Positions 1-64,000 of a stretch of DNA of 64,000 nt are shown here, in pieces. The position numbers were made by a program, and so were the translations under genes. Origin of the DNA: Dyadobacter sp. UC 10 (GTDB lineage Bacteria > Bacteroidota > Bacteroidia > Cytophagales > Spirosomataceae); assembly GCF_008369915.1 (NCBI RefSeq), contig NZ_VSRN01000001.1, positions 5,142,501 to 5,206,500 on the forward strand. Direction: 5' to 3'. Below the pieces are notes generated by a model, which was not told where the DNA came from, made no database searches, and saw only the letters and a program-made list of their open reading frames with translations. Numbering within the stretch: position 1 is the first letter of the stretch; every line of letters starts with the position of its first letter.

Positions 1-1
1 A

Positions 2-286
2 ATTACGCCGCTTTGCGGAAACGGGATGAGTATGGGAATGCACGCTTCTTTGCTGCTGGCCGGGGAAATAGCGAAATATTTACATAACCAGCAATCCCGC
101 GAAGCACTCAGCACCCACTATCACAGGGCCTGGGAGCAGGCATTTGGAAAACGCATCACAGCCGGATATTACCTTCAGAACCTGTTCGGGAAACGACTGA
201 CAACCGATCTCGCATTGCGTTTTCTGGACAAATCTCCTCTGCTTTTGAATAAACTTGTAGCCCTCACGCACGGTGAGAAATTCTAG
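2..286 (+). CDS. FAD-dependent oxidoreductase, C-terminal fragment (gene starts before the window)
   Basis: The open frame enters from the left edge; only the last 94 residues are present. The fragment begins with ITPLCGNGMSMGMHAS, which resembles the C-terminal FAD-contacting segment of geranylgeranyl-reductase-like flavin monooxygenases (P-x-x-G-x-G-x-x-x-A type), followed by a helical tail. Its stop codon overlaps the stop of the convergent lycopene cyclase gene by a few bases. Members of this family occur near carotenoid or type III polyketide genes in Bacteroidota, but which pathway this one serves cannot be told from the fragment. The family call is moderately safe; the substrate is unknown. 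Confidence 0.6.
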   Translation: MTPLCGNGMSMGMHASLLLAGEIAKYLHNQQSREALSTHYHRAWEQAFGKRITAGYYLQNLFGKRLTTDLALRFLDKSPLLLNKLVALTHGEKF

Positions 287-987
287 CTGATACGGGTTGT
301 GAGTGTGCGTCTTGCCAGCAATTTTTCAAACAAAAATGTATTTAAAAGCAGCATTAGCATACCGTAGAAAAGGTCTTCGACGGGTATGGTCAAAAAACGA
401 ACGCCTACATTTTCAGCATCGTTATACCACACAATCGGTTCGTCAAGCCCCGTTCCGGTCAGGATTCCGTTGACGATAATAAAGGGTATCAGCAGGAACA
501 TGTGTGAGTAAAGGAACAGGCTCAGCCACTTCGCTTTGACGTAAAACTTTAAATACAAAAGAAAAAGTGTGAGCAATACGGAAGTGGAAAGCGTGTAGGC
601 ACGGTCGTAAAACAGGACGGCTGCGGCTGCTGAAACAATAATGAAAAGCCACAAAACGAAATTCTCCGCCCTGATCCGGTAATCTGTGCTCAGAAACACA
701 CGGAATGTGTAATAGGTAAAAATGCAGGCGTAAGGAATGCAAATGAAAAAGAGGATTTCTTCAATGGGCAAATCCAGCAAATAGATTCCCAGAAGATACT
801 TGGGCGTAAATCCCCAGACACCGATTTTTGTAAAAAAACTATCCCAGACGATAAAGGGCAGCGCTGACAGCAGTATTGCCGGCCAGAGTACCGGCCAGTG
901 TTTACTCAGACCGATTTTAGGATGAAAGGAAGCGAGTATTGGGATTGAAATGGACGCCAGGTCTATCAATAGATAAAGTGAATTCAT
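283..987 (-). CDS. Lycopene beta-cyclase, fused CrtYc-CrtYd type
   Basis: A membrane protein of 234 residues with about six to seven hydrophobic segments. It holds the two repeated motifs of the heterodimeric/fused lycopene cyclase family: LPIEEILFF in the first half and IPVEDLFYG in the second, each followed by a hydrophobic helix. It should close both ends of lycopene to give beta-carotene in the inner membrane. I chose the ATG at 987 because it overlaps the crtZ stop as ATGA; a longer frame to 1050 would lie inside crtZ. It is the last gene of the carotenoid operon. The family differs from the soluble FAD cyclases CrtY/CrtL found in many proteobacteria. Confidence 0.88.
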   Translation of the reverse strand: MNSLYLLIDLASISIPILASFHPKIGLSKHWPVLWPAILLSALPFIVWDSFFTKIGVWGFTPKYLLGIYLLDLPIEEILFFICIPYACIFTYYTFRVFLSTDYRIRAENFVLWLFIIVSAAAAVLFYDRAYTLSTSVLLTLFLLYLKFYVKAKWLSLFLYSHMFLLIPFIIVNGILTGTGLDEPIVWYNDAENVGVRFLTIPVEDLFYGMLMLLLNTFLFEKLLARRTLTTRIS

Positions 988-1457
988 TTTGCGACCGTTT
1001 TTTTCGCTTCTCTGAAATATTTCAATGGTACCCAAAGCATCCCAAAACATTCACCTTCGTGCTTTTCTAAATGTTTGTGATGCATTTTGTGGGCCCGCCT
1101 GATCGCCCTTAAATAGACAGAATCCGTATTTCGGAAAAGCTTGAAACGCTGATGAATGAAGATGTCGTGGACAAAAAAGTAGGTAAAACCGTAAATGGTA
1201 ATGCCGAGACCGATCCAGAATAAATAGTTGAGATCCTGATTGAGGCCGATCGTCAGGAACAGAATGCCCGGAGTGGCGAATATGACAAAAAAGTAATCGT
1301 TTTTCTCAAAAAAATCGCCGTCGTCGCGCTGGTGGTGGTCGTGGTGTAAAAACCATAAAGCACCATGCATCAGGTATTTATGGGCAAGCCAGGCAATGCA
1401 TTCCATACCGATGAATGCTGCGAAGGTAATCACTGTATTTGTAATCCAGATCGGCAT
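984..1457 (-). CDS. crtZ: Beta-carotene hydroxylase CrtZ
   Basis: A 157-residue membrane di-iron hydroxylase of the fatty acid hydroxylase/sterol desaturase group. The histidine clusters are visible: HKYLMH, HHDHH, and a later HKMHH followed by H in HLEKH. It hydroxylates the beta rings of beta-carotene at C3 and C3', giving zeaxanthin. It lies 28 bases after idi and overlaps the cyclase start by 4 bases, so the two are probably translationally coupled. Length is normal for the bacterial CrtZ family. Confidence 0.92.
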   Translation of the reverse strand: MPIWITNTVITFAAFIGMECIAWLAHKYLMHGALWFLHHDHHQRDDGDFFEKNDYFFVIFATPGILFLTIGLNQDLNYLFWIGLGITIYGFTYFFVHDIFIHQRFKLFRNTDSVYLRAIRRAHKMHHKHLEKHEGECFGMLWVPLKYFREAKKTVAK

Positions 1458-1485
1458 AATATCAAATTGGGGCCGGTTGAAATAT

Positions 1486-2007
1486 CTATTTTTTAAGCCT
1501 GATTTTTTCTGAAACTTCGTCGAAGCAAATTTTAAGCCACTCCGTGTAGCGCGAGGGATTTTGAGAGAGGTCCTTTTTTAAGTCGCTCAACTTTATGTAT
1601 TTAAAGTCGCTCACTTCTTCGGTATTGATCAAAGGTTTCTCATCCGAAATGCCCCAGAAAACGTGGTCAAGTTCGTTTTCGGTCAATCCGTTTTCAAGGG
1701 CCGCGCGATATTGAAATGTGAAAAGAAAATCGAGCCCGGCCGTGATACCCATTTCTTCACGCAGCCGCCTTACTGCTGCATGGTGCGCCGACTCGTCGGG
1801 AAAAGGATGACTGCAGCAGGTATTCGACCACAATCCTTCCGAGTGATATTTTCCGAATGCGCGTCTCTGCAACAGCATTTCGCCGTTTGTATTAAAAATA
1901 AACACCGAAAAGGCACGGTGGAGCATTCCTTTCTGGTGTGCTTCCAGTTTGGGCATCAGGCCCACGGCTTCGTCTTCTTCATTTACCAGAACAACTTGAT
2001 CTTGCAT
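1486..2007 (-). CDS. idi: Isopentenyl-diphosphate delta-isomerase, type I
   Basis: A Nudix-fold protein of 173 residues that interconverts isopentenyl and dimethylallyl diphosphate, raising precursor supply for carotenoids. The type I catalytic cysteine motif NTCCSHP is at residues 62-68, the Nudix-like acidic segment RRLREEMG follows at about 80-87, and the second acidic motif ENELDHVFWG is near 110-119. It sits in the carotenoid operon between crtB (52-base gap) and crtZ (28-base gap), which supports a dedicated role in pigment synthesis. Confidence 0.93.
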   Translation of the reverse strand: MQDQVVLVNEEDEAVGLMPKLEAHQKGMLHRAFSVFIFNTNGEMLLQRRAFGKYHSEGLWSNTCCSHPFPDESAHHAAVRRLREEMGITAGLDFLFTFQYRAALENGLTENELDHVFWGISDEKPLINTEEVSDFKYIKLSDLKKDLSQNPSRYTEWLKICFDEVSEKIRLKK

Positions 2008-2059
2008 ATTATTGGTGGGTTTCGGGGCTGATCGTTCGCACTATATTAATGGTACAACG

Positions 2060-2896
2060 TCATAACAGGTCAAACTGGTGCCTCAAAAGTGAACGAAACA
2101 TCAGGCCCAGCTTGTCGTAATCAGGGATTCTGATCCTCGCATTCATGACTTTTTCGGCCGGAGTCTCCTTTATTCTCAGAAACAGTTTTTTATAATAATA
2201 ATAGGCCAGATAAACTCCGCGCCTCGCGCCGCCGGGTAATTTCCTGATGCCTATCAGCGCATTGTCAAAATCTTCCTGGATTTCGGCCTGAATAATTTCT
2301 TTGTCCCTGCGTGAAAAATGGTCAAAGTTCACTTCCGGGAAATAGGTACGCCCCAGGTCCTGGTAATCGGCTTTGAGGTCGCGCAAAAAGTTGACTTTTT
2401 GAAAAGCGGCACCCAGTTTCATAGCATACGGTTTCAATTCCTGGAATATCCGGTCGTCGCCTTCCGAAAACACACGGAGGCACATCAGGCCGACTACCTC
2501 AGCCGAGCCGAGTACATACTCATGAAACGTGTCCCGCGTGTGCTCTTTTTTCATCAGATCCATTTCCATACTTCTCAGAAACGTATCAATCAGCTCCCAT
2601 TCAATATGATATGCATTGACAACATGCTGGAAACTATTCAGGATCGGATTGATACTGATCCCTTTTCGGATCGCATCCACGGTGGCTTCCCTGATTTCGG
2701 CCATCATCGCCACTTTGTCGTAGTCATGAAAACTGTCGACGATTTCGTCGGCCAATCTCACAAAGCCGTAAATCGCATAGATCGGCGCGCGTAGTGCGGG
2801 TTTGAGAAAGTAGATACCCAGTGAAAAGGAGGTGCTGTAAAGCTGTGTGGTTTTCTTGCTGCACGATGCCGATAAGTTGTCATACAGGATTTTCAT
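2060..2896 (-). CDS. crtB: Phytoene/squalene synthase family protein, phytoene synthase CrtB
   Basis: A 278-residue all-helical prenyl synthase that condenses two geranylgeranyl diphosphates to phytoene. Both aspartate-rich motifs are present: ADEIVDSFHDY near residue 50 and RDLKADYQDLGRTYFP in the second half. It starts 6 bases after crtI, as expected for the classic crtI-crtB pair. A squalene or diapophytoene synthase role is possible from sequence alone, but the neighbours crtI, crtZ and lycopene cyclase make phytoene the likely product. Confidence 0.92.
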   Translation of the reverse strand: MKILYDNLSASCSKKTTQLYSTSFSLGIYFLKPALRAPIYAIYGFVRLADEIVDSFHDYDKVAMMAEIREATVDAIRKGISINPILNSFQHVVNAYHIEWELIDTFLRSMEMDLMKKEHTRDTFHEYVLGSAEVVGLMCLRVFSEGDDRIFQELKPYAMKLGAAFQKVNFLRDLKADYQDLGRTYFPEVNFDHFSRRDKEIIQAEIQEDFDNALIGIRKLPGGARRGVYLAYYYYKKLFLRIKETPAEKVMNARIRIPDYDKLGLMFRSLLRHQFDLL

Positions 2897-2902
2897 AGTG
2901 TA

Positions 2903-4405
2903 TCAGTTTAGGGATTTCAACAGTTCGTTGGCGGCAATCTGGCCGGAAATAATCGCCGGAGGTACGCCCGGACCCGGTACCGTCAGTTGCCCGGCGTAAA
3001 AGAGGTTGGTGACCTTGGTACTTTTCATTTTTGGTTTAAAAATGGCTGTCTGCATCAGCGTATTGGCCAACCCGTAAGCATTGCCTTTGTAAGCATTGTA
3101 GTCACCCTTGAAATCGGACACGGAATAGCTCCTTTTAAATATGATATGTTCTCTGACGGGCACACCTGCAAATTTTTCGAGCCTGTCCATCAAAAGCGTG
3201 AAATATCTTTCTCTGATGGCCTCGGGGTCTTCCAGCCCGGTCGCGACAGGCATGAGCACAAATAGGTTTTCGCAACCCTCAGGGGCAACAGAAGGGTCGG
3301 TTTTAGATGGGCAGCAAACGTAAAAAAGCGGTTTTGTCGGCCATTTTTTGTCTTTATAAATCTCCACGGCGTGTTGCCCGAAATCTTCATCAAAAAACAG
3401 GTTATGGTGCCGGAGCTTGTCAACCTTTCTGCTTATACCCAAATAAAATAACAGGCAGGAGGGAGCGAACGTCCGGCTTTCCCAGTAGGAGGCCGGGTAC
3501 ATTTGATATTCCGGGTCCAATAGAGTTGATTCAATATGTTGGTAATCAGCACTTCCCACTACCGCGTCGACGTTTTGTAACATGCCGTTGGCGCGTATTT
3601 GCCGGATTGTGCCGTCTGAAATTTCGAGCTTTTCGATGCGTTGGCCGGTGCGAAATGTCACACCCTCGCTTTCTGCAATCTGCTGGAATGCTTCGGCCAC
3701 TTTGCCAAAGCCGCCCATCGGGTAATAAGTGCCCTGTTTTAATCCCGAGAAGTTCATCAGGCTGTATAATGCGGGTGTGTCGCGCGGCATTGCGCCCAGG
3801 AACAGGACCGGGAATTCGATCAATGCCAGCAGGCGCGGATCGCGGAAGTATTGTCGCGCATGTGATGAAAATGAGGTGAATAGCTGAATTTTCAGTGCTT
3901 TTTGCAGGAGTCCGAGACTGAAGAACTCGGTGAAGGAATGCCCTGGTTTGTAAACCATATCCTGCATTCCGACTTCATATTTGAACTCACCTTCTGCAAT
4001 AAACTTTCGGAGCTTCGCAGCACTTCCGGGTTCCATGCTTTCGAAAAGGGCGCATATTTCTTCAAAATCTCCGGGAATATCGATGAGCTCCGCGTTGCCG
4101 AATATCACTGCAAATCCGGGGTCCAGTTTTTTCAGATCGTAGAAATCAGCGGATGTTCTGCCAAATTTTTGAAAAAAGCGCTCGTAAACATCGGGCATCC
4201 AATACCAGCTTGGGCCCATATCAAATACAAATCCGCCCTCCGAAAAAGTGCGCGCGCGCCCTCCTGTCATTTCGTTTTTTTCGAAAACAGTCACATTGTT
4301 ACCTGCCTTTGCCAGCAGTGCCGCCGCCGCCATGCCGGAAAATCCCGATCCGATCACGGCGATTTTCCGCGCCGGGGTATTTGTATTTTGACCCTTATTC
4401 TGCAT
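2903..4405 (-). CDS. crtI: Phytoene desaturase CrtI
   Basis: A 500-residue FAD-dependent desaturase that converts phytoene to lycopene. The N-terminal dinucleotide motif VIGSGFSGMAAA and the following EKNEMTGGRARTF are intact, and the C-terminal signature NLFYAGQLTVPGPGVPPAI matches the CrtI FAD-binding end. Its start overlaps the end of the MerR/B12 regulator gene by 11 bases, so regulator and desaturase are expected on one transcript. Length is typical for CrtI. Confidence 0.94.
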   Translation of the reverse strand: MQNKGQNTNTPARKIAVIGSGFSGMAAAALLAKAGNNVTVFEKNEMTGGRARTFSEGGFVFDMGPSWYWMPDVYERFFQKFGRTSADFYDLKKLDPGFAVIFGNAELIDIPGDFEEICALFESMEPGSAAKLRKFIAEGEFKYEVGMQDMVYKPGHSFTEFFSLGLLQKALKIQLFTSFSSHARQYFRDPRLLALIEFPVLFLGAMPRDTPALYSLMNFSGLKQGTYYPMGGFGKVAEAFQQIAESEGVTFRTGQRIEKLEISDGTIRQIRANGMLQNVDAVVGSADYQHIESTLLDPEYQMYPASYWESRTFAPSCLLFYLGISRKVDKLRHHNLFFDEDFGQHAVEIYKDKKWPTKPLFYVCCPSKTDPSVAPEGCENLFVLMPVATGLEDPEAIRERYFTLLMDRLEKFAGVPVREHIIFKRSYSVSDFKGDYNAYKGNAYGLANTLMQTAIFKPKMKSTKVTNLFYAGQLTVPGPGVPPAIISGQIAANELLKSLN

Positions 4406-5282
4406 CGTTCAGCATTTCAATCAGTTTATCAATTGATCCGATTTGCGTAATCGGGTATTCAGAAATTTTTTTGCGCATGTCCGGATTGCCGCAGGAAAGG
4501 CAAAGCATCGAATCTCCAAAATCGGTGATCAGCTTGCGCAACATATCATCCAGCTGGTCATGATTTCCGATTATAAATGAATATATATGTGAAGGTCTGC
4601 ATTGCTTCACGACATGTGCCAGGTCGCTGTGCGGCACGCGCGCGCCGAGATATATTACGTTTTGTCCGCGCTGCCGGATCAAATAATTCGCAAATAACAA
4701 GCCGATTTCATGGTCCTCCTGTTCGTTCAGATACAGCAGCCATTTTTGAGAGGAATTTTCCGGAAGCGGGAGCGAATCGATTGCAGCAAACAGTTTCTGG
4801 CGGACCAGGTTCGATAAAAAATGTTCCTGAGAAGGAAGCAGGTCGTCCTTTACCCACAGAAGCCCGGTTCTGACAAGCAGCGGGTAGATAACTTTTTCAT
4901 ATGTTTTTTTGATTCCAAATTTTTTCACCGCATTGCCGAATGCTTCTTCGAACATGGCTGCGTCGAATGTTGCAGTAGCAATCAATGCCTGGTTTACGAT
5001 CGCCTCAACGTGGTTATCGCTCTGGAAGGAGCCCGCTATAACCTTATCGATTTCCTCAGCCATCTGCCTCTTGTTAAGCTGGCTGATACGCGAAATCTTC
5101 ATGCCCTGGTTCAGCAACGTGCAGACATTCAGTAGTTTCTTCAGTTGCTCGTCATCATAATACCTGATATTCGTGTCAGTCCTCCCGGGCGTAAGCAGGC
5201 CGTAGCGTTGCTCCCATATACGAATGGTGTGCGCCTTCATGTTGCTGATACGTTCCAGGTCTTTGATAGAATATGACGACAT
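4395..5282 (-). CDS. MerR-family regulator with cobalamin-binding domain, CarH/LitR-like
   Basis: A 295-residue transcription factor and first gene of the carotenoid operon. Residues 1-75 are a MerR winged helix (RIWEQRYGLL, then RYYDDEQL). The rest matches a B12-binding region: a helical cap with W143 and E153-H154, which fits the Wx9EH motif of the light sensor CarH, then E189-x-H191-x-x-G194, where His191 would be the lower axial cobalt ligand, and a Rossmann-like LGARVPHSDL segment. CarH proteins bind adenosylcobalamin, repress carotenoid genes in the dark and release DNA in light. The residue after Trp143 is Val, not the His seen next to the Trp in Thermus CarH. It probably represses itself and the operon; light response is inference. 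Confidence 0.85.
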   Translation of the reverse strand: MSSYSIKDLERISNMKAHTIRIWEQRYGLLTPGRTDTNIRYYDDEQLKKLLNVCTLLNQGMKISRISQLNKRQMAEEIDKVIAGSFQSDNHVEAIVNQALIATATFDAAMFEEAFGNAVKKFGIKKTYEKVIYPLLVRTGLLWVKDDLLPSQEHFLSNLVRQKLFAAIDSLPLPENSSQKWLLYLNEQEDHEIGLLFANYLIRQRGQNVIYLGARVPHSDLAHVVKQCRPSHIYSFIIGNHDQLDDMLRKLITDFGDSMLCLSCGNPDMRKKISEYPITQIGSIDKLIEMLNDAE

Positions 5283-5317
5283 TTTGTTTAACTTTTTTTA
5301 AAATTACTTAAACAAAA
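5282..5317. promoter_or_regulatory. Perfect 10-bp inverted repeat at the carotenoid operon start, candidate operator
   Basis: TTTTGTTTAA at 5282-5291 is the exact reverse complement of TTAAACAAAA at 5308-5317, with a 16-base spacer. The left arm touches the A of the regulator start codon. The half-site centres are about 26 bases apart. MerR/CarH-family repressors bind paired half-sites at the promoter of the operon they lead, so this is the obvious candidate for autoregulation. The symmetry is seen directly; the protein partner is inferred. Confidence 0.5.
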
Positions 5318-5360
5318 ACTTTTTCATAATTATTTGCGAAAAAATTAAATTCTTCTGCTA

Positions 5361-5402
5361 TTGATATTTAAAATATCTTATATTTGGTTTCTTAAATATC
5401 AA
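5361..5402 (+). promoter_or_regulatory. 11-bp inverted repeat flanking a -7 element, operator of the XRE/S24 gene
   Basis: TTGATATTTAA at 5361-5371 is the exact reverse complement of TTAAATATCAA at 5392-5402. Inside lies a further GATATTT-A-AAATATC palindrome (5363-5377). TATATTTG at 5379-5386, which fits the Bacteroidota -7 consensus TAnnTTTG, lies between the arms, so a bound repressor would hide the promoter. No good -33 TTG at normal spacing is seen. Likely autoregulatory. Confidence 0.45.
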
Positions 5403-5411
5403 TCGTTCGTT

Positions 5412-6230
5412 ATGAAAACTCAGGAGATTTTTTGGTCGGTTAACATTAAGTTCTTACGTCTGCGTCAAAAATTGAGCCAGGAGGCCTTGGCGGAAAAGTT
5501 GGGGATCAGCAGGGTGAAGCTGAATGCGCATGAAAGCGGGCGCACGGCCAATCCGACGATCGATGACCTGATCAATTTTTCCGAGTTTTTCCGCATGAGC
5601 ATTGACAGTATCCTGAAAATAGACCTTACTAAGCTCTCCGGTCAGAAAATAAGGGACCTGGAAAAAGGTAGTGAGCTATTTATGAAAGGCGACCAGATTC
5701 GCGTCCTGGCGATCACGGTCGATAAGGAAGAGCAGGAAAACATCGAATATGTTCCGGTCCACGCCAAAGCAGGTTACCGGTCAGGTTATGCAGACCCTGA
5801 ATTTTTGGCGACATTACCGAGGTTCAATTTGCCCACCGTTCCCAGGAACGGAACGTTCAGGATGTTCCCTACTGTGGGAGATTCGATGCTGCCAGTGCCG
5901 GAAGGCAGCGACATTATCACGCGTTATGTTCAGGACTGGACCGCCATCAAGCCGGAAACCCCTTGTATCGTTATATTGAAAGGTGACCAGGATTTTGTTT
6001 TCAAACAGGTTACTATCAATAAGGATGGAACCGTGTTGCTGCAATCTTTCAACAAACAGTATTTCGCGTACACAGTGCCAATCACGGATGTAATCGAATT
6101 TTGGGAATACTATAGTTTCCACAGCAAGCAGCTTCCGGAGCCGCAGTCGGATATGCAGCAGCTCATGCGGATGTTACAGGATATGCAGAATGAAATCAAG
6201 GAAATAAAAGGTAAAGCTGTATACAAATAA
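5412..6230 (+). CDS. XRE-family transcriptional regulator with S24 (LexA-like) peptidase domain
   Basis: A 272-residue protein with an N-terminal helix-turn-helix (about residues 10-60, LSQEALAEKLGISRVKLNAH) and a C-terminal S24 domain. The catalytic serine lies in VGDSMLPV and the candidate lysine in DFVFKQV; an Ala-Gly pair in HAKAGYRSGY sits where LexA-type repressors self-cleave. The ATG at 5412 is preferred to an upstream TTG at 5361 because the latter lies in the operator. Divergent from the carotenoid operon with a shared 129-base intergenic region. Likely a self-cleaving or stress-responsive repressor; targets beyond its own promoter are unknown. Confidence 0.85.
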   Translation: MKTQEIFWSVNIKFLRLRQKLSQEALAEKLGISRVKLNAHESGRTANPTIDDLINFSEFFRMSIDSILKIDLTKLSGQKIRDLEKGSELFMKGDQIRVLAITVDKEEQENIEYVPVHAKAGYRSGYADPEFLATLPRFNLPTVPRNGTFRMFPTVGDSMLPVPEGSDIITRYVQDWTAIKPETPCIVILKGDQDFVFKQVTINKDGTVLLQSFNKQYFAYTVPITDVIEFWEYYSFHSKQLPEPQSDMQQLMRMLQDMQNEIKEIKGKAVYK

Positions 6231-6613
6231 TTGTATGTTCAGGCAGAGTCACTTCCTGTATCGGGGCGTTTGTCTGAGAGGGTGATTCTTGTTATAATAC
6301 AACTTCAAAGTTTCGGTTTAACCTTAAATCGAAACTTTTCTAATGTATTTCGTAGCGGATTTTAGATGAAATCCACTTTTTTTGCTCCATTGTTGTAGAA
6401 TTAGTGCTTTAAATAGTTAAAATTTACTTACGGGTATCTTAAATATAGTTAACAACCTGATTGTGGGCTTTATTTGTATAGTGCAATTTTTGAATTCTTG
6501 ATACCCCGAAAATGGTCTGAGTTACCCCAAACTTAGCAGCCATGGTCACAAAAAGAATTATTGTTTTTTAGAGGCGGCATAATTTCGTTGAGAAATCAAA
6601 ACTCGACTCAACA
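6231..6613. other. Intergenic region of 383 bases with a near-palindrome and a terminator
   Basis: Holds an imperfect 32-base palindrome at 6307-6338 (AAAGTTTCG at one end, CGAAACTTT at the other, one mismatch inside the arms, two-base centre) and a terminator-like hairpin at 6357-6383. The remaining stretch up to the next gene is AT-rich; I find no convincing TTG / TAnnTTTG promoter and no coding frame or tRNA. Confidence 0.5.
6357..6383 (+). terminator. Rho-independent terminator after the XRE/S24 gene
   Basis: GGATTT (6357-6362), loop TAGATG, AAATCC (6369-6374), then AC and a run of seven T. The stem is short (6 bp), so it is weak, but the position after the regulator and the T run fit. 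Confidence 0.5.
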
Positions 6614-8713
6614 ATGTTCGTCAAACGTTTACTTACAAGCCTCCTTCTATTATCAGCGTTCAGTTTCAATCGAATCCATGCACAAAGTCCTACCGCAGCT
6701 GCCAGCAGATTCAATATTTTCGTCCTGGGTGACCTTACGCTTGCACCAAACGAAACAGAAGGGCCCATCGCGGTTGGGGGGAATTTAATTTCCAACCAGT
6801 ATCAGATCAATTTCGACAAAAAACACGGAGCGTTCTTTGTCGACGGCGTCTCAATCGGACTTGCGGTTCGCGGTGGTGTAAAACTTAACAGTGGAACCCT
6901 GCAGATCAACGGGCAGAACTATCTTAAAATCGGAAACGGAACCCCGAATGCCGCTGATTTGAACAATTTGAAAATCTGGTACAAAGACAACAACAACGCT
7001 GAATCTACGATCCGCATTACCGACGTCAGCGGCGGATGGGATAGTCAGCCAAACATCCAGCTGAATGCCAATGTAAATGATTTTAAACCTGGTCGGAAAG
7101 TGGGTGACTCTTACAATCCAATTTTTGAAAATATCTTCGGAACCGGTGGGGATCAGATCGACATTGACGGCGCTTTTATTACGCTAACTAAAAGATCAGG
7201 ACATCTGAAAGACTTAAAAGATAACCTGCCTATACTGAACCAGAATGGCGGCGTGATCGACGGCGCTGAGATGGGGCCTTATTCGAACCCCAATAAGTTT
7301 GATCAGAATCCCAGGATCAGGGTCAACCCAAACACAATCAATGTCTTAACTGTCTCGGCGGAGGTTTGGAACAGCATCAATAACATTAATTTCGATTATA
7401 TACCCTCGGGCCCGCAACTTGGCACAACCGATGAACAATATGCAGCAGGTGGTGGCAAATTCGGCCTGATCATCAACATTGTAGACTTTCCAACTTTCTG
7501 TGCATCCCGTGGAGGTAACAGCAGCATCAAATTTCCAAATGTAGGCGGTTTGTCTGACTCACAGGGTAGCTATGTGATCTACAACTTCCCTGATGCTACG
7601 AAAAAAATGACCATTACAGGCAGCGTGATACACGGAACTATATTCACTCCCCAGGCGGAGCTCATAAAAGGTAACAACGGAAATATCAACGGTCAGATTA
7701 TCGCAAAGAAATTTGCGCACAATGGCGATGAAATCCACTTCTGGCCGTTTATTCCCGCTGTTCCGGAGCCTGCCGAAAAAACAATTTCAGTAAGTGCCAG
7801 CTCCAAGTGCGAGAAAAATGCACCCTGGCTGGATTATAGTATCACTCCATCCAACTTTGACGCCACCGGTAAAACTGCCAAGATCGAATGGATTAATTCA
7901 GACGGTAAGATCGTTCATGAAGATACAGATATGCCTTTGAGCGGAAGCGTTCTTTTTCCAGGTGCATCTATCGACCTGGAGGGAAATGGAGTTGCCTGGC
8001 CCGGATTTGAGAAAAACGGCTCAAAATGGGAAGAAGTAGAGGATCGCTGGACCTCACTTCGCAAAGATGGTGCGACCATCCGCGTCACCGTAGATCCATG
8101 GAAAATTATTAACATCAAATATCCTGCTTCAACAGGAACCTGCTTCACCAGTCCTCCACCAATTACATTGCCGGTTACGCTTGCCAGCTTCACGGCAGAA
8201 AACAATAATTGTAATGCCGAGTTGAAATGGGTTGTTACTGAGGCCACTGACTTTTCTCACTTCGTAGTGGAGCGTTCAACAGACGCAAGAAACTTCCAGT
8301 CGCTTGCCCGCATCGATTACAATGCCAGCCAGAAGGAATACCGTTTTTCTGATTCGCCATTCTCTGGTGAAACTGCACCGGCAAAACATTATTACTATCG
8401 TTTGCAACAAGTTGACACCGACGAATCTTTCGATTACAGCGTAATCAGAAGCGTCGACGCAGGCAGTTGTGATGCAAGACTATCTGTTGACTTTTATCCG
8501 AACCCAACTCAGGATGAAGTAAATGTGAAAAGCTTTTCAGCTGTCAAAAAACTGGAAATCGTGAGCTTGTCCGGAAAGCAGGTTTACTTCGCCACGCCGG
8601 TACCAAACCAAATTGAATTCAAAATCAATGTGCAGGCATTTGCGCAGGGGTTATATATCGTGAACGTGGTAAATGGGGAAGGAAAGCACACTTCAAAGCT
8701 CCTGAAAAAATAG
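6614..8713 (+). CDS. Choice-of-anchor A family protein with T9SS C-terminal sorting domain
   Basis: A 699-residue exported protein. Residues 1-24 form a signal peptide ending in IHAQ. Residues about 32-390 match the choice-of-anchor A (CAA) fold, opening with FNIFVLGDLTL and the EGPIAVGGNL turn. A middle region ends at the proline-rich PPPITLPVTLASF, followed by a fibronectin-like domain common in Bacteroidota, and the last 75 residues (VDFYPNPTQDEVNV to the Lys-rich end) are a type A sorting domain read by the type IX system. It should be secreted or anchored on the cell surface. Function of CAA proteins is not established; ice-binding or adhesin roles have been proposed for similar beta-helical proteins. 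Confidence 0.82.
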   Translation: MFVKRLLTSLLLLSAFSFNRIHAQSPTAAASRFNIFVLGDLTLAPNETEGPIAVGGNLISNQYQINFDKKHGAFFVDGVSIGLAVRGGVKLNSGTLQINGQNYLKIGNGTPNAADLNNLKIWYKDNNNAESTIRITDVSGGWDSQPNIQLNANVNDFKPGRKVGDSYNPIFENIFGTGGDQIDIDGAFITLTKRSGHLKDLKDNLPILNQNGGVIDGAEMGPYSNPNKFDQNPRIRVNPNTINVLTVSAEVWNSINNINFDYIPSGPQLGTTDEQYAAGGGKFGLIINIVDFPTFCASRGGNSSIKFPNVGGLSDSQGSYVIYNFPDATKKMTITGSVIHGTIFTPQAELIKGNNGNINGQIIAKKFAHNGDEIHFWPFIPAVPEPAEKTISVSASSKCEKNAPWLDYSITPSNFDATGKTAKIEWINSDGKIVHEDTDMPLSGSVLFPGASIDLEGNGVAWPGFEKNGSKWEEVEDRWTSLRKDGATIRVTVDPWKIINIKYPASTGTCFTSPPPITLPVTLASFTAENNNCNAELKWVVTEATDFSHFVVERSTDARNFQSLARIDYNASQKEYRFSDSPFSGETAPAKHYYYRLQQVDTDESFDYSVIRSVDAGSCDARLSVDFYPNPTQDEVNVKSFSAVKKLEIVSLSGKQVYFATPVPNQIEFKINVQAFAQGLYIVNVVNGEGKHTSKLLKK

Positions 8714-8750
8714 TAATTGATCTTAAAGCGTTATGTTAACTTCTTAAAAG

Positions 8751-8778
8751 CTGCTCGCTTTCTGCGGGCAGTTTTTTT
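8751..8778 (+). terminator. Rho-independent terminator between convergent genes
   Basis: CTGCTCGC (8751-8758), five-base loop, GCGGGCAG (8764-8771), then TTTTTTT. The 8-bp stem has one T-G wobble. It ends the choice-of-anchor gene and lies just before the end of the convergent glycosyltransferase gene. Confidence 0.8.
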
Positions 8779-8792
8779 ATCCAGCCAACTCG

Positions 8793-9944
8793 CTAAACCA
8801 ATTTGCGGCCCTTCCAGTTATATGCAGGCTTTTGCGCAGCCAGGCCAAAAAAGCATACGTAGAATGGATAGATCATTTGGGTGACGGGAATAAATACGAT
8901 AGAGCCTGCCTTACCCAGAAAACGCAATACACTACTCAGAAAAAGCCATTCAGGCAGGTTCTTGAATGCCAGCATCGCCAGAAAGCTGCCTGTGTCAAGC
9001 TTCCCGGAAATCCATAAAGTACCACTTAGTATTACTGAGAAATTGCAAGCGAAAACATATATGGCCAAAACCAGCGGTGTGGGGGTTTGATAGTGCTTCC
9101 ACTTGCTGGCCCACCGTTTCCGCTGGCGAAAGAAATCGGCCCAGCGGTGATGTGGGGCAGTGGTGACGATGGCGCGCTGATCTTTGAGAAAATGAACGGA
9201 TCCGGGATATTGTGCGGCGATTTTATGCATTAAAAATTCGTCGTCTCCCGAAGCAATGTGCCTTACACCATCGTAACCGCCTACTGCGCTAAATACATCC
9301 TTTTCGTAAGCCAGGTTTGCCCCGTTACAAAGGGAAGGGTAACCTGCTTCGATCGCGCTGGCACCGCTGCCGATCAGACTCGCAAATTCTACGATCTGCA
9401 AATGATCAGTAAGATTCCCTGCCTTCGAAAACGTGACCGGCGAGCTGATCAGCTTCGCTTTCGTAGCGGCGTAATAGGTCGCAATCGCATTCAGCCAGTT
9501 GGGGCCAACGCGGCAATCACCGTCTGTGGTAACAATAAGTGAGCCTTTTGCAATGAAGATCGCGGTTTCTATCGCCCGCTTTTTAGGCGAGCTTGTAGGG
9601 GTATCCGGCAGGTTGATCAGTTGGATGTCGATTTTACTTTTTTCGGAAAACTCCTTGACCAACGCAGCCGTTGCATCAGTCGAATTGTCGTTCATTACCA
9701 GTACCTGAAACCGATCGGCCGGCAAAGTCTGATTGGCAAGGTCGGTCAGGAGCAAGAGAATATTAGCAGCTTCGTTACGGACCGGAATGATAACTGAAAC
9801 AGTAGCACCGTGTACGGTTGGCGCAGCGGCAGGAGCTTTGACTTTTGACCAAAAAAACAGTAGCAGCAACGTAAAGCAGGCGTAGCTCACCGAGAAAAGC
9901 CAGAGAAGGGGGAGAAGCCAGGGAAGTACGTATTGTTCTATCAT
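8793..9944 (-). CDS. Glycosyltransferase family 2, membrane-bound
   Basis: A 383-residue protein: an N-terminal membrane helix (about 10-32), a GT-A domain (about 47-280) and two to three C-terminal membrane helices. Motifs: VSVIIPVRNEA, the metal-binding DGD in TTDGDCR, GDDEF as the acceptor acidic motif and QRKRWASKW, the Q/RxxRW motif of processive and related GT2 enzymes. It probably transfers a sugar to a lipid or envelope polymer on the cytoplasmic face. Followed 13 bases downstream of a flippase-like gene on the same strand, so the two likely form an operon for a surface glycolipid. Substrate unknown. Confidence 0.82.
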   Translation of the reverse strand: MIEQYVLPWLLPLLWLFSVSYACFTLLLLFFWSKVKAPAAAPTVHGATVSVIIPVRNEAANILLLLTDLANQTLPADRFQVLVMNDNSTDATAALVKEFSEKSKIDIQLINLPDTPTSSPKKRAIETAIFIAKGSLIVTTDGDCRVGPNWLNAIATYYAATKAKLISSPVTFSKAGNLTDHLQIVEFASLIGSGASAIEAGYPSLCNGANLAYEKDVFSAVGGYDGVRHIASGDDEFLMHKIAAQYPGSVHFLKDQRAIVTTAPHHRWADFFRQRKRWASKWKHYQTPTPLVLAIYVFACNFSVILSGTLWISGKLDTGSFLAMLAFKNLPEWLFLSSVLRFLGKAGSIVFIPVTQMIYPFYVCFFGLAAQKPAYNWKGRKLV

Positions 9945-9957
9945 TCTTGCCCGAAAT

Positions 9958-10959
9958 TTACCTAGATGCTTTCCATTTGTACTTCCAGATCAGATAAATG
10001 CCGACCAGGATCGGGCCCAATACGTTGACGATCCAAACCATGAATGTGGCGGCGATGATCTTTTCAGGCGGCAGATTATACGATGCAAACACAACCAGCG
10101 CTGTAAATTCCCGTAACCCCAGGTCTCCCAGCACATTAATGGCGGGGATCAAGGTCTTCGCCAGGAAGATCAATGATACGCATGCAAACAGATCTGGTAA
10201 ACCGACCGGAATTTCGAAAAGCAATAGTGCAAGGACAAACTGGCTCAAAAAAACACAGTAACGCAAGGTTCCATATGCGGAGGCCCAGCGGAGTTCAGAT
10301 GCCGAATAAGTCCCTATAATGCGGATGTAAGAATGGATTTTGAGAAATATAGGTCGGCCAGGCTGCCAGTTTGTGAGCTTTTTCCTGAACCAGACTAAAA
10401 TGAAACTCAGTATAAAAATGGTAGTAATAAGTATGCTGACTGCGGATTTGGTTACCTGCGGGATAGCCAGCCGGTCCATCAACTGAAACCAGCCGATCGC
10501 GCCTGCTGCAACGGATACACTGAACTGAATTCCGTTTGAAACCAGGGCCGCACCAATTGCTTCCAGCCGCCTGTCTGATTTCAGCGCAGCCACTCTTCCG
10601 ATCGTGTCGCCGAGCTGCGCCGGTGCTGCTACACCTACTGCAAGGCCGGTAAGGGTACCCCGAAATGCTTCCCAAAAACTGATTTGCAGAACTTTTTGCG
10701 CCAGTTTCTGCCATTTCAAACTCTCCAATGCCCAGTTTACAGGAACGAGGATTAGCACCAGCATGAATAAAGCGAGATTGGTGTAAGTTAAAGCATCTCC
10801 AAAGACCTCGCTAACGTCGCCTATTCCTTTTTGTTCGTTTTGAAAAGTCTTATAAATGTAGCTCAGGATCAAAAAAGTGACTACGAGCTTGATCGCCCAG
10901 AATATGTTTAGCCTGGCGGATTTTTCTTTCGGAGGGGAGAGTTCGTTATCTTGCACCAT
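9958..10959 (-). CDS. Lysylphosphatidylglycerol synthase TM region / UPF0104 flippase-like membrane protein
   Basis: A 333-residue polytopic protein with about eight hydrophobic segments. It carries the family landmarks AQLGDTIGRV in the first third and GDLGLREFTAL near the C terminus. These domains form the flippase part of MprF and also occur alone next to glycosyltransferases, as here (13 bases before the GT2 gene in transcription order). The start codon ATG at 10957-10959 shares the four bases CATG with the divergent ruvC start, so the two 5' ends overlap with no intergenic space. Confidence 0.82.
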   Translation of the reverse strand: MVQDNELSPPKEKSARLNIFWAIKLVVTFLILSYIYKTFQNEQKGIGDVSEVFGDALTYTNLALFMLVLILVPVNWALESLKWQKLAQKVLQISFWEAFRGTLTGLAVGVAAPAQLGDTIGRVAALKSDRRLEAIGAALVSNGIQFSVSVAAGAIGWFQLMDRLAIPQVTKSAVSILITTIFILSFILVWFRKKLTNWQPGRPIFLKIHSYIRIIGTYSASELRWASAYGTLRYCVFLSQFVLALLLFEIPVGLPDLFACVSLIFLAKTLIPAINVLGDLGLREFTALVVFASYNLPPEKIIAATFMVWIVNVLGPILVGIYLIWKYKWKASR

Positions 10960-11551
10960 GATAAAATTGCAGCAGGCCGAAGTACCGGAGAAGATTATTA
11001 TCGGAGTGGATCCCGGTACTCAAGTGATGGGTTATGGTGTGATATCGGTCAAAAATCAGCAAATTTCTCTGGTTCAATATGGGGTCATTCATTTGAGCAA
11101 ATATACTACCCACGAGTTGAAGTTGAAGAAAATCTTTGAACGCATTACCCAGCTGATTGAAGACTACCTGCCCGACGAAATGGCGATTGAAGATCCGTTT
11201 TACGGAAAGAATGCACAATCAATGCTCAAATTAGGAAGGGCGCAGGGAGTGGCAATGGCAGCTGCATTGGCGCGGAATATACCGATCGTCGAGTACTCTC
11301 CCAAGAAAGTGAAACAATCGGTGACCGGCAGTGGCAGTGCTTCGAAGGAACAGGTAGCATATATGCTGGAAAAAATACTGAAAATAGAACTGAGCAGGGA
11401 ATTTATGGATGCTACCGACGGCATTGCGATTGCGATCTGCCATCAGTATCATGCCAATTCACCGGCCTCCACGGCAACCGGATCTTCGCCGAAGTCAAAA
11501 AAAGGTGGTTGGGGCGCATTCGTGAATGAAAATCCCAACCGGGTGAAATGA
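10958..11551 (+). CDS. ruvC: Crossover junction endodeoxyribonuclease RuvC
   Basis: A 197-residue Holliday junction resolvase. The four acidic catalytic residues are visible: Asp in GVDPGT, Glu in AIEDPFYGKNAQ, and two Asp in DATDGIAIAICH. Compared with E. coli RuvC it has about a dozen extra N-terminal residues and a short basic C-terminal tail (KSKKGG). I prefer ATG 10958 over a frame that extends upstream to 10877, since the upstream part would be antisense inside the flippase gene. Ends 3 bases before the convergent metallopeptidase gene ends. Confidence 0.93.
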   Translation: MIKLQQAEVPEKIIIGVDPGTQVMGYGVISVKNQQISLVQYGVIHLSKYTTHELKLKKIFERITQLIEDYLPDEMAIEDPFYGKNAQSMLKLGRAQGVAMAAALARNIPIVEYSPKKVKQSVTGSGSASKEQVAYMLEKILKIELSREFMDATDGIAIAICHQYHANSPASTATGSSPKSKKGGWGAFVNENPNRVK

Positions 11552-11554
11552 TCG

Positions 11555-14500
11555 TTATTTGATCATTTTCAGTGTTTTGACCGTGTTCCCTGCCTTCAAT
11601 CTGTAAATGTAAATTCCGTTAGGTAACCGGTTCGCATCGACTTTTGCAAAATGCCAGCCGGGTTTCATGCTTCCTTTTTTCAGCTGCATCACGTTCTGAC
11701 CGTGCAGGTTGAACATTTCCAGGTTGATTTCCACAGATGCAGGCAGATAAAATGCGATCTCAGTAGCGTTACCTGCCGGGTTTGGTGTATTTTGAAGCAA
11801 TGTGATCTCCTCAGGCCTGTCCAGATCTACAGAGATATTGGCTGATCTGTTCACACAGCCACCGGCATTTGATATAACCACCCTGTAATCACCGTTTTCC
11901 GAAGCGACGAGCGTAGGTTGGGTTGCACCTGGAATGTCAGTTCCATTCAATTGCCACTGGTAATTCTGATCCGCATTTGTGGGGACTATCAATGTCTTTT
12001 TAAACTGTCCTGTTGCTTCAACTGACACATTGATCGGGGTAGGTGCGTTTACCTCAAACTGCTGACTCTCATTGCTTTCAATTGAAGGGTTTGAGGTAAA
12101 AGTCCGGAAAGCGTACGTTCCCTTTTTCAATGAGTCGGGCAGCTGGAAACGGATCAGCCCGTTTTCATTTTCAATAGGAATGGACATTGTTATATTCGTT
12201 TGGATATTCCGGATCGCTATTGTTGTGTTGTTGCTTTTTGAGAAAGAGGAGTTGGAGGTGATGGTGGCAGTAATTTCCTCTCCGGCACAATAGCCGGCTT
12301 TGGCTTCAAAACGTTGTATTTTATTCTCCTCAAACGTATACAATTCGCCGCCGCCCGTCAGCAGGACCAGTTTGTCGTTAAAGATTTCAATATCAAAATT
12401 TTCTCTGAGGATATTTAGGCCGTCAGAATAGATGTTTGCCTTTCCTTCTTTGTAGTTGATCAAAGACTGATAGATCGTATTATTGTCGACAAAGCTGAAA
12501 GACGCCGCCCACAGCCGGTTGTTTTTATCAAAAATCACCTTGCGGATCGATTGTGCAGGAATTGCCTCTATTAACTCCCAACTGTTGCTGCCCGGATTGA
12601 ACTGCCTGACACCGAACTCACCATAAGCAAATGCATTCTTTTGATTGTCGAATACAATGCCTGCTACCTGGTAGCCCTGGGGAATGAAGGAGTGCTGCGA
12701 CCAGTTATTTTTTGCGAATTTCCAGATGTTACCCTGGTCGGTGACCGCCAAGACTTCGTCGTCGGGAGTATTGGTAATTGCCATGAATACGTTTCCTCCA
12801 AATGTGCTTTGCTCATAGAAGTACCAATTGCCCTGATCAAAACGGCCGATACCTCTGTCGGAGGTAGTGAAGAAGACTCCGCTGTTTGCTGTAATGACCC
12901 ACGGAGTATAGCCCGGTGTATAAAATTTCGTGGGCGGAGCATAGCGTTCATAAGTTTCTCCCGATTTTACCAGGATATTCTGGCCTTGATCCATCATGTA
13001 GCGGTTGCCATCTATTGCTTGTCCAAAGAAAATCAGACTGTTCGGCGACTTGCCATTTGTGCCCGACGAAGTATAACCAGTCCACTTTTTCAAGTCACGC
13101 GATTCGTAATAGCCAGCGTCTATGGTGTGAACGAACAGTCGATCCGCTGCTTTGTAAAACCTATTTCTGAACATCGCCGTAAATCCGGGATTCTGCAAAC
13201 TGGGCGAAATAGTACCCAGATATTCGAATCTCTGATCCTGAAACCCTGTATTTAACTGCGATACCGACCATTCAGTAAAAGTTTTTGGCGCCCATTTCAA
13301 CCTGGAACGCACATAGTAGGAAGTATTTTCTTCCAAAAGTGGCCTGTAAAGCATTTTGCTGGTAAACCAACTATTCAGCGTATTTGAAACAACGGAATCA
13401 CGGACGACGATATTTCTGAATTGATCGTCCGTCGCGATTTCGAGGTAACCAAAAAGCGGATCCGCATGCAGCGTGCCTTTTGACAATATTGTGGTCAACA
13501 CAGGCCGGCTGGAAACCTTTGAAACCTGATTAGCCGAACTTAGTGCATGCGTCCAGACTTGTGTGAGATTAAATCTGGTCGACCATTTACTCCAGACATC
13601 ATTCTTTCTGACACGTAAGCGAACGGAATAGGGCTTGTACCATTCATATTCATGCAAAAATGAAAACGACTGCTGCGTGCCCTGACGCGTTTCAAATGTG
13701 CGGCTATAAGCCTGATTTGCATTCACATCATTAAGCTCAATTTCGTAATCGTTGATACCAGCGGATGTGTAGAAGAAGCCGGTCATATTTTTTTCACTGA
13801 CGATCCTGACGTTGAACAGGAGCGGAGGGAGGCTGTTCTCTGAAAACGGCGCGATCGTAAAGCGAACATTTTGCGACCACGCATCTGCCTTGATGTCATT
13901 TTCCGGGCGATACCTCGCAAAATAACTCCCTTGACTCTGACCGCGCGACTGAAAATGGGCCTGTCTGACCAAGGTATCTTCCACGATCTGATTAAAGGCT
14001 TCATCTTTTGCGATCTGGACCCGGTAACGGTCGGCCCGCAATGCCGCTTTCCATTCGAAAGATGGCGTGGTAGCGGTTGCATTGGCGTCCGGATCGCGGA
14101 GTGTCAGTTCGGTTGGCGCACTGGGTTGCTCGGTAAACGCGCCTAGCTGAAACGTCTGGTCAACTTTACCCTCCGCATAATCGCGCATTAAATTTCTGCA
14201 TAGTGGGTGAAAGCTCAATACATTCCTGCAGTAGGACATAATTGATCCGTTTACATACTCTGGATACCCGTCCTCACACTCGGATGTAGATCCCTCCACA
14301 TTGGTGCAGCGGTCAATAGGGCCACCGGGCCAGGAACAACTGTGGGTATGGGGGGAGCCCAGGGTGTGCCCGAGTTCGTGAGAAAGCAGGTCTACGTCAA
14401 TGTAAGAATTATCAGGAACCGGAAAGTTGGATGTACACATGCGGTATCCGCCATAAAACCAGCCGCCACGGCAGGAAAACCCTACTACGGCATCGCGCTC

Positions 14501-14932
14501 TTCGAACCGGTTGGCTGTCCAGTAGCTCTGCACATGATAAAAATAGTCGAAATCATTAGTAAACTCGTAGGGCTCCGGCTTGTCCCAAATTTGTATGTAA
14601 GTGATCGTAAGCTTTACATTAATCTCCCGCTCGAAGATATCTGAAGCTGCTTGTATGAAGCGGTGGGCTTCCTTCGTCAGCCGGTCTTTATCCCCGTTAT
14701 AAATCTGATAAGTAGCATAATTGATATCGATACCGAGGCGGTATTCCAGTCTTTCACCGGCCGAGGTCCTTGCACGGGTGAGATCTTTAAGCTTCGCATA
14801 CTTAGTGAGGTAGACGCCAGCGAGGGAATCATTGGTCGCACAGGAAGGCGGATTCGGCTGTGAAACAGCGACTTTGGAAACTAGAATGAACAGAAAAGCC
14901 AGAAGTAATCTACTGGTAGAAGATGCATTCAT
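11555..14932 (-). CDS. Secreted metzincin-type zinc metallopeptidase with T9SS sorting domain
   Basis: An 1125-residue exported protein. Signal peptide at 1-24; a reprolysin-like peptidase domain to about residue 250 with the zinc motif HELGHTLGSPH (His185, His189, His195, Glu186) and a downstream IMSYC Met-turn. Next come fibronectin-like repeats (about 270-570), a beta-propeller-like region with repeated W and G rich blades (about 590-900), an Ig-like segment (YQWQLNGTDIPGATQPTL) and a C-terminal type A sorting domain beginning LLQNTPNPAGNATEI. Likely a surface or secreted protease released by the type IX system; substrate unknown. Monocistronic by context. Confidence 0.87.
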   Translation of the reverse strand: MNASSTSRLLLAFLFILVSKVAVSQPNPPSCATNDSLAGVYLTKYAKLKDLTRARTSAGERLEYRLGIDINYATYQIYNGDKDRLTKEAHRFIQAASDIFEREINVKLTITYIQIWDKPEPYEFTNDFDYFYHVQSYWTANRFEERDAVVGFSCRGGWFYGGYRMCTSNFPVPDNSYIDVDLLSHELGHTLGSPHTHSCSWPGGPIDRCTNVEGSTSECEDGYPEYVNGSIMSYCRNVLSFHPLCRNLMRDYAEGKVDQTFQLGAFTEQPSAPTELTLRDPDANATATTPSFEWKAALRADRYRVQIAKDEAFNQIVEDTLVRQAHFQSRGQSQGSYFARYRPENDIKADAWSQNVRFTIAPFSENSLPPLLFNVRIVSEKNMTGFFYTSAGINDYEIELNDVNANQAYSRTFETRQGTQQSFSFLHEYEWYKPYSVRLRVRKNDVWSKWSTRFNLTQVWTHALSSANQVSKVSSRPVLTTILSKGTLHADPLFGYLEIATDDQFRNIVVRDSVVSNTLNSWFTSKMLYRPLLEENTSYYVRSRLKWAPKTFTEWSVSQLNTGFQDQRFEYLGTISPSLQNPGFTAMFRNRFYKAADRLFVHTIDAGYYESRDLKKWTGYTSSGTNGKSPNSLIFFGQAIDGNRYMMDQGQNILVKSGETYERYAPPTKFYTPGYTPWVITANSGVFFTTSDRGIGRFDQGNWYFYEQSTFGGNVFMAITNTPDDEVLAVTDQGNIWKFAKNNWSQHSFIPQGYQVAGIVFDNQKNAFAYGEFGVRQFNPGSNSWELIEAIPAQSIRKVIFDKNNRLWAASFSFVDNNTIYQSLINYKEGKANIYSDGLNILRENFDIEIFNDKLVLLTGGGELYTFEENKIQRFEAKAGYCAGEEITATITSNSSFSKSNNTTIAIRNIQTNITMSIPIENENGLIRFQLPDSLKKGTYAFRTFTSNPSIESNESQQFEVNAPTPINVSVEATGQFKKTLIVPTNADQNYQWQLNGTDIPGATQPTLVASENGDYRVVISNAGGCVNRSANISVDLDRPEEITLLQNTPNPAGNATEIAFYLPASVEINLEMFNLHGQNVMQLKKGSMKPGWHFAKVDANRLPNGIYIYRLKAGNTVKTLKMIK

Positions 14933-15073
14933 AAATGGATTGACGAACGAAAGGAAACGGGTGAGTTATAATAATGTCCAAGATAGGACAATAACTGTGA
15001 TTGAATCGTTGCCTCATTTTAATTTGAATATTAAAAAATTTTAATGGTACTGAGCCAATAATTGATGCAATAA

Positions 15074-15085
15074 TTCAAACGTTTG
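15074..15085. promoter_or_regulatory. TetR operator, first palindrome
   Basis: CAAACGTTTG at 15076-15085 is a perfect 10-bp palindrome, preceded by TT and followed by TTTGA. It carries the same half-site (TTCAAACG) as the longer palindrome 10 bases downstream, so the two probably form a double operator for the TetR regulator encoded at 15191. Confidence 0.55.
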
Positions 15086-15094
15086 TTTGATTTT

Positions 15095-15112
15095 TTCAAA
15101 CGATCGTTTGAA
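15095..15112. promoter_or_regulatory. TetR operator, perfect 18-bp palindrome
   Basis: TTCAAACGATCGTTTGAA reads the same on both strands. Such AACG/CGTT-cored palindromes in front of tetR genes are typical operators. Its right end supplies a TTG, and TATTTTG follows about 20 bases later, so the site probably overlaps the -33 region of the efflux operon promoter. It could also act on the divergent metallopeptidase gene. Confidence 0.65.
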
Positions 15113-15190
15113 TTTTGACTTTTAATCAGTTTATTTTGTCTTGCCATTCAGCAAAAGTAAAACATAACAAGTTGCTGATGAGATAGATAA

Positions 15191-15835
15191 ATGGAATACA
15201 ACGCAAAACAAGTACAGATTATAGAGGTGGCCGAACGACTTTTTGCAAAGAAGGGTTTCGCCGGGACCTCCGTACGTGACATTGCCCAGGAAGCGGACGT
15301 GAACGTGTCGATGATCTCCTATTATTTCGGGTCAAAGGAAAAACTGATCGAGGCACTGTTCCAGCTGAGAATGGCAGAGTCCAGAAGCCGGCTTGAAATG
15401 CTGCTCACCGACGGAGAACTGAGTCCAATGCAAAAGATCAATATGCTGATTGATAGTGTAATAGATCGATTGATGGGGAATCAGTGCTTTCATAATATCA
15501 TGATGCGGGAAGCACTTACTTCCGAGCGAAATGCTGCGATTTCTGAACATATCATGAATCTGAAACTAAGTAATGTAGCGCTCATGCAGCGACTCATTCA
15601 GGAAGGCCAGGAGGCTGGTGTCTTCCGCGATGACATTGATATGAGCCTGATGAGCACCACACTTTACGGGACAGTCAATTACGCTATTGCTACCCAGGAC
15701 TTTTACAAGAAAATCAACAACCTGGAATCGATGAACCAGGAGGAATTTCAGAAATACCTGAAACGCAAACTAAGCCAGCATTTAAAAAGCTTATTTAAAT
15801 CGACAGTAACAAATGAACACCACAATCATAATTAG
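15191..15835 (+). CDS. TetR/AcrR family transcriptional regulator
   Basis: A 214-residue repressor. N-terminal helix-turn-helix at about residues 8-55 (AERLFAKKGFAGTSVRDIA, then NVSMISYYFGSKEKL) and a helical ligand-binding domain after it. It heads an efflux operon, and its 3' end overlaps the TolC-family gene by 23 bases. Two matching palindromes lie 80-120 bases upstream. The likely role is repression of the pump until a substrate binds; the ligand is unknown. Confidence 0.9.
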   Translation: MEYNAKQVQIIEVAERLFAKKGFAGTSVRDIAQEADVNVSMISYYFGSKEKLIEALFQLRMAESRSRLEMLLTDGELSPMQKINMLIDSVIDRLMGNQCFHNIMMREALTSERNAAISEHIMNLKLSNVALMQRLIQEGQEAGVFRDDIDMSLMSTTLYGTVNYAIATQDFYKKINNLESMNQEEFQKYLKRKLSQHLKSLFKSTVTNEHHNHN

Positions 15836-17150
15836 GCGGTTGGTTTGTGTCGCGGGCGGAATATTCCTGCTCGCAATTCATATCCAATCGATTGCTCAGA
15901 GCGCACGCACGATTACCCTCGAAGAGGCAATTGAAATGAGCCTGGAGAGCAGCAAGCAGCTCAAATTGAGCCAGACAAATGTAGACCTGGCAGGCTTGAA
16001 CATCCGTCAGATTAAAGAGAACCAGCTCCCCAGTCTGAGCATTTCGGGTTCATACCTGCGTGTTAATACACCTGATATTAATTTGAAAATAAAGCCGGGC
16101 GGAAACGACAGCACTTCTTCGGGCGCAGCCCCGAACGTGCACCAGGCGATGTACGGAATGGCGAGTGCGTCCGTGCCAATCTTTTCCGGTTTCAGATTTA
16201 AATATGGGCTGCAATCCGCGCATTACCTGGAAGAAGCTGCGAAACTGGATGCTGAAAATGACCGGGATGCGGTGGTTCAGAATACAATTGCTGCTTACAG
16301 TAATCTGTATAAAGCGAAAAAATCACTCGATCTGGTTGCGGAAAACCTGTTGCGTGAACGCCAGCGCGTGGAAGAATTTACCAACCGTGAAAGGAATGGT
16401 ATGCTGGCAAGAAACGATCTGATGAAAGCAAAGTTGCAGGAATCCAACGTAGAGCTGGCTTTGCTCGATGCGGAAAACGACCTGAAAGTTACCACCATCA
16501 ATATGGACCTGCTGCTGGGTTTACCGGAAAATACCCCGCTGCTTGCCGATTCAGCCAGTTTCATGGTATTTAAAGAAGAGGGGAATGCAGGCGACTGGGA
16601 ACAAACTGCATTGACAAACAGAAAGGATGTTGCAGCAAACGGTATCCGCCAGAAAGCTGCCCATATCGACATCAAAGGTGCCAAATCAGATTTTTACCCG
16701 AGTATAGCCCTCACAGCTGGTTATGTGGCGCTGAATATTCCCGGTGTAGCAGTGATTCCAAATGCAGTTAATGCGGGAATTGGTATCAGATATGACGTAG
16801 CATCACTCTGGAAATCAGGCTCGAAAATTGCCAAGGCACGGACTCACGCTTACCAACTGAAAACCAATGAAGAAATCCTGGTCGACCGGATCCATCTCGA
16901 AGTTAATACTGCTTACTATAATTATGTTTTGAGCAAAAGGAAAATAGATGTGTATGCCAAAGCAGTAGAGCAAGCAAACGAAAACTATCGCATCACGAAA
17001 AATAAATTCGATAACAGCCTCGTAACCACCACCGAACTCCTCGATGCAGATGTAGCCCAGGTTCAATCCAAAATCAACTACGAAGCCGCAAAAGCTGACG
17101 CAATTGTAGCTTTCAAGCGATTGGAACAAACTGCGGGGGTAATACGGTAG
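15813..17150 (+). CDS. TolC family outer membrane efflux protein
   Basis: A 445-residue protein with a signal peptide (ends SIAQS, about residue 30) and two OEP repeats rich in long helices, starting ITLEEAIEMSLESSKQLK. It would form the outer membrane channel of the tripartite pump whose adaptor and inner membrane transporter follow. Start overlaps the end of tetR by 23 bases. Confidence 0.9.
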   Translation: MNTTIIIRRLVCVAGGIFLLAIHIQSIAQSARTITLEEAIEMSLESSKQLKLSQTNVDLAGLNIRQIKENQLPSLSISGSYLRVNTPDINLKIKPGGNDSTSSGAAPNVHQAMYGMASASVPIFSGFRFKYGLQSAHYLEEAAKLDAENDRDAVVQNTIAAYSNLYKAKKSLDLVAENLLRERQRVEEFTNRERNGMLARNDLMKAKLQESNVELALLDAENDLKVTTINMDLLLGLPENTPLLADSASFMVFKEEGNAGDWEQTALTNRKDVAANGIRQKAAHIDIKGAKSDFYPSIALTAGYVALNIPGVAVIPNAVNAGIGIRYDVASLWKSGSKIAKARTHAYQLKTNEEILVDRIHLEVNTAYYNYVLSKRKIDVYAKAVEQANENYRITKNKFDNSLVTTTELLDADVAQVQSKINYEAAKADAIVAFKRLEQTAGVIR

Positions 17151-17176
17151 GAGGGAGAGGAGGGAGAGGGAGGAGA

Positions 17177-17272
17177 GGGAGGAAGGAGGAAAGGACGAAG
17201 GGGAGGTTTTTTTAGTTCTTTAATATGATGCGAAGCAACTCTTCCTCCGTTCGTCCTTTCCTCCTTCCTCCC
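17177..17272. repeat. Purine-rich inverted repeat with perfect 23-bp arms
   Basis: The 23 bases at 17177-17199 (starting GGGAGGAAGGAGG, ending GGACGAA) are exactly reverse-complementary to 17250-17272, with a 50-base spacer. The region 5' of the left arm (17150-17176) is also almost pure G/A. It lies between the stop of the TolC gene and the HlyD gene, inside an operon. A related element lies at 20083-20252. It could form a long stem in RNA. Confidence 0.8.
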
Positions 17273-17276
17273 AAAA

Positions 17277-17316
17277 ATTCATTCAATCATTCAGTCATTC
17301 ACTAATTCAGTCATTC
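17277..17316. repeat. Five 8-base tandem units of the NNTCATTC type
   Basis: Five consecutive 8-base units (ATTCATTC, AATCATTC, AGTCATTC, ACTAATTC, AGTCATTC) fill the gap just before the HlyD start codon. They are the reverse complement of the GAATGACY units at 25163-25226, so both loci carry the same repeat family in opposite orientation. Confidence 0.75.
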
Positions 17317-17323
17317 AAAAAAT

Positions 17324-18406
17324 ATGGAAACCGTACCTGAGAAGAAAAACAATAGGTTTATAATCATCCTGGCCGTGTTGATCATTGCCGGCGGGACCTG
17401 GGGATTTACGAAATATAACCACGGACTGCACCATGAAGAAACAGACGATGCGCAGGTAGACGCTAACATCAGCCCTGTAATTCCGAGAATCTCGGGTTAT
17501 GTTACAGAGATCAAAGTGAAAGATAACCAGGAAGTTAAGAAAGGGGATACGCTTATTGTGCTGGATAACCGCGATCAGCTGATCAGGTTGGAGCAGGCAA
17601 AAGCTGCACTGGCAGGATCTGAGGGAAGTTTGGTGGTAGCAAATGCGACAACCAGTGCCTCGCAGGCAAGCGGTATTACTTATGAGGCGAATGTGTCTAT
17701 TGTGGAAGCGCAGATCGAGGAAGCGAAAGTCAATGTATGGAGGGCAAATCAGGATTTCGCCAGATATGAAAACCTGATCAAGGATCATTCGATCACGCAG
17801 CAGGAATTCGAACAGGCTTCTGCTACCAAACAAAGGGCGGAACGCCAGCTGGCTGTATTGGTGGCCCAAAAGAATGCTGCGGAACGTCAGGCCAGGGCAG
17901 CAGGAAAGCAAACAAGCGCAACTTCGCGCCAGACTACGGTTGCAAATGCCAATATAAAAGCCCGCCAGGCAGAAATCGCGAACGCGGAACTGAACTTGTC
18001 ATACACCGTCATCACGGCGCCCACCGACGGTCGTGTTTCCAAAGTGAATGCACAGCCTGGTCAGTTTTTGCAGGCAGGACAATCTCTTTTCAGCATTATA
18101 TCAGCCACAGAACCGTGGGTAGTAGCGAATTTCAAAGAAACGCAGCTTACTAAAATGAAGCTTGGGCAGAAAGTATTAATCCACGTCGACGCCTATCCTG
18201 AGCATCAATTTGAAGCGAAAGTTGCTTCATTCTCTCCTGCAACAGGCGCCCGTTTCGCATTGCTTCCTCCTGACAATGCGAGTGGTAACTTCGTAAAAGT
18301 AGTTCAGCGACTGCCGGTTAGGATTGAATTTACAAAGGCCGATGATGCGCTTATCGCACAATTGCGTCCGGGCATGAACGTGCTCGTGGACGTGGAGCTG
18401 AACTAG
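17324..18406 (+). CDS. HlyD family secretion protein, EmrA-like membrane fusion protein
   Basis: A 360-residue periplasmic adaptor. One membrane helix at about 12-30, a first biotinyl-lipoyl half (IPRISGYVTEIKVKDNQEVKKGD), a long coiled-coil hairpin rich in Ala/Gln/Glu (about 90-200), and the second lipoyl half with ITAPTDGRVSKVNAQPGQF. It links the DHA2 transporter downstream (33-base gap) to the TolC protein upstream. Substrates are probably hydrophobic drugs or fatty compounds, as for EmrAB. Confidence 0.92.
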   Translation: METVPEKKNNRFIIILAVLIIAGGTWGFTKYNHGLHHEETDDAQVDANISPVIPRISGYVTEIKVKDNQEVKKGDTLIVLDNRDQLIRLEQAKAALAGSEGSLVVANATTSASQASGITYEANVSIVEAQIEEAKVNVWRANQDFARYENLIKDHSITQQEFEQASATKQRAERQLAVLVAQKNAAERQARAAGKQTSATSRQTTVANANIKARQAEIANAELNLSYTVITAPTDGRVSKVNAQPGQFLQAGQSLFSIISATEPWVVANFKETQLTKMKLGQKVLIHVDAYPEHQFEAKVASFSPATGARFALLPPDNASGNFVKVVQRLPVRIEFTKADDALIAQLRPGMNVLVDVELN

Positions 18407-18439
18407 ATATTGAGTTTGTAATCTTGAAAACAAATCAGG

Positions 18440-20014
18440 ATGGAATTACAGGAATCACTCGTAGAATACGGGTATAGAAGGATCATTATCACGATTACCG
18501 CCGTGCTTTGCGCGTTGCTGGAAATCGTGGATACGACGATCGTCAACGTTGCCCTGAACGATATGCGGGGGAACCTGGGCGGCACATTATCGGAAGTGAG
18601 CTGGGTAATTACGGCATATGCGATCGGTAATGTGATCATTGTGCCGATGACGAGCTGGCTATCTCAGCAATTCGGAAGGAGGAATTATTTTGCGGCTTCC
18701 ATTATCATATTTACCGTCGCGTCATTTCTCTGTGGTAATGCTAATAATATCTGGGAACTGGTATTTTTCCGGTTGATCCAGGGATTCGGCGGCGGGGCTT
18801 TGCTGGTCACCGCGCAAACTCTGATCACCGAAAGTTACCCGCCCGAGAAACGCGGAATTGCGCAGGCGATCTACGGATTAGGCGTCATTGTAGGGCCGAC
18901 ATTAGGCCCTCCGCTGGGCGGCTATATTGTCGACAATTACAGCTGGCCTTACATTTTTTATATTAATATCCCACTCGGAATCATTGCAGCCATGCTGACG
19001 CTGCAATTCGTAAGAAGCCCCAGGTTTTCTGAGAAAAAAAGCAGCAGTGAAATTGACTGGTGGGGTATTGTGTTCCTTGCGGTCGCAGTGGGTTCTTTGC
19101 AATATGTTTTGGAAAAAGGACAGGAAGAAGATTGGTTTAATGATGAGATCATTACCATCCTGTCGATCACCACTGTTTTCTCCTTCTTCTTTTTCATCTG
19201 GCGGGAGCTTACCTATAAAAACCCGATTGTTAACCTGCGGGTTTTATCGAACGGAAACCTGCGCGTCGGGACGATACTGTCATTTATCTTGGGTTTCGGT
19301 TTGTACGGTTCGACATTCATTATCCCGCTCTACACGCAGGCTACGTTAGGCTGGACAGCGACACAATCGGGGATGCTGATGGTACCCGCCGCGATCGTCA
19401 CCGCAATGATGATGCCGATCGTAGGCCAGCTTTTGCAGCGAGGCGTAAAGCAGCAATACCTTGTGGCAATCGGCATGGTATTCTTTTTCATTTACAGTTA
19501 CTGGGGCTACCTGGTACTGACGCCTGATACGGGCAGTGACGCTTTTTTTAATATGCTGATCGTGCGCGGAATAGGACTGGGGCTGTTGTTTGTACCGATT
19601 ACAACTTTGGCATTATCGACTTTAAAAGGCCGTGAAATTGGGGAAGGAGCGGCATTTACCGGGATGATGCGTCAGCTGGGCGGATCATTCGGGGTTGCCG
19701 TGATCACCACGTTCATCGCCCGCCAGAACATGCTCCACCGGAATGATCTGGTAAGTAAACTGGATATTAACAATCCGGCAGTACAGCAGCGCGTCGAAGG
19801 TTTGCAGCATTCATTTATGGCAAAGGGGCTTTCCTCCGATGTTGCTCTGAAAAGCGGCTATAAGCTCCTTGATTTTACGGTTTCGAAACAGGCGCAGGTA
19901 ATGTCTTATATGGACGTTTTTCTATACCTGGGCGTTTTGTTCCTTATTTGTGTACCGTTTGTACTTTGGACCAAAAGCGGCAAAGGCAAGGTAGACACCT
20001 CGGCAGTGCATTAA
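18440..20014 (+). CDS. DHA2 family MFS efflux transporter, EmrB/QacA type
   Basis: A 524-residue inner membrane transporter with about 14 hydrophobic segments. The family motifs D-x-T-I-V-N-V-A in DTTIVNVALNDM and GPTLGPPLGGYI are present. It is the proton-driven pump of the TetR-TolC-HlyD-MFS operon and the last gene before a terminator at 20041. Confidence 0.92.
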   Translation: MELQESLVEYGYRRIIITITAVLCALLEIVDTTIVNVALNDMRGNLGGTLSEVSWVITAYAIGNVIIVPMTSWLSQQFGRRNYFAASIIIFTVASFLCGNANNIWELVFFRLIQGFGGGALLVTAQTLITESYPPEKRGIAQAIYGLGVIVGPTLGPPLGGYIVDNYSWPYIFYINIPLGIIAAMLTLQFVRSPRFSEKKSSSEIDWWGIVFLAVAVGSLQYVLEKGQEEDWFNDEIITILSITTVFSFFFFIWRELTYKNPIVNLRVLSNGNLRVGTILSFILGFGLYGSTFIIPLYTQATLGWTATQSGMLMVPAAIVTAMMMPIVGQLLQRGVKQQYLVAIGMVFFFIYSYWGYLVLTPDTGSDAFFNMLIVRGIGLGLLFVPITTLALSTLKGREIGEGAAFTGMMRQLGGSFGVAVITTFIARQNMLHRNDLVSKLDINNPAVQQRVEGLQHSFMAKGLSSDVALKSGYKLLDFTVSKQAQVMSYMDVFLYLGVLFLICVPFVLWTKSGKGKVDTSAVH

Positions 20015-20040
20015 TTTTTAAGTGTAGTAGTGTTGTGAAA

Positions 20041-20073
20041 GAAGCTTTCCGTGTTTGGGAAGTTTCTTTTTTT
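20041..20073 (+). terminator. Terminator of the efflux operon
   Basis: GAAGCTTTCC (20041-20050), loop GTGTTT, GGGAAGTTTC (20057-20066), then TTTTTTT. The 10-bp stem includes two G-T wobbles. Confidence 0.75.
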
Positions 20074-20082
20074 GGGGGGAAG

Positions 20083-20252
20083 GGGAGGATGGAGGGAAGG
20101 GAGGAAGGAGGAAGGGCTTTGGAGTCATTGAATGCGGTGTCTAAGTAATTCGTTTGAAGGAAACAAATTTTACATCTTAATGCATATAGTTTTTCATAGG
20201 CAATTAGCCCAAAAAATCACCTTCCTCCCTTTCCTCCTTCCTCCATCCTCCC
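20083..20252. repeat. Second purine-rich inverted repeat
   Basis: GGGAGGATGGAGG at 20083-20095 is exactly reverse-complementary to 20240-20252. Inside these arms, more G/A-rich sequence (20096-20116) faces C/T-rich sequence (20221-20239) with imperfect pairing. It shares the GGAGGAAGGAGGAA core with the element at 17177-17272. It lies between the efflux operon and the NFACT gene; no other feature is seen in this 267-base gap apart from the terminator. Confidence 0.7.
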
Positions 20253-20281
20253 TACTTTTACCCTCTTTACCAAAATAACCC

Positions 20282-21853
20282 GTGCACCAGAATTATCATT
20301 TTTTAAAACAACTCGCTCCGGCTTTACATGACCGATTAGCCGGGAAATACTTTATCGAGGCATTCAGTCAGGAGAAGGACGAGATCATCCTGGTCTTTGC
20401 GGACAGGGCGGGAGAAGATGAGTTGATCAATCCGTTTTTTATTAAAGCGACGCTTACTTCCCGGTTTGCCTGTTTGAGCTTCCCGGATAAGTTTGACCGG
20501 GCGCGCAGGAATAGTGTTAACCTGTTCAGTGATTTTGAGAATAAACCGGTCGCTTTGGTGAGGGTCTTTACAAACGAGCGGGCTATCAAAATTCAGTTTT
20601 CTGATGACAGTGCATTGGTTTTAAAGTTGTTCGGCAACAGGTCGAATTTGCTTTCTTTTGATTCCGAAGGAAATGTTGTTCAGGTCTTTAACAATAAATT
20701 AGTCCCAGATAAGTCCTTGTCCCTCGCGTCGTTTGATCGTGAAATCAACCAGTCGTTTGATGCTTATATTCAAAATAACCTCGACCATAAAGCCCTTTTT
20801 CCCACTTTCGGCAAACAGGTTAATGCTTATCTGGAACAGAAATTAGCGGGCAAGAAGGATGCCGGGGAGCGTTGGAGTGTGATCCGGGAGGTTATGCAAC
20901 AGCTGGATGCATCGGAGTTTTTTCTGGTAAAAACCGATGGGGAGCCGGCGCTGACATTATTTGAAACCGGCGAGCTGATACAAAAGTTTACAGACCCGAT
21001 CGAGGCGCTCAATGCATTTTACATTACCTATATCCGCCTCAGCGGACTCGACCGCGAAAAGGCGGAGTGGTTGAGGATACTTCGAAAACGCATTCAGCAA
21101 ACAGATAACTATCTCGAAAACACGTTTGCAAAACTGGTAGAGCTGGAAAATGCCGTCCGCAACGACGAGATCGGGAATATTATCATGGCCAATATGCATA
21201 GCATCCCCGAGCGGTCGGAACAGGTTGAGCTTTTTGACTTTTACCGGGATGCGCCGATCCGCATTAAGCTGAAAAAGGAACTTTCGGCACAAAAGAATGC
21301 GGAGAATTATTACCGTAAGTCGAAAAACGAGAAGATTGAGATTGCGCGCTTGAACGACAGTCTGGCTTTTCGGGAGAAAGAGCGGGCAGAACTGGCGGAA
21401 CATATCGAAAACATTAGTCAGATCGCTGCCTTACGGGAGTTACGAAGCTATTTGAAAACACACCTTCTGGACGGAAAAAAGGCGGAGACACCTGTAAATG
21501 ATCTGTTCAAACGGGTGGACTTCCTTGGCTATGTGATCCTGATTGGCAGAAATGCAAAGAATAATGATATTTTGACCAAACAATTTGCCGGAAAAGAAGA
21601 TCTCTGGCTGCATGCAAAAGATGTAACCGGCTCGCACGTGGTAGTCAAAAATCAGGCTGGAAAACCGTTTCCCGCACCCGTTATCGAGCGCGCCGCCGAG
21701 CTGGCCGCCTTCTATTCCAAACGAAAAAATGACTCGCTTTGCCCCGTTATTTATACCCCTAAAAAATTTGTACGAAAACCGAAAGGGCTTCCGGACGGCG
21801 CAGTGGTAATTGATAAAGAATCAGTGGTAATGGTAGTAGCAAAAGGGGAATAA
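20282..21853 (+). CDS. NFACT family protein, RqcH/Tae2-like
   Basis: A 523-residue cytosolic protein. N-terminal NFACT-N region (opens HQNYHFLKQLAPAL), a charged coiled-coil middle (about 270-410) and a C-terminal NFACT-R domain with DLWLHAKDVTGSHVV and the KFVRKPKGLPDGAVV signature. RqcH-type proteins bind obstructed 50S subunits and add alanine tails to stalled chains. It starts with GTG: an in-frame TAA lies two codons before it, so no earlier start exists. Older databases call this family fibronectin-binding. Confidence 0.85.
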   Translation: MHQNYHFLKQLAPALHDRLAGKYFIEAFSQEKDEIILVFADRAGEDELINPFFIKATLTSRFACLSFPDKFDRARRNSVNLFSDFENKPVALVRVFTNERAIKIQFSDDSALVLKLFGNRSNLLSFDSEGNVVQVFNNKLVPDKSLSLASFDREINQSFDAYIQNNLDHKALFPTFGKQVNAYLEQKLAGKKDAGERWSVIREVMQQLDASEFFLVKTDGEPALTLFETGELIQKFTDPIEALNAFYITYIRLSGLDREKAEWLRILRKRIQQTDNYLENTFAKLVELENAVRNDEIGNIIMANMHSIPERSEQVELFDFYRDAPIRIKLKKELSAQKNAENYYRKSKNEKIEIARLNDSLAFREKERAELAEHIENISQIAALRELRSYLKTHLLDGKKAETPVNDLFKRVDFLGYVILIGRNAKNNDILTKQFAGKEDLWLHAKDVTGSHVVVKNQAGKPFPAPVIERAAELAAFYSKRKNDSLCPVIYTPKKFVRKPKGLPDGAVVIDKESVVMVVAKGE

Positions 21854-21924
21854 ACAGCCTTGGATATATCTAATGATATGACGAACTTCGTATGAAAATA
21901 CAAAACCGGAATTTATAGTGCAGA

Positions 21925-23838
21925 ATGCTTGAAAATCGTCGCTTCGTTATTATTGGATTTTTCTCATTAGTAGGTTTAATATACTTATTGCGGCTCTTCT
22001 ACTTACAGGTTCTTGACGAGACCTATTCCATCGAGTCGTCGAGCAATTCCATCAAACGTGTTATCGAGATACCTTTCCGCGGCCAGATCTATGACCGCAA
22101 CGGAAAACTGATTGTTTATAATACCCCCGTTTACGACCTGTTGGTTACGCCTCACAAAGCCAGGGTCGACGATACGTTGCGTTTCTGTCAGGTTTTGGGG
22201 ATTGAAAGGAGGGATTTCGATAGTTTAATGGCTGCGGCCAGTGCATATAGCCGGTATAAGCCCTCGCTTTTTTTACGACAACTGTCAAAAGAAGATTTTG
22301 CGTCTATACAGGACGTGATGGTCGATTATTCGGGTTTCGAATTTGCCAAAAGTTCATTGCGCACCTACACGGCACCTACACTGGCCAATACCCTGGGATA
22401 TGTGAGCGAGATCACCAGATCGCAGCTTGAAAAGCAGGAAGAGCCCTATTACCGCCAAAGCGATTACATTGGTCAGAGTGGTATTGAGAAAATATACGAA
22501 AATGAACTGCGCGGGAAGCGGGGCACCAAGTTTGTCATGCAGAATGTCAGCGGGGTTTATAAAGGGCCCTGGAAAAACGGTGAGCTGGATACGATGGCAG
22601 TGGCCGGCGAAAATCTTTACACCGGAATAGATCTGGCAGTACAGCAATATGCAGATAGTCTGATGGTTAACAAAGTGGGAAGCGTGGTCGCGATCGAACC
22701 TAAGACGGGCAAGATCATCTCCATAGTTTCTGCGCCAACTTATGACCCTAATATCCTGGCGAGCAGGTATTTCTCCAAAAATTTCGCGGCACTTGTCAGA
22801 AATCCTTACAAACCGCTTTTCAACAGACCGGTCATGGCCAGTTACCGGCCAGGATCCACATTTAAGCTGATACAGGCACTGATTGGTTTGCAGGAGGGGG
22901 TTATTACGCCTGGAAGTGGATTCACGCATGCAAACTGTCCGATGGGCTGCCACGTTCATCCGGCTACCAGCACGGTTGCACTGGGGGTGATGCATTCCTG
23001 CAACCCGTATTTCTACAATGTTTTCCGCAGGCTTATTTATAAAAACAATATTAAGAATACGTTTAGGGCGTCCGCAGTCGGGCTGGACGAGTGGCACGAC
23101 CGGATGAGCAAGTTTGGCATCGGCCAACGTCTGGGGATCGATCTTCCCAGCGAGTACAAGGGGAATTTGCCCGATAAAAAATACTATGACCGTTTTTATG
23201 GAGAGTATCGCTGGAAATTTTCCAATATCTATTCGCTGAGTATCGGAGAAGGGGAGTTGCTGATCACACCTTTAAAAATGGCAAACGTGGCGGCTATCAT
23301 CGCGAACCGGGGCTACTACTATACGCCCCACGTGATCCACGGAATAGGAGACAAAAAGTTTGTCAAGCCTGAATACCTGGTGAGGCACGATAGCGGGGTA
23401 GACCCACATAATTTTGATCCGGTGATCGAGGGCATGATTGGTGCGGTGGAAGGAGGTACTGCGCGGAGATCGAAAGTGGAAGGGATCACGATTGCCGGGA
23501 AAACGGGTACGTCCCAGAATAAAAAAGGAGACGATAGTTCAATCTTTATTGCATTTGCGCCGGTAGAGGATCCAAAAATCGCCATAGCGGTATTTGTTGA
23601 ATATGCAGGTGCAGGAGGTTCGGCCGCCGCGCCCATTGCCAACCTGGTAATCGAAAAGTACCTGACCGGAAAAGTGACCAACAAGGCGCTTGAAGAGCGA
23701 ATGCTGAAAGCGGATTTTATGAGCAAAGTGATTCTGCCGGGACAGAAAAAACCAATTCCGGTCGATACTACCAAGAAAAAACCTGCAACTCCTGAAAAGC
23801 CTTCGGCCCAAAACAAGCCGGTCGCCGTCAATCCATAA
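21925..23838 (+). CDS. mrdA: Penicillin-binding protein 2
   Basis: A 637-residue class B PBP for lateral wall synthesis. One N-terminal membrane helix (about 7-27), the dimerisation region, and the transpeptidase domain with SxxK in GSTFKL (Ser near residue 311), SxN as SCN near 358, and KTGT in AGKTGTSQN near 526. The C-terminal tail is Lys/Pro rich. It lies directly before rodA, the usual partner glycosyltransferase. Confidence 0.94.
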   Translation: MLENRRFVIIGFFSLVGLIYLLRLFYLQVLDETYSIESSSNSIKRVIEIPFRGQIYDRNGKLIVYNTPVYDLLVTPHKARVDDTLRFCQVLGIERRDFDSLMAAASAYSRYKPSLFLRQLSKEDFASIQDVMVDYSGFEFAKSSLRTYTAPTLANTLGYVSEITRSQLEKQEEPYYRQSDYIGQSGIEKIYENELRGKRGTKFVMQNVSGVYKGPWKNGELDTMAVAGENLYTGIDLAVQQYADSLMVNKVGSVVAIEPKTGKIISIVSAPTYDPNILASRYFSKNFAALVRNPYKPLFNRPVMASYRPGSTFKLIQALIGLQEGVITPGSGFTHANCPMGCHVHPATSTVALGVMHSCNPYFYNVFRRLIYKNNIKNTFRASAVGLDEWHDRMSKFGIGQRLGIDLPSEYKGNLPDKKYYDRFYGEYRWKFSNIYSLSIGEGELLITPLKMANVAAIIANRGYYYTPHVIHGIGDKKFVKPEYLVRHDSGVDPHNFDPVIEGMIGAVEGGTARRSKVEGITIAGKTGTSQNKKGDDSSIFIAFAPVEDPKIAIAVFVEYAGAGGSAAAPIANLVIEKYLTGKVTNKALEERMLKADFMSKVILPGQKKPIPVDTTKKKPATPEKPSAQNKPVAVNP

Positions 23839-23873
23839 TATCAATTCAAGGATTTATAATTCCGAATATTTCA

Positions 23874-25157
23874 ATGCCTGAAAATAAGCCTATTACGAAG
23901 AATGTAGACTGGATTGTGGTGCTGATCTACATTGCTTGCCTTGCTATTGGCTGGGTTAATATATATGCGGCCGTGTACAACCCGGAGGCGCAAACCAGCA
24001 TGTTCGATTTTAATAACAATGCAGGGAAGCAGCTGATGTGGATTGGTACTGCGGCATTGCTGATCGTTTGTATCCTGGTGATCGATTACAAATTTTACGA
24101 AACATTCTCCTTCATTATTTACGCGGTGGTGATTGCATTGCTCGTAATAGTATTGTTTGCCGGCTCGAATATCAACGGATCGCGTTCCTGGATCAAGCTG
24201 GGGGCATTTTCATTGCAGCCCGCGGAATTCTCCAAACTGGCGATCAGTCTGGCGATCTCTAAATACCTGAGCGACCCGGCGATCAGTCTCACGCGAAAGC
24301 TCAAAGATTATTACCCGATCATGGGTATCATCGCATTACCTGCATTCCTAATTTTATTATCGAATGAAACGGGTTCGATGCTCGTCTTTGCGTCCTTCGC
24401 CGTGGTGCTATACCGGGAGGGGATGCCTGGTTTCATTCCTGCTATCGGCATGGTAATGGCCGCTTTGCTGATCATTACACTGCTTTTTGTCAAATGGTAT
24501 ATCGCCGGTGCGATCATCGTTATTGCAGGACTGGCGATCTGGATTATGCCGGTTATGACCCGCCGTCGGGGCGGTTTATGGGCGACGATCCTGATTTCGT
24601 TTGTGATGATCGGGATCGTTTTCGGGGTTGATTTTTTTATGAATAATGTATTGCAAAAACACCAGCGTGGCCGGATCATGGTACTCCTCGACCCGGATTC
24701 TGACCCGAGAGGTATTGGCTGGAACGTAATTCAATCCAAGATCGCGATCGGATCAGGTGGTTTTGCTGGAAAGGGTTTTTTGCAAGGTACCCAGACTAAA
24801 TTTGACTTTGTCCCTGAGCAAAGTACCGACTTCATTTTCTGTACGGTAGGCGAGGAGCACGGGTTTATCGGTGCGGCAGTGGTAGTCTTTCTTTTTGTTT
24901 GTCTGATCTCAAGACTTGTCATTCTCGCAGAACGACAGCGAAGCCGCTTTGCGAGGGTTTACGGTTATTGTGTGGCGGGAATTCTCTTTTTCCACTTTAT
25001 GATTAATGTCGGTATGACGATCGGTCTGATGCCGGTGATCGGGATTCCTTTGCCGTTTTTCAGCTACGGAGGTTCCTCACTCTGGTCCTTCTCGATTCTG
25101 CTGTTCATTTTCCTCAAAATCGATGCCCAGCGGCCGTTTACATTGTCCAGAGGTTAA
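23874..25157 (+). CDS. rodA: Rod shape-determining protein RodA, SEDS glycosyltransferase
   Basis: A 427-residue polytopic protein with about 10-11 membrane helices that polymerises lipid II with PBP2. Family signatures: GSRSWIKLGAFSLQPAEFSKL and the C-terminal PLPFFSYGGSS. Thirty-five bases after mrdA and cotranscribed with it. The internal helices near residues 180-260 are expanded compared with E. coli RodA (370 residues), as is usual in Bacteroidota. Confidence 0.94.
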   Translation: MPENKPITKNVDWIVVLIYIACLAIGWVNIYAAVYNPEAQTSMFDFNNNAGKQLMWIGTAALLIVCILVIDYKFYETFSFIIYAVVIALLVIVLFAGSNINGSRSWIKLGAFSLQPAEFSKLAISLAISKYLSDPAISLTRKLKDYYPIMGIIALPAFLILLSNETGSMLVFASFAVVLYREGMPGFIPAIGMVMAALLIITLLFVKWYIAGAIIVIAGLAIWIMPVMTRRRGGLWATILISFVMIGIVFGVDFFMNNVLQKHQRGRIMVLLDPDSDPRGIGWNVIQSKIAIGSGGFAGKGFLQGTQTKFDFVPEQSTDFIFCTVGEEHGFIGAAVVVFLFVCLISRLVILAERQRSRFARVYGYCVAGILFFHFMINVGMTIGLMPVIGIPLPFFSYGGSSLWSFSILLFIFLKIDAQRPFTLSRG

Positions 25158-25162
25158 TGATC

Positions 25163-25260
25163 GAATGACTGAATGACTGAATGACCCAATGACCCAATTA
25201 TTGAATGACCGAATGACCCAATGACCAAATAGCTTTTCATTCATTCATTCATTCATTCAT
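25163..25260. repeat. GAATGACY 8-base repeats followed by CATT microsatellite
   Basis: From 25163 to 25226 there are eight 8-base units close to GAATGACT/C (one unit degenerate). After a short break, 25238-25260 is a run of about six CATT/ATTC tetramers. The first part faces the second in inverse sense (GAATGA versus TCATTC), so the region can pair with itself. It lies between the convergent rodA and DUF423 genes and may serve as their shared 3' end. Confidence 0.75.
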
Positions 25261-25638
25261 TCACAATTTCCCAGCTGCCAGGATCAGCAATACCCAGCCG
25301 ACAATCAAAGCCAGTCCGCCGATGGGTGCGGTGGCGCCAAACTTGGTAATGCCTGTGAAGCAGATCGCATAGAGGGATCCGGAAAATATGATCACACCGA
25401 TCGCGAATGCATTACCTGACCAGCCGAGTAGTTTTACCGCATCTGCACCTGCGCGCTGCATTAATATACCTACGAGCACCATGGCCAGTGCGTGATAAAA
25501 CTGGTATTTAACTGCTGTTTCAAATGTATCAGTCCGGCCGGAAGCTTCCAGCATTCCCTTCAAAGCGTGGGCGCCGAAAGCGCCGAGCGCTACTGCCAAA
25601 GCACCTAATATGCCGCCCGCCTGTATCATGAATTTCAT
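25261..25638 (-). CDS. DUF423 domain membrane protein
   Basis: A 125-residue protein with four hydrophobic segments, matching the DUF423 (YgdD/TMEM256-like) family: AVALGAFGAHALKG near the N terminus, then KYQFYHALA. Function of the family is not known; it sits in the inner membrane. Convergent with rodA across a repeat-filled gap. Confidence 0.85.
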   Translation of the reverse strand: MKFMIQAGGILGALAVALGAFGAHALKGMLEASGRTDTFETAVKYQFYHALAMVLVGILMQRAGADAVKLLGWSGNAFAIGVIIFSGSLYAICFTGITKFGATAPIGGLALIVGWVLLILAAGKL

Positions 25639-25779
25639 AGAATTGTTCTTTTTAGTAAGCGGGTAAAGTTAGCCGCTGGCGAAAGGGCAACCAACGGTTT
25701 GTGCCAATTTTATTATATTGCGGCACAGGAGAGAGCGGACATTATTTTAACTCCGCCAGTCGCGCACAAGCTTACTCAA

Positions 25780-26847
25780 ATGACGTTAGAACGCTTTATT
25801 CAACTCTGGACACACCGCTATCATAAATATTCCCACATTTTCGAAGCCCGTTTGCTAGGCTACCGGGCACGTTTACATTTTCAGGGCGTCAAGCGAAAAT
25901 TAGAAAAAGGGCGGAAGCTGATCGCCATTGTCCGCACAGAACATTTCGGGGATATTATTGCTGCTGAGCCTATTTCTCGATATGTCAGGTCACTGCACCC
26001 GGATGCACATATTGTCTGGTTTGTCAAACCTGCATTTTATGAGCTGGTAGCATTTAATCCGGCGGTAGATGAAGTTTTCAAAGAGTTTTGCGTCACCCAG
26101 CGGCAGATTTTAATGGCGGGCAATGTATTCGATGAAGTGATAGAACTGCAATTCAGCAACAATAACCATTGCCCGAAATGCCAGGTCTTTATTGATAACC
26201 CCGTCGCAGTGCAGCGGGACATCACTATTTTCAATTATTTCGATTATGGTAACCTGCTGGAAGTTTTTGCACAAACAGGTAGCCTGATCCCGGCGAGAGC
26301 CAAGTTCCCTGCCGATGACCAGCCGAGATTGTATTTACAGGAAAGTCATCGCGCGAAAGTAGATCAGCTACAATTATCCGGGCGTTTTGTCGTACTGCAT
26401 TGTCAGTCAAATTATAAGCCGAAAGACTGGCCCTCCGAAAGATGGGAAATGCTTGTAGCCTGGCTGGCAGCTAATTACGATTACCAGATTGTAGAGGTAG
26501 GAATGAAAAGCAGCCTGCAGGTGGACACAAAAGCTTACCACAATTTGTGCGGGCAGTTGTCGATCCTGGAAACTGCCGAGGTGATCCGCCGGGCGCAGTT
26601 TTTTATCGGACTGGACAGTGGCCCGTCGCATCTGGCCAATGCAACCGGCACTTTTGGGATGATACTGATGGGTGCATTGAATAATTTTTTGAATTACAAT
26701 CCTTACTCAGGCACGTATGGGCGGCAGGAAAATGTAGTTTTGGTCCGCCAGCCTGAGCTGCCTTGCTGCGATCTGACTTTTGATTTTGTAAAGGAAAAGG
26801 TACAGGAAGTGCTGGACAAGAGCTCGAAGGTATCTGCGTTATCGTGA
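25780..26847 (+). CDS. Glycosyltransferase family 9 (heptosyltransferase-like)
   Basis: A 355-residue GT-B protein. Motifs: IAIVRTEHFGDIIAAEP at the N-terminal Rossmann fold, VVLHCQSNYKPKDWP in the middle and the acidic GLDSGPSHLANATG near the C terminus, which binds the nucleotide sugar in heptosyltransferases. The ATG at 25780 is preferred; the frame extends to a TTG at 25699 but the extra residues are not family-like. Probably acts in lipopolysaccharide or surface glycan synthesis. Its 3' end overlaps the convergent YggS gene by 9 bases. Confidence 0.85.
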   Translation: MTLERFIQLWTHRYHKYSHIFEARLLGYRARLHFQGVKRKLEKGRKLIAIVRTEHFGDIIAAEPISRYVRSLHPDAHIVWFVKPAFYELVAFNPAVDEVFKEFCVTQRQILMAGNVFDEVIELQFSNNNHCPKCQVFIDNPVAVQRDITIFNYFDYGNLLEVFAQTGSLIPARAKFPADDQPRLYLQESHRAKVDQLQLSGRFVVLHCQSNYKPKDWPSERWEMLVAWLAANYDYQIVEVGMKSSLQVDTKAYHNLCGQLSILETAEVIRRAQFFIGLDSGPSHLANATGTFGMILMGALNNFLNYNPYSGTYGRQENVVLVRQPELPCCDLTFDFVKEKVQEVLDKSSKVSALS

Positions 26848-27501
26848 GCCAAAAATGGCACTGCCGACCCTGACGAGCGTGCTGCCTTCTTCGGCCGCCA
26901 GGAGGTAGTCGCCGCTCATGCCCATTGAAAGTTCCCGCATCTCAACCCACTCATTTTCATATTGTTTAAATGATTCGAAAAGCGCTTTGAGTCCCTTGAA
27001 TTCCGACCTGATCACGTTGGTATCGTCCGTATTGGAGGCCATTCCCATTAAGCCTGCGATCTTTATATTGGATAAATCCGCCAGTTCAGATGAGGTGACG
27101 ATTTCCTTTGCTTCTGCTTCTGAGAGACCGAACTTGGTTTCCTCGCTCGCGATGAAAATTTGTAGCAGGCACTCTATCGTGCGGTTGTTTTTGCCGGCTT
27201 CTTTATTTATTTCTTTCAGCAATTTCAAACTATCTACCGAGTGGATCAGCGACACGAAAGGCGCGATGTATTTAACCTTATTGCTTTGTAAATGGCCGAT
27301 CATATGCCACGCAATGTCCCCGGGCAGTTCCTCGGATTTGGCTACCATTTCCTGCACTTTATTTTCGCCAAACCGCTTGGCCCCAGCCTCATAAGCTTCC
27401 CTGAGCACTTCCGCAGGCTTGGTTTTTGTTACAGCCACAAGCCGGGTTTCCTGTTTTAATCCTTTTTCTATTCGGGCAATATTTTCAGCAATAGAAGGCA
27501 T
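26839..27501 (-). CDS. YggS/PLPBP family pyridoxal phosphate homeostasis protein
   Basis: A 220-residue single-domain TIM-barrel protein that binds pyridoxal 5'-phosphate and buffers its level. Lys26 in LVAVTKTKP is the PLP-binding residue; GENKVQEM, WHMIGHLQSNK and the C-terminal LSMGMSGDYLLAAEEGST are family signatures. Normal length. Confidence 0.93.
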   Translation of the reverse strand: MPSIAENIARIEKGLKQETRLVAVTKTKPAEVLREAYEAGAKRFGENKVQEMVAKSEELPGDIAWHMIGHLQSNKVKYIAPFVSLIHSVDSLKLLKEINKEAGKNNRTIECLLQIFIASEETKFGLSEAEAKEIVTSSELADLSNIKIAGLMGMASNTDDTNVIRSEFKGLKALFESFKQYENEWVEMRELSMGMSGDYLLAAEEGSTLVRVGSAIFGSR

Positions 27502-27642
27502 TGATGGTAGTTAATTTTTTGAGAATTAAGGTTTTAAATAACAATATCCGGGATCTGGAAACAGAATTTAGATGTGGACATATTTCAAAATTGAAAAAAA
27601 CATATTTCTTTTACCAACTTAATTAACAATTTAACCTTCTGT

Positions 27643-28584
27643 ATGGACTACAACCAGGAACAAAAACAAGACCGAAAGACGCTTCTATGGGCAGCATTGG
27701 CTGTATTGTTACTGCTCAATTTGGTACTTGTTTATTTTATCTATCACGAAAAACAGGAGAACCTGGCGAAGGATGAGATCATAACTGCAAAAACGGAAGA
27801 AGTTTTATCCATTAAAACAAAACTGGATTCGATCTCCGCTGAGCTGGATGTCAAAATCGCGGAGATCCAGAAATTGGGTGGCAGCGTCGATTCGCTCGTA
27901 GCTTTGAAAGCGCAACTGGAAAAAGACAAGCAGGAGCTTAAAAATTCGACCACTTATTCGGCCGCCAATTACAATAAGAAGATCAAATCCTACGAATCTA
28001 TATTGTCTGAAAAGGATAGTGAAATCGCCAATCTAAGGCAACAACTGGGTGTCGCTACCTCTAAGAACGAAGAGCTCAACGAAAAAGTGACCGGGCTGGA
28101 ATCTGAAAAACAATTGTTGGCAGATTCTGTGACCAACTATTCGGTACAAAACCGCGAGTTGAGCGAAAAGGTAAATCTGGCCTCTGCATTAAGAGCAGAA
28201 GCATTGACTGTCAATGCGGTATCGTCGAAAGGTAAGGAGCGGCAGGGCGGTAAATACAAGGCAAAACGAATTGATAAGTTGCGCGTAAACTTCAAACTGG
28301 CTGAAAACGCAGTAGCGAAACAGAATGAAAAACAGATTTACCTGCGTATCCTCGATCCCGACGGTGCAGTGCTGTCGGACATGGCGACTGGCTCAGGCTC
28401 GTTCATGCACAATGGTAAGGAGTTGATATTCAGTTCTTCCCAGACCGTGACTTTCGATAACAGCAATCAGTCCGTTGATATTCTTTACGGCAGGGGAGGC
28501 ATCCCGCTGAAAGACGGCAAATATGCGATCGAGCTTTATAGCGAAGGTTTTAAAATAGGCGAGGGCGATTTCACGGTGAAATGA
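27643..28584 (+). CDS. Membrane-anchored coiled-coil protein of unknown function
   Basis: A 313-residue protein. One hydrophobic helix at about 14-33 (WAALAVLLLLNLVLVYF), a coiled coil rich in Glu, Lys and Leu from about 38 to 195, a basic stretch (GKERQGGKYKAKRIDKLR), and a beta-rich C-terminal domain (about 215-313). The topology suggests a single-pass inner membrane protein with a periplasmic domain. No known family recognised by eye. A strong hairpin and the rpsF promoter separate it from the ribosomal genes. Confidence 0.7.
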   Translation: MDYNQEQKQDRKTLLWAALAVLLLLNLVLVYFIYHEKQENLAKDEIITAKTEEVLSIKTKLDSISAELDVKIAEIQKLGGSVDSLVALKAQLEKDKQELKNSTTYSAANYNKKIKSYESILSEKDSEIANLRQQLGVATSKNEELNEKVTGLESEKQLLADSVTNYSVQNRELSEKVNLASALRAEALTVNAVSSKGKERQGGKYKAKRIDKLRVNFKLAENAVAKQNEKQIYLRILDPDGAVLSDMATGSGSFMHNGKELIFSSSQTVTFDNSNQSVDILYGRGGIPLKDGKYAIELYSEGFKIGEGDFTVK

Positions 28585-28625
28585 TCTGCTGCCGGCAATA
28601 ACTTGCGTTCAATACTGTTGAGGAC

Positions 28626-28656
28626 TTGGAATTTCGGTTTACAAATCCTATTTTTG
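28626..28656 (+). promoter_or_regulatory. Promoter of rpsF-rpsR-rplI
   Basis: TTG at 28626-28628, 20 bases, then TATTTTTG at 28649-28656, a full match to the Bacteroidota -33/-7 pattern (TTG and TAnnTTTG). Transcription would begin at about 28660-28664, that is, at the left arm of the hairpin at 28658-28689. Confidence 0.65.
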
Positions 28657-28657
28657 C

Positions 28658-28694
28658 ACCCTCATTTTGGTTTAAACCAAGGTGAGGGTTTTTT
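28658..28694 (+). promoter_or_regulatory. Hairpin with T run in the rpsF leader (terminator or attenuator)
   Basis: ACCCTCA (28658-28664) pairs with TGAGGGT (28683-28689). Between them lies TT, a perfect 14-bp palindrome TTGGTTTAAACCAA (28667-28680), and GG. TTTTT follows. Seen as a plain terminator it ends the upstream coiled-coil gene; but the promoter lies before it, so it is also at the very 5' end of the ribosomal transcript and could act as an attenuator or S6:S18 leader. Which is true cannot be decided here. Confidence 0.6.
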
Positions 28695-28722
28695 ACTTTT
28701 ATAAATACTAACAAATTACCGT

Positions 28723-29103
28723 ATGTCTAAACAGTATGAAACGGTGTTCATTCTAACTCCCATTTTGTCTGAGGCCCAGGCAAAGGACGCCGTTGAAAAA
28801 TTCACTACAATCCTTACCTCCAACGGAGCGTCGATTGTACATGAAGAGAACTGGGGATTGCGCAAGCTGGCCTACCCCATCCAAAAGAAAAATTCAGGTT
28901 TCTATCACGTAGTGGAATACACTTCGAATGAAGGAAATGTGGTGGATGTTTTGGAAACAGAATTCCGTCGTGACGAGCGTATTTTGCGCTTTATGACTAT
29001 CGTCCTTGACAAGCATTCAATTGCTTACAACGAGAAAAAACGCAAAGGACTGGTAGGTAGGAAGAGAGAAGAATCTACTGAATCTAAAACCGAAAACGCA
29101 TAA
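28723..29103 (+). CDS. rpsF: 30S ribosomal protein S6
   Basis: A 126-residue protein with the S6 fold; opens [16 protein letters not shown] and carries [19 protein letters not shown]. It binds S18 and the central domain of 16S rRNA. The Lys/Glu-rich tail after residue 105 is usual in Bacteroidota. First gene of the rpsF-rpsR-rplI operon. Confidence 0.97.
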
Positions 29104-29106
29104 GCT

Positions 29107-29358
29107 ATGTCACTAGTTAACGAACCGGTTGAAAAGAACATTAACCGTAAGAAATATTGCCGCTTCAAAAAAGCCGGTATCAAATATATCGATTACAAGA
29201 ATCCTGACTTTTTGCTGAAACTTGTAAATGAGCAAGGTAAGATCTTACCACGCCGCCTTACAGGAACAAGCCTGAAATATCAGCGCAAAGTATCTCAGGC
29301 AATTAAAAGAGCACGTCATTTGGCCCTTTTGCCATTTGTTGCTGATCAATTGAAATAA
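29107..29358 (+). CDS. rpsR: 30S ribosomal protein S18
   Basis: An 83-residue basic protein with the S18 signature [19 protein letters not shown] and the C-terminal [10 protein letters not shown]. Only 3 bases after rpsF, and S6 and S18 bind as a pair in the ribosome. Confidence 0.97.
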
Positions 29359-29379
29359 TACAGTAAAGAGCTACAAACA

Positions 29380-29826
29380 ATGGAAATCATACTTTTAACC
29401 GATATAGCAGGAGTAGGTTATAAGAACGATATCGTGACCGTGAAGGCGGGATACGGTCGTAATTATCTTATTCCTCAGGGATTTGCGCTGTTGGCTAACA
29501 CGTCCAACCGCAAAATCGTAACTGAGAACGTACGTCAGGCTGCCCACAAAGCAGAGAAGCTGAAAAAAGATGCGGAGGATATCGCATCGGCAATCGGCGA
29601 TCTGACAATTGATATCAAAACAGTAGTAGGAGAAAGCGGACGTATTTTCGGCCGGGTTACCAATACGCAGGTTGCTGATATTCTGAAAGCAAAAGGATTC
29701 GATATCGACCGTAAGAAAATCACTGTTGACGATGTTAAGTCGATCGGCACATATTCTGCGACAATCGATCTTCACAAAGAAGTGAAACACAAAATCGCGC
29801 TGAATGTAATTGCGGCGGAGGATTAG
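29380..29826 (+). CDS. rplI: 50S ribosomal protein L9
   Basis: A 148-residue protein with the L9 N-terminal domain (GYKNDIVTVKAGYGRNYLIP), the long connecting helix and a C-terminal domain. Last gene of the operon; a strong terminator follows at 29873. Confidence 0.97.
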   Translation: MEIILLTDIAGVGYKNDIVTVKAGYGRNYLIPQGFALLANTSNRKIVTENVRQAAHKAEKLKKDAEDIASAIGDLTIDIKTVVGESGRIFGRVTNTQVADILKAKGFDIDRKKITVDDVKSIGTYSATIDLHKEVKHKIALNVIAAED

Positions 29827-29872
29827 TTTTAGCTGTTAGCTATTAGCAATTAGGTTTTAGCTTTTTAAATAG

Positions 29873-29911
29873 AAAACCGGGACGAGTATATAACTCGATC
29901 CCGGTTTTTTT
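29873..29911 (+). terminator. Strong terminator of the rpsF-rpsR-rplI operon
   Basis: AAAACCGGGA CGAGT (29873-29887), loop ATATA, ACTCG, one bulged A, then TCCCGG (29899-29904) and TTTTTTT. About 15 paired bases. It can also work for the convergent BON-LysM gene because the A/T flanks are symmetric. Confidence 0.88.
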
Positions 29912-29960
29912 GCTAACAGCTAACAGCTAACAGCTAACAGCTAACAGCTAACAGCTAACA
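29912..29960. repeat. Seven perfect tandem copies of GCTAACA
   Basis: A 49-base run of seven identical 7-base units just after the terminator T run. The opposite side of the terminator (29829-29847) carries TTAGCTGTTAGC, the inverse of the repeat, so terminator and repeats form nested inverted arms. The same TTAGC/GCTAA words fill the gap at 60472-60645. Confidence 0.9.
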
Positions 29961-29961
29961 T

Positions 29962-30420
29962 TTAAATCGCCGGAATCCTCAATACCTGGCCCGGATATAT
30001 CTTATCAGGATGTGTCAACATCGGTTTGTTTGCTTCAAAAATAACCGGGTACTTCATCATATCTCCATAAACGGTCTGTGCGATCTTAGATAGTGTGTCG
30101 CCTTTTTCCACAGTGTGATAGGTAGCCTCAGGTGCCGGAGTAGCCACTTTCAGGCGGTTGTCTACAACTTGTACTCCCTCTACATTACCCACTGCCAGCG
30201 CGATCTTTTCTGCGTCCTCCTGTTTTGCCACCTCGCCTTCCAACGTGACGGTGTCGCCTGCTGTTTTGACCGTGAGACTGTTGTAAGTAAGTCCTAATGC
30301 TTTCACGTGCGCAAGTAAGGCGCTGGCGCGTAACGGTTCAACTTCGGGAGCCGGTGCGGCAGCATCTTCTTTTTTAAATACCTTTTCGCCTGATCCTTTG
30401 AGAAACGAGAATAAGCCCAT
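29962..30420 (-). CDS. BON and LysM domain protein, Kbp/YgaU-like
   Basis: A 152-residue soluble protein with no signal peptide. A BON domain spans about 30-95 (GDTVTLEGEVAKQEDAEKIALAVG) and a LysM domain about 100-152 (YHTVEKGDTLSKIAQTVYGD). This matches the small E. coli potassium-binding protein Kbp (YgaU, 149 residues) in length and domain order. A role in potassium sensing or osmotic stress is inferred from that family. The N-terminal 28 residues are Ala/Pro/Glu rich. Confidence 0.87.
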   Translation of the reverse strand: MGLFSFLKGSGEKVFKKEDAAAPAPEVEPLRASALLAHVKALGLTYNSLTVKTAGDTVTLEGEVAKQEDAEKIALAVGNVEGVQVVDNRLKVATPAPEATYHTVEKGDTLSKIAQTVYGDMMKYPVIFEANKPMLTHPDKIYPGQVLRIPAI

Positions 30421-30540
30421 GTTTTTGTTTTTTAAATGGTAAGGTGATTGAATGGGGGAGAAGCACTTTCGATCTTTCCCACAACGGCAATTGCAATTAT
30501 TATACCAGCAAAACTCAGAGATGAAATAGCCTCACTACAC

Positions 30541-30569
30541 TTGTTTTAAACTTCAACTTTGTACTTTTG
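30541..30569 (+). promoter_or_regulatory. Promoter of glpD
   Basis: TTG at 30541-30543, 18 bases, then TACTTTTG at 30562-30569, matching the Bacteroidota TTG / TAnnTTTG pattern. Expected start of transcription about 30575, some 35 bases before the glpD ATG. Confidence 0.6.
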
Positions 30570-30610
30570 CAATCATTGAAATTAATGCCGACTTCTGTTC
30601 CCGCTACTGA

Positions 30611-32248
30611 ATGAATCGCCCCGAATCCCTTAAAAAACTTAAAAGTGAAGAGTTTGATATATGTATTATCGGGGCTGGCGCGAGTGGTGCCGGATGCGCC
30701 CTCGACGCTGTTCTGAGAGGGTATAAAGTTGCATTAATTGATAAAAAGGATTTTGCCTCTGAAACTTCTTCCAGGTCGACAAAGCTTATTCACGGCGGCG
30801 TTCGTTATCTCGAACAGGCATTCAAAAAGCTTGATTTCGCGCAGCTTAAACAAGTCCGGCACGGGTTGGAAGAGCGGCACATAGTTCTTAAAAATGCCCC
30901 GCACCTGGCACGACCGCTCGCATTAATGACGCCTGTTGCTTCCTGGGTCGAAGGTTTGTATTTTAAAATCGGTTTACAGATTTACGATGCATTTGCAACC
31001 AACGATACGCTGCCCAAAAGTAAGTGGCTGACTAAAAAGGAGGTATTAGCCAAGATCCCGACATTGGATTCAAAAAAACTGCATAGCGGCGTGCTGTATT
31101 ACGACGGGCAGTTGGATGATGCACGGTATTGTCTGGCTATCGTCCAGTCGGCAGCGGAGGCCGGGGCTGCTGTGGCGAATTATATGGAGGTATCAGGTTT
31201 TGGAAGAAGCCCGTCAGGGAAATTGAATGCAGTCGAGGCTATTGATACGCGCTCCGGAGAGAGATACGCAATCAAGGCGAAGCTTGTTATTAATTGTACG
31301 GGACCGTTTGCGGACCAAATCAGGCTCCTCGCAAATCCTGCGCTTACTGAGAGGCTTCGCCCCAGCAAGGGAGTGCATGTTGTGCTGCCAGCCGCTACGC
31401 TCAATAGTGAATATGCAATGCTTATCCCGAAAACCTCTGATGGAAGGGTCGTTTTTGCGATACCGTTTGAAGGCGCCACCATGATCGGAACAACCGACAC
31501 AGATTATAAGGATGTTACAAGTGAGCCTACGCTGAACGAAGAAGAAAAGCGATATCTGGCAGATACCCTGAATCCTTATCTGGCCAAACCGATCAGATTA
31601 GAGGAGTTAAAGTCGGGCTTTGGAGGGTTACGTCCGCTACTTTCTGCCGACCCGGGCAAGTCAACGAAAAGTCTGGTAAGAGACCATGAAGTGGAGACAG
31701 ACGAGAAGTCGGGCCTGATTAGCTTACTTGGCGGAAAATGGACGACCTACCGTTTGATGGCCAAGGATACCATCGACGAGGCCGATCTGTTTTTCTCAAA
31801 AACCAATACTTGCACGACCGATTCCTGCATCCTGGCAGGAGGTGAAAATTACAGCTTTGATTTATGGAAAAAACTGGCTGTTGCCTATAAGCTGCCTGAC
31901 AATATTTGCCAGCACTTAACCCGGAAATACGGTTCCCGCGCAGATTATATTGGTCAGTTGACTTTGGATAACAATAGTTTGAAGGACAGGCTATTGGATC
32001 ACCTTCCATACATCAGGGCAGAGGTGGTATACACAGTCCGGGAGGAAATGGCAGTGACCCTGCGCGATTTTTTTGCAAGAAGAATACGTTTGGAAATTAC
32101 CGGCTGGCTCGAAACGCTGAGCGCGCTTCCTGTTGTGGCTGATTTGATGGCACGGGAATTGGGATGGAGTGACGATCAAAAGCAAAATGAGATTTCACAT
32201 TATGCTGACCTGATCCAAAAGTTTATTTCCGATGCAAAATCAGCGTAA
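30611..32248 (+). CDS. glpD: Glycerol-3-phosphate dehydrogenase/oxidase, FAD-dependent
   Basis: A 545-residue flavoenzyme that oxidises glycerol 3-phosphate to dihydroxyacetone phosphate and passes electrons to the quinone pool. FAD motif IIGAGASGAGCALDA, the family signature SSRSTKLIHGGVRYLEQ near residues 55-72, and the C-terminal DAO-C domain. Normal length. It precedes a ketosynthase-like gene by 30 bases, but function does not link them. Confidence 0.93.
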   Translation: MNRPESLKKLKSEEFDICIIGAGASGAGCALDAVLRGYKVALIDKKDFASETSSRSTKLIHGGVRYLEQAFKKLDFAQLKQVRHGLEERHIVLKNAPHLARPLALMTPVASWVEGLYFKIGLQIYDAFATNDTLPKSKWLTKKEVLAKIPTLDSKKLHSGVLYYDGQLDDARYCLAIVQSAAEAGAAVANYMEVSGFGRSPSGKLNAVEAIDTRSGERYAIKAKLVINCTGPFADQIRLLANPALTERLRPSKGVHVVLPAATLNSEYAMLIPKTSDGRVVFAIPFEGATMIGTTDTDYKDVTSEPTLNEEEKRYLADTLNPYLAKPIRLEELKSGFGGLRPLLSADPGKSTKSLVRDHEVETDEKSGLISLLGGKWTTYRLMAKDTIDEADLFFSKTNTCTTDSCILAGGENYSFDLWKKLAVAYKLPDNICQHLTRKYGSRADYIGQLTLDNNSLKDRLLDHLPYIRAEVVYTVREEMAVTLRDFFARRIRLEITGWLETLSALPVVADLMARELGWSDDQKQNEISHYADLIQKFISDAKSA

Positions 32249-32278
32249 GTACCATACGTATTACCGTCATTTAAAAGA

Positions 32279-33325
32279 ATGTATATCACTCAATCTGCCT
32301 GCATTTCGCCTCAACGAACCTTTGACAATGCTTTTCTCGAGGGTGATGTAAAGCTGTACCGTGGGGTCCGCTATGCGGCGATAGAACCGGAATATAGTCA
32401 ACTGATTCCCGCAGGGCTGCTCAGGCGCATGGGAAAAGCTATCAGAATGGGCGTTGGGGCTGGACTACCGCTGGTAAGCGACAATGATATTGACGGGATC
32501 ATACTGGGAACCGCAAATGGCGGCCTGGAAGATTGTCTGAAATTTTTGAACCAGATCGTCGATTTCAATGAAGGCACACTTACTCCCACCAATTTTGTGC
32601 AAAGTACGCCCAATGCAGTTGCCGGCAGTCTCGCGCTGATGAGCAAAACCACCGGGTACAATATAACGCACGTACACAAAGGACTCGCATTCGAAGCTGC
32701 GCTGATCGACGGTCTGATGCTGATGGAGGAAAAACGAGCATCCAGGTTGGTTATCGGTAGCGTGGAGGAGATATCCGACTATAACCACAACATCGACTCG
32801 CTGGGAGGGGCATTCAAGTCGGAAGAGCGAGGCGCTGAAACATTGTTCAGCTCAGGAACACCAGGCTCTGTTAACGGGGAAGGGGCGGCCATGTTTGTAA
32901 TCGATGCCAAAAGAACGGGAACGAATGCGCCGCGAATTGTAGATGTGGCCCAAACAAGCTATTTGCCGGAAAGTGGGTTAGGGGAAAAGGTGATATCGTT
33001 TTTAGCCAAAAATAATCTTGAGCCGCAAAGCATTGACGCTTTGTTCATCGGTATGAGCGGAGATAGCCGCACAGATCACATCTATACCGATCTGCACAAA
33101 AAACTATTCCCCGCGACGAATTGCTATTCTTACAAAAATCTGGTCGGCGATTATCCTACCGCTTCCGCATTTGCACTGTGGCTGGCTGTTCAACTCTATG
33201 ACGGCAAATCCTTGCCGGACCAATGCACGTACAACTTTTCAGAGAAGCGCGAAACCCGAAATGTATTGATATACAATCACTTCAAAGGGTTACAGCACGG
33301 ATTGATTTTGCTTGCCAGTGACTAA
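32279..33325 (+). CDS. Ketosynthase-like protein without nucleophilic Cys (cluster gene)
   Basis: A 348-residue thiolase-fold protein similar to beta-ketoacyl synthases. It resembles the product of 48966-49955 over its length: both have AGLLRRM, PT-x-F-x-QST, YN-x-TH, and YPTASAFAL. At the place of the active Cys I read THVHKG, so the nucleophile is missing, as in chain length factors. It likely pairs with a complete ketosynthase of the flexirubin cluster. It lies at the left edge of the cluster, cut off from its paralogue by the minus-strand block, and its stop overlaps the convergent flavoenzyme gene. Confidence 0.75.
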   Translation: MYITQSACISPQRTFDNAFLEGDVKLYRGVRYAAIEPEYSQLIPAGLLRRMGKAIRMGVGAGLPLVSDNDIDGIILGTANGGLEDCLKFLNQIVDFNEGTLTPTNFVQSTPNAVAGSLALMSKTTGYNITHVHKGLAFEAALIDGLMLMEEKRASRLVIGSVEEISDYNHNIDSLGGAFKSEERGAETLFSSGTPGSVNGEGAAMFVIDAKRTGTNAPRIVDVAQTSYLPESGLGEKVISFLAKNNLEPQSIDALFIGMSGDSRTDHIYTDLHKKLFPATNCYSYKNLVGDYPTASAFALWLAVQLYDGKSLPDQCTYNFSEKRETRNVLIYNHFKGLQHGLILLASD

Positions 33326-34557
33326 ATCTCTTGCTGCTCTTTCATTTTGATAACCTTGGCCAGAGTAGGCAATATCGTATCGTGTTTTTTTACAAATGGA
33401 TTTGAAGTGTCCCAGACATATCCCGCCAGTACCGAGCAGATCTGATTTTTAATGTCCTGATCTATATACCTGGCGAAAACAATGGTTTGGAAATCACCGC
33501 TGTACCACCCGGAAACATAGCTTCTGAATACATCAATGCCTTTTTGAACTACATTCTCATACTCATTTTTCCAGTCGACCTTTTCTCCGCGTAAGTGCCG
33601 GTCGGTCATTTTGGCGGAAAGTAATCCGGAGGCTGTCGCGAATGTTACCCCTGAGGAAAATATAGGATCTAAAAATTCAGTGCTGTTGCCGGAAAGAACA
33701 AAGCCTTCTCCGTACATCGTTTTGACACCTACCGAATAGCCCAGAATGTGGCGAGGCTCGAATTTTAGTTCGGAGTCCTTGAACCGGCCATTCAGGTCTT
33801 CAAAATTGCGGATAAAATCCTTATACTTTTGTCCCTCGTTTTCGGCTAGTTCCACTACTTTTTCCTTATCGCTCACAATGCCGACTGAGGTAGAACCGTC
33901 AGAAAATGGGATTGCCCAGATCCATGATTTATTGTCGTCAAACGAATGGACAAAAATGTTGTTGCTGGCCTCCTCGGTTCTTTCAATATCTTCCAAATGT
34001 GAAAAAATAGCCCCTCTCGGAGTGAATGCCGATGGTTTACTCAGGTCGAACAGCCTGGGCAAAACCCTCCCGTAGCCGCTGGAATCGATAATGAAGCGAC
34101 ATTGAATGGTATGGCTATCGCCATTTACATCCCTGTACTCCAAAACCTGCTTATCCTCACTGCAGGCTACATGCAGTACTTCGCACTCGAAGTTGACATC
34201 AACGCCTTTTGCTCTCGTCGCCTCAGCCAATGTATTATCGAAATCGGCGCGTTTGACCTGCCAGGTCCAGGTCCAGCCTTTGGTAAATTGTTCCGAAAAG
34301 AAAAACTCGCAGCGTTTTTCGCCAAGCATAAAGGCTGCTCCGGTTTTTTTCTGAAAATTTTGCTTTTCCACAGCTTCAAGCAAACCTGATTCGCTCAGAT
34401 GCTCCATGCAGCAAGGAAGCAAACTTTCGCCGATCTGGAAACGCGGGAATTTTTCTTTTTCTAATATGGTAACCTGGTAGCCCTGCTTTTGGAGGTAAGA
34501 AGCTGCTACCGTTCCGGCCGGGCCAGCGCCAATAACCACTACGTCAACTGTTTGCAT
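33322..34557 (-). CDS. FAD-dependent oxidoreductase with flavin-halogenase motifs
   Basis: A 411-residue flavoenzyme. GxGxxG at residues 10-15 and the GESLLPC loop show FAD binding. Residues 212-217 read WIWAIP, the WxWxIP motif that marks flavin-dependent halogenases, and Lys71 in KKTGAAF lies where the catalytic lysine of phenol/pyrrole-type halogenases is found. It may chlorinate the phenol ring of a flexirubin; a hydroxylase role is the alternative, since relatives with this motif are often annotated only as oxidoreductases. Third gene of a minus-strand operon, 2 bases after the CrtI-like gene. Confidence 0.75.
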   Translation of the reverse strand: MQTVDVVVIGAGPAGTVAASYLQKQGYQVTILEKEKFPRFQIGESLLPCCMEHLSESGLLEAVEKQNFQKKTGAAFMLGEKRCEFFFSEQFTKGWTWTWQVKRADFDNTLAEATRAKGVDVNFECEVLHVACSEDKQVLEYRDVNGDSHTIQCRFIIDSSGYGRVLPRLFDLSKPSAFTPRGAIFSHLEDIERTEEASNNIFVHSFDDNKSWIWAIPFSDGSTSVGIVSDKEKVVELAENEGQKYKDFIRNFEDLNGRFKDSELKFEPRHILGYSVGVKTMYGEGFVLSGNSTEFLDPIFSSGVTFATASGLLSAKMTDRHLRGEKVDWKNEYENVVQKGIDVFRSYVSGWYSGDFQTIVFARYIDQDIKNQICSVLAGYVWDTSNPFVKKHDTILPTLAKVIKMKEQQEI

Positions 34558-34559
34558 AA

Positions 34560-36086
34560 TTAAGCGTCCTTTACTTTTTGAATGAGTATATCTTTATCTA
34601 CAAAGGGAAAACAGGTGATAAAGGCACTTACAGTGACGCCAAGTATCCCGTGAAGCGAAATATTTTGGCCTGTCAGGTGCAGGTTTGGAATTTTTGTTTT
34701 GGTATTGATCTGCGTTTTCGCGGGCGATACCGAATCTTTCATGATACCATACATAGAGCCATCTTTATTGCCGATATAATCCCGGAAAGTAAGCGGTGTC
34801 GCGCTGTGCACTGCTTTAATTTGTTCAGAAATTCCGGGAAATAGCTCTTCCATGCGACGGATAACCTGTGCTTCCTTTTCTTTTTTGAACTGAATATATT
34901 CCTCATGCCGCTCGCCCGGCTCTGCGATTGTGCTGAAAGATTTCTCCCATCTGGCGGTTTCCGAAGCTTTCATATAGGTCATTACCGACATGGAATCTGC
35001 ATACTCGCCCGTCCTGGAAATGTGAGGGGTGCAGATAAAGCTGGTTTGCGGCCAGTTTTCCGGTTCGTAATCCGCAGTATCCCAAACATTGTCAGTATCA
35101 TGGAAATATATATTATGGTTCAGATATTTAAATGTTTTTTCTTTAAAAGTGATGTGTACCAGAAAAGTAGAAACCGTGTTTTCAAGTCCCTGTATCCGGC
35201 TTTTATAAACGTTCAGAAACCTTTCCTGTCCAAAAATATCAATCGTTACTGCCGGATGCACATTTGATATAAATTGCTTTCCCCTCACGCGTTCGCCGTT
35301 TTCTAAAACTACTTCCCGTACGAGACCGTCTTGATTGTAGTTGGCCGACACCACTTTTTTATGTTTAACTATTTTCCCGCCGTTCTGCCTCACGATTTTA
35401 CTGAACTGGATCGCGATCTGGGAGCCTCCGTCGGTAAGTTTGTAAGCGCCCGACAAGTAACTTTTCATAATCAATGCGTGCACATAAAAAGGCGTCTTAC
35501 GCCTCGTTCCTGCATACAGCAGGTTGGAGCCCGCCAGCACATTACGCAGCCTGACATTATCAGTCAGCGAAGCGATATAGTCGTGCGCATTGATCGTCAG
35601 AATGTCGCTTTCCAGGTAGTAACCGTCGGACGCACTTTCCAGATTATAAAGCGGAAACTTAGTGCATATCTCTAATATTTTCGAGCAATACTTATTTATC
35701 GCATCTTCTTCTTCGGGAAAAAAGGAAATCAGGTTTTTGGCAAACTGGTCAAATCCCTGAGTGTAAGGGTATTCCTCGCCATCCGCAAACCGGATCACAT
35801 CGAACTGCTCATCGAGTCGTTTCAACTTCAGTTTGTCGAGAATACCGAAATATTTGAAAAACTGGTGCAGATTTTCGCCTTCATCCAAACTACCCACGTA
35901 ATGGACGCCGGTATCGAAAATGCTTTTTCCCCGGCTGTAAACCTGCAAGTGCCCGCCGATCTGGTGATTTTTTTCCAGTACAATCACACTATAATTCTCC
36001 ATCGACAAAATAGCAGCACATACCAGCCCTCCCAGGCCGCTTCCCACAATGACGAAATCGTACTCTCTTTCTAACGACGACAGCAT
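34560..36086 (-). CDS. CrtI/retinol-saturase-like FAD oxidoreductase (cluster gene)
   Basis: A 508-residue flavoprotein of the phytoene desaturase/CrtISO/retinol saturase superfamily. N-terminal VIVGSGLGGLVCAAIL and EKNHQIGGHLQVY bind FAD; the C-terminal LHLTGQNISLHGILG closes the site. It clearly differs from crtI in this window and is closer to the retinol saturase branch. In flexirubin clusters such enzymes probably adjust double bonds of the polyene or the resorcinol. Seventeen bases after the MMPL fusion gene and 2 bases before the halogenase-like gene. Confidence 0.8.
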   Translation of the reverse strand: MLSSLEREYDFVIVGSGLGGLVCAAILSMENYSVIVLEKNHQIGGHLQVYSRGKSIFDTGVHYVGSLDEGENLHQFFKYFGILDKLKLKRLDEQFDVIRFADGEEYPYTQGFDQFAKNLISFFPEEEDAINKYCSKILEICTKFPLYNLESASDGYYLESDILTINAHDYIASLTDNVRLRNVLAGSNLLYAGTRRKTPFYVHALIMKSYLSGAYKLTDGGSQIAIQFSKIVRQNGGKIVKHKKVVSANYNQDGLVREVVLENGERVRGKQFISNVHPAVTIDIFGQERFLNVYKSRIQGLENTVSTFLVHITFKEKTFKYLNHNIYFHDTDNVWDTADYEPENWPQTSFICTPHISRTGEYADSMSVMTYMKASETARWEKSFSTIAEPGERHEEYIQFKKEKEAQVIRRMEELFPGISEQIKAVHSATPLTFRDYIGNKDGSMYGIMKDSVSPAKTQINTKTKIPNLHLTGQNISLHGILGVTVSAFITCFPFVDKDILIQKVKDA

Positions 36087-36103
36087 TTTATAGCCAGGAA
36101 AAG

Positions 36104-39100
36104 TTAAGATGCAATTTGTGTGATTTCAGACGGTTGAGATGGTTTTCGCAGAATGAACAACACGTTGGAAGTATTTTTCGAATGTGTTTTCAGCTCGAAT
36201 ATAAGTTGGTTTTCTCCGGCAAAGTCGCGAATATCCTGCGTTGAGAAGAAGTGGAATGCTTCTTCCTTCTTATTGAAAGAAAATAAACCGGTAGACAATG
36301 CTTCTGTGGTTTTTGTATTCTTATGCCTTTTTTCATCATCGGTTACGCCGTCGCGAATGAACAGGATGCCGCCAGGGTTCAGCGCAGCCACACAACCTTT
36401 CAGTAAATTAAGCTGTTTTTCTTTGGACAGATAATGCAGGATATCATTTAAAAAAATTACATCCGTTTTCCCCAGTCCCACCTGCATTACATCCGCTTGC
36501 CTGAAACGGAGGTTAAAGGTTTTATTGTAACTGTTTTTGGCAATCAATATCTTTTCTTCGTCATAATCAATACCCTCGATAATCCGCTCCTGATTTTTGT
36601 AATGGAGGTAAAATGACAGATAGCCATATCCGCAGCCCAGATCCATAATGTTCCTGCGATCGCCGATCAGTTCATTGTAAAAAGTAAAGTTCGATTTCTC
36701 GAGTCTCCACTTTACTTTGAAATACCATTCCAATATCGGCCCTTTGAATACATAATTGGTAAATATTTTATGTTTCAAATAATCAGTATTCTCCATCTCG
36801 TCTTTGAAACCGGCATAACTGTTACGAAAGTATGCGGCAATGTTCTTTGTTTTATCGCGTAACTGCCCGCCCCACCTTTCGTCTGAATAGGAGATAGGCG
36901 GCAATACGCGCACATTCAGGGCTCCCGGACGGATCAGGAAATCGCCTTTCGGTAAAACATCGTGTGCACCATGGATGAGTATCGGCTGAATATCGAGACC
37001 CAGTTCTCCGGCGAGATGAAATGCACCTTTGTGAAAGCGCGCAATTTCGCCGTCATCCGAGCGGGTACCTTCCGGAAATATGAGCAAAGAGTAGCCTTCT
37101 TCCACCAGTGCTTTCACTTTTTCACGATTTCGCTCAGGGCCATCGTCTGTATAAACATAACCCGCGTACCTTATAATTGGCCCAAAAAAAGGTGATTTGT
37201 AAACCCAGCCCTTCACCATCAGCACTATTTTGGGGTGCAGCATAATGGCCAGCAGAATATCCAGAAACGATGTGTGATTGGCAATAAATAGTACTGGTTT
37301 GTTCATATTCAGGTTTTCCAGCCCTGAGAGTTGCTTTTTTACGTGCGGGCCAGAGTAGATTACCGTTTTCGCAAACCAGGATAGAGAGTTGTTGATCATC
37401 GCTCGTTTTCGTTTTTTCGAAATCGGCAATATCAGCACAGTGAGCAATTTAGAGTGTAAAAAAAGGCAGCCTGAAAGGAAATAGGTGAAACTTGAAATGC
37501 TGATCAGAAAGGGCAGCATCGTGACCGGAGCCTTTTTTCGGGCAATCCTGTTTTGAACAAAAAAATCAAAGAGTATAGGCTGGAAAGCGAAGGAAATGAA
37601 GAGGATGCATGCAATGCCAATTACGCTGATCAGTGCTATCGAGTGAATTGCAGGATGTTCGGCGAAAATAAGGACGCCGGTACCGATAATAGTCGTGGTC
37701 GCCGACAGAATGATCGCCGACTGGTAAGAGTTAAGCGTATCTTTCCGGTATTTGTATTTGCCGAGAAGCCCGTCGGTTACAAAAATGCTGAAATCGTCGC
37801 CTAGTCCGAAAATAAATGTAGTAACGATCACATTAACAAAATTGAATTTAATGCCCAGGATCGCAGCGATACCAAGGATCCAGATCCAGCTGATCACCAT
37901 GGGCAGAAACGAAAGAAGGGTAAGCTCGATCCTTCCATAGACGATCAGCAGGGTAAGGAAAACAATCGAGGCTGAAATGAAAAGCAGGTAGTTGAAGTCA
38001 TTTTTGACCATGGAAAGCATTTCGCCGGCCATCTCACCGCGGTCAAATAAAGTTGCGCCAGCGATTTTCCGAAGTTCGGTTTTCACAAAGGGCAGGTTGT
38101 TTTGAGGCACGATCAGTGTTGAAATGAAAGTACTTCCTGCACGGTTTTGTTCGATCAGGTTATCGATACCAAGCTCACGGAAGAGGGTATCCAGCGAAAC
38201 GGAAGCCTGATCCCGGCCTGCTATCCAGTTTTTGAAATCATTAAAGGCGAATGAATTAAAGCCGCTTTTTGCTCCGGCTCTGTCCATGATATTAAAAATC
38301 TGTTCCTTGCGCCCGAGATCCCAGTAGTCATGCCATGCGCGTATCCGTTCGATCTGTAACGCCCTCGGAATCAGTAGTGCGCCGGAGCTGGCGAAACTGC
38401 TGATCTTTCCATTATCTTTTAATCCCGCGAGCTTCTGATAAATCTCGAAGTTCACCTTCTCAGCAATATTCCTGTTTGCATTTGTTGCAAAAACATAGAT
38501 CCGTTTCTGACTTTTCGGGTCGATTCCGGTGAGTGCCTGTTCCCGCGCGGAAAGATCGTCGCTTTGCATACTGAGGTTATCAAAACCGCTGTCAAATTCG
38601 GTATACCGGGCATAATACAGGAAAATCAGTGTCAGTATTGCGATCAGGGCGAGCAATGCCGGCCGCCATTTGGGCGCCAGTGCAGGTAACCTGAGTGATC
38701 TTCTTTCGGCAGGTAATTTTTTATAATCAAAAGAAGCCGACGCCAGGATAACCGGGAGTGCGATCAGCGTAAAAAGCGCCGCTCCCAGAAGGCTCAGAGA
38801 AGAGAATAATCCGAAATCCTGCAAAAAGGTAGAGTTGGCAAAACTGAGCGCACTGAATGCCAGTACAGTGGTGAAACTGCCGGTAAGCAAAGGCGAGCTG
38901 ACTTCCTTTACCGCCGTCGGAATAGAGGCAGTATGCCGCAGGTGCGTGAAAAAGTGAAAGGCATAGTCGAGTAAAATGCCAAAAATGACTGCGCCTGTCG
39001 CCAGCGATATTCCTGATACTTCCGGCCTTACGTAGCCAATTATCCCGAGTGCGAAGACCGCACCGAAAAGCCCTGGCAGCAGCATAAATACCGGGATCAG

Positions 39101-39970
39101 GAATTTGCGATAGTAGCCGATCAGCAGAAGCAGGATCGCAGCGATGGCAATGAATGACGTTAAATAGCTGTCACGTTTAACCTGAATTGCATTTCGGGCT
39201 GAAATTTCGAAAGTGCCGAAATAGGAGAGGTGATTGTACCTGTGCTGCGTGTTCCACTTTGCGCGGAAAGCTTCTGTCAGCTCAAATAACTCCACATTTT
39301 TATCCGAATTCCCTGAATCGAATGTTGTGGAAGCGAAAATCAGTATTTGCCTGCGGTTAGCCGAGAACATCATCCCGTCATCGATCACCAGTCCCCCCGC
39401 ATTGTTGATGGCATTGAGCGACTGAAAATATTTTCCGGTAATACCGAGCGGATCGTTCAGGATAAAGGCCTTGAAGAAAGAGCCGCCAGGTGTTAACAGC
39501 TGATTGTAAGTCGAAGCTATTGAGGTATTTATTGAATCGGGAATGATCCGGGAGCTGATATGTTCGTAGTACTGCTTGTCGATTAGCTCAGGAAAATGAG
39601 CCAGCACATATTGGTAAAGATCTTCCTGCACATTCGGCCGCTCAATCTGTAAATTGCGGATATAGCCGTTGGTATAGCGCCTGAGCGAATCCGAAAACCG
39701 CTCGGCTAATGTCCTGGCGGCTTCGCTATCAGTGTCTTTCGGAACATCGAGGGAAAAAACGACCTGGTTAATGATGTTTTTCTGCTCGACCAGCCGGTTA
39801 AATTCCTCGAAGCTTTTCCCTTTCGGCAGAGCGGCGAAAATGCTTTCTGTGACTCTCAGCCGGAAAATGCCGGAGAGAAGGAACGCGGAAAGTAAAATAA
39901 GACTGAGGAAAAAAGCTGTTTTGTGGCCGGAAAGGAATTTATTTAACCTTAAAAGCAAATCTCCGATCAT
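36104..39970 (-). CDS. Fusion of MMPL transporter, lysophospholipid acyltransferase and SAM methyltransferase
   Basis: A 1288-residue three-part protein. Residues 1 to about 830 are an RND/MMPL exporter with roughly 12 membrane helices in two sets. Residues about 860-1070 are a PlsC-type acyltransferase with NHTSFLD near 895 and FPEGTRS near 967. Residues about 1090-1270 are a class I methyltransferase with DLGCGYGYLSFY near 1110. This arrangement is a known fusion in Bacteroidota pigment clusters. It could acylate or methylate the polyene and move it to the outer envelope. First gene of the minus-strand operon; promoter at 39996-40025. Confidence 0.88.
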   Translation of the reverse strand: MIGDLLLRLNKFLSGHKTAFFLSLILLSAFLLSGIFRLRVTESIFAALPKGKSFEEFNRLVEQKNIINQVVFSLDVPKDTDSEAARTLAERFSDSLRRYTNGYIRNLQIERPNVQEDLYQYVLAHFPELIDKQYYEHISSRIIPDSINTSIASTYNQLLTPGGSFFKAFILNDPLGITGKYFQSLNAINNAGGLVIDDGMMFSANRRQILIFASTTFDSGNSDKNVELFELTEAFRAKWNTQHRYNHLSYFGTFEISARNAIQVKRDSYLTSFIAIAAILLLLIGYYRKFLIPVFMLLPGLFGAVFALGIIGYVRPEVSGISLATGAVIFGILLDYAFHFFTHLRHTASIPTAVKEVSSPLLTGSFTTVLAFSALSFANSTFLQDFGLFSSLSLLGAALFTLIALPVILASASFDYKKLPAERRSLRLPALAPKWRPALLALIAILTLIFLYYARYTEFDSGFDNLSMQSDDLSAREQALTGIDPKSQKRIYVFATNANRNIAEKVNFEIYQKLAGLKDNGKISSFASSGALLIPRALQIERIRAWHDYWDLGRKEQIFNIMDRAGAKSGFNSFAFNDFKNWIAGRDQASVSLDTLFRELGIDNLIEQNRAGSTFISTLIVPQNNLPFVKTELRKIAGATLFDRGEMAGEMLSMVKNDFNYLLFISASIVFLTLLIVYGRIELTLLSFLPMVISWIWILGIAAILGIKFNFVNVIVTTFIFGLGDDFSIFVTDGLLGKYKYRKDTLNSYQSAIILSATTTIIGTGVLIFAEHPAIHSIALISVIGIACILFISFAFQPILFDFFVQNRIARKKAPVTMLPFLISISSFTYFLSGCLFLHSKLLTVLILPISKKRKRAMINNSLSWFAKTVIYSGPHVKKQLSGLENLNMNKPVLFIANHTSFLDILLAIMLHPKIVLMVKGWVYKSPFFGPIIRYAGYVYTDDGPERNREKVKALVEEGYSLLIFPEGTRSDDGEIARFHKGAFHLAGELGLDIQPILIHGAHDVLPKGDFLIRPGALNVRVLPPISYSDERWGGQLRDKTKNIAAYFRNSYAGFKDEMENTDYLKHKIFTNYVFKGPILEWYFKVKWRLEKSNFTFYNELIGDRRNIMDLGCGYGYLSFYLHYKNQERIIEGIDYDEEKILIAKNSYNKTFNLRFRQADVMQVGLGKTDVIFLNDILHYLSKEKQLNLLKGCVAALNPGGILFIRDGVTDDEKRHKNTKTTEALSTGLFSFNKKEEAFHFFSTQDIRDFAGENQLIFELKTHSKNTSNVLFILRKPSQPSEITQIAS

Positions 39971-39995
39971 CGGCGGGTAACGAGTGAGTGTCAGA

Positions 39996-40025
39996 CAAAA
40001 TTAATCAAATGTACAAATCAGACAA
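39996..40025 (-). promoter_or_regulatory. Promoter of the minus-strand cluster operon
   Basis: Read on the minus strand: TTG (40025-40023), 19 bases, then TAATTTTG (40003-39996), a full match to the Bacteroidota pattern. A second -7-like word, TACATTTG, lies just upstream. The start would be about 20 bases before the fusion gene ATG. No equally good promoter was found for the divergent ammonia-lyase gene. Confidence 0.6.
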
Positions 40026-40115
40026 CTTCATACAGTCCGGAAGCGGTGATTGTGCGGTTTGTCAAAGCCGCAAAAAAAGATTTATTTTACACAATATTCA
40101 ATTACTCCATCTTAA

Positions 40116-41645
40116 ATGAATCGTATTTCATTAGCTCAGATCGAGCAATATGCTTTTGAAAAAAAGGAATTTATCTTAGCCGACGACGCCCTCCATCAAG
40201 TATCGAAATCTTTTGCCTTTTTAACGAATTTCTCCAAAGATAAAATTATATACGGGATCAATACCGGCTTTGGCCCGATGGCCCAATACCGTATTGAAAC
40301 TGACAAACTCAGTAATCTTCAATATAACCTGATCCGCAGCCATTCCAGCGGAATCGGCAAGCCACTTTCGGAAATTTACGCACGCAGCGTGATGGTGGCC
40401 AGGCTGAATTCATTTCTGCAGGCGAATTCCGGCGTAAGTACGGCGGTGATCAAGCAGTTGGTGGCTTTTCTAAACAATGGTATTGTTCCGGAGATCTTCG
40501 AGCACGGCAGTGTCGGAGCGAGTGGCGATTTGGTGCAATTGTCGCATTTGGGCCTGAACCTGATCGGTGAAGGTTTTGTGTATGATGATGGCGTGCGTAA
40601 AAAAACGGAAGATGTCCTGGCTCAAAAGAACATGGAGCCTTTGAAAATGGAGCTCCGCGACGGGCTTGGACTGATCAACGGCACTTCCTGTATGACAGGA
40701 ATGGCGGCTATTAATATTATATATGCCAAAAGACTGTTGCAATGGGCCGTGGCAGCTTCCTCGATGCTCAATGAAGTCATCGAAGCTTTTGACGATTCAT
40801 TTTCCAAAGAACTGAACGCGGTTAAACATCATAAAGGCCAGCAGCTGATTGCGCAGCAAATGCGTGATTTTGTGGCAGGCAGCCAATTGATCCGCAACCG
40901 GGAAGAGCTTTTTAAAGACGATACCGCCATGCAGCGGAAGGAATTTGAAAGGAAGATCCAGGAATATTACTCGATCCGGTGTGTGCCGCAGATATTGGGG
41001 CCAATTCTGGATACGGTTCAGTATGCGCAGGAAGTGGTTGAAAATGAGCTGAATTCGACGAATGATAACCCGATCGTAAAGCCGGAGGACGACAATGTTT
41101 TCCACGGAGGTAACTTTCACGGCGACTACATTTCGCTGGAAATGGACAAAGTGAAAATTGTGCTGACCAAGCTTTCGATGCTGATGGAACGCCAGCTTAA
41201 CTTTTTGATGAACAGCAAATTGAATGGTAAATTCCCGCCGTTTTTGAATGCTGGTACGTGGGGGTTGAATTTTGGATTTCAGGGCGTGCAGTTCACCGCA
41301 ACTTCTACAACTGCCGAAAACCAGGCGCTTTCAACTTCGGTTTATGTGCACAGTATTCCTAATAACAATGATAATCAGGATATTGTGAGTATGGGGACCA
41401 ATAGCGCGGTGATCGCGAAGCAGGTATTGGAGAACTCATTCCAGGTGATGTCAATTCATATCATGGCAATCTGCCAGGCAATCGATTTACTGGAACCTGA
41501 GGAAAAAGAGCGGCTTTCACCGAATGCCAGATCTGTTTATCAGCAGATCCGTCAAAAAGCACATTTTGTAAAAGAAGACCTGCCGCAATCGGAAAGCATT
41601 GCAGCGGTTTATGAATATATTAAAGAAACCCCATTTCAATTATGA
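40116..41645 (+). CDS. Aromatic amino acid ammonia-lyase, probably tyrosine ammonia-lyase
   Basis: A 509-residue enzyme of the HAL/PAL/TAL family. The Ala135-Ser136-Gly137 triad in GSVGASGDLVQLSHL forms the MIO cofactor; Tyr46 in IIYGINTGFGPMAQYRI is the catalytic tyrosine. It would deaminate tyrosine to 4-coumarate, the starter of flexirubin chains. The two selectivity residues (75-76) are Ser-His, the pattern of histidine lyases, but as I recall the Flavobacterium johnsoniae TAL, whose activity was shown by experiment, has the same pattern. First gene of the plus-strand cluster operon; its end overlaps the reductase start by 4 bases. Confidence 0.87.
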   Translation: MNRISLAQIEQYAFEKKEFILADDALHQVSKSFAFLTNFSKDKIIYGINTGFGPMAQYRIETDKLSNLQYNLIRSHSSGIGKPLSEIYARSVMVARLNSFLQANSGVSTAVIKQLVAFLNNGIVPEIFEHGSVGASGDLVQLSHLGLNLIGEGFVYDDGVRKKTEDVLAQKNMEPLKMELRDGLGLINGTSCMTGMAAINIIYAKRLLQWAVAASSMLNEVIEAFDDSFSKELNAVKHHKGQQLIAQQMRDFVAGSQLIRNREELFKDDTAMQRKEFERKIQEYYSIRCVPQILGPILDTVQYAQEVVENELNSTNDNPIVKPEDDNVFHGGNFHGDYISLEMDKVKIVLTKLSMLMERQLNFLMNSKLNGKFPPFLNAGTWGLNFGFQGVQFTATSTTAENQALSTSVYVHSIPNNNDNQDIVSMGTNSAVIAKQVLENSFQVMSIHIMAICQAIDLLEPEEKERLSPNARSVYQQIRQKAHFVKEDLPQSESIAAVYEYIKETPFQL

Positions 41646-42373
41646 GCTGTGCTTTGGTAACAGGTGCGTCCCGGGGACTGGGCAGGGCCATTGCGGTCCA
41701 GCTCGCGAAAGATCACGGGCTGCATATACTCGTTAACTATTCCTCCAATGAAACAGCCGCGAAGGAAACCCTGGCGGAAATCGAGTCAGCGGGCGGTAGC
41801 GGCGAGCTGCTTCAATTCAATGTGCAGACCAAATCAGAAGTTGACGAAGCACTGAATGATTGGAAAGAAAAGAACGAAGAAAAGCACATCAGTGTTTTGG
41901 TAAACAATGCGGGCATTACCCGTGACGGTCTTTTTATGTGGATGCCCGAAAAGGATTGGGACGATGTGCTGAACATCTCCACCAAAGGTCTTTTCAATGT
42001 GACACAGAATGCAATCCAGCAAATGCTGCGGAAAAGGTCGGGAAGAATAGTCAATATCGCGTCGGTTTCCGGCATGAAGGGTGTGGCCGGGCAAACGAAT
42101 TACTCGGCTGCAAAAGGTGCGGTAATCTCGGCCACGAAGGCATTGGCACAGGAAGTAGCGAAGCGGAAAATCACTGTAAATGCAGTGGCGCCTGGATTCA
42201 TTACCAGCGACATGACAAAAGATTTGAATGAGACCGAATTAAAACAAATGATCCCGATGAATCGTTTTGGGAATCCGCAGGAAGTAGCGCATCTGGTGAG
42301 TTTCCTGGTTTCGGATAAAGCAGGCTACATTACCGGAGAGGTAATTAATATCAACGGAGGGATTTATTCATAA
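41642..42373 (+). CDS. 3-oxoacyl-ACP reductase, FabG family (cluster ketoreductase)
   Basis: A 243-residue short-chain dehydrogenase. Cofactor motif TGASRGLGRAIA, NNAG in VLVNNAGITRDG, catalytic Ser in IASVSG and YxxxK in NYSAAKG are present. It should reduce the 3-keto group after each condensation in polyene synthesis. The ATGA overlap with the ammonia-lyase gene points to coupled translation. Sequence alone would also fit fatty acid FabG, but the location favours the pigment pathway. Confidence 0.9.
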   Translation: MSCALVTGASRGLGRAIAVQLAKDHGLHILVNYSSNETAAKETLAEIESAGGSGELLQFNVQTKSEVDEALNDWKEKNEEKHISVLVNNAGITRDGLFMWMPEKDWDDVLNISTKGLFNVTQNAIQQMLRKRSGRIVNIASVSGMKGVAGQTNYSAAKGAVISATKALAQEVAKRKITVNAVAPGFITSDMTKDLNETELKQMIPMNRFGNPQEVAHLVSFLVSDKAGYITGEVININGGIYS

Positions 42374-42376
42374 ATA

Positions 42377-43594
42377 ATGGGTCAGAGGGTTGTCATAACG
42401 GGAATTGGAATTTACTCTTGCCTGGGGTCAAACCTGGAAGAGGTTACAAAATCCCTGTATGCAGGCAAAAGCGGGATTGTATTTGACCAGGAAAGAAAAG
42501 ATTTCGGCTTCCGCTCGGCTTTGACGGGGATGGTACAGGAACCCGACCTCAAAAGTCTTCTGTCCAGGAGGCAGCGTGTCGGTATGCATCAGCCTGCGAT
42601 TTACGCCTATATGGCGACCAGGGAAGCGCTCGCATACGCCGGACTGGATATCGATTATCTCGAAAAAACCGAAACCGGTATTATTTATGGAAACGATAGT
42701 ACGGCGGCTTCCGTCGTGGAAGCTATTGACAAGGCGAAGGAAAAGCACGACACCACGCTGATCGGCAGCGGGGCTATATTCCAGAACATGAATAGTACTG
42801 TGAATATGAACCTGTCAACGATTTTCAAATTGAAGGGCATCAATTTCACGCTTAGCGCGGCTTGCGCGTCGGGGTCGCATTCGATTGGAATGGGCTATCT
42901 GATGATCAGCCAGGGGTTGCAGGACCGCATTATCTGTGGCGGCGCTCAGGAGATTAATTCAGCTTCTATGGCCAGTTTCGACGGACTTGGCACTTTCTCA
43001 GTCCGGGAAACCGAACCCGGCAAGGCCTCCCGGCCTTTTGACAGGGACCGCGATGGATTGATCCCCAGCGGGGGAGCTGCAACCGTTATACTGGAATCTT
43101 ATGAAGCAGCGATGGAACGTGGTGCGCCTATATTGGGTGAACTGATCGGTTACGGGTTTTCTTCAAATGGTGACCATATTTCGAATCCTAGTATCGACGG
43201 GCAGATCAGGTCATTGCAAATGGCATTGAAACAGGCGGGTATCGCCAAAAATGAGATTGATTATATCAATGCGCACGCCACTTCAACGCCGGTCGGCGAC
43301 GGTAGCGAGGCCCGGGCGATATTTGACGTTTTTGGTGAAAAAGTGCCGGTCAGCTCTACTAAATCCATGACCGGCCATGAATGCTGGATGGCTGGTGCGA
43401 GTGAGATTGTGTATTCGCTGCTGATGATGCAAAACTCATTTATAGCTCCTAATATCAATTTTGATAACCCCGACGAAGATTCTGCCCGCATCAATATCAT
43501 CCCGGAAACGAAAGACCAGGATATCAACTGCTTCCTATCCAATTCGTTTGGCTTCGGCGGAACGAATTCAACGCTGATCATCAGGAAAATCTAG
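42377..43594 (+). CDS. Beta-ketoacyl-ACP synthase, complete active site (cluster KS 1)
   Basis: A 405-residue KAS I/II-type enzyme. Cys163 in AACASGSHS, His300 in NAHATSTP and His334 in MTGHECWMAG make a complete Cys-His-His triad. It starts 3 bases after the ketoreductase gene, the same order as ketoreductase and ketosynthase genes in aryl polyene clusters. Likely role: chain start or elongation on ACP. Confidence 0.9.
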   Translation: MGQRVVITGIGIYSCLGSNLEEVTKSLYAGKSGIVFDQERKDFGFRSALTGMVQEPDLKSLLSRRQRVGMHQPAIYAYMATREALAYAGLDIDYLEKTETGIIYGNDSTAASVVEAIDKAKEKHDTTLIGSGAIFQNMNSTVNMNLSTIFKLKGINFTLSAACASGSHSIGMGYLMISQGLQDRIICGGAQEINSASMASFDGLGTFSVRETEPGKASRPFDRDRDGLIPSGGAATVILESYEAAMERGAPILGELIGYGFSSNGDHISNPSIDGQIRSLQMALKQAGIAKNEIDYINAHATSTPVGDGSEARAIFDVFGEKVPVSSTKSMTGHECWMAGASEIVYSLLMMQNSFIAPNINFDNPDEDSARINIIPETKDQDINCFLSNSFGFGGTNSTLIIRKI

Positions 43595-43641
43595 GTTTTC
43601 AGGCCGCCAAATACTTCGTAACCGGCAATTTCTTGTGCCTG

Positions 43642-43657
43642 TATTTTTGTATTTTTG
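43642..43657 (+). promoter_or_regulatory. Two tandem -7-like elements in the gap before the ACP gene
   Basis: TATTTTTG occurs twice in a row (43642-43649 and 43650-43657), each a full match to TAnnTTTG. A TTG at the correct distance is not seen, so this is only a weak sign of an internal promoter in the 184-base gap between KS 1 and the ACP gene. Confidence 0.25.
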
Positions 43658-43778
43658 TTCTCCTCCCCAGGTCATTTGCTGGTAGTTAACCGAATGTTAG
43701 TTGTTGTGTGAACCGGCCGGTGCATTTTAAAATCTGGGAATATTTTAAACTATCAGTGAATAAACTAATTTTACAGCT

Positions 43779-44045
43779 ATGTATGCTAACGATGTAAAAA
43801 TGAGTTGGGAAGAAGTAATCGATGAGACCAGGGATTTTTTATCAACGGAATTCGAGGTGGACAAGGACGACATTCTCCCCGAAAACAGCCTGAAAGACAC
43901 CCTTGATCTGGACAGTCTTGATTACGTGGACCTTGTGGTGCTGATTGAAGAAAACCTTGGGGTCAAGCTCACCGGGGAGGATTTTAAGGATATAGTGACG
44001 TTTGGTGATTTTTATCAGTTAGTCCGTAAGAAACTTGCACTGTAA
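43779..44045 (+). CDS. Acyl carrier protein (cluster ACP 1)
   Basis: An 88-residue acidic helical protein. Ser46 in LDLDSLDYVDL is the phosphopantetheine site. It would hold the growing polyene chain. A later ATG (MSWEEV, 21 bases on) is possible as start. Directly followed by the acyltransferase gene. Confidence 0.9.
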   Translation: MYANDVKMSWEEVIDETRDFLSTEFEVDKDDILPENSLKDTLDLDSLDYVDLVVLIEENLGVKLTGEDFKDIVTFGDFYQLVRKKLAL

Positions 44046-44912
44046 ATGAGCCGTTGGGACGGTAAGACCAAGGGATCTTTAACAGGGTACAAGATATTTC
44101 TCTTTTTCATTAATTCCCTGGGACTGAACTTTGCCTATTACCTGCTGCGGGTAGTCACTTTTTATTACTATCTGTTTGCTTCCAGGCCCAGGAAAGCACT
44201 GCTTGAGTTTTACCAGAATTCCCTTCATACTTCACGAGCCGCTGCCAAAAAGCTCGTCCGGACAAACTTTTATATTTTTGGCCAGACACTCGTAGACCGG
44301 GCTGCCTTTCTATTGGGGAAAGACGAAAAATTCACCCACACCTTCGAAAACGAACAATATCTGATCGATATCCGGGACCAGGGAAAAGGAGGTATTCTCC
44401 TGAGCGCCCATCTGGGAAACTGGGAAACCGCGGGAAATTTGCTGAAAGGCCGTATCACACCCACGATCAATATTGTAATGCTCGACGCAGAAGTCGAGAA
44501 CATTAAGAAATACATGGATCTTTCTACCGGTGGTTCAAGATTCAAGGTGATTCCAATCAAGAACGACCTTTCGCACATTATTTCCATTCGTAACGCATTG
44601 GTCAGTAACGAATTCGTTGCGATTCATGCAGACCGTTACCTGGAAGGTTCAAAATTCATTGAGCTGGATTTTTTGGGCAAAAAAGCAAAATTTCCGCACG
44701 GACCGTTTGTAATAGCCTCAAAATTTGACGCCCCGGTAACGTTTGTTTTTGCTGCAAAAGACGGTGAATACAGTTACCACCTGAGTGCCACTCCGCCAAT
44801 AGCCGGTAAAGCAAAACCCGAAGAGATAGCGAAACTTTACGTAGCTGAGCTTGAAAAAAAGGTGCGGGAGTATCCGGAACAATGGTTCAATTACTATAAC
44901 TTCTTCAATTAA
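44046..44912 (+). CDS. LpxL/HtrB-like lysophospholipid acyltransferase family protein (cluster)
   Basis: A 288-residue protein with one N-terminal hydrophobic stretch and the HxxxxE acyltransferase motif in SAHLGNWE. It starts immediately after the ACP stop codon and shares one base with the next gene (TAATG). In aryl polyene clusters a comparable acyltransferase moves the chain from ACP to a lipid or sugar anchor; here that acceptor is unknown. Confidence 0.85.
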   Translation: MSRWDGKTKGSLTGYKIFLFFINSLGLNFAYYLLRVVTFYYYLFASRPRKALLEFYQNSLHTSRAAAKKLVRTNFYIFGQTLVDRAAFLLGKDEKFTHTFENEQYLIDIRDQGKGGILLSAHLGNWETAGNLLKGRITPTINIVMLDAEVENIKKYMDLSTGGSRFKVIPIKNDLSHIISIRNALVSNEFVAIHADRYLEGSKFIELDFLGKKAKFPHGPFVIASKFDAPVTFVFAAKDGEYSYHLSATPPIAGKAKPEEIAKLYVAELEKKVREYPEQWFNYYNFFN

Positions 44913-45331
44913 TGCTGGTAACCAGAGAATCGATTACCGACTATATTCCACATCGCGCACCATTTGTGATGGTCGATAGCCTGGTTAGTGCTACTGACGC
45001 GCGATTTGAAACTGAATTTATAATAGAACCCCAAAATCTGCTCGTCCAAGATGGTTATTTCCAGGAAACCGGACTGATCGAAAACATCGCGCAAACCTGC
45101 GCACTTTCATTTGGCTATCTGGGAAGCCGGGAAGGTGGCGGGATCAGGATCGGGTACATTGGAGCGATCAGTAAACTGGAAGTTTACGAACTCCCGCCGG
45201 TCGGTTCTAAGATTCAGACTATTGTGATTCCGACGCATCAGCTGGGAAATATTTACCTTGTAAAAGGTGAAAGTTTCCTGGAAGGGCGTATATTGCTGGG
45301 TTGTGAAATGAAAATTGTAGTGACGGAATGA
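44912..45331 (+). CDS. Hotdog-fold 3-hydroxyacyl-ACP dehydratase partner, ApeP-like (Glu kept, His absent)
   Basis: A 139-residue FabZ/FabA-like protein. It opens with the substrate-tunnel segment IPHRAPFVMVD. Where FabZ has GHFPG this protein reads GYFQETG, so the catalytic His seems lost, while the Glu-bearing helix (GLIENIAQT) is kept. It is therefore the mirror case of the protein at 51348, and the two may form one working dehydratase, as described for ApeI:ApeP in aryl polyene synthesis. Alignment is by eye. Confidence 0.75.
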   Translation: MLVTRESITDYIPHRAPFVMVDSLVSATDARFETEFIIEPQNLLVQDGYFQETGLIENIAQTCALSFGYLGSREGGGIRIGYIGAISKLEVYELPPVGSKIQTIVIPTHQLGNIYLVKGESFLEGRILLGCEMKIVVTE

Positions 45332-45349
45332 CCCCTAATAAATAATAGA

Positions 45350-45763
45350 ATGATTGCTTCGGAAATCGAGATTGATATAAGGTTTAGTGAGACGGATGCC
45401 ATGGGAGTAGTCTGGCATGGGAATTACCTCAAATTTTTTGAAGACGGACGGGAGGCTTTTGGTAAGCAGTTCGGGCTGGAATACCTGACAATTTTCGATC
45501 ACGGATATTTTACCCCGATCGTCAAATCAGAAATAGATCATAAGGCGCCGGTTTATTACGGTCAGGTCATCAAAGTGATCACCAGATATGTACCCGTTAA
45601 GTCTGCCAAGATCCAGTTTGAATATGAAGTACTTAACCTTACCACCGGTGAGTTGTGTGCGCTGGGGAAAACCATGCAGGTTTTTCTGGCCAGGGAAACG
45701 CGCACGCTCGAGCTGATCTCGCCGGATTTTTATCGGGAATGGAAAGAAAAGAACCAGGTGTAA
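45350..45763 (+). CDS. 4-hydroxybenzoyl-CoA thioesterase family protein (cluster)
   Basis: A 137-residue hotdog thioesterase with the 4HBT motif FSETDAMGVVWHGNYLKFFE, whose Asp acts in catalysis. It could release the polyene acid from ACP or edit stalled chains. Position between the dehydratase partner and KS 2 fits an aryl polyene cluster. Confidence 0.87.
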   Translation: MIASEIEIDIRFSETDAMGVVWHGNYLKFFEDGREAFGKQFGLEYLTIFDHGYFTPIVKSEIDHKAPVYYGQVIKVITRYVPVKSAKIQFEYEVLNLTTGELCALGKTMQVFLARETRTLELISPDFYREWKEKNQV

Positions 45764-45791
45764 CCCTGCTTTTTAAAAACTAGCGAATAGG

Positions 45792-46874
45792 ATGAGTTAT
45801 ATAGGTGCCGAGGTAATTATCAGTCCGCTCGGCAATACTGCGGAAGAAAACTGGAATGCACTGGTTCAAAATCGGTCAGGGATTTCTTTTGTTGATGGGG
45901 CAGGATTTGGCGGAGGAGGAATGTACCTGGCAAAAATGCCTGCATTGTCCGCTGAAAATCGGTTTGAAAACCTGCTAGCAGACGCATTATCGGCAACAGC
46001 GTGCAGAATAGATCCGAATATTATTTCTTCACCGGATACCATCGTGATCATCAGCTCAACAAAGGGAGCGCTGGATCATAATATTAAGGATCAGTTTGGA
46101 GGGCCGGTTGAATCACTCATACAACGTTTTAAACTCGCTAACCAGCCTGTCGTAGTTTCCAACGCGTGCATCTCCGGAGTGCTTGCGATCAATGCAGCTG
46201 GCAAGCTCATCAATGCCGGTATTTATGAGCACGCGATCGTCATCGGCTGTGACGTCGTTTCCGACTTTGTAGTGAATGGTTTTCAATCTCTCTTTGCCGT
46301 CAGCGACAAACCTTGCGCCCCATTTGATGCGGACCGCAACGGCATTACCCTGGGCGAGGGATGCGCGGCGACGGTAGTTTCTGTTTCCAGGGATATCTTT
46401 CAGCAAAATCCTTTCCGGCTACTCGAAGGGGCAAGCGCAAATGACGCCAATCACATTTCAGGGCCATCGAGGACGGGAGAAGGTTTGGTCAGAAGCGTGA
46501 AAAAAACGCTGAGTGCAAATGGTGTCGATCCATCTGAAATAGACTTTGTATGTGCGCACGGTACTGCGACTGTTTACAATGACGAAATGGAATCCATTGC
46601 CTTCGATCGGCTGGGAATTGGCAATATACCTCTGAGCAGCTTGAAAGGGTATTTCGGACATACACTAGGAGCAGCCGGATTGATAGAAACGGCCACTTCC
46701 ATGCAAATGATGCGGAACAGTGAGCTGGTAAAAAGCCTGGGTTACCGGAGCAAGGGCACTACCAAGCCCCTGAATATTATTACAAAAAACGAGAAAAAGC
46801 GGTTGTCAACTGTTCTGAAAACCGCTTCCGGGTTTGGAGGTGGTAATGCAGCGCTGCTAATCAGGAGCATATGA
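45792..46874 (+). CDS. Beta-ketoacyl-ACP synthase, complete active site (cluster KS 2)
   Basis: A 360-residue ketosynthase, shorter than KS 1 and KS 3 but complete: Cys126 in SNACISGVL, His256 in CAHGTAT and His290 in GYFGHTLGAAG. It overlaps the next gene, a small Cys-less ketosynthase-like protein, by 4 bases (ATGA), which suggests that the two subunits are made in equal amounts and pair up. Confidence 0.87.
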   Translation: MSYIGAEVIISPLGNTAEENWNALVQNRSGISFVDGAGFGGGGMYLAKMPALSAENRFENLLADALSATACRIDPNIISSPDTIVIISSTKGALDHNIKDQFGGPVESLIQRFKLANQPVVVSNACISGVLAINAAGKLINAGIYEHAIVIGCDVVSDFVVNGFQSLFAVSDKPCAPFDADRNGITLGEGCAATVVSVSRDIFQQNPFRLLEGASANDANHISGPSRTGEGLVRSVKKTLSANGVDPSEIDFVCAHGTATVYNDEMESIAFDRLGIGNIPLSSLKGYFGHTLGAAGLIETATSMQMMRNSELVKSLGYRSKGTTKPLNIITKNEKKRLSTVLKTASGFGGGNAALLIRSI

Positions 46875-47548
46875 ATTTCATAACAGGATATTGCCGCCTA
46901 AATGAGGATGTCTGCGCCGTAAATGGGGAGATAGTATCTACGCGTACAGCCGGTTCCGATGATACCTGGTTCAAACAGATTTATAAACAACACGAATTCG
47001 TTTATCCGAAGTTTTATAAAATGGACCTGCTTGCGCAGGCAGGCTATCTGACTTCCGAGTTGATCAAACGCGGAAGTCCGGGAATATTTAGTGGTTATCA
47101 GGACGACGAGATCGCAATGGTTTTTTCCAACAGTTCGTCAAGTGCCGACACCGATATGCGGTTTCTGAAGTCCTACGAGGATAATGCATCGCCCAGCCCG
47201 TCTCTGTTTGTTTATACACTTCCCAATATTATTCTTGGGGAGGTAGCGATTCTGAATAAGTGGTACGGCGAGAATATGTTTGCCGTTTTCCCTAAATTTA
47301 CACCCGATTTTTTCATCAATTACATCAACATCACAATAGGCGGCGGATCAAAAGCGGCGCTTTGCGGCTGGCTGGAAATTCTGGAAGGCAAGGTCGATGT
47401 ATTATTGTTTTTTGTAGAAACAAACGAGCAAAACGGCGTCCCGTTAACTCCCGAAAATCTGACAAATCTTTTAACAAAAAACCTTCAATCAACTAAAAAC
47501 GCATCTCAACATAGCACTGGCAATGGACACATTAAAAGAAGACCTTAA
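46871..47548 (+). CDS. Ketosynthase N-terminal-domain-like protein, short and Cys-less (ApeC-like)
   Basis: A 225-residue protein resembling the N-terminal half of a ketosynthase (beta-ketoacyl synthase N-like family): AMVFSNSSSSADTD and the SLFVYTLPNIILGEVAI helix are the clearest parts. No Cys-His-His triad and no second thiolase half. Coupled to KS 2 and overlapping the next ACP gene by 26 bases. Probably a chain-length-factor-like partner, by analogy with the ApeO:ApeC pair. The last 20 residues are polar and may be disordered. Confidence 0.65.
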   Translation: MNFITGYCRLNEDVCAVNGEIVSTRTAGSDDTWFKQIYKQHEFVYPKFYKMDLLAQAGYLTSELIKRGSPGIFSGYQDDEIAMVFSNSSSSADTDMRFLKSYEDNASPSPSLFVYTLPNIILGEVAILNKWYGENMFAVFPKFTPDFFINYINITIGGGSKAALCGWLEILEGKVDVLLFFVETNEQNGVPLTPENLTNLLTKNLQSTKNASQHSTGNGHIKRRP

Positions 47549-47780
47549 AAAGCAGATCATAGAACAACTCAACCTGGAAGATATTACGCCCTCAGACATT
47601 GCCGATGAAAGCCTGCTTTTCAACGACGAGGGGCTTGGCCTCGACTCGATCGACGCGCTGGAACTGATTGTTTTGCTTGAAAAATACCACGGCATCCAGG
47701 TTACCAATCCTGACGAAGGCAAGGAGGCTTTCAAATCCATCAACACGATGGCAGAATATATCCGCAAACGGAAAAGCTGA
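47523..47780 (+). CDS. Acyl carrier protein (cluster ACP 2)
   Basis: An 85-residue carrier protein with Ser42 in GLGLDSIDALEL as phosphopantetheine site. It differs from ACP 1 (DSLDYVDL), so the pathway has two distinct carriers, as aryl polyene clusters do. It overlaps the preceding gene by 26 bases. Confidence 0.9.
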   Translation: MDTLKEDLKKQIIEQLNLEDITPSDIADESLLFNDEGLGLDSIDALELIVLLEKYHGIQVTNPDEGKEAFKSINTMAEYIRKRKS

Positions 47781-47788
47781 GCATTTCA

Positions 47789-48973
47789 ATGGGGGTACGC
47801 ATAACTGGTATCGGGGTTATTTCTGCGATTGGATTTACAGTTGCCGAAAACTTGCGCGCATTGCAGGAGGGTACGACTGGTATCGGTAAAATTTCTTTTG
47901 CGGAAGATACGCGTGAGTTTCTCGCAGGCCAGGTGAAAGCGTCTGATGCAGCATTGAAAACCAAGCACGGTCTTGGAAATGCACACATTTCGCGCACCTC
48001 GCTGCTCGGACTGCATGCGGCCAGGGAAGCCTGGGGGGATAATCAGCTGACGGATACTTTGCGAACCGGCATTATTTCCGCTACTTCCGTGGGTGGAATG
48101 GATCGCAGCGAGGTTTTTTACAAAGACTACCTGACTCAGAATAATGCGGACTATACACTTTTAAAAACGCACGACAGCGGGTCCAGCACTGAAAGGATCG
48201 CGGCTGAAATGGGTATTTCTGATTACGTTAATACACTATCAACAGCATGCTCCTCAGGCGCGAATGCTATCATGCTCGGGGCGAGGCTGATCCTTCAGGG
48301 TAAGCTCGACAGGGTGCTGGTTGGCGGCTCCGACGCGCTTACCCGCTTCACAATCGACGGATTCAGGTCACTCATGATCTACGACGATCATTGGTGCCGC
48401 CCTTTTGATGAATCCAGAAGCGGGCTGAACCTGGGAGAAGGGGCCGCTTTCCTATTGTTGGAAGGCGATAAAAGCGCCAGTTTCTCGGGCAACAGGACGA
48501 TTTGTTATTTGAAGGGATGGGCAAATGCGGCGGATGCATATCACCAGACAGCCTCTTCACCGGAAGGAAAAGGTGCTACCCTGGCAATCGAAAATGCCCT
48601 GAAAAAATCGGGGATCGATCCGGGACAGATCAGCTACGTGAATGCACACGGTACCGGAACGAAAAACAATGACCTGTCGGAATCTGTCGCATTAAAAACA
48701 GTATTTGGTGATAAGGTGCCTTTATTTAGCTCCACAAAAGCCTTCACCGGGCATACGCTCGCCGCGGCCGGCGCTATTGAGGCTGTTTTTTCAATATTGG
48801 CTATTGAAAATAACCTGGTTTACCCTAACCTCAATTTTCAATCGGAAATCACAGAAACCGGCCTTGTGCCAGTTACCAGCCTGCAAACCGACGTTCAGGT
48901 AAGGAATGTGTTATCCAACTCCTTTGGTTTCGGGGGCAACAACTCTTCCCTGGTATTCTCAGATCATGAATAA
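47789..48973 (+). CDS. Beta-ketoacyl-ACP synthase, complete active site (cluster KS 3)
   Basis: A 394-residue KAS I/II-type enzyme with Cys154 in STACSSGAN, His287 in NAHGTGT and His322 in AFTGHTLAAAG. It lies 8 bases after ACP 2 and overlaps the start of a Cys-less ketosynthase-like gene, so KS 3 and that protein probably form a heterodimer. Confidence 0.9.
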   Translation: MGVRITGIGVISAIGFTVAENLRALQEGTTGIGKISFAEDTREFLAGQVKASDAALKTKHGLGNAHISRTSLLGLHAAREAWGDNQLTDTLRTGIISATSVGGMDRSEVFYKDYLTQNNADYTLLKTHDSGSSTERIAAEMGISDYVNTLSTACSSGANAIMLGARLILQGKLDRVLVGGSDALTRFTIDGFRSLMIYDDHWCRPFDESRSGLNLGEGAAFLLLEGDKSASFSGNRTICYLKGWANAADAYHQTASSPEGKGATLAIENALKKSGIDPGQISYVNAHGTGTKNNDLSESVALKTVFGDKVPLFSSTKAFTGHTLAAAGAIEAVFSILAIENNLVYPNLNFQSEITETGLVPVTSLQTDVQVRNVLSNSFGFGGNNSSLVFSDHE

Positions 48974-49955
48974 GATGGAAAGAAGCGTGTACTATATATC
49001 TGCTGCGTCTACGATTTCCCATCAGGATACTTTTGGTAAAAATGGCTTCTCGGAGTCTGTCCGGAAACTCGATTCGGATTCAGTATTGGCGAGTCCTGAT
49101 TATAAGGAGTTTATAGACGCAGGGTTACTGCGAAGGATGAGCAAAATTCTAAGAATGTCCGTAGCGTGCTCCAAAGACTGCATTCGTCAGGCAGGAATTG
49201 ATCAGCCGGATGCAATCGTAGTGGGAACGGGCCTCGGCTGTTTACAGGATACTGAAAAATTCCTGAGTACTTCACTTACCGTGGAGGGACTTTTACCGCC
49301 TACTTCTTTTATACAGTCCACACACAACACCATGGCCGGGCAGATTTCGTTGAGCCTCGGCAACCATGGCTATAATATGACCCACACTCAGAATACGCTT
49401 TCGTTTGAGCACGCGTTGCTCGATGCGATGCTACTTTTGAATGAGGGAGAAGAACATATTCTGATCGGTGCAGCAGATGAATATATTGAAATTTTGTCTG
49501 AGATTACTGACCGTTTAGGCTATCAGCCCGGCTACCCGCTTACTTCCGGGGCATCATTTTTTATTATTTCAAATCAAAAAACCGACGAAACTCTTGCCTG
49601 CATTAAGGATTGCGAACCGGTTGCATTTGCAAAGAGCCTGAAAGCTTCGGTGCAGCACTTTTTGCGCAGTAATTCATTGAAAATAAGCGATGTAGATACG
49701 GTATTGTTCGCTGCGCCGGAATGTGGAGTAATTACAGGGGAGATTAAATTACTCCTCGAAGAAGGAGGTATCGATCCGGCGAAATGCATTGATTATCTTT
49801 CGCTTTCCGGTGTTTATCCGACTGCGTCGGCATTTGCATTGAACTATGCAACTGACCTGATCAGGCATGACAAATCGGTCAGAAATATCCTCATTTTAAA
49901 TTCACTTAGAAACGAAAACCTGGGGCTAACCCTGGTACAAGCCGTTGAAGCATAA
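48966..49955 (+). CDS. Ketosynthase-like protein without nucleophilic Cys (partner of KS 3)
   Basis: A 329-residue thiolase-fold protein and paralogue of the product of 32279-33325. At the active Cys position I read THTQNT. Shared landmarks are AGLLRRM, PTSFIQST, YNMTH and YPTASAFAL. I set the start at ATG 48966, which overlaps KS 3 by 8 bases; ATG 48975 is a possible alternative and a longer frame to 48906 would lie inside KS 3. Expected role: chain length factor or scaffold. Confidence 0.75.
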   Translation: MNKMERSVYYISAASTISHQDTFGKNGFSESVRKLDSDSVLASPDYKEFIDAGLLRRMSKILRMSVACSKDCIRQAGIDQPDAIVVGTGLGCLQDTEKFLSTSLTVEGLLPPTSFIQSTHNTMAGQISLSLGNHGYNMTHTQNTLSFEHALLDAMLLLNEGEEHILIGAADEYIEILSEITDRLGYQPGYPLTSGASFFIISNQKTDETLACIKDCEPVAFAKSLKASVQHFLRSNSLKISDVDTVLFAAPECGVITGEIKLLLEEGGIDPAKCIDYLSLSGVYPTASAFALNYATDLIRHDKSVRNILILNSLRNENLGLTLVQAVEA

Positions 49956-50712
49956 CATCGTCACATTCGTCTCCATCACCATTTTTGCATTAAGCGGCAT
50001 CATTTTCTGGGATACCGGTTTTGCATGGATCGTTTTCATTGTCATTGCGATACTGTACATCACAGCCACTGTCTACGGCTCTTTTAGTATCCGATCCAAT
50101 TATTTCCTGAAATCCATTAATAGCGGAAAAAGGAAAGCAATAGCACTAACATTCGATGACGGACCTGATCCTGACACAACTCCGAAAATTCTTGGCGTTC
50201 TTCGGGACAAAAATGTACAGGCTACTTTTTTTGTGATCGGCAGGAAAGCAGCAAAATATCCTGAGCTGCTAAAACAAATAGATGAAGAAGGTCACGCAGT
50301 TGGTAACCATACTTTCAGCCATAGTTACTTTTTAGGATTTTTCTCAAAAAGCAGGTTAAAGACTGATATTACCAAATGCAGCGAAGCGATCTCGTCAGCC
50401 ATTAACAAATCACCGCTGTTGTTCCGGCCGCCCTTCGGGGTTACCAATCCGGTTTATGCGACCGTATTGAAAGAGCTGGGTCTGCATTCTGTTGGCTGGT
50501 CGCTCAGGAGCTTCGATACCAGGGCTAAGAATAAATATCAGATCATCAATAAGGTGATTTCAAAATTAAAGCCGAAAGACATCGTTTTGTTGCACGATAA
50601 CCTGAAAGTCACCGCGGATTCACTGGAAGATGTGATCGAGCATTGTCTTCAAAAAGGGATCAAGATCGTTCCCCTTTCTCAATTGATTGAAAAAGCTCCT
50701 TATGACAGTTAG
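49945..50712 (+). CDS. Polysaccharide deacetylase family protein (NodB domain)
   Basis: A 255-residue membrane-anchored protein: two hydrophobic helices (about 5-45) then a NodB domain with metal-binding Asp71-Asp72 in TFDDGPDPD, His122 and His126 in NHTFSHS, and RPPFG. It starts with TTG inside the end of the preceding gene; no ATG is available before the domain. It may deacetylate a sugar to which the pigment is attached, or peptidoglycan. The location inside the cluster is notable. Confidence 0.83.
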   Translation: MKHNIVTFVSITIFALSGIIFWDTGFAWIVFIVIAILYITATVYGSFSIRSNYFLKSINSGKRKAIALTFDDGPDPDTTPKILGVLRDKNVQATFFVIGRKAAKYPELLKQIDEEGHAVGNHTFSHSYFLGFFSKSRLKTDITKCSEAISSAINKSPLLFRPPFGVTNPVYATVLKELGLHSVGWSLRSFDTRAKNKYQIINKVISKLKPKDIVLLHDNLKVTADSLEDVIEHCLQKGIKIVPLSQLIEKAPYDS

Positions 50713-51331
50713 CAAAAGTATTCTCTGTCTGTTGGTTATGTTTTGTTTCGGGAATTTGAATGCGCAAAACTCCAAGCCGGCATCCGATCAGGCAAAAATT
50801 CTGGCAGATCTGAAAGGCATTTCCCAGGCAACGAGTTCGATACAGGCTGCATTTACCGAAGAAAAACATATGGCCGTGTTGAAAGAACCTGAGCGCTCGT
50901 CAGGTATTTTTTATTTCAAAGCGGATAAAATGAGATGGGAGCAGAAAGTCCCTGTGAAGTACGTGATTATGATCAATGGCGACAAGCTGCGTATTCAGGA
51001 AGGCGGAAAGGAGAAGAATGTGGGGCAGTCGGGCAGAATGGCGGCGCAGATCAAAGACCTGATGATCGGGCTGGTAAATGGTGATTTTCAGCAAAACAAA
51101 GCGTTTTCAATCACCACACTGGCAAGCGACGACCAGTATATGGTTGTACTTACCCCGGTGAACCGCAGATTGAAGAATATCTACGCAAAAATCACGATGG
51201 TATTCCCAAAAAGTACGTTGAGATTGAAGGAACTCACATTCTACGAAAAAGGAGGGGACAAGAGTTTACTGAAATTCCATAGCGAAAAATTCAATTCGCA
51301 ACTGAATGATAGTCTCTTCGAAAAATTTTAA
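50687..51331 (+). CDS. LolA-like outer membrane lipoprotein carrier protein (cluster)
   Basis: A 214-residue periplasmic protein with a signal peptide (KKLLMTVSKSILCLLVMF, cleavage near NLNAQ) and a LolA-type half-barrel (SIQAAFTEEKHM, SGIFYFKADKMRWE). Start taken as TTG 50687, giving a basic n-region; ATG 50702 would also work. LolA-like carriers occur in aryl polyene clusters and may ferry the lipid-linked pigment across the periplasm. Confidence 0.82.
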   Translation: MKKLLMTVSKSILCLLVMFCFGNLNAQNSKPASDQAKILADLKGISQATSSIQAAFTEEKHMAVLKEPERSSGIFYFKADKMRWEQKVPVKYVIMINGDKLRIQEGGKEKNVGQSGRMAAQIKDLMIGLVNGDFQQNKAFSITTLASDDQYMVVLTPVNRRLKNIYAKITMVFPKSTLRLKELTFYEKGGDKSLLKFHSEKFNSQLNDSLFEKF

Positions 51332-51347
51332 GTATATCGTGAAAATA

Positions 51348-51701
51348 ATGCCGCAAGAGCTTTACCAAATAAAAAACATCGTGCTTGTCGATGGGCAACT
51401 CGTTTCTGAGGTCTGGGTTAACGCAGGTCATTCTGTTTTCGAAGGACATTTTCCGGGTTCACCGGTGACACCGGGCGTAATGCAGCTGCAAATGGTGCGC
51501 GATATATTGAGTGCATATCTGGCGAAACCGTTGCGACTGAAATCGCTCAGAACGTGCAAGTTTCTGGAAGTAATGAACCCGGCATCCAGTCCGGCGATGA
51601 CGATAACGATCAGGTATAAAGAAGAGCACGAGATAGAAGTAACCGCATCAGGAAAGGGGAACGATGCGATTTTTTTTAAAATGCAGGCAACTTACGCTTA
51701 G
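51348..51701 (+). CDS. Hotdog-fold 3-hydroxyacyl-ACP dehydratase partner, ApeI-like (His kept, Glu absent)
   Basis: A 117-residue FabZ-like protein. It keeps the catalytic His in GHFPGSPVTPGVMQL, but where FabZ has the catalytic Glu (GVLxxEA) it reads Gln (GVMQLQM). It therefore complements the protein at 44912, which seems to have the Glu but not the His. In FabZ dimers His and Glu come from different subunits, so a heterodimer could have one full site. ATG 51348 was chosen because an upstream start would overlap LolA. Confidence 0.78.
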   Translation: MPQELYQIKNIVLVDGQLVSEVWVNAGHSVFEGHFPGSPVTPGVMQLQMVRDILSAYLAKPLRLKSLRTCKFLEVMNPASSPAMTITIRYKEEHEIEVTASGKGNDAIFFKMQATYA

Positions 51702-51766
51702 CATTACAGCTCTATTATTTACTCAGCGGACAGTTAAATCGATTTCTAATAGTCCCGTTTTAGACA

Positions 51767-52939
51767 ATGACCCTTTCGGATATTCAGTGCTGCATTATCA
51801 TTCCTACCTATAATAACGAGAATACTTTACGCCGGGTCATCGATTCTGTGCTGCCCTATGCTGCGGGAGTGACAGTTGTTGTAGTGAATGACGGTTCAAC
51901 GGACGATACCATGTACATTTTGGCTTCTTATGGCGTGAAGATCAGGGTGTTGAACAATGTGAGCAATTACGGCAAAGGGTATTCATTGCGAAGGGGATTC
52001 CAGGAGGCGATCAGGCTGGGGTATCGCAATGCGATCACGATAGATTCCGACGGCCAGCACCTTGCCAGCGATATTCCCATCTTCATAGACGCAGCACTCA
52101 AAAATCCGGGCGCGCTGCTGATGGGTTCCCGGAATATGGAACAGGAGGGCGTACCTGGTAAAAGCTCGTTTGGTAACAAATTTTCAAATTTCTGGTTCAA
52201 GTTCGAAACTGGCATCACCCTGCCGGATACGCAAACCGGCTATCGGCTGTACCCCCTGGAACCGCTGAAAACGATGAAGCTTTTCACGACCAAGTTTGAG
52301 ACAGAAATTGAAGTAATCGTGAAAATGGCTTGGCGGAATATTCCGATCGTTCCGGTTAATATTCATGTAATTTATGACAAAAACGAGCGTGTGACGCATT
52401 TCAGGCCGTTTCGGGATTTCACGCGAATTAGTATCCTGAATACCTGGCTTGTTATTTTGACCTTATTATACTACCTCCCCAAAAGGCTTTTTCTGGAAGT
52501 CAGGAAAGTGGGCCTGTGGCAATTGATCAAATCGGAAGCCATTAAACCGGGTGAATCTAACTTCGATAAAGCGCGGTCAATAGGGTTCGGTTTCTTTATG
52601 GGAATCGTACCGATCTGGGGATTTCAGTTGCTTGTAGGAATACCGCTTTCGATTTATTTCAGAATGAACAAGGTACTTTTTCTTGCCGCGGCCAACATCA
52701 GTATACCGCCAATGATCCCGCTGATTATATTTCTGAGCTACAAGTTCGGCGGGTTATTTTACAGGAATGGTGTTCAGATCAGCTCGCTCGAACATCTTAC
52801 GCTCGAATCAATTCATCTTAATTTCGTTCAATATTTTCTGGGAGGAACCTTACTTGCGGTTACTGCCGGCCTGGTTACCTTCCTTACCAGCTTCATTTTG
52901 CTCTCGCTCGCACGGCCAAAAAGTGCAAAGGCTTTGTGA
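51767..52939 (+). CDS. Glycosyltransferase family 2 with C-terminal DUF2062 membrane domain (cluster)
   Basis: A 390-residue protein. GT2 domain about 8-235 with CCIIIPTYNNE, NDGSTDDT and DSDGQHLASDIP; then a membrane domain of the DUF2062 type (about 260-385) with GFFMGIVPIWGFQ. It could be the enzyme that links a sugar or lipid phosphate to the pigment at the inner membrane. Last gene of the cluster in this window. Confidence 0.85.
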   Translation: MTLSDIQCCIIIPTYNNENTLRRVIDSVLPYAAGVTVVVVNDGSTDDTMYILASYGVKIRVLNNVSNYGKGYSLRRGFQEAIRLGYRNAITIDSDGQHLASDIPIFIDAALKNPGALLMGSRNMEQEGVPGKSSFGNKFSNFWFKFETGITLPDTQTGYRLYPLEPLKTMKLFTTKFETEIEVIVKMAWRNIPIVPVNIHVIYDKNERVTHFRPFRDFTRISILNTWLVILTLLYYLPKRLFLEVRKVGLWQLIKSEAIKPGESNFDKARSIGFGFFMGIVPIWGFQLLVGIPLSIYFRMNKVLFLAAANISIPPMIPLIIFLSYKFGGLFYRNGVQISSLEHLTLESIHLNFVQYFLGGTLLAVTAGLVTFLTSFILLSLARPKSAKAL

Positions 52940-53062
52940 GTAAGTCAGTTAACCTGAATTAGTGCCCGGGCCACGAGTTTTTGCAGCCTTCTACACTCAA
53001 TTTTATTCTCCAAATTTTTATAAAATCTATACGAATTACTCAAAAATAAGGCTTTTGCGATT

Positions 53063-53091
53063 TTGTTATGAGGTGCCATTCTCTATATTTA
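53063..53091 (+). promoter_or_regulatory. Possible promoter of hppA
   Basis: TTG at 53063-53065, 18 bases, TATATTTA at 53084-53091 (one mismatch to TAnnTTTG in the last base). Lies about 40 bases before the hppA start. The rest of the 190-base gap holds nothing I recognise. Confidence 0.4.
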
Positions 53092-53129
53092 CGGAATTAT
53101 AAACCTTACAACCAAACATTATATATCGC

Positions 53130-55367
53130 ATGAGTACCATTACCTATTTAGTACCGGTGTTAGGTCTTATCGGCCTCCTGGTGATGTTCTTCAAAAGAGG
53201 CTGGGTTGTCCGTCAGGATGCAGGAGATCCTGGAATGAAAGAGATAGCGGACGCAATTGCAGATGGTGCCCTTGCCTTCCTGAAAGCCGAATGGCGTGTA
53301 CTCATAGTTTTTGGAATTATTGTCGCGATTTTGCTCGGTTATTCCGGGACGTTGGTTGAAAATTCAAGCCCTTTTATCGGATTGTCTTTTGTGATCGGTG
53401 CTTTTGTATCTGCATTTGCAGGATATATCGGGATGAATATTGCGACGAAATCAAATGTTCGCACCACGCAGGCGGCACGTACGAGTCTGACAAAAGCGCT
53501 GGAAGTGTCCTTTACCGGCGGATCGGTGATGGGTATCGGCGTAGCAAGCTTGGCGGTGATCGGACTGGGCGGGCTTTTTATCATACTGTATCATTTTTTT
53601 GTAGGTGATTCGACCGACGTGAATGGACTGGCGATGGAGAAAGTCCTCGAAGTACTGGCTGGCTTTTCATTGGGTGCAGAATCAATAGCCCTTTTCGCCA
53701 GGGTAGGAGGAGGAATTTATACAAAAGCGGCTGACGTAGGCGCCGACCTGGTTGGTAAGGTGGAAGCCGGAATCCCCGAGGATGATCCGCGTAACCCCGC
53801 AACTATCGCTGATAATGTGGGAGATAACGTAGGTGATGTAGCCGGTATGGGCGCGGATTTGTTTGGTTCTTATGTAGCTACTATTCTGGCTACTATGGTT
53901 TTGGGTAGAGAAATTGTAGCCGAAGGCACTGATAATTTTGGAGGTATCGCACCGATTCTACTGCCGATGGTCATCGCGGGGATCGGGCTGATCGCTTCTA
54001 TTATTGGCATGATGCTGGTACGTGTAAGCAATGATAACGGCGACGTTCAGGGCGCTTTGAACCGCGGTAACTGGGGGTCTATTATTTTGGTGCTGATCGC
54101 AAGTTATCCATTGACAATGTGGATGTTGCCTGAGGGTAATCTTACAATCAGAGGCGTTGATTTTACTTCCATGGATGTTTATTGGGCGATTTTGCTGGGT
54201 TCTATCGTAGGAGCTATCATGTCAACTGTAACGGAATATTATACAGCGATGGGTAAAAGACCCGTTCAATCTATTGTAAATCAGTCTTCAACAGGTCACG
54301 CGACCAATATCATCGGCGGGCTTTCTGTGGGAATGGAATCGACAGTGATTCCAACGCTTGTTCTGGCGGCTGGTATCTTTATCAGTTATGAATTTGCTGG
54401 ATTGTACGGCGTTGCAATTGCGGCTGCGGGTATGATGGCAACCACCGCGATGCAGCTCGCGATCGATGCATTCGGTCCCATTGCTGATAATGCGGGTGGA
54501 ATTGCCGAAATGGCCCATTTGCCGGAAGAAGTGCGCGGGCGTACGGATATCCTCGATGCTGTTGGAAATACAACTGCTGCGACCGGAAAAGGCTTTGCAA
54601 TTGCCTCAGCGGCACTTACTTCGCTCGCTTTATTTGCCGCATTCTGCGGTGTTGCGGGTATTAATTCGATTGATATTTACAAAGCGAATGTACTGGCCGG
54701 GCTGTTTGTCGGTGCAATGATCCCGTTCATATTCTCGTCACTGGCTATCGCTGCTGTGGGCCGGGCTGCGATGAAAATGGTAGAGGAAGTACGCAGGCAG
54801 TTCCGCGAAATTCCAGGCATTATGGAAGGTACTGCCAAACCGGAATACGACAAATGTGTGGCTATTTCGACGCAGGCTTCGATCCGCGAGATGGTCGCTC
54901 CGGGTTTGATCGCATTGATTGTACCGGTAATTGTTGGTTTTTTGTTTGGTCCGGAAGTGCTTGGCGGTACGCTGGCTGGAGTTACGGTTTCGGGTGTGTT
55001 AATGGGGATCTTCCAAAATAATGCCGGCGGTGCCTGGGACAATGCGAAAAAATCTTTTGAAAAGGGAGCGGTGATCAATGGTGAAACCTTCTACAAGAAG
55101 TCAGAGCCACATAAGGCGGCGGTGACAGGCGACACGGTGGGAGACCCTTTTAAAGATACCTCAGGCCCTTCGATGAATATCCTTATCAAGTTGATGTCAA
55201 TCGTTTCTCTGGTTATCGCCCCGCATATTGCGGTGGAAAATTCGGATATGCATGGTATGAAAGTTAACCCGAAAGTGAAGGCTCAATCAGTGACCGCAGC
55301 AAAAGTTGTTTCAGCTGAACCGAATACGCAAATTGTTGCATTAAAACTGCCTGCAACTGCGAAGTAA
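53130..55367 (+). CDS. hppA: Membrane-bound ion-translocating pyrophosphatase
   Basis: A 745-residue protein with about 16 membrane helices that couples pyrophosphate hydrolysis to proton or sodium export. The pyrophosphate-binding motif [19 protein letters not shown] (near residues 220-240) and the second acidic cluster [12 protein letters not shown] are intact. [10 protein letters not shown] carries Ala where potassium-independent enzymes have Lys, which suggests potassium dependence. Monocistronic, ended by a terminator at 55392. Confidence 0.94.
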
Positions 55368-55391
55368 GTGTTCGGAGAGAGAATAAACTGG

Positions 55392-55421
55392 ATACCCGGC
55401 TACAAGTGGCCGGGTATTTTT
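55392..55421 (+). terminator. Terminator of hppA
   Basis: ATACCCGG (55392-55399), ten-base loop, CCGGGTAT (55410-55417), with TTTTT at 55417-55421. Perfect 8-bp stem. Confidence 0.82.
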
Positions 55422-55474
55422 GTTTGAAAGTTGTAAAGACATCTTTATTTTTAGATTCAAATGCATCGGTTTAT

Positions 55475-55771
55475 ATGCTGAAATTGGTAGAAGTCAGGAA
55501 AATTTTGCGGACCAGCAAACCGCAGCTGGCTAAATGGGGAGTATGCGAGATTGGTCTTTTTGGCTCTTTTGTCAGAAACCAGGCAAGTGCAGACAGTGAC
55601 GTTGATATCCTTTTGGATTTCGAGACAGATAAGGAAACGTATGCAAATTTTATGGAAACCTGCAATTTTCTGGAATCGGTTCTCTCAAACCTGAAACTGG
55701 ACATTGTCTCCAAAAAAGGTCTTAGTCCCTTTATTGGCCCACATATTCTAAAGGAAGTTGAATATGTCTAA
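55475..55771 (+). CDS. mntA: MntA-like minimal nucleotidyltransferase, antitoxin
   Basis: A 98-residue MNT-domain protein. The nucleotidyltransferase signature GLFGSFVRNQASADSDVD has Gly30-Ser31 and Asp42, Asp44; a third acidic residue is Asp76 in LKLDIVS. In HepT/MntA modules this enzyme AMPylates and silences the HEPN toxin. ATG 55475 is preferred to an upstream start at 55406 that lies in the hppA terminator. Overlaps the following hepT by 8 bases. Confidence 0.85.
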   Translation: MLKLVEVRKILRTSKPQLAKWGVCEIGLFGSFVRNQASADSDVDILLDFETDKETYANFMETCNFLESVLSNLKLDIVSKKGLSPFIGPHILKEVEYV

Positions 55772-56116
55772 GGAATTCGTGGAATATCTCAGGCATATTC
55801 TTTATGAATGCGACTATATCGTATCCGTCATCAAAGTTGACACGCAGCGCGAGGATTTTTTGCTGACGAAACCTTAAAACGAGCTGTAGTAAGAAGTCTT
55901 GAAATAATAGGAGAAGCTACCAAAAAAATACCTGTTGATATCAAATTGCAATGGAGCGGAATCGCCTGGAAAAATATGGCAGGAATGAGAGATCGTTTGA
56001 TTCATGATTACATGGGTGTCAATTATTTCATTGTGTGGGATGTAGCAAAAAATATGATTTCCGGGATAAGACAACAGGTATTCGAGATCATCGACGCGCA
56101 GCAATCAGAGGAATGA
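55764..56116 (+). pseudogene. hepT: HepT-like HEPN toxin, reading frame broken by a -1 shift
   Basis: The ATG frame (MSKEFVEYLRHILYECDY...) stops at TAA 55875-55877 after 37 residues. The second frame continues from GCT 55862 as ADETLKRAVVRSLEIIGEAT, reaches the HEPN motif RDRLIHDY (RX4HxY) and ends with TGA 56114-56116. Joining the frames after the T run at 55856-55861 restores a HepT of about 117 residues. The site reads T TTT TTG, a canonical -1 slippery heptamer. So it may be a one-base deletion, a sequencing error in a homopolymer, or programmed frameshifting. The partner MntA is intact. Confidence 0.75.
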
Positions 56117-56160
56117 TTTTTGTTGAACATGAATTCATATTTCAACAAAATTCAAAAACT

Positions 56161-56466
56161 ATGAAGAAGGCATTTGTTTTAGCTGCATTAATAGGGCTGT
56201 CATCAGTAGCATACGCACAGGAGCAAACAAAAACGGAAAAGGCCGTTGAAGAAACCAAATCTGACGCCAGAAAGGCGAAGAGAGAGCTTAAAAAAGATGC
56301 TAAAAAAGCAGGAGACGATATTGAGGACGGTGCTGAGAAAGTAGGCGATGGCATTGAAAAAGGGGCTAAAAAAACAAAGAGGGGAGCTGATAAAGCTTAC
56401 GACGCAACCAAAAAGGAAGCGAAAGAAGTAAGAGATGACGTGAAAAAGAAGGTGGACGACAAGTAA
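56161..56466 (+). CDS. Small exported lysine-rich protein, LEA-like
   Basis: A 101-residue protein: signal peptide MKKAFVLAALIGLSSVAYAQ, then about 80 residues of charged, repetitive helix rich in Lys, Glu, Asp and Ala (repeats of the kind KKAGDDIEDGAEKVGDGIEKG). No cysteines or aromatic core. It resembles late-embryogenesis-abundant or YtxH/CsbD-like stress proteins in composition only. The ATG at 56161 is preferred since it opens the signal peptide; an upstream frame overlaps hepT. Function unknown. Confidence 0.72.
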   Translation: MKKAFVLAALIGLSSVAYAQEQTKTEKAVEETKSDARKAKRELKKDAKKAGDDIEDGAEKVGDGIEKGAKKTKRGADKAYDATKKEAKEVRDDVKKKVDDK

Positions 56467-56523
56467 TAGCCGCGCCATTCTTTTAAAGAGAATCAAATGT
56501 GTTGCAACAAGTAATAGAATTGT

Positions 56524-56562
56524 AACGAATCCTGGTCATGCAAGTGGCCGGGATTCGTTTTT
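56524..56562 (+). terminator. Terminator after the lysine-rich protein gene
   Basis: AACGAATCC (56524-56532) pairs with GGATTCGTT (56551-56559), followed by further T. The 18-base loop can itself pair weakly. The remaining part of the 249-base gap before 56716 shows no other feature. Confidence 0.7.
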
Positions 56563-56715
56563 AGTTGGCTATTCAAAATCAGTATGCGCTGCAATGCAGC
56601 AAAGTCGGGAAGAATTCCCTCAATGTTCATCATTTGTGAAAAGATTGTACTTATTAAAACAGAGGAACTTAATCGCACTTTGACCCCGTTAATCGTACAG
56701 TAGTTTCACACTGTC

Positions 56716-57948
56716 ATGACGAATAAGCAATACTTTTTTATAATTCTTATTTTGGGTTCGCTGGCAACCGTCAGCCCATTTTCAATAGATATGTACCTGC
56801 CGGGTTTTCCCCGGATCGCCTCGGACCTCGCCACATCTATCGACCGCGTCCAGCTTTCTTTGACCAGTTATCTGATTGGGATCTGTCTTGGCCAGATTCT
56901 ATACGGCCCGCTTCTGGATCGTTTTGGGCGTAAAAAGCCACTTTATGTTGGCCTGGGCCTGTATGTAATTGCCTCGCTGGGTTGCGCATTGACTTCTTCG
57001 GTCGATGCGCTGATTGCGATGCGGTTTTTTCAGGCAATGGGAGGTTGTGTCGGCCTGGTCGCTTCCCAGGCGCTGGTCAGTGACCTTTTTGCACCGCAGA
57101 AACGAGCTGAGGTATTTTCATTGATCACCTTGGTTATTGCGGTCTCTCCGATGATCGCCCCAACCATTGGGGGATATGTGACCGCCACAATAGCCTGGCA
57201 GTGGATATTTGTGATCCTGGCGGGGATTGTCGGTTTAATGATGCTTGCAATTTACTTTTTTCTACCTACCGGAAGGGAAGCTGATCCGTCGGTTTCTTTG
57301 AAGCCCAAAGCGGTTATGAATGGGTTTGGTATCGTGCTGGGACAGCCTCAGTTCCTGCTTTACACCCTCGCGGGAGGGTTGGCAACTGCCGCTCCATTCG
57401 CATATATCGCAGGTTCTTCCGACGTTTTCATGAATATTTACAAGGTTTCGGAGCAGCAATACGGCTGGATATTTGCATTTCTTGCGTTTGCAATGATCGG
57501 GTCAACGCAGCTTAACCATATCCTGCTTCGCAAATTTACCAGCGAGCAAATAATCAAAGTAACCCTGCTCTGCCAGAGCGCGATCGGCATGGTACTGATC
57601 ATCGGGGTCTATAATAACTGGTTTTCGATGCTGGCGCTGATCGGCATGATGTTCATTTTTCTTGCCGGCCAGGGCTTAACCGGCCCGAATGCTTCGGCTC
57701 TGTCGCTCGCGCCATTCAACAAACATACCGGAAGCGCATCTGCATTGATGGGCAGCTGGCGGATGGGCGCTGGGGCGATCATTTCTGCATTGGTAAGTTT
57801 CTTTCACAATAATACCGCAATGCCGATGGTAGCCATGATGGCATTCTGTTCGATCGGCGGGCTAGCCATTCTTTTCGCCGGACACGTGGTCGTAAGGCAC
57901 CATGCGGAAAGACAGCAGGTGGAAGAAGAAATTTCAGTTCTGCTTTAG
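56716..57948 (+). CDS. Bcr/CflA family multidrug efflux MFS transporter
   Basis: A 410-residue inner membrane transporter with 12 hydrophobic segments. Family landmarks: SPFSIDMYLPGFPRIA in the first loop, GQILYGPLLDRFGRKKPL (motif A) and SPMIAPTIGGYV (motif C). Likely exports drugs or metabolites with proton antiport. Single gene; substrate unknown. Confidence 0.9.
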   Translation: MTNKQYFFIILILGSLATVSPFSIDMYLPGFPRIASDLATSIDRVQLSLTSYLIGICLGQILYGPLLDRFGRKKPLYVGLGLYVIASLGCALTSSVDALIAMRFFQAMGGCVGLVASQALVSDLFAPQKRAEVFSLITLVIAVSPMIAPTIGGYVTATIAWQWIFVILAGIVGLMMLAIYFFLPTGREADPSVSLKPKAVMNGFGIVLGQPQFLLYTLAGGLATAAPFAYIAGSSDVFMNIYKVSEQQYGWIFAFLAFAMIGSTQLNHILLRKFTSEQIIKVTLLCQSAIGMVLIIGVYNNWFSMLALIGMMFIFLAGQGLTGPNASALSLAPFNKHTGSASALMGSWRMGAGAIISALVSFFHNNTAMPMVAMMAFCSIGGLAILFAGHVVVRHHAERQQVEEEISVLL

Positions 57949-58143
57949 TCAGCAAAAACCTGCCAGGAATCAGGGGCCGGGAAGTTATAGTCCGGTTTTA
58001 ATCTCAAATTATTGAATGTACAGTATACAGCAGGACAGTTGTAATGATTGAAATGTGCATTATTGTATCAATAAATATACATTTTTTTAGTTATCTTAGA
58101 AAGATGAACGAAAAAGTGTGAGTTGATTCCTGAACCTGGTACC

Positions 58144-60465
58144 ATGAATTTTAAGACAAAAATTACCTGCACCATACTTCTGGTATGGGGCGCATTGATT
58201 TTTAAATCCTGCAATAACAGCTCGTCGACCCAGGTCACGGATGAAAAAATTCCTGATCAGGTAAGCTACAATTTCGATATCCGGCCTATTCTTTCTGATA
58301 AATGCCTGGCTTGTCACGGCCCTGATGCCAACAAGCGGGAGGCAGGCTTGCGGCTTGACGATCCTGAGGCTGCATTCAAGGCATTGCAGGAAAATCCCAA
58401 AGCGCATGCAATCGTGGCAGGTAAACCCGAGATTTCGGAAGTTTACCTCCGCATTACTACTGCCGATACCTCGCTCAAAATGCCACCACCGGCATCGAAT
58501 CTCAAATTGACCCAGCGGGAAGTTACCCTTATTGAAAAGTGGATCAAGCAAGGGGCCAAATACGAAAAGCACTGGGCATTTGTAGCTCCTAAAAAACCAG
58601 CTGTCCCGGAAGTGGATAACGGGGATTGGCCGAAGAATGAAATCGACCATTTTATTCTTGAAAAACAGGAGCAGAAAGGCCTAGAACCCAACGAAGAAGC
58701 CGACAAAGAGAGGCTATTGAAAAGACTCAGCCTTGATCTCACAGGTCTGCCGCCCACATTGAAAATGATGGATGAGTTTCTGGCAGACAAAAGTGCGAAT
58801 GCCTATGAGAAAATGGTCGATCAGCTGTTGAAAAGCCCTGCATATGGAGAGAAAATGGCCATTCACTGGCTCGATTTGGCAAGATATGCGGATTCGCACG
58901 GTTACCAGGATGATGGCTACCGCACGCAGTGGCCCTGGCGCGACTGGGTGATCCATGCGTTCAACAAGAATATGCGTTACAATGATTTCGTGACGTGGCA
59001 GATGGCGGGGGACTTACTTCCAAATTCCAGTAAGGAACAACTGCTGGCAACCGGCTTTAACCGAAACCACAAAATCACGGAAGAAGGCGGGGTAATCCCC
59101 GAAGAATACCGGATTATGTATGTCACGGACCGGAATGACCTTTTCGGTAAGGGACTTTTGGGAGTTACCCTCGAATGTGCGCATTGCCACGATCACAAGT
59201 ACGATCCGTTGTCGCAAAAGGAATACTACCAGATGTTTGCCTTCTTCAATAATGTAAATGAAGTGGGAATTGAATCGGTGATCGGCGGCCCCGAAACTTA
59301 TGCGAAGAAGCCTTTGATGGAGATCAGTGACGAGGACGTAAAAAACATTCTTACGTTTGTCAATAAGCCTGATACCAACAGGCTGATCGTTTCCGTGATG
59401 GGTGATCTGGACTCCACACGCAAAACCTACATTTTGAAAAGGGGCGTTTATGATGCGCCAGGAGACGAAGTGCAGCCCGGAACGCCAAGTGCAATCCTGC
59501 CTTTTGACAAAAAATATCCTAAAAATAGACTGGGCCTTTCGCAGTGGCTTTTTGATAAGAAAAATCCACTGACCTCACGGGTATATGTCAATATCCTCTG
59601 GCAGGAGTTCTTCGGTAAAGGCATTGTAAAAACCTCTGGCGACTTTGGAATGCAGGGCGAGCTGCCTTCGCATCCCGCCTTGCTCGACTGGCTGGCTGTT
59701 GATTTCATGGAGCACGGCTGGGATATCAAAAGACTTGTGAAACAAATGGTTACCTCAGCCACTTACCGCCAGTCCGCAGTGGTATCAAAAGAAAAGCTGG
59801 CTGTTGATCCGGATAATATTTTACTCGCCCGGGGATCGAGATACCGCATCCATGCCGAATTTATCAAAGACCTTGTGCTTTCAAGCAGCGGACTTTTGAA
59901 CAAAACCATTGGCGGCCCGAGTGTAAAACCTTATCAGCCGGCAGGCTTGTGGGAGGGCGCTACCTCCGGACGCGGGCTGCTATCCGTTTACAATCAGGAT
60001 CACGGGCCGAGTTTGTACCGCCGTGGGATGTATACGCTGATTAAACGAACCGTTCCGCCACCTACGATGGCCATTTTTGACGCCAGTAACCGCGATTTGT
60101 GCGAAGTGAAGCGGTTAAAGACGAATACACCTTTGCAGGCGTTGGTGATGATGAACGACCCGGCTGTTCTGGAAGCTTCCCGAGTTCTTTCTGCCAAATT
60201 ATTACAGGAGAAAACCGAAGCGAAGGACAAGATCGTCAAAGCATTCAGGCTCATCGTTTGCCGCACGCCTACTGAAAAAGAACTGAATGTACTGACTGCC
60301 TATTATGATAAGGAGCTGAAATCCATCAGTCCCACAGCCGCCGAAAAAATGATCGCAATCGGCGAATATCCTTTAACCAGGAACGTAGATAAAAAAGCAC
60401 TAGCCTCGCTGATGCGGGTGATTTCGACGATTTACAATTTGGAGGAAACGATAACGAAGAGCTGA
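58144..60465 (+). CDS. Planctomycete-type cytochrome c / DUF1549 / DUF1553 lipoprotein
   Basis: A 773-residue exported protein. Signal peptide with a lipobox (ALIFKSC, Cys23), a c-type heme motif CLACH at 54-58 (PSCyt1), a DUF1549 domain about 150-350 with a second CxxCH (CAHCH near residue 345), and a DUF1553 domain about 440-750. Start moved to ATG 58144 from an upstream TTG. These proteins occur with DUF1501 proteins, as here, and are thought to act in breakdown of complex or sulfated carbohydrates, though the reaction is not established. Confidence 0.85.
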   Translation: MNFKTKITCTILLVWGALIFKSCNNSSSTQVTDEKIPDQVSYNFDIRPILSDKCLACHGPDANKREAGLRLDDPEAAFKALQENPKAHAIVAGKPEISEVYLRITTADTSLKMPPPASNLKLTQREVTLIEKWIKQGAKYEKHWAFVAPKKPAVPEVDNGDWPKNEIDHFILEKQEQKGLEPNEEADKERLLKRLSLDLTGLPPTLKMMDEFLADKSANAYEKMVDQLLKSPAYGEKMAIHWLDLARYADSHGYQDDGYRTQWPWRDWVIHAFNKNMRYNDFVTWQMAGDLLPNSSKEQLLATGFNRNHKITEEGGVIPEEYRIMYVTDRNDLFGKGLLGVTLECAHCHDHKYDPLSQKEYYQMFAFFNNVNEVGIESVIGGPETYAKKPLMEISDEDVKNILTFVNKPDTNRLIVSVMGDLDSTRKTYILKRGVYDAPGDEVQPGTPSAILPFDKKYPKNRLGLSQWLFDKKNPLTSRVYVNILWQEFFGKGIVKTSGDFGMQGELPSHPALLDWLAVDFMEHGWDIKRLVKQMVTSATYRQSAVVSKEKLAVDPDNILLARGSRYRIHAEFIKDLVLSSSGLLNKTIGGPSVKPYQPAGLWEGATSGRGLLSVYNQDHGPSLYRRGMYTLIKRTVPPPTMAIFDASNRDLCEVKRLKTNTPLQALVMMNDPAVLEASRVLSAKLLQEKTEAKDKIVKAFRLIVCRTPTEKELNVLTAYYDKELKSISPTAAEKMIAIGEYPLTRNVDKKALASLMRVISTIYNLEETITKS

Positions 60466-60471
60466 GGGAGA

Positions 60472-60645
60472 GGCTTTGGCTAATAGCAGTTGGCTTTTAG
60501 CAGTTAGCTATTAGCTGTCGGCTTAGTGACAGTAGATTAAAACATACACGTTTAATAATAATTCCGGAAAAGGAATTAGCCTAATCCGGATCAACAGCCA
60601 AGTACTAAAAGCTAAAAGCTAAAAGCTAATAGCCAATAGCCAACA
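60472..60645. repeat. TTAGC/GCTAA repeat region between the DUF1553 and DUF1501 genes
   Basis: The left part (60472-60523) repeats TTAGC and GGCTAATAGC words; the right part (60606-60643) repeats AGCTAAAAGCTAAAAGC and AGCCAATAGCC. The two halves are imperfect inverse copies of each other. The words match the family at 29829-29847 and 29912-29960. The 187-base gap holds nothing else recognised. Confidence 0.7.
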
Positions 60646-60652
60646 AAAACAC

Positions 60653-62107
60653 ATGGAAAAAGAAATCTTAGAGCACGGGTTCAACTTTAACAGGCGCCGG
60701 TTTTTGTCGACGATGAGTCTTGGGATCGGTGGAGTGGCGTTAGGTTCGCTTCTGATGCCTGATCTTTTGAAGGGCGGAAGTCTGGAGGAGGAAGGTTTGG
60801 CGCCGGGTATTCCGCATTTTGCCCCGAAAGCAAAGCGTGTAATCTACATGTTCCAAAATGGCGCGCCGTCGCAGCAGGAGCTTTTTGACTATAAACCGAA
60901 ACTTCGTGAAATGCTCGGACAGGAAATACCTCCTTCCGTGCGCGGAAACCAACGATTGACGGGTATGACGGCCAATCAGGCTTCGTTTCCGCTTGTGGGT
61001 TCTTTTGTCGATTTCAAGCAATACGGACAGTCGCAGGCTTGGGTAAGTGACCTGCTGCCTTACACTTCCAAAATTGTAGATGATATCTGTATTGTCCGCT
61101 CGATGTACACCGAGGCGATCAACCACGATCCGGCTTTGACATTTTTACAAACCGGCTCCCAGCAGGGAAACCGGCCTAGTATGGGCTCCTGGTTGAGTTA
61201 TGGTCTGGGAAATGAGAATAAAAACCTGCCGAATTTCACTGTTCTGCTGTCGCGGGGAGTCGGTAACGGGCAGGGCGTTTATTCGAAACTATGGTCCAAC
61301 GGTTTTCTCGACTCTGTCCACCAGGGCGTGCAGTTCAGCAAAGGAGAGGACCCGGTTTTGTACCTGCGTGACCCGGAAGGAATGGACCGCAAGGAACGTC
61401 GGGAAATGCTCGACAATCTTTCCCAGTTGAATGAATTGTCGTACCAGGAATTTGGCGACCCGGAAATCTCGGCGAAAATCAAGCAGTATGAAATGGCGTA
61501 CCGGATGCAAACTGCGGTCCCGGAAGTTATGGACCTTTCGAAAGAATCGGACGATATCATTAAGTTGTATGGACCCGAATGTCTGGTACCGGGGACTTAT
61601 GCTGCCAACTGCCTGCTGGCGAGAAAATTATCTGAGAACGGCGTTCGATTTGTACAGCTGTACCACCAGGGTTGGGACCAGCACGGAAACCTTCCCTATG
61701 AGATCACCAAACAGGCAATGGACGTAGACCAGGCTTCCGCGGCATTGGTTACCGATTTGAAACAGAGAGGCTTGTTGGATGAAACTTTGGTGATCTGGGG
61801 CGGTGAGTTTGGGCGGACGAGTTATACCCAGGGTAAATTAACAGCCGATAATTACGGTCGCGACCACCACCCGAGATGCTTTACGATCTGGATGGCAGGC
61901 GGCGGGATCAAGCCGGGGATTGTGTATGGAGAAACGGACGAACTTGGTTATAATATTGCTAAAGATCCTGTCCATGTGCATGATTTTCAGGCTACTATAT
62001 TGCATCAGCTGGGCCTTAATCACGAGAAACTCATATTTAAGCACCTGGGAAGAAGGTACCGGCTAACCGACGTTTCGGGGAATGTGGTGCGAGATATTAT
62101 CAGCTGA
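60653..62107 (+). CDS. DUF1501 domain protein, Tat-exported
   Basis: A 484-residue sulfatase-like alkaline-phosphatase-fold protein. Twin-arginine start NRRRFLSTMSLGIGGVALG at about 13-31 marks export in folded form. Family segments: KRVIYMFQNGAPSQQELFDYK, TFLQTGSQQGNRPSMGSWL and VIWGGEFGRTSYTQG. DUF1501 proteins are the regular partner of the DUF1549/DUF1553 cytochromes; they are related to sulfatases but their substrate is not known. Confidence 0.87.
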   Translation: MEKEILEHGFNFNRRRFLSTMSLGIGGVALGSLLMPDLLKGGSLEEEGLAPGIPHFAPKAKRVIYMFQNGAPSQQELFDYKPKLREMLGQEIPPSVRGNQRLTGMTANQASFPLVGSFVDFKQYGQSQAWVSDLLPYTSKIVDDICIVRSMYTEAINHDPALTFLQTGSQQGNRPSMGSWLSYGLGNENKNLPNFTVLLSRGVGNGQGVYSKLWSNGFLDSVHQGVQFSKGEDPVLYLRDPEGMDRKERREMLDNLSQLNELSYQEFGDPEISAKIKQYEMAYRMQTAVPEVMDLSKESDDIIKLYGPECLVPGTYAANCLLARKLSENGVRFVQLYHQGWDQHGNLPYEITKQAMDVDQASAALVTDLKQRGLLDETLVIWGGEFGRTSYTQGKLTADNYGRDHHPRCFTIWMAGGGIKPGIVYGETDELGYNIAKDPVHVHDFQATILHQLGLNHEKLIFKHLGRRYRLTDVSGNVVRDIIS

Positions 62108-62152
62108 TTGATCCAGAGATTTCCTATTGACTAAACCCTTGGTAAAACTTTA

Positions 62153-64000
62153 ATGCATTTAAGATTCAGGTTTTTTGCGGAACAGCTGCTCGTTGCTGCC
62201 AATATTTTTGTTCTTTTTCTATTGCTTTTTGAAAGCAAGCTTGTTGTTCCGGCCTGGCTGCAAACCATCGGCCGGATGCACCCGCTGATCCTGCATTTCC
62301 CGATCGTTATTCTGCTGATCGCGATGCTGCTAGAATTTTTCCGCTTCAAACCGGAATACTCGACCAATCAGTTTTACAAGAATTTCCTTCAGAACCTGCT
62401 GCTCATCGGGGCATTGTTCGCCGCTATTACGGTGATTATGGGCCTCTTTTTATCGAGAGAAGAAGGCTATACCGGCGACACGCTGACTTTGCATAAATGG
62501 ACCGGTGCGGGCATTTTTTTCATCGCCTCAATTATTTACTGGATCAGGAACACAACCTGGTACAGAGCGCCGGTAGCAAAAGCAAGTGCTTTTGTGACGG
62601 TAGTAATTCTTGTCATGACCGGGCATTATGGCGCAGCATTGACACACGGGAGCAACTTTATCTGGGAGCCGGTTTCGACTGATAATGAAATGGCCGCAGT
62701 CCCGCTCGACGAGGCGGTGGTTTATACCAATGTGATCAAGCCGATCCTGGATCAGAAATGTACAAGCTGCCACAATCCTGAAAAGATAAAAGGGGAGCTA
62801 AATCTTTCGGATCCTGAATCAATTCTGAAAGGTGGCAAATCTGGTAAACTCATTGTGCCTGGGAATCCGCAAATGAGCCTTTTGCTGCAACGTGTGCATT
62901 TACCTGTCGAAGAAAAAAAGCATATGCCGCCTTCCGGAAAGGCGCAGCTGACTTTGCAGGAAATATCCCTTCTTACATTATGGGTCAAACAAAAGGCTGA
63001 TTTCAAGAAAAAGCTGACTGAGCTCGCCGCAACGGACTCTTTGCGGGTTTTGGCTACTGCCTATCTTAAACCAGCTGAAACAGAAGATAAATTCGATTTC
63101 CCCGCGGCTGATGAAGAAGCCGTTGCCAAGCTGAATAGCGACTACCGCACCATCCTTCCCCTCGCGCGTGAGTCCCCGGCTTTGGCTGTGAATATTTACA
63201 ATGCATCCGCGTACAATGTAAAGCAGCTGGATGAACTGAGTGATATTAAAAAGCAGGTAATCTCGCTGAACCTGAACAAGATGCCGGTGAAAGACGCTGA
63301 CTTGAAAAGTGTAAAGCAATTCGAAAACCTGCGTAAACTGGATCTGAATTTTACCGACGTTACCGCCGCAGGGTTGAAAGAACTTTCGTCGCTCAAATAC
63401 CTGCAAAGCCTCACGCTTTCAGGGACAAAATTAAATCTGTCGGATCTTAAAAGTGTATTGCCGGTACTGAAAAGCCTGAAAACGGTAGCAGTGTGGGATA
63501 CAAAATTGTCTGCGGCTGATGTGGCGGTATTGCAAAAGGATATTAAAAATGTCGAGATTATCGGTGGATTTAAGGACGATGGTAAAAACCCGTTGAAACT
63601 GAATCCTCCGCAGGTCAAGAATAGTTCGATGATATTTGCGAAAACGGTCCCGCTGGAACTAAAACACCCTATTAAAGGCGTCGATATCAGGTTCACGATG
63701 GACGGAACCGAGCCGGACAGCGTTAATTCGCCGCTTTTTGACAATAAGACCATTCTCACCAACAGCGGCACGATCAAAGCGAAAGCATATAAAAATGGCT
63801 GGTACGGAAGTGACCTTGCGGTTTTCGATTTTTTCAAAAGTGCATATGATCCCGACAGTGTGAACCTGCTGGCGCCACTTAACCGCGTGCACCAGGCCGA
63901 GGGGGCGAAGACATTTTTTGACAAGAAATTGGGTGTTATAGGAGCTAACAATCCTGCCTGGGCTAATAACTGGGCAGGGGTTAGGAATAATGACATGATT
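62153..64000 (+). CDS. Membrane cytochrome c domain protein with LRR and chitobiase-like domains (runs off the right edge)
   Basis: 616 codons are visible with no stop. Residues 1-170 hold about five membrane helices of the DUF2231 type (RMHPLILHFPIVILLIAMLLEFF). CTSCH at 203-207 is a c-type heme site in a PSCyt1-like domain with HMPPSGKAQLT. About residues 340-470 contain leucine-rich repeats (LRKLDLNFTDVTAAGLKEL). After that a chitobiase/hexosaminidase C-terminal-like domain appears (DIRFTMDGTEPDS, GTIKAKAYKNGWYG). ATG 62153 follows an in-frame stop at 62132. Third member of the DUF1553/DUF1501 set; probably couples surface catabolism to electron flow. Confidence 0.8.
   Translation, partial: MHLRFRFFAEQLLVAANIFVLFLLLFESKLVVPAWLQTIGRMHPLILHFPIVILLIAMLLEFFRFKPEYSTNQFYKNFLQNLLLIGALFAAITVIMGLFLSREEGYTGDTLTLHKWTGAGIFFIASIIYWIRNTTWYRAPVAKASAFVTVVILVMTGHYGAALTHGSNFIWEPVSTDNEMAAVPLDEAVVYTNVIKPILDQKCTSCHNPEKIKGELNLSDPESILKGGKSGKLIVPGNPQMSLLLQRVHLPVEEKKHMPPSGKAQLTLQEISLLTLWVKQKADFKKKLTELAATDSLRVLATAYLKPAETEDKFDFPAADEEAVAKLNSDYRTILPLARESPALAVNIYNASAYNVKQLDELSDIKKQVISLNLNKMPVKDADLKSVKQFENLRKLDLNFTDVTAAGLKELSSLKYLQSLTLSGTKLNLSDLKSVLPVLKSLKTVAVWDTKLSAADVAVLQKDIKNVEIIGGFKDDGKNPLKLNPPQVKNSSMIFAKTVPLELKHPIKGVDIRFTMDGTEPDSVNSPLFDNKTILTNSGTIKAKAYKNGWYGSDLAVFDFFKSAYDPDSVNLLAPLNRVHQAEGAKTFFDKKLGVIGANNPAWANNWAGVRNNDMI

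Follow-up and report, generated by a model that had tools for sequence, protein, structure and literature searches.

Does the MerR-type regulator that leads a carotenoid operon in Dyadobacter sp. UC 10 sense light through adenosylcobalamin (AdoCbl), as CarH does in Thermus thermophilus, and on which DNA site would it act? We addressed these questions in a window of 64,000 nucleotides (the whole stretch of DNA that was analysed) and in homologous loci across the Bacteroidota.

A MerR gene heads a carotenoid operon

The regulator gene is an open reading frame (ORF) of the minus strand; read on the plus strand, positions 4395-5282 are interrupted by stops. Carotenoid genes follow it on the same strand in the order merR-crtI-crtB-idi-crtZ-cyclase, with short gaps or overlaps between genes, which bears out the initial annotation in placing a MerR gene at the head of a carotenoid operon.

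4395..5282, minus strand: merR, CarH-like MerR regulator, 295 aa (ORF, Pfam and structural model)
2903..4405, minus strand: crtI, phytoene desaturase (NF058655, 704 bits; TIGR02734, 413 bits)
2060..2896, minus strand: crtB-like phytoene synthase (SQS_PSY; Pfam)
1486..2007, minus strand: idi, isopentenyl-diphosphate isomerase (NCBIfam, above cut-off)
984..1457, minus strand: crtZ-like hydroxylase (named by position and His-rich look)
283..987, minus strand: lycopene cyclase, CarR_dom type (Pfam/NCBIfam)

The crtI gene overlaps the end of merR by 11 nt. For the cyclase, the ATG at 987 (Met22 in the listed frame) is the likely start, which makes the gene overlap the stop of crtZ. At E 0.001 the crtZ-like ORF had no match in Pfam or NCBIfam, and we take it to be CrtZ from its His-rich look and its position. 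NCBIfam names the desaturase a bifunctional phytoene/3,4-desaturase (704 bits, cut-off 640), a class that may give 3,4-didehydro products in addition. The product is thus less firm than first proposed, given a CrtZ candidate that matches no model and a desaturase of the 3,4-type; zeaxanthin is a presumed product.

The regulator has the pocket and predicted fold of CarH-type proteins

The MerR protein comprises a helix-turn-helix (HTH) domain (residues 4-69), a B12-binding_2 four-helix domain (about 101-164) and a Rossmann-like C-terminal part. Its Pfam matches above cut-off were MerR_1, MerR and B12-binding_2. The Pfam search of the protein gave no call for a Rossmann B12-binding domain, so that the full architecture of HTH, four-helix and Rossmann B12 domains is supported by Pfam for the first two parts and by an AlphaFold2 model for the third.

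This model (built from 51 aligned proteins; mean pLDDT 92.8, pTM 0.83) matches the B12 domains of CarH and of CtMerR from Chloracidobacterium thermophilum. The best VIA-align match was CtMerR (8jbt, Z 17.9, rmsd 3.1 over 214 residues), and T. thermophilus CarH (TtCarH, 5c8d) gave Z 17.4 (rmsd 2.8 over 194 residues); Foldseek ranked TtCarH first. Photocobilins, which are also B12 photoreceptors, reached Z 17.4, and methionine synthase and other corrinoid proteins gave Z 13.5-14.9. When the whole chain is compared with TtCarH (5c8e), the rmsd rises to about 13, with the HTH domain placed differently.

Thermus CarH is also the best match among solved relatives in sequence (E ~1e-15). Its residues W131, E141-H142 and H177 align with W143, E153-H154 and H191 of the Dyadobacter protein, in which the Wx9EH cap motif is intact and the axial His191 lies in E189-D-H191-E-I-G194, an instance of D/ExHxxG. 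The recognition-helix residues R21, W23, E24, R26 and Y27 are common to both proteins in the alignment. Three elements of the SignatureFinder light-responsive signature are present, GxxW (G140-W143), EH (E153-H154) and GxxxP (G213-P217). The fourth, GxxH before the axial His, is absent from the Dyadobacter protein, which has Q188 in place of the Gly; the Rossmann GG motif reads CG (by eye), and the Thermus-type light-state His (H132) is replaced by Val144.

The earlier description as a candidate CarH-like B12 photoreceptor therefore stands for the residues, the predicted fold and the operon position, but not for the CarH equivalog model NF052513, against which the protein scores 90.2 bits, far below the curated 400-bit cut-off and hence outside the membership of that family. 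On its sequence and model, the protein is best read as a variant of the CarH/LitR kind and not as CarH sensu stricto.

The pocket is fixed across the Bacteroidota set, which lacks the light-state His throughout

Homologues of the regulator occur in 114 of 121 family genomes sampled, its own included. In the phylum, 58 of 296 sampled genomes carry a strong homologue (best E <1e-39); five genomes with matches at about 1e-20 to 1e-23, and many with weaker or HTH-only matches, were scored as being without one. We compared 139 translated Bacteroidota loci encoding 134 distinct proteins, our own included, a set that is not a random sample because its members were picked by likeness to the Dyadobacter MerR. 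Named relatives with 57-68% identity to the latter are Dyadobacter. After removal of identical proteins we computed a FastTree phylogeny, for which Thermus and two betaproteobacterial proteins served as the outgroup. One group in this tree, clade A (37 members, support 0.93), includes the Dyadobacter protein.

The pocket is nearly invariant across the 134 proteins: G140 is kept in 133, W143 in 134, E153 in 133, H154 in 134 and H191 in 133, and G213 and P217 each in 134. The exceptions include Asp at E153 in locus L076 and Asn at H191 in L088. Both the Wx9EH motif and the axial His identified in the initial annotation are thereby confirmed, by position and by conservation. By comparison, Gly occupies position 188 in 76 of 134 proteins.

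Residue 144, next to the Trp, is variable (Q 38, V 20, L 15, T 13, I 11, R 9, S 8, M 6, A 5, G 5, N 2, F 1 and P once), and in none of the 134 distinct proteins is it His. The earlier caveat that this residue is Val is correct for the residue, but the absence of His is no oddity of this protein.

TtCarH R176-D201, an Arg-Asp pair of the type that forms the CarH dimer bridge (PMC9304148), aligns with D190-R215, an oppositely charged pair with the charges swapped. Over the 134 proteins, positions 190 and 215 hold an acid with a base in 24, an acid alone in one (L066), a base alone in none and neither in 109. All 24 acid-base pairs belong to one clade, within which D-R, D-K and E-R variants stay matched; because they sit in one clade, this covariation amounts to few evolutionary events.

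An inverted dyad precedes merR

Motif search and comparison of loci identified a candidate operator directly upstream of merR, with a putative promoter element inside it.

5284..5315, minus strand: candidate operator dyad, TTGTTTAA-N16-TTAAACAA (motif search and comparison of loci)
5299..5306, minus strand: -7-like promoter element TAATTTTA inside the operator spacer (23 clade A sites; putative promoter)

One base separates the dyad from the merR start codon, and this is its sole exact copy in the 6.9 Mb genome. The half-site TTAAACA contains TnnACA, the CarH operator half-site (PMC9304148), arranged inverted and not in tandem. The characterised tandem 11-bp TnnACA direct repeats were not found at the merR operator; there are only degenerate repeats in that register (positions 4, 15 and 26 of the dyad, the first two degenerate), and a mixed inverted/tandem reading of the operator is possible.

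Near-identical upstream regions were removed before motifs were counted (139 to 119 or 139 to 113; clade A, 37 to 25). TGTTTAA occurs in 68 of 119 deduplicated upstream regions, compared with 14.1 in shuffles. Pairs with at most two mismatches stand at a spacing of 16 in 32 of 113 promoters, against 0-10 at other spacings from 4 to 30, and with at most three mismatches the count at 16 is 41 of 113, a level of match that 53 of 2040 control windows drawn from these loci reach. Some sites alter both halves jointly (TTGTCTAA with TTAGACAA; L129, L054). In clade A the dyad, with up to two mismatches, is present in 31 of the 37 members before deduplication and in 19 of 25 after it, against a mean of 0.09 in shuffles.

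Two further spacings were considered and set aside. Spacers of 5-6 nt (10 promoters each) are mostly a half-site beside AT-rich sequence, often within the long dyad; a spacing of 17 with at most three mismatches (33 of 113, against 41 at 16) is expected from one half sliding by a base.

We extended the count to 80 named loci (1.21 Mb; flanks of up to 8 kb, less on small contigs). Allowing one mismatch, these contain 75 sites at a spacing of 16. The remaining spacings from 8 to 27 yield 0-3 sites apiece, and one shuffle yields none. The sites lie less than 150 nt before merR (23), between the end of merR and 400 nt after it (43), inside it (1) or elsewhere (8). No site at this threshold was found in 5 of 25 clade A loci and in 20 of the 55 remaining loci, which we pooled as 'B' and which do not form a single well-supported clade. 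Where crtZ precedes merR, none of 13 loci has a dyad before crtZ at a spacing of 16 with at most two mismatches; one such locus, L104, has a dyad-like pair at a spacing of 17 with two mismatches, and in these loci the site often follows merR instead.

In relatives, the spacer carries an element like the flavobacterial promoter box TAnnTTTG (PMC3587595). Position 10 of the spacer is T in all 23 clade A sites, and position 11 is A in 18 of them, which fits this box, and we therefore read a -7-like element there; no clear -33 element was seen at the merR promoter. A protein bound to both half-sites would lie over the -7 region, which makes repression the natural interpretation of this arrangement.

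Elsewhere in the Dyadobacter genome, matches with two or three mismatches are at control level (73 for the forward and 92 for the reversed pattern), so we claim no further targets there. Neither of its two photolyase genes has an exact dyad.

Two wirings and a possible light regulon

The loci show two wirings. In clade A the order is operator-merR-crtI-crtB, or has crtB next; in the second, it is merR-operator-ECF sigma-crt. An ECF sigma gene lies less than 800 nt after merR in 29 of the 55 'B' loci (for example L100), often with the dyad between, and in 0 of 25 clade A loci. Across the 80 named loci, genes reachable on the merR strand include crtI in 47, crtB in 52, idi in 36, crtZ in 38 and a cyclase in 32. 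Other genera of the Dyadobacter family contribute 22 proteins to the tree (L011-L030, L041, L046), and all of them fall outside clade A, which makes it likely, on this distribution, that Dyadobacter gained its A-type operon horizontally.

The exact dyad occurs in 37 of the 296 phylum genomes. All 37 are among the 58 with a strong homologue and none among the other 238 (Fisher p 2e-32, with genomes treated as independent of relatedness); 21 of the 58 have no exact dyad. There are 79 exact sites in all, against 6 for the reversed pattern (hand sum).

At 66 of the 79 sites we identified genes pointing away on either side within about 1.9 kb, using query proteins taken from these sites themselves; a site may count twice. 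The neighbours encode fasciclin (18), CrtI (10), short-chain dehydrogenase (10), ECF sigma (7), SRPBCC-like protein (5), photolyase (5), NAD-binding DUF2867 protein (4), PTPS (3), rhodopsin (3), TetR-like protein (3), flavin reductase (3), CHRD-like protein (2), Blh (2), MerR (2) and an epimerase with DUF1731 (2); seven sites had none. Pfam, applied to one representative each, confirms fasciclin, sigma, rhodopsin, beta-carotene dioxygenase, PTPS, photolyase, flavin reductase, DUF2867 and epimerase. The TetR, CHRD and short-chain dehydrogenase proteins were identified by eye, as was the SRPBCC-like protein, for which there was no Pfam match.

Six of the 10 rhodopsin genes in the 58 genomes have the dyad with at most two mismatches, and three of these six are additional to those listed with an exact site; under the same mismatch limit, each other spacing is seen at 0-2 of the 10 genes. 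Photolyase is not a general direct target, since only 1 of 30 loci examined, from a longer list, has a dyad less than 350 nt upstream. Together with the 5 of 66 sites near a photolyase gene, this suggests that photolyase is a target in some genomes only. The dyad before proteorhodopsin, photolyase and pterin genes in relatives is an independent sign of a light regulon.

We put at even chances a B12-dependent light regulon that spans the Bacteroidota, in which one MerR lineage without the Thermus His would act on an inverted TnnACA dyad through direct and ECF-sigma wirings. In some members it would make proteorhodopsin and the retinal-forming dioxygenase, photolyase operons and fasciclin lipoproteins light-dependent, with B12 supply gating photoheterotrophy. 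Proteorhodopsin expression has been called constitutive in Dokdonia PRO95, which would count against light-released control by MerR if PRO95 carries the regulator.

A probable light-released repressor and its alternatives

The Dyadobacter genome has two PduO-type corrinoid adenosyltransferases, one in a row with BtuF-, CobU- and CobT-like ORFs (identified by eye), two methylmalonyl-CoA mutase ORFs and a B12-binding ORF of MetH size (1302 aa). Given the adenosyltransferases and salvage-type ORFs, AdoCbl can probably be made from salvaged corrinoid.

The most probable reading, and one in which we have good confidence, is that MerR is an AdoCbl-binding, light-released repressor of its own carotenoid operon and belongs to a CarH/LitR-type lineage of the Bacteroidota. 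What was computed here comprises the residues, the match in fold, the dyad, the operon, the genes for the cofactor and the co-occurrence, and it is from them that we infer light sensing, along with cobalamin binding, photolysis, the sign of control, the oligomer change and the light-state ligand. In the dark, His191 would bind AdoCbl in the base-off form, with Trp143 and Glu153 holding the adenosyl group, and the holoprotein would assemble through a head-to-tail dimer with the D190-R215 bridge. This assembly would clamp the dyad at 5284-5315, cover the -7 element and silence merR-crtI-crtB-idi-crtZ-cyclase. Green or blue light would break the Co-C bond, the adenosyl group would leave, the assembly would fall apart and the operon would be transcribed.

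The identity of residue 144 bears on the mechanism, because TtCarH H132A stayed mostly tetrameric in light, although an earlier report had found disassembly (PMC10442372). Val144 does not by itself exclude a photoresponse, since CtMerR, with Arg after the Trp, goes from tetramer to monomer in light (PMC11796333). Val144 makes bis-His ligation through the Thermus position impossible, and the light state therefore likely has water or hydroxide together with Glu153, the arrangement reported for CtMerR.

It is unlikely that the protein is instead a B12-binding but light-independent repressor like Myxococcus CarA, with another signal or an antirepressor controlling the operon. The lack of the light-state His in all 134 proteins would suit such a repressor, as would the altered GxxH element and GG motif of the Dyadobacter protein and the precedent of CarA, which has a B12 motif yet needs no B12 (PMC9304148). 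However, CarA lacks the Trp of Wx9EH (PMC9304148), kept in 134 of 134 here, CtMerR is light-responsive without the His, and in relatives the dyad precedes rhodopsin and some photolyase genes.

We see little prospect that MerR senses AdoCbl supply or redox state, repressing while AdoCbl is bound and releasing the operon once the cofactor runs short or is oxidised. Such a sensor could use this same pocket, and the salvage-type cobalamin ORFs suggest a supply that could vary, but light-responsive relatives that have been characterised share the Trp and EH of the upper pocket (PMC11796333), the genes behind the dyad are light-related with no B12 gene recognised among the 66 sites, and the only exact dyad in the genome is at merR, not near the adenosyltransferases.

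The slimmest prospect is that a sigma factor or the divergent XRE-type regulator (5412-6230), whose gene shares the 129-nt intergenic region and adjoins merR in 16 of 16 Dyadobacter loci, binds the dyad in place of MerR: a tblastn search of the remaining 123 of the 139 loci gave no match to XRE, and the dyad is present in many of these 123; the half-site contains the TnnACA of CarH, and in the 296 genomes exact dyads occur only with a strong MerR homologue.

For the preferred reading of MerR as a light-released repressor, a named regulator and a countable DNA site make the questions directly testable, and the family-wide loss of the light-state His offers natural test cases for CarH-type switching without bis-His ligation. 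Should this reading hold, the supply of B12 would exert a hidden control over pigments in a major phylum, and in some of its members over phototrophy by rhodopsin; for optogenetics in Bacteroidota, the AT-rich dyad would be a candidate operator.

Comparison with known systems

The regulator shares with T. thermophilus CarH/LitR (5c8d, 3whp) the MerR HTH, four-helix and Rossmann B12 domains, a charged pair at the dimer-bridge positions and a gene position adjoining a phytoene-synthase-family gene, which in Thermus comes with a photolyase gene. The two proteins are, however, only 23% identical; they differ in His132 versus Val144 and in R176-D201 versus D190-R215, and the tandem 11-bp repeats of Thermus contrast with the inverted TnnACA pair and 16-nt spacer found here. 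Streptomyces LitR-LitS is presumably the counterpart of the merR and ECF sigma arrangement of 29 of the 55 'B' loci, whereas clade A, with the Dyadobacter protein, has no sigma gene there (0 of 25).

CtMerR (8jbs/8jbt), the best structural match of the model, likewise has no His after the Trp (Arg) and yet is described as light-responsive; it differs in its identity of 15% over the fold alignment and in having the GxxH element that is absent here. Myxobacterial CarH/CarA proteins resemble the regulator in the Wx9EH motif (as in CarH), a Glu/Asp-Arg pair replacing Arg-Asp, an RxWExRY-like recognition helix and control of crt promoters, but many have His after the Trp and their operators are 11-bp direct repeats (PMC9304148). 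Inverted repeats have some precedent in the family: they were earlier proposed for the M. xanthus CarA operator, which was later reinterpreted as direct repeats.

In print, merR beside crt genes in Bacteroidota appears as annotation (PMC11855829), also in a cluster with rpoE (PMC8683446), and Bacteroidota members may be among the 1561 signature-bearing sequences of SignatureFinder (PMC11796333). A literature search, over listings and passages of largely open-access papers, returned no description of the regulator's function or of the dyad in Bacteroidota. One more carotenoid-linked B12 MerR is the ordinary part of this locus; what appears to be new is a pocket that is fixed throughout the set apart from the missing light-state His, the candidate inverted operator, the two wirings and the putative rhodopsin targets.

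Genes associated with the dyad

The inverted pair TTGTTTAA-N16-TTAAACAA, the putative MerR operator, is most commonly followed by genes for fasciclin-domain proteins, which stand behind 18 of the 66 exact copies examined in sampled Bacteroidota genomes (loci L166, L171, L172, L182 and 14 more). A fasciclin gene also adjoins a betaproteobacterial merR homologue (L155). The dyad, with 0-2 mismatches, precedes proteorhodopsin genes at six loci (L165, L190, L225, L236, L237 and L239), and at L190 and L225 it sits between the rhodopsin gene and a divergent beta-carotene dioxygenase gene. At L069, a second perfect dyad lies within the merR coding region, at +219 relative to the merR start.

The merR neighbourhood and its pigment

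Two features lie beside merR in the window:

5358-5405, second AT-rich inverted repeat of the type TTGATATTT...AATATCAA, found by eye upstream of the XRE-type gene
5412-6230, + strand, XRE-type regulator gene, divergent from and adjacent to merR

Among the 139 loci compared, all 16 from Dyadobacter have the XRE-type gene beside merR, and none of the other 123 does; the repeat is perhaps this regulator's own operator.

Because NCBIfam names the desaturase (2903-4405, - strand) a bifunctional phytoene/3,4-desaturase (CrtID; 704 bits), the operon's pigment may differ from the plain zeaxanthin of the initial annotation.

A homologue lacking the axial histidine

Asn replaces the axial His in only one of the 134 distinct MerR proteins, that of Roseivirga sp. 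E12 (L088). Within 8 kb of its gene, no crt genes were found. With its cobalt ligand lost naturally, this protein is useful for comparison.
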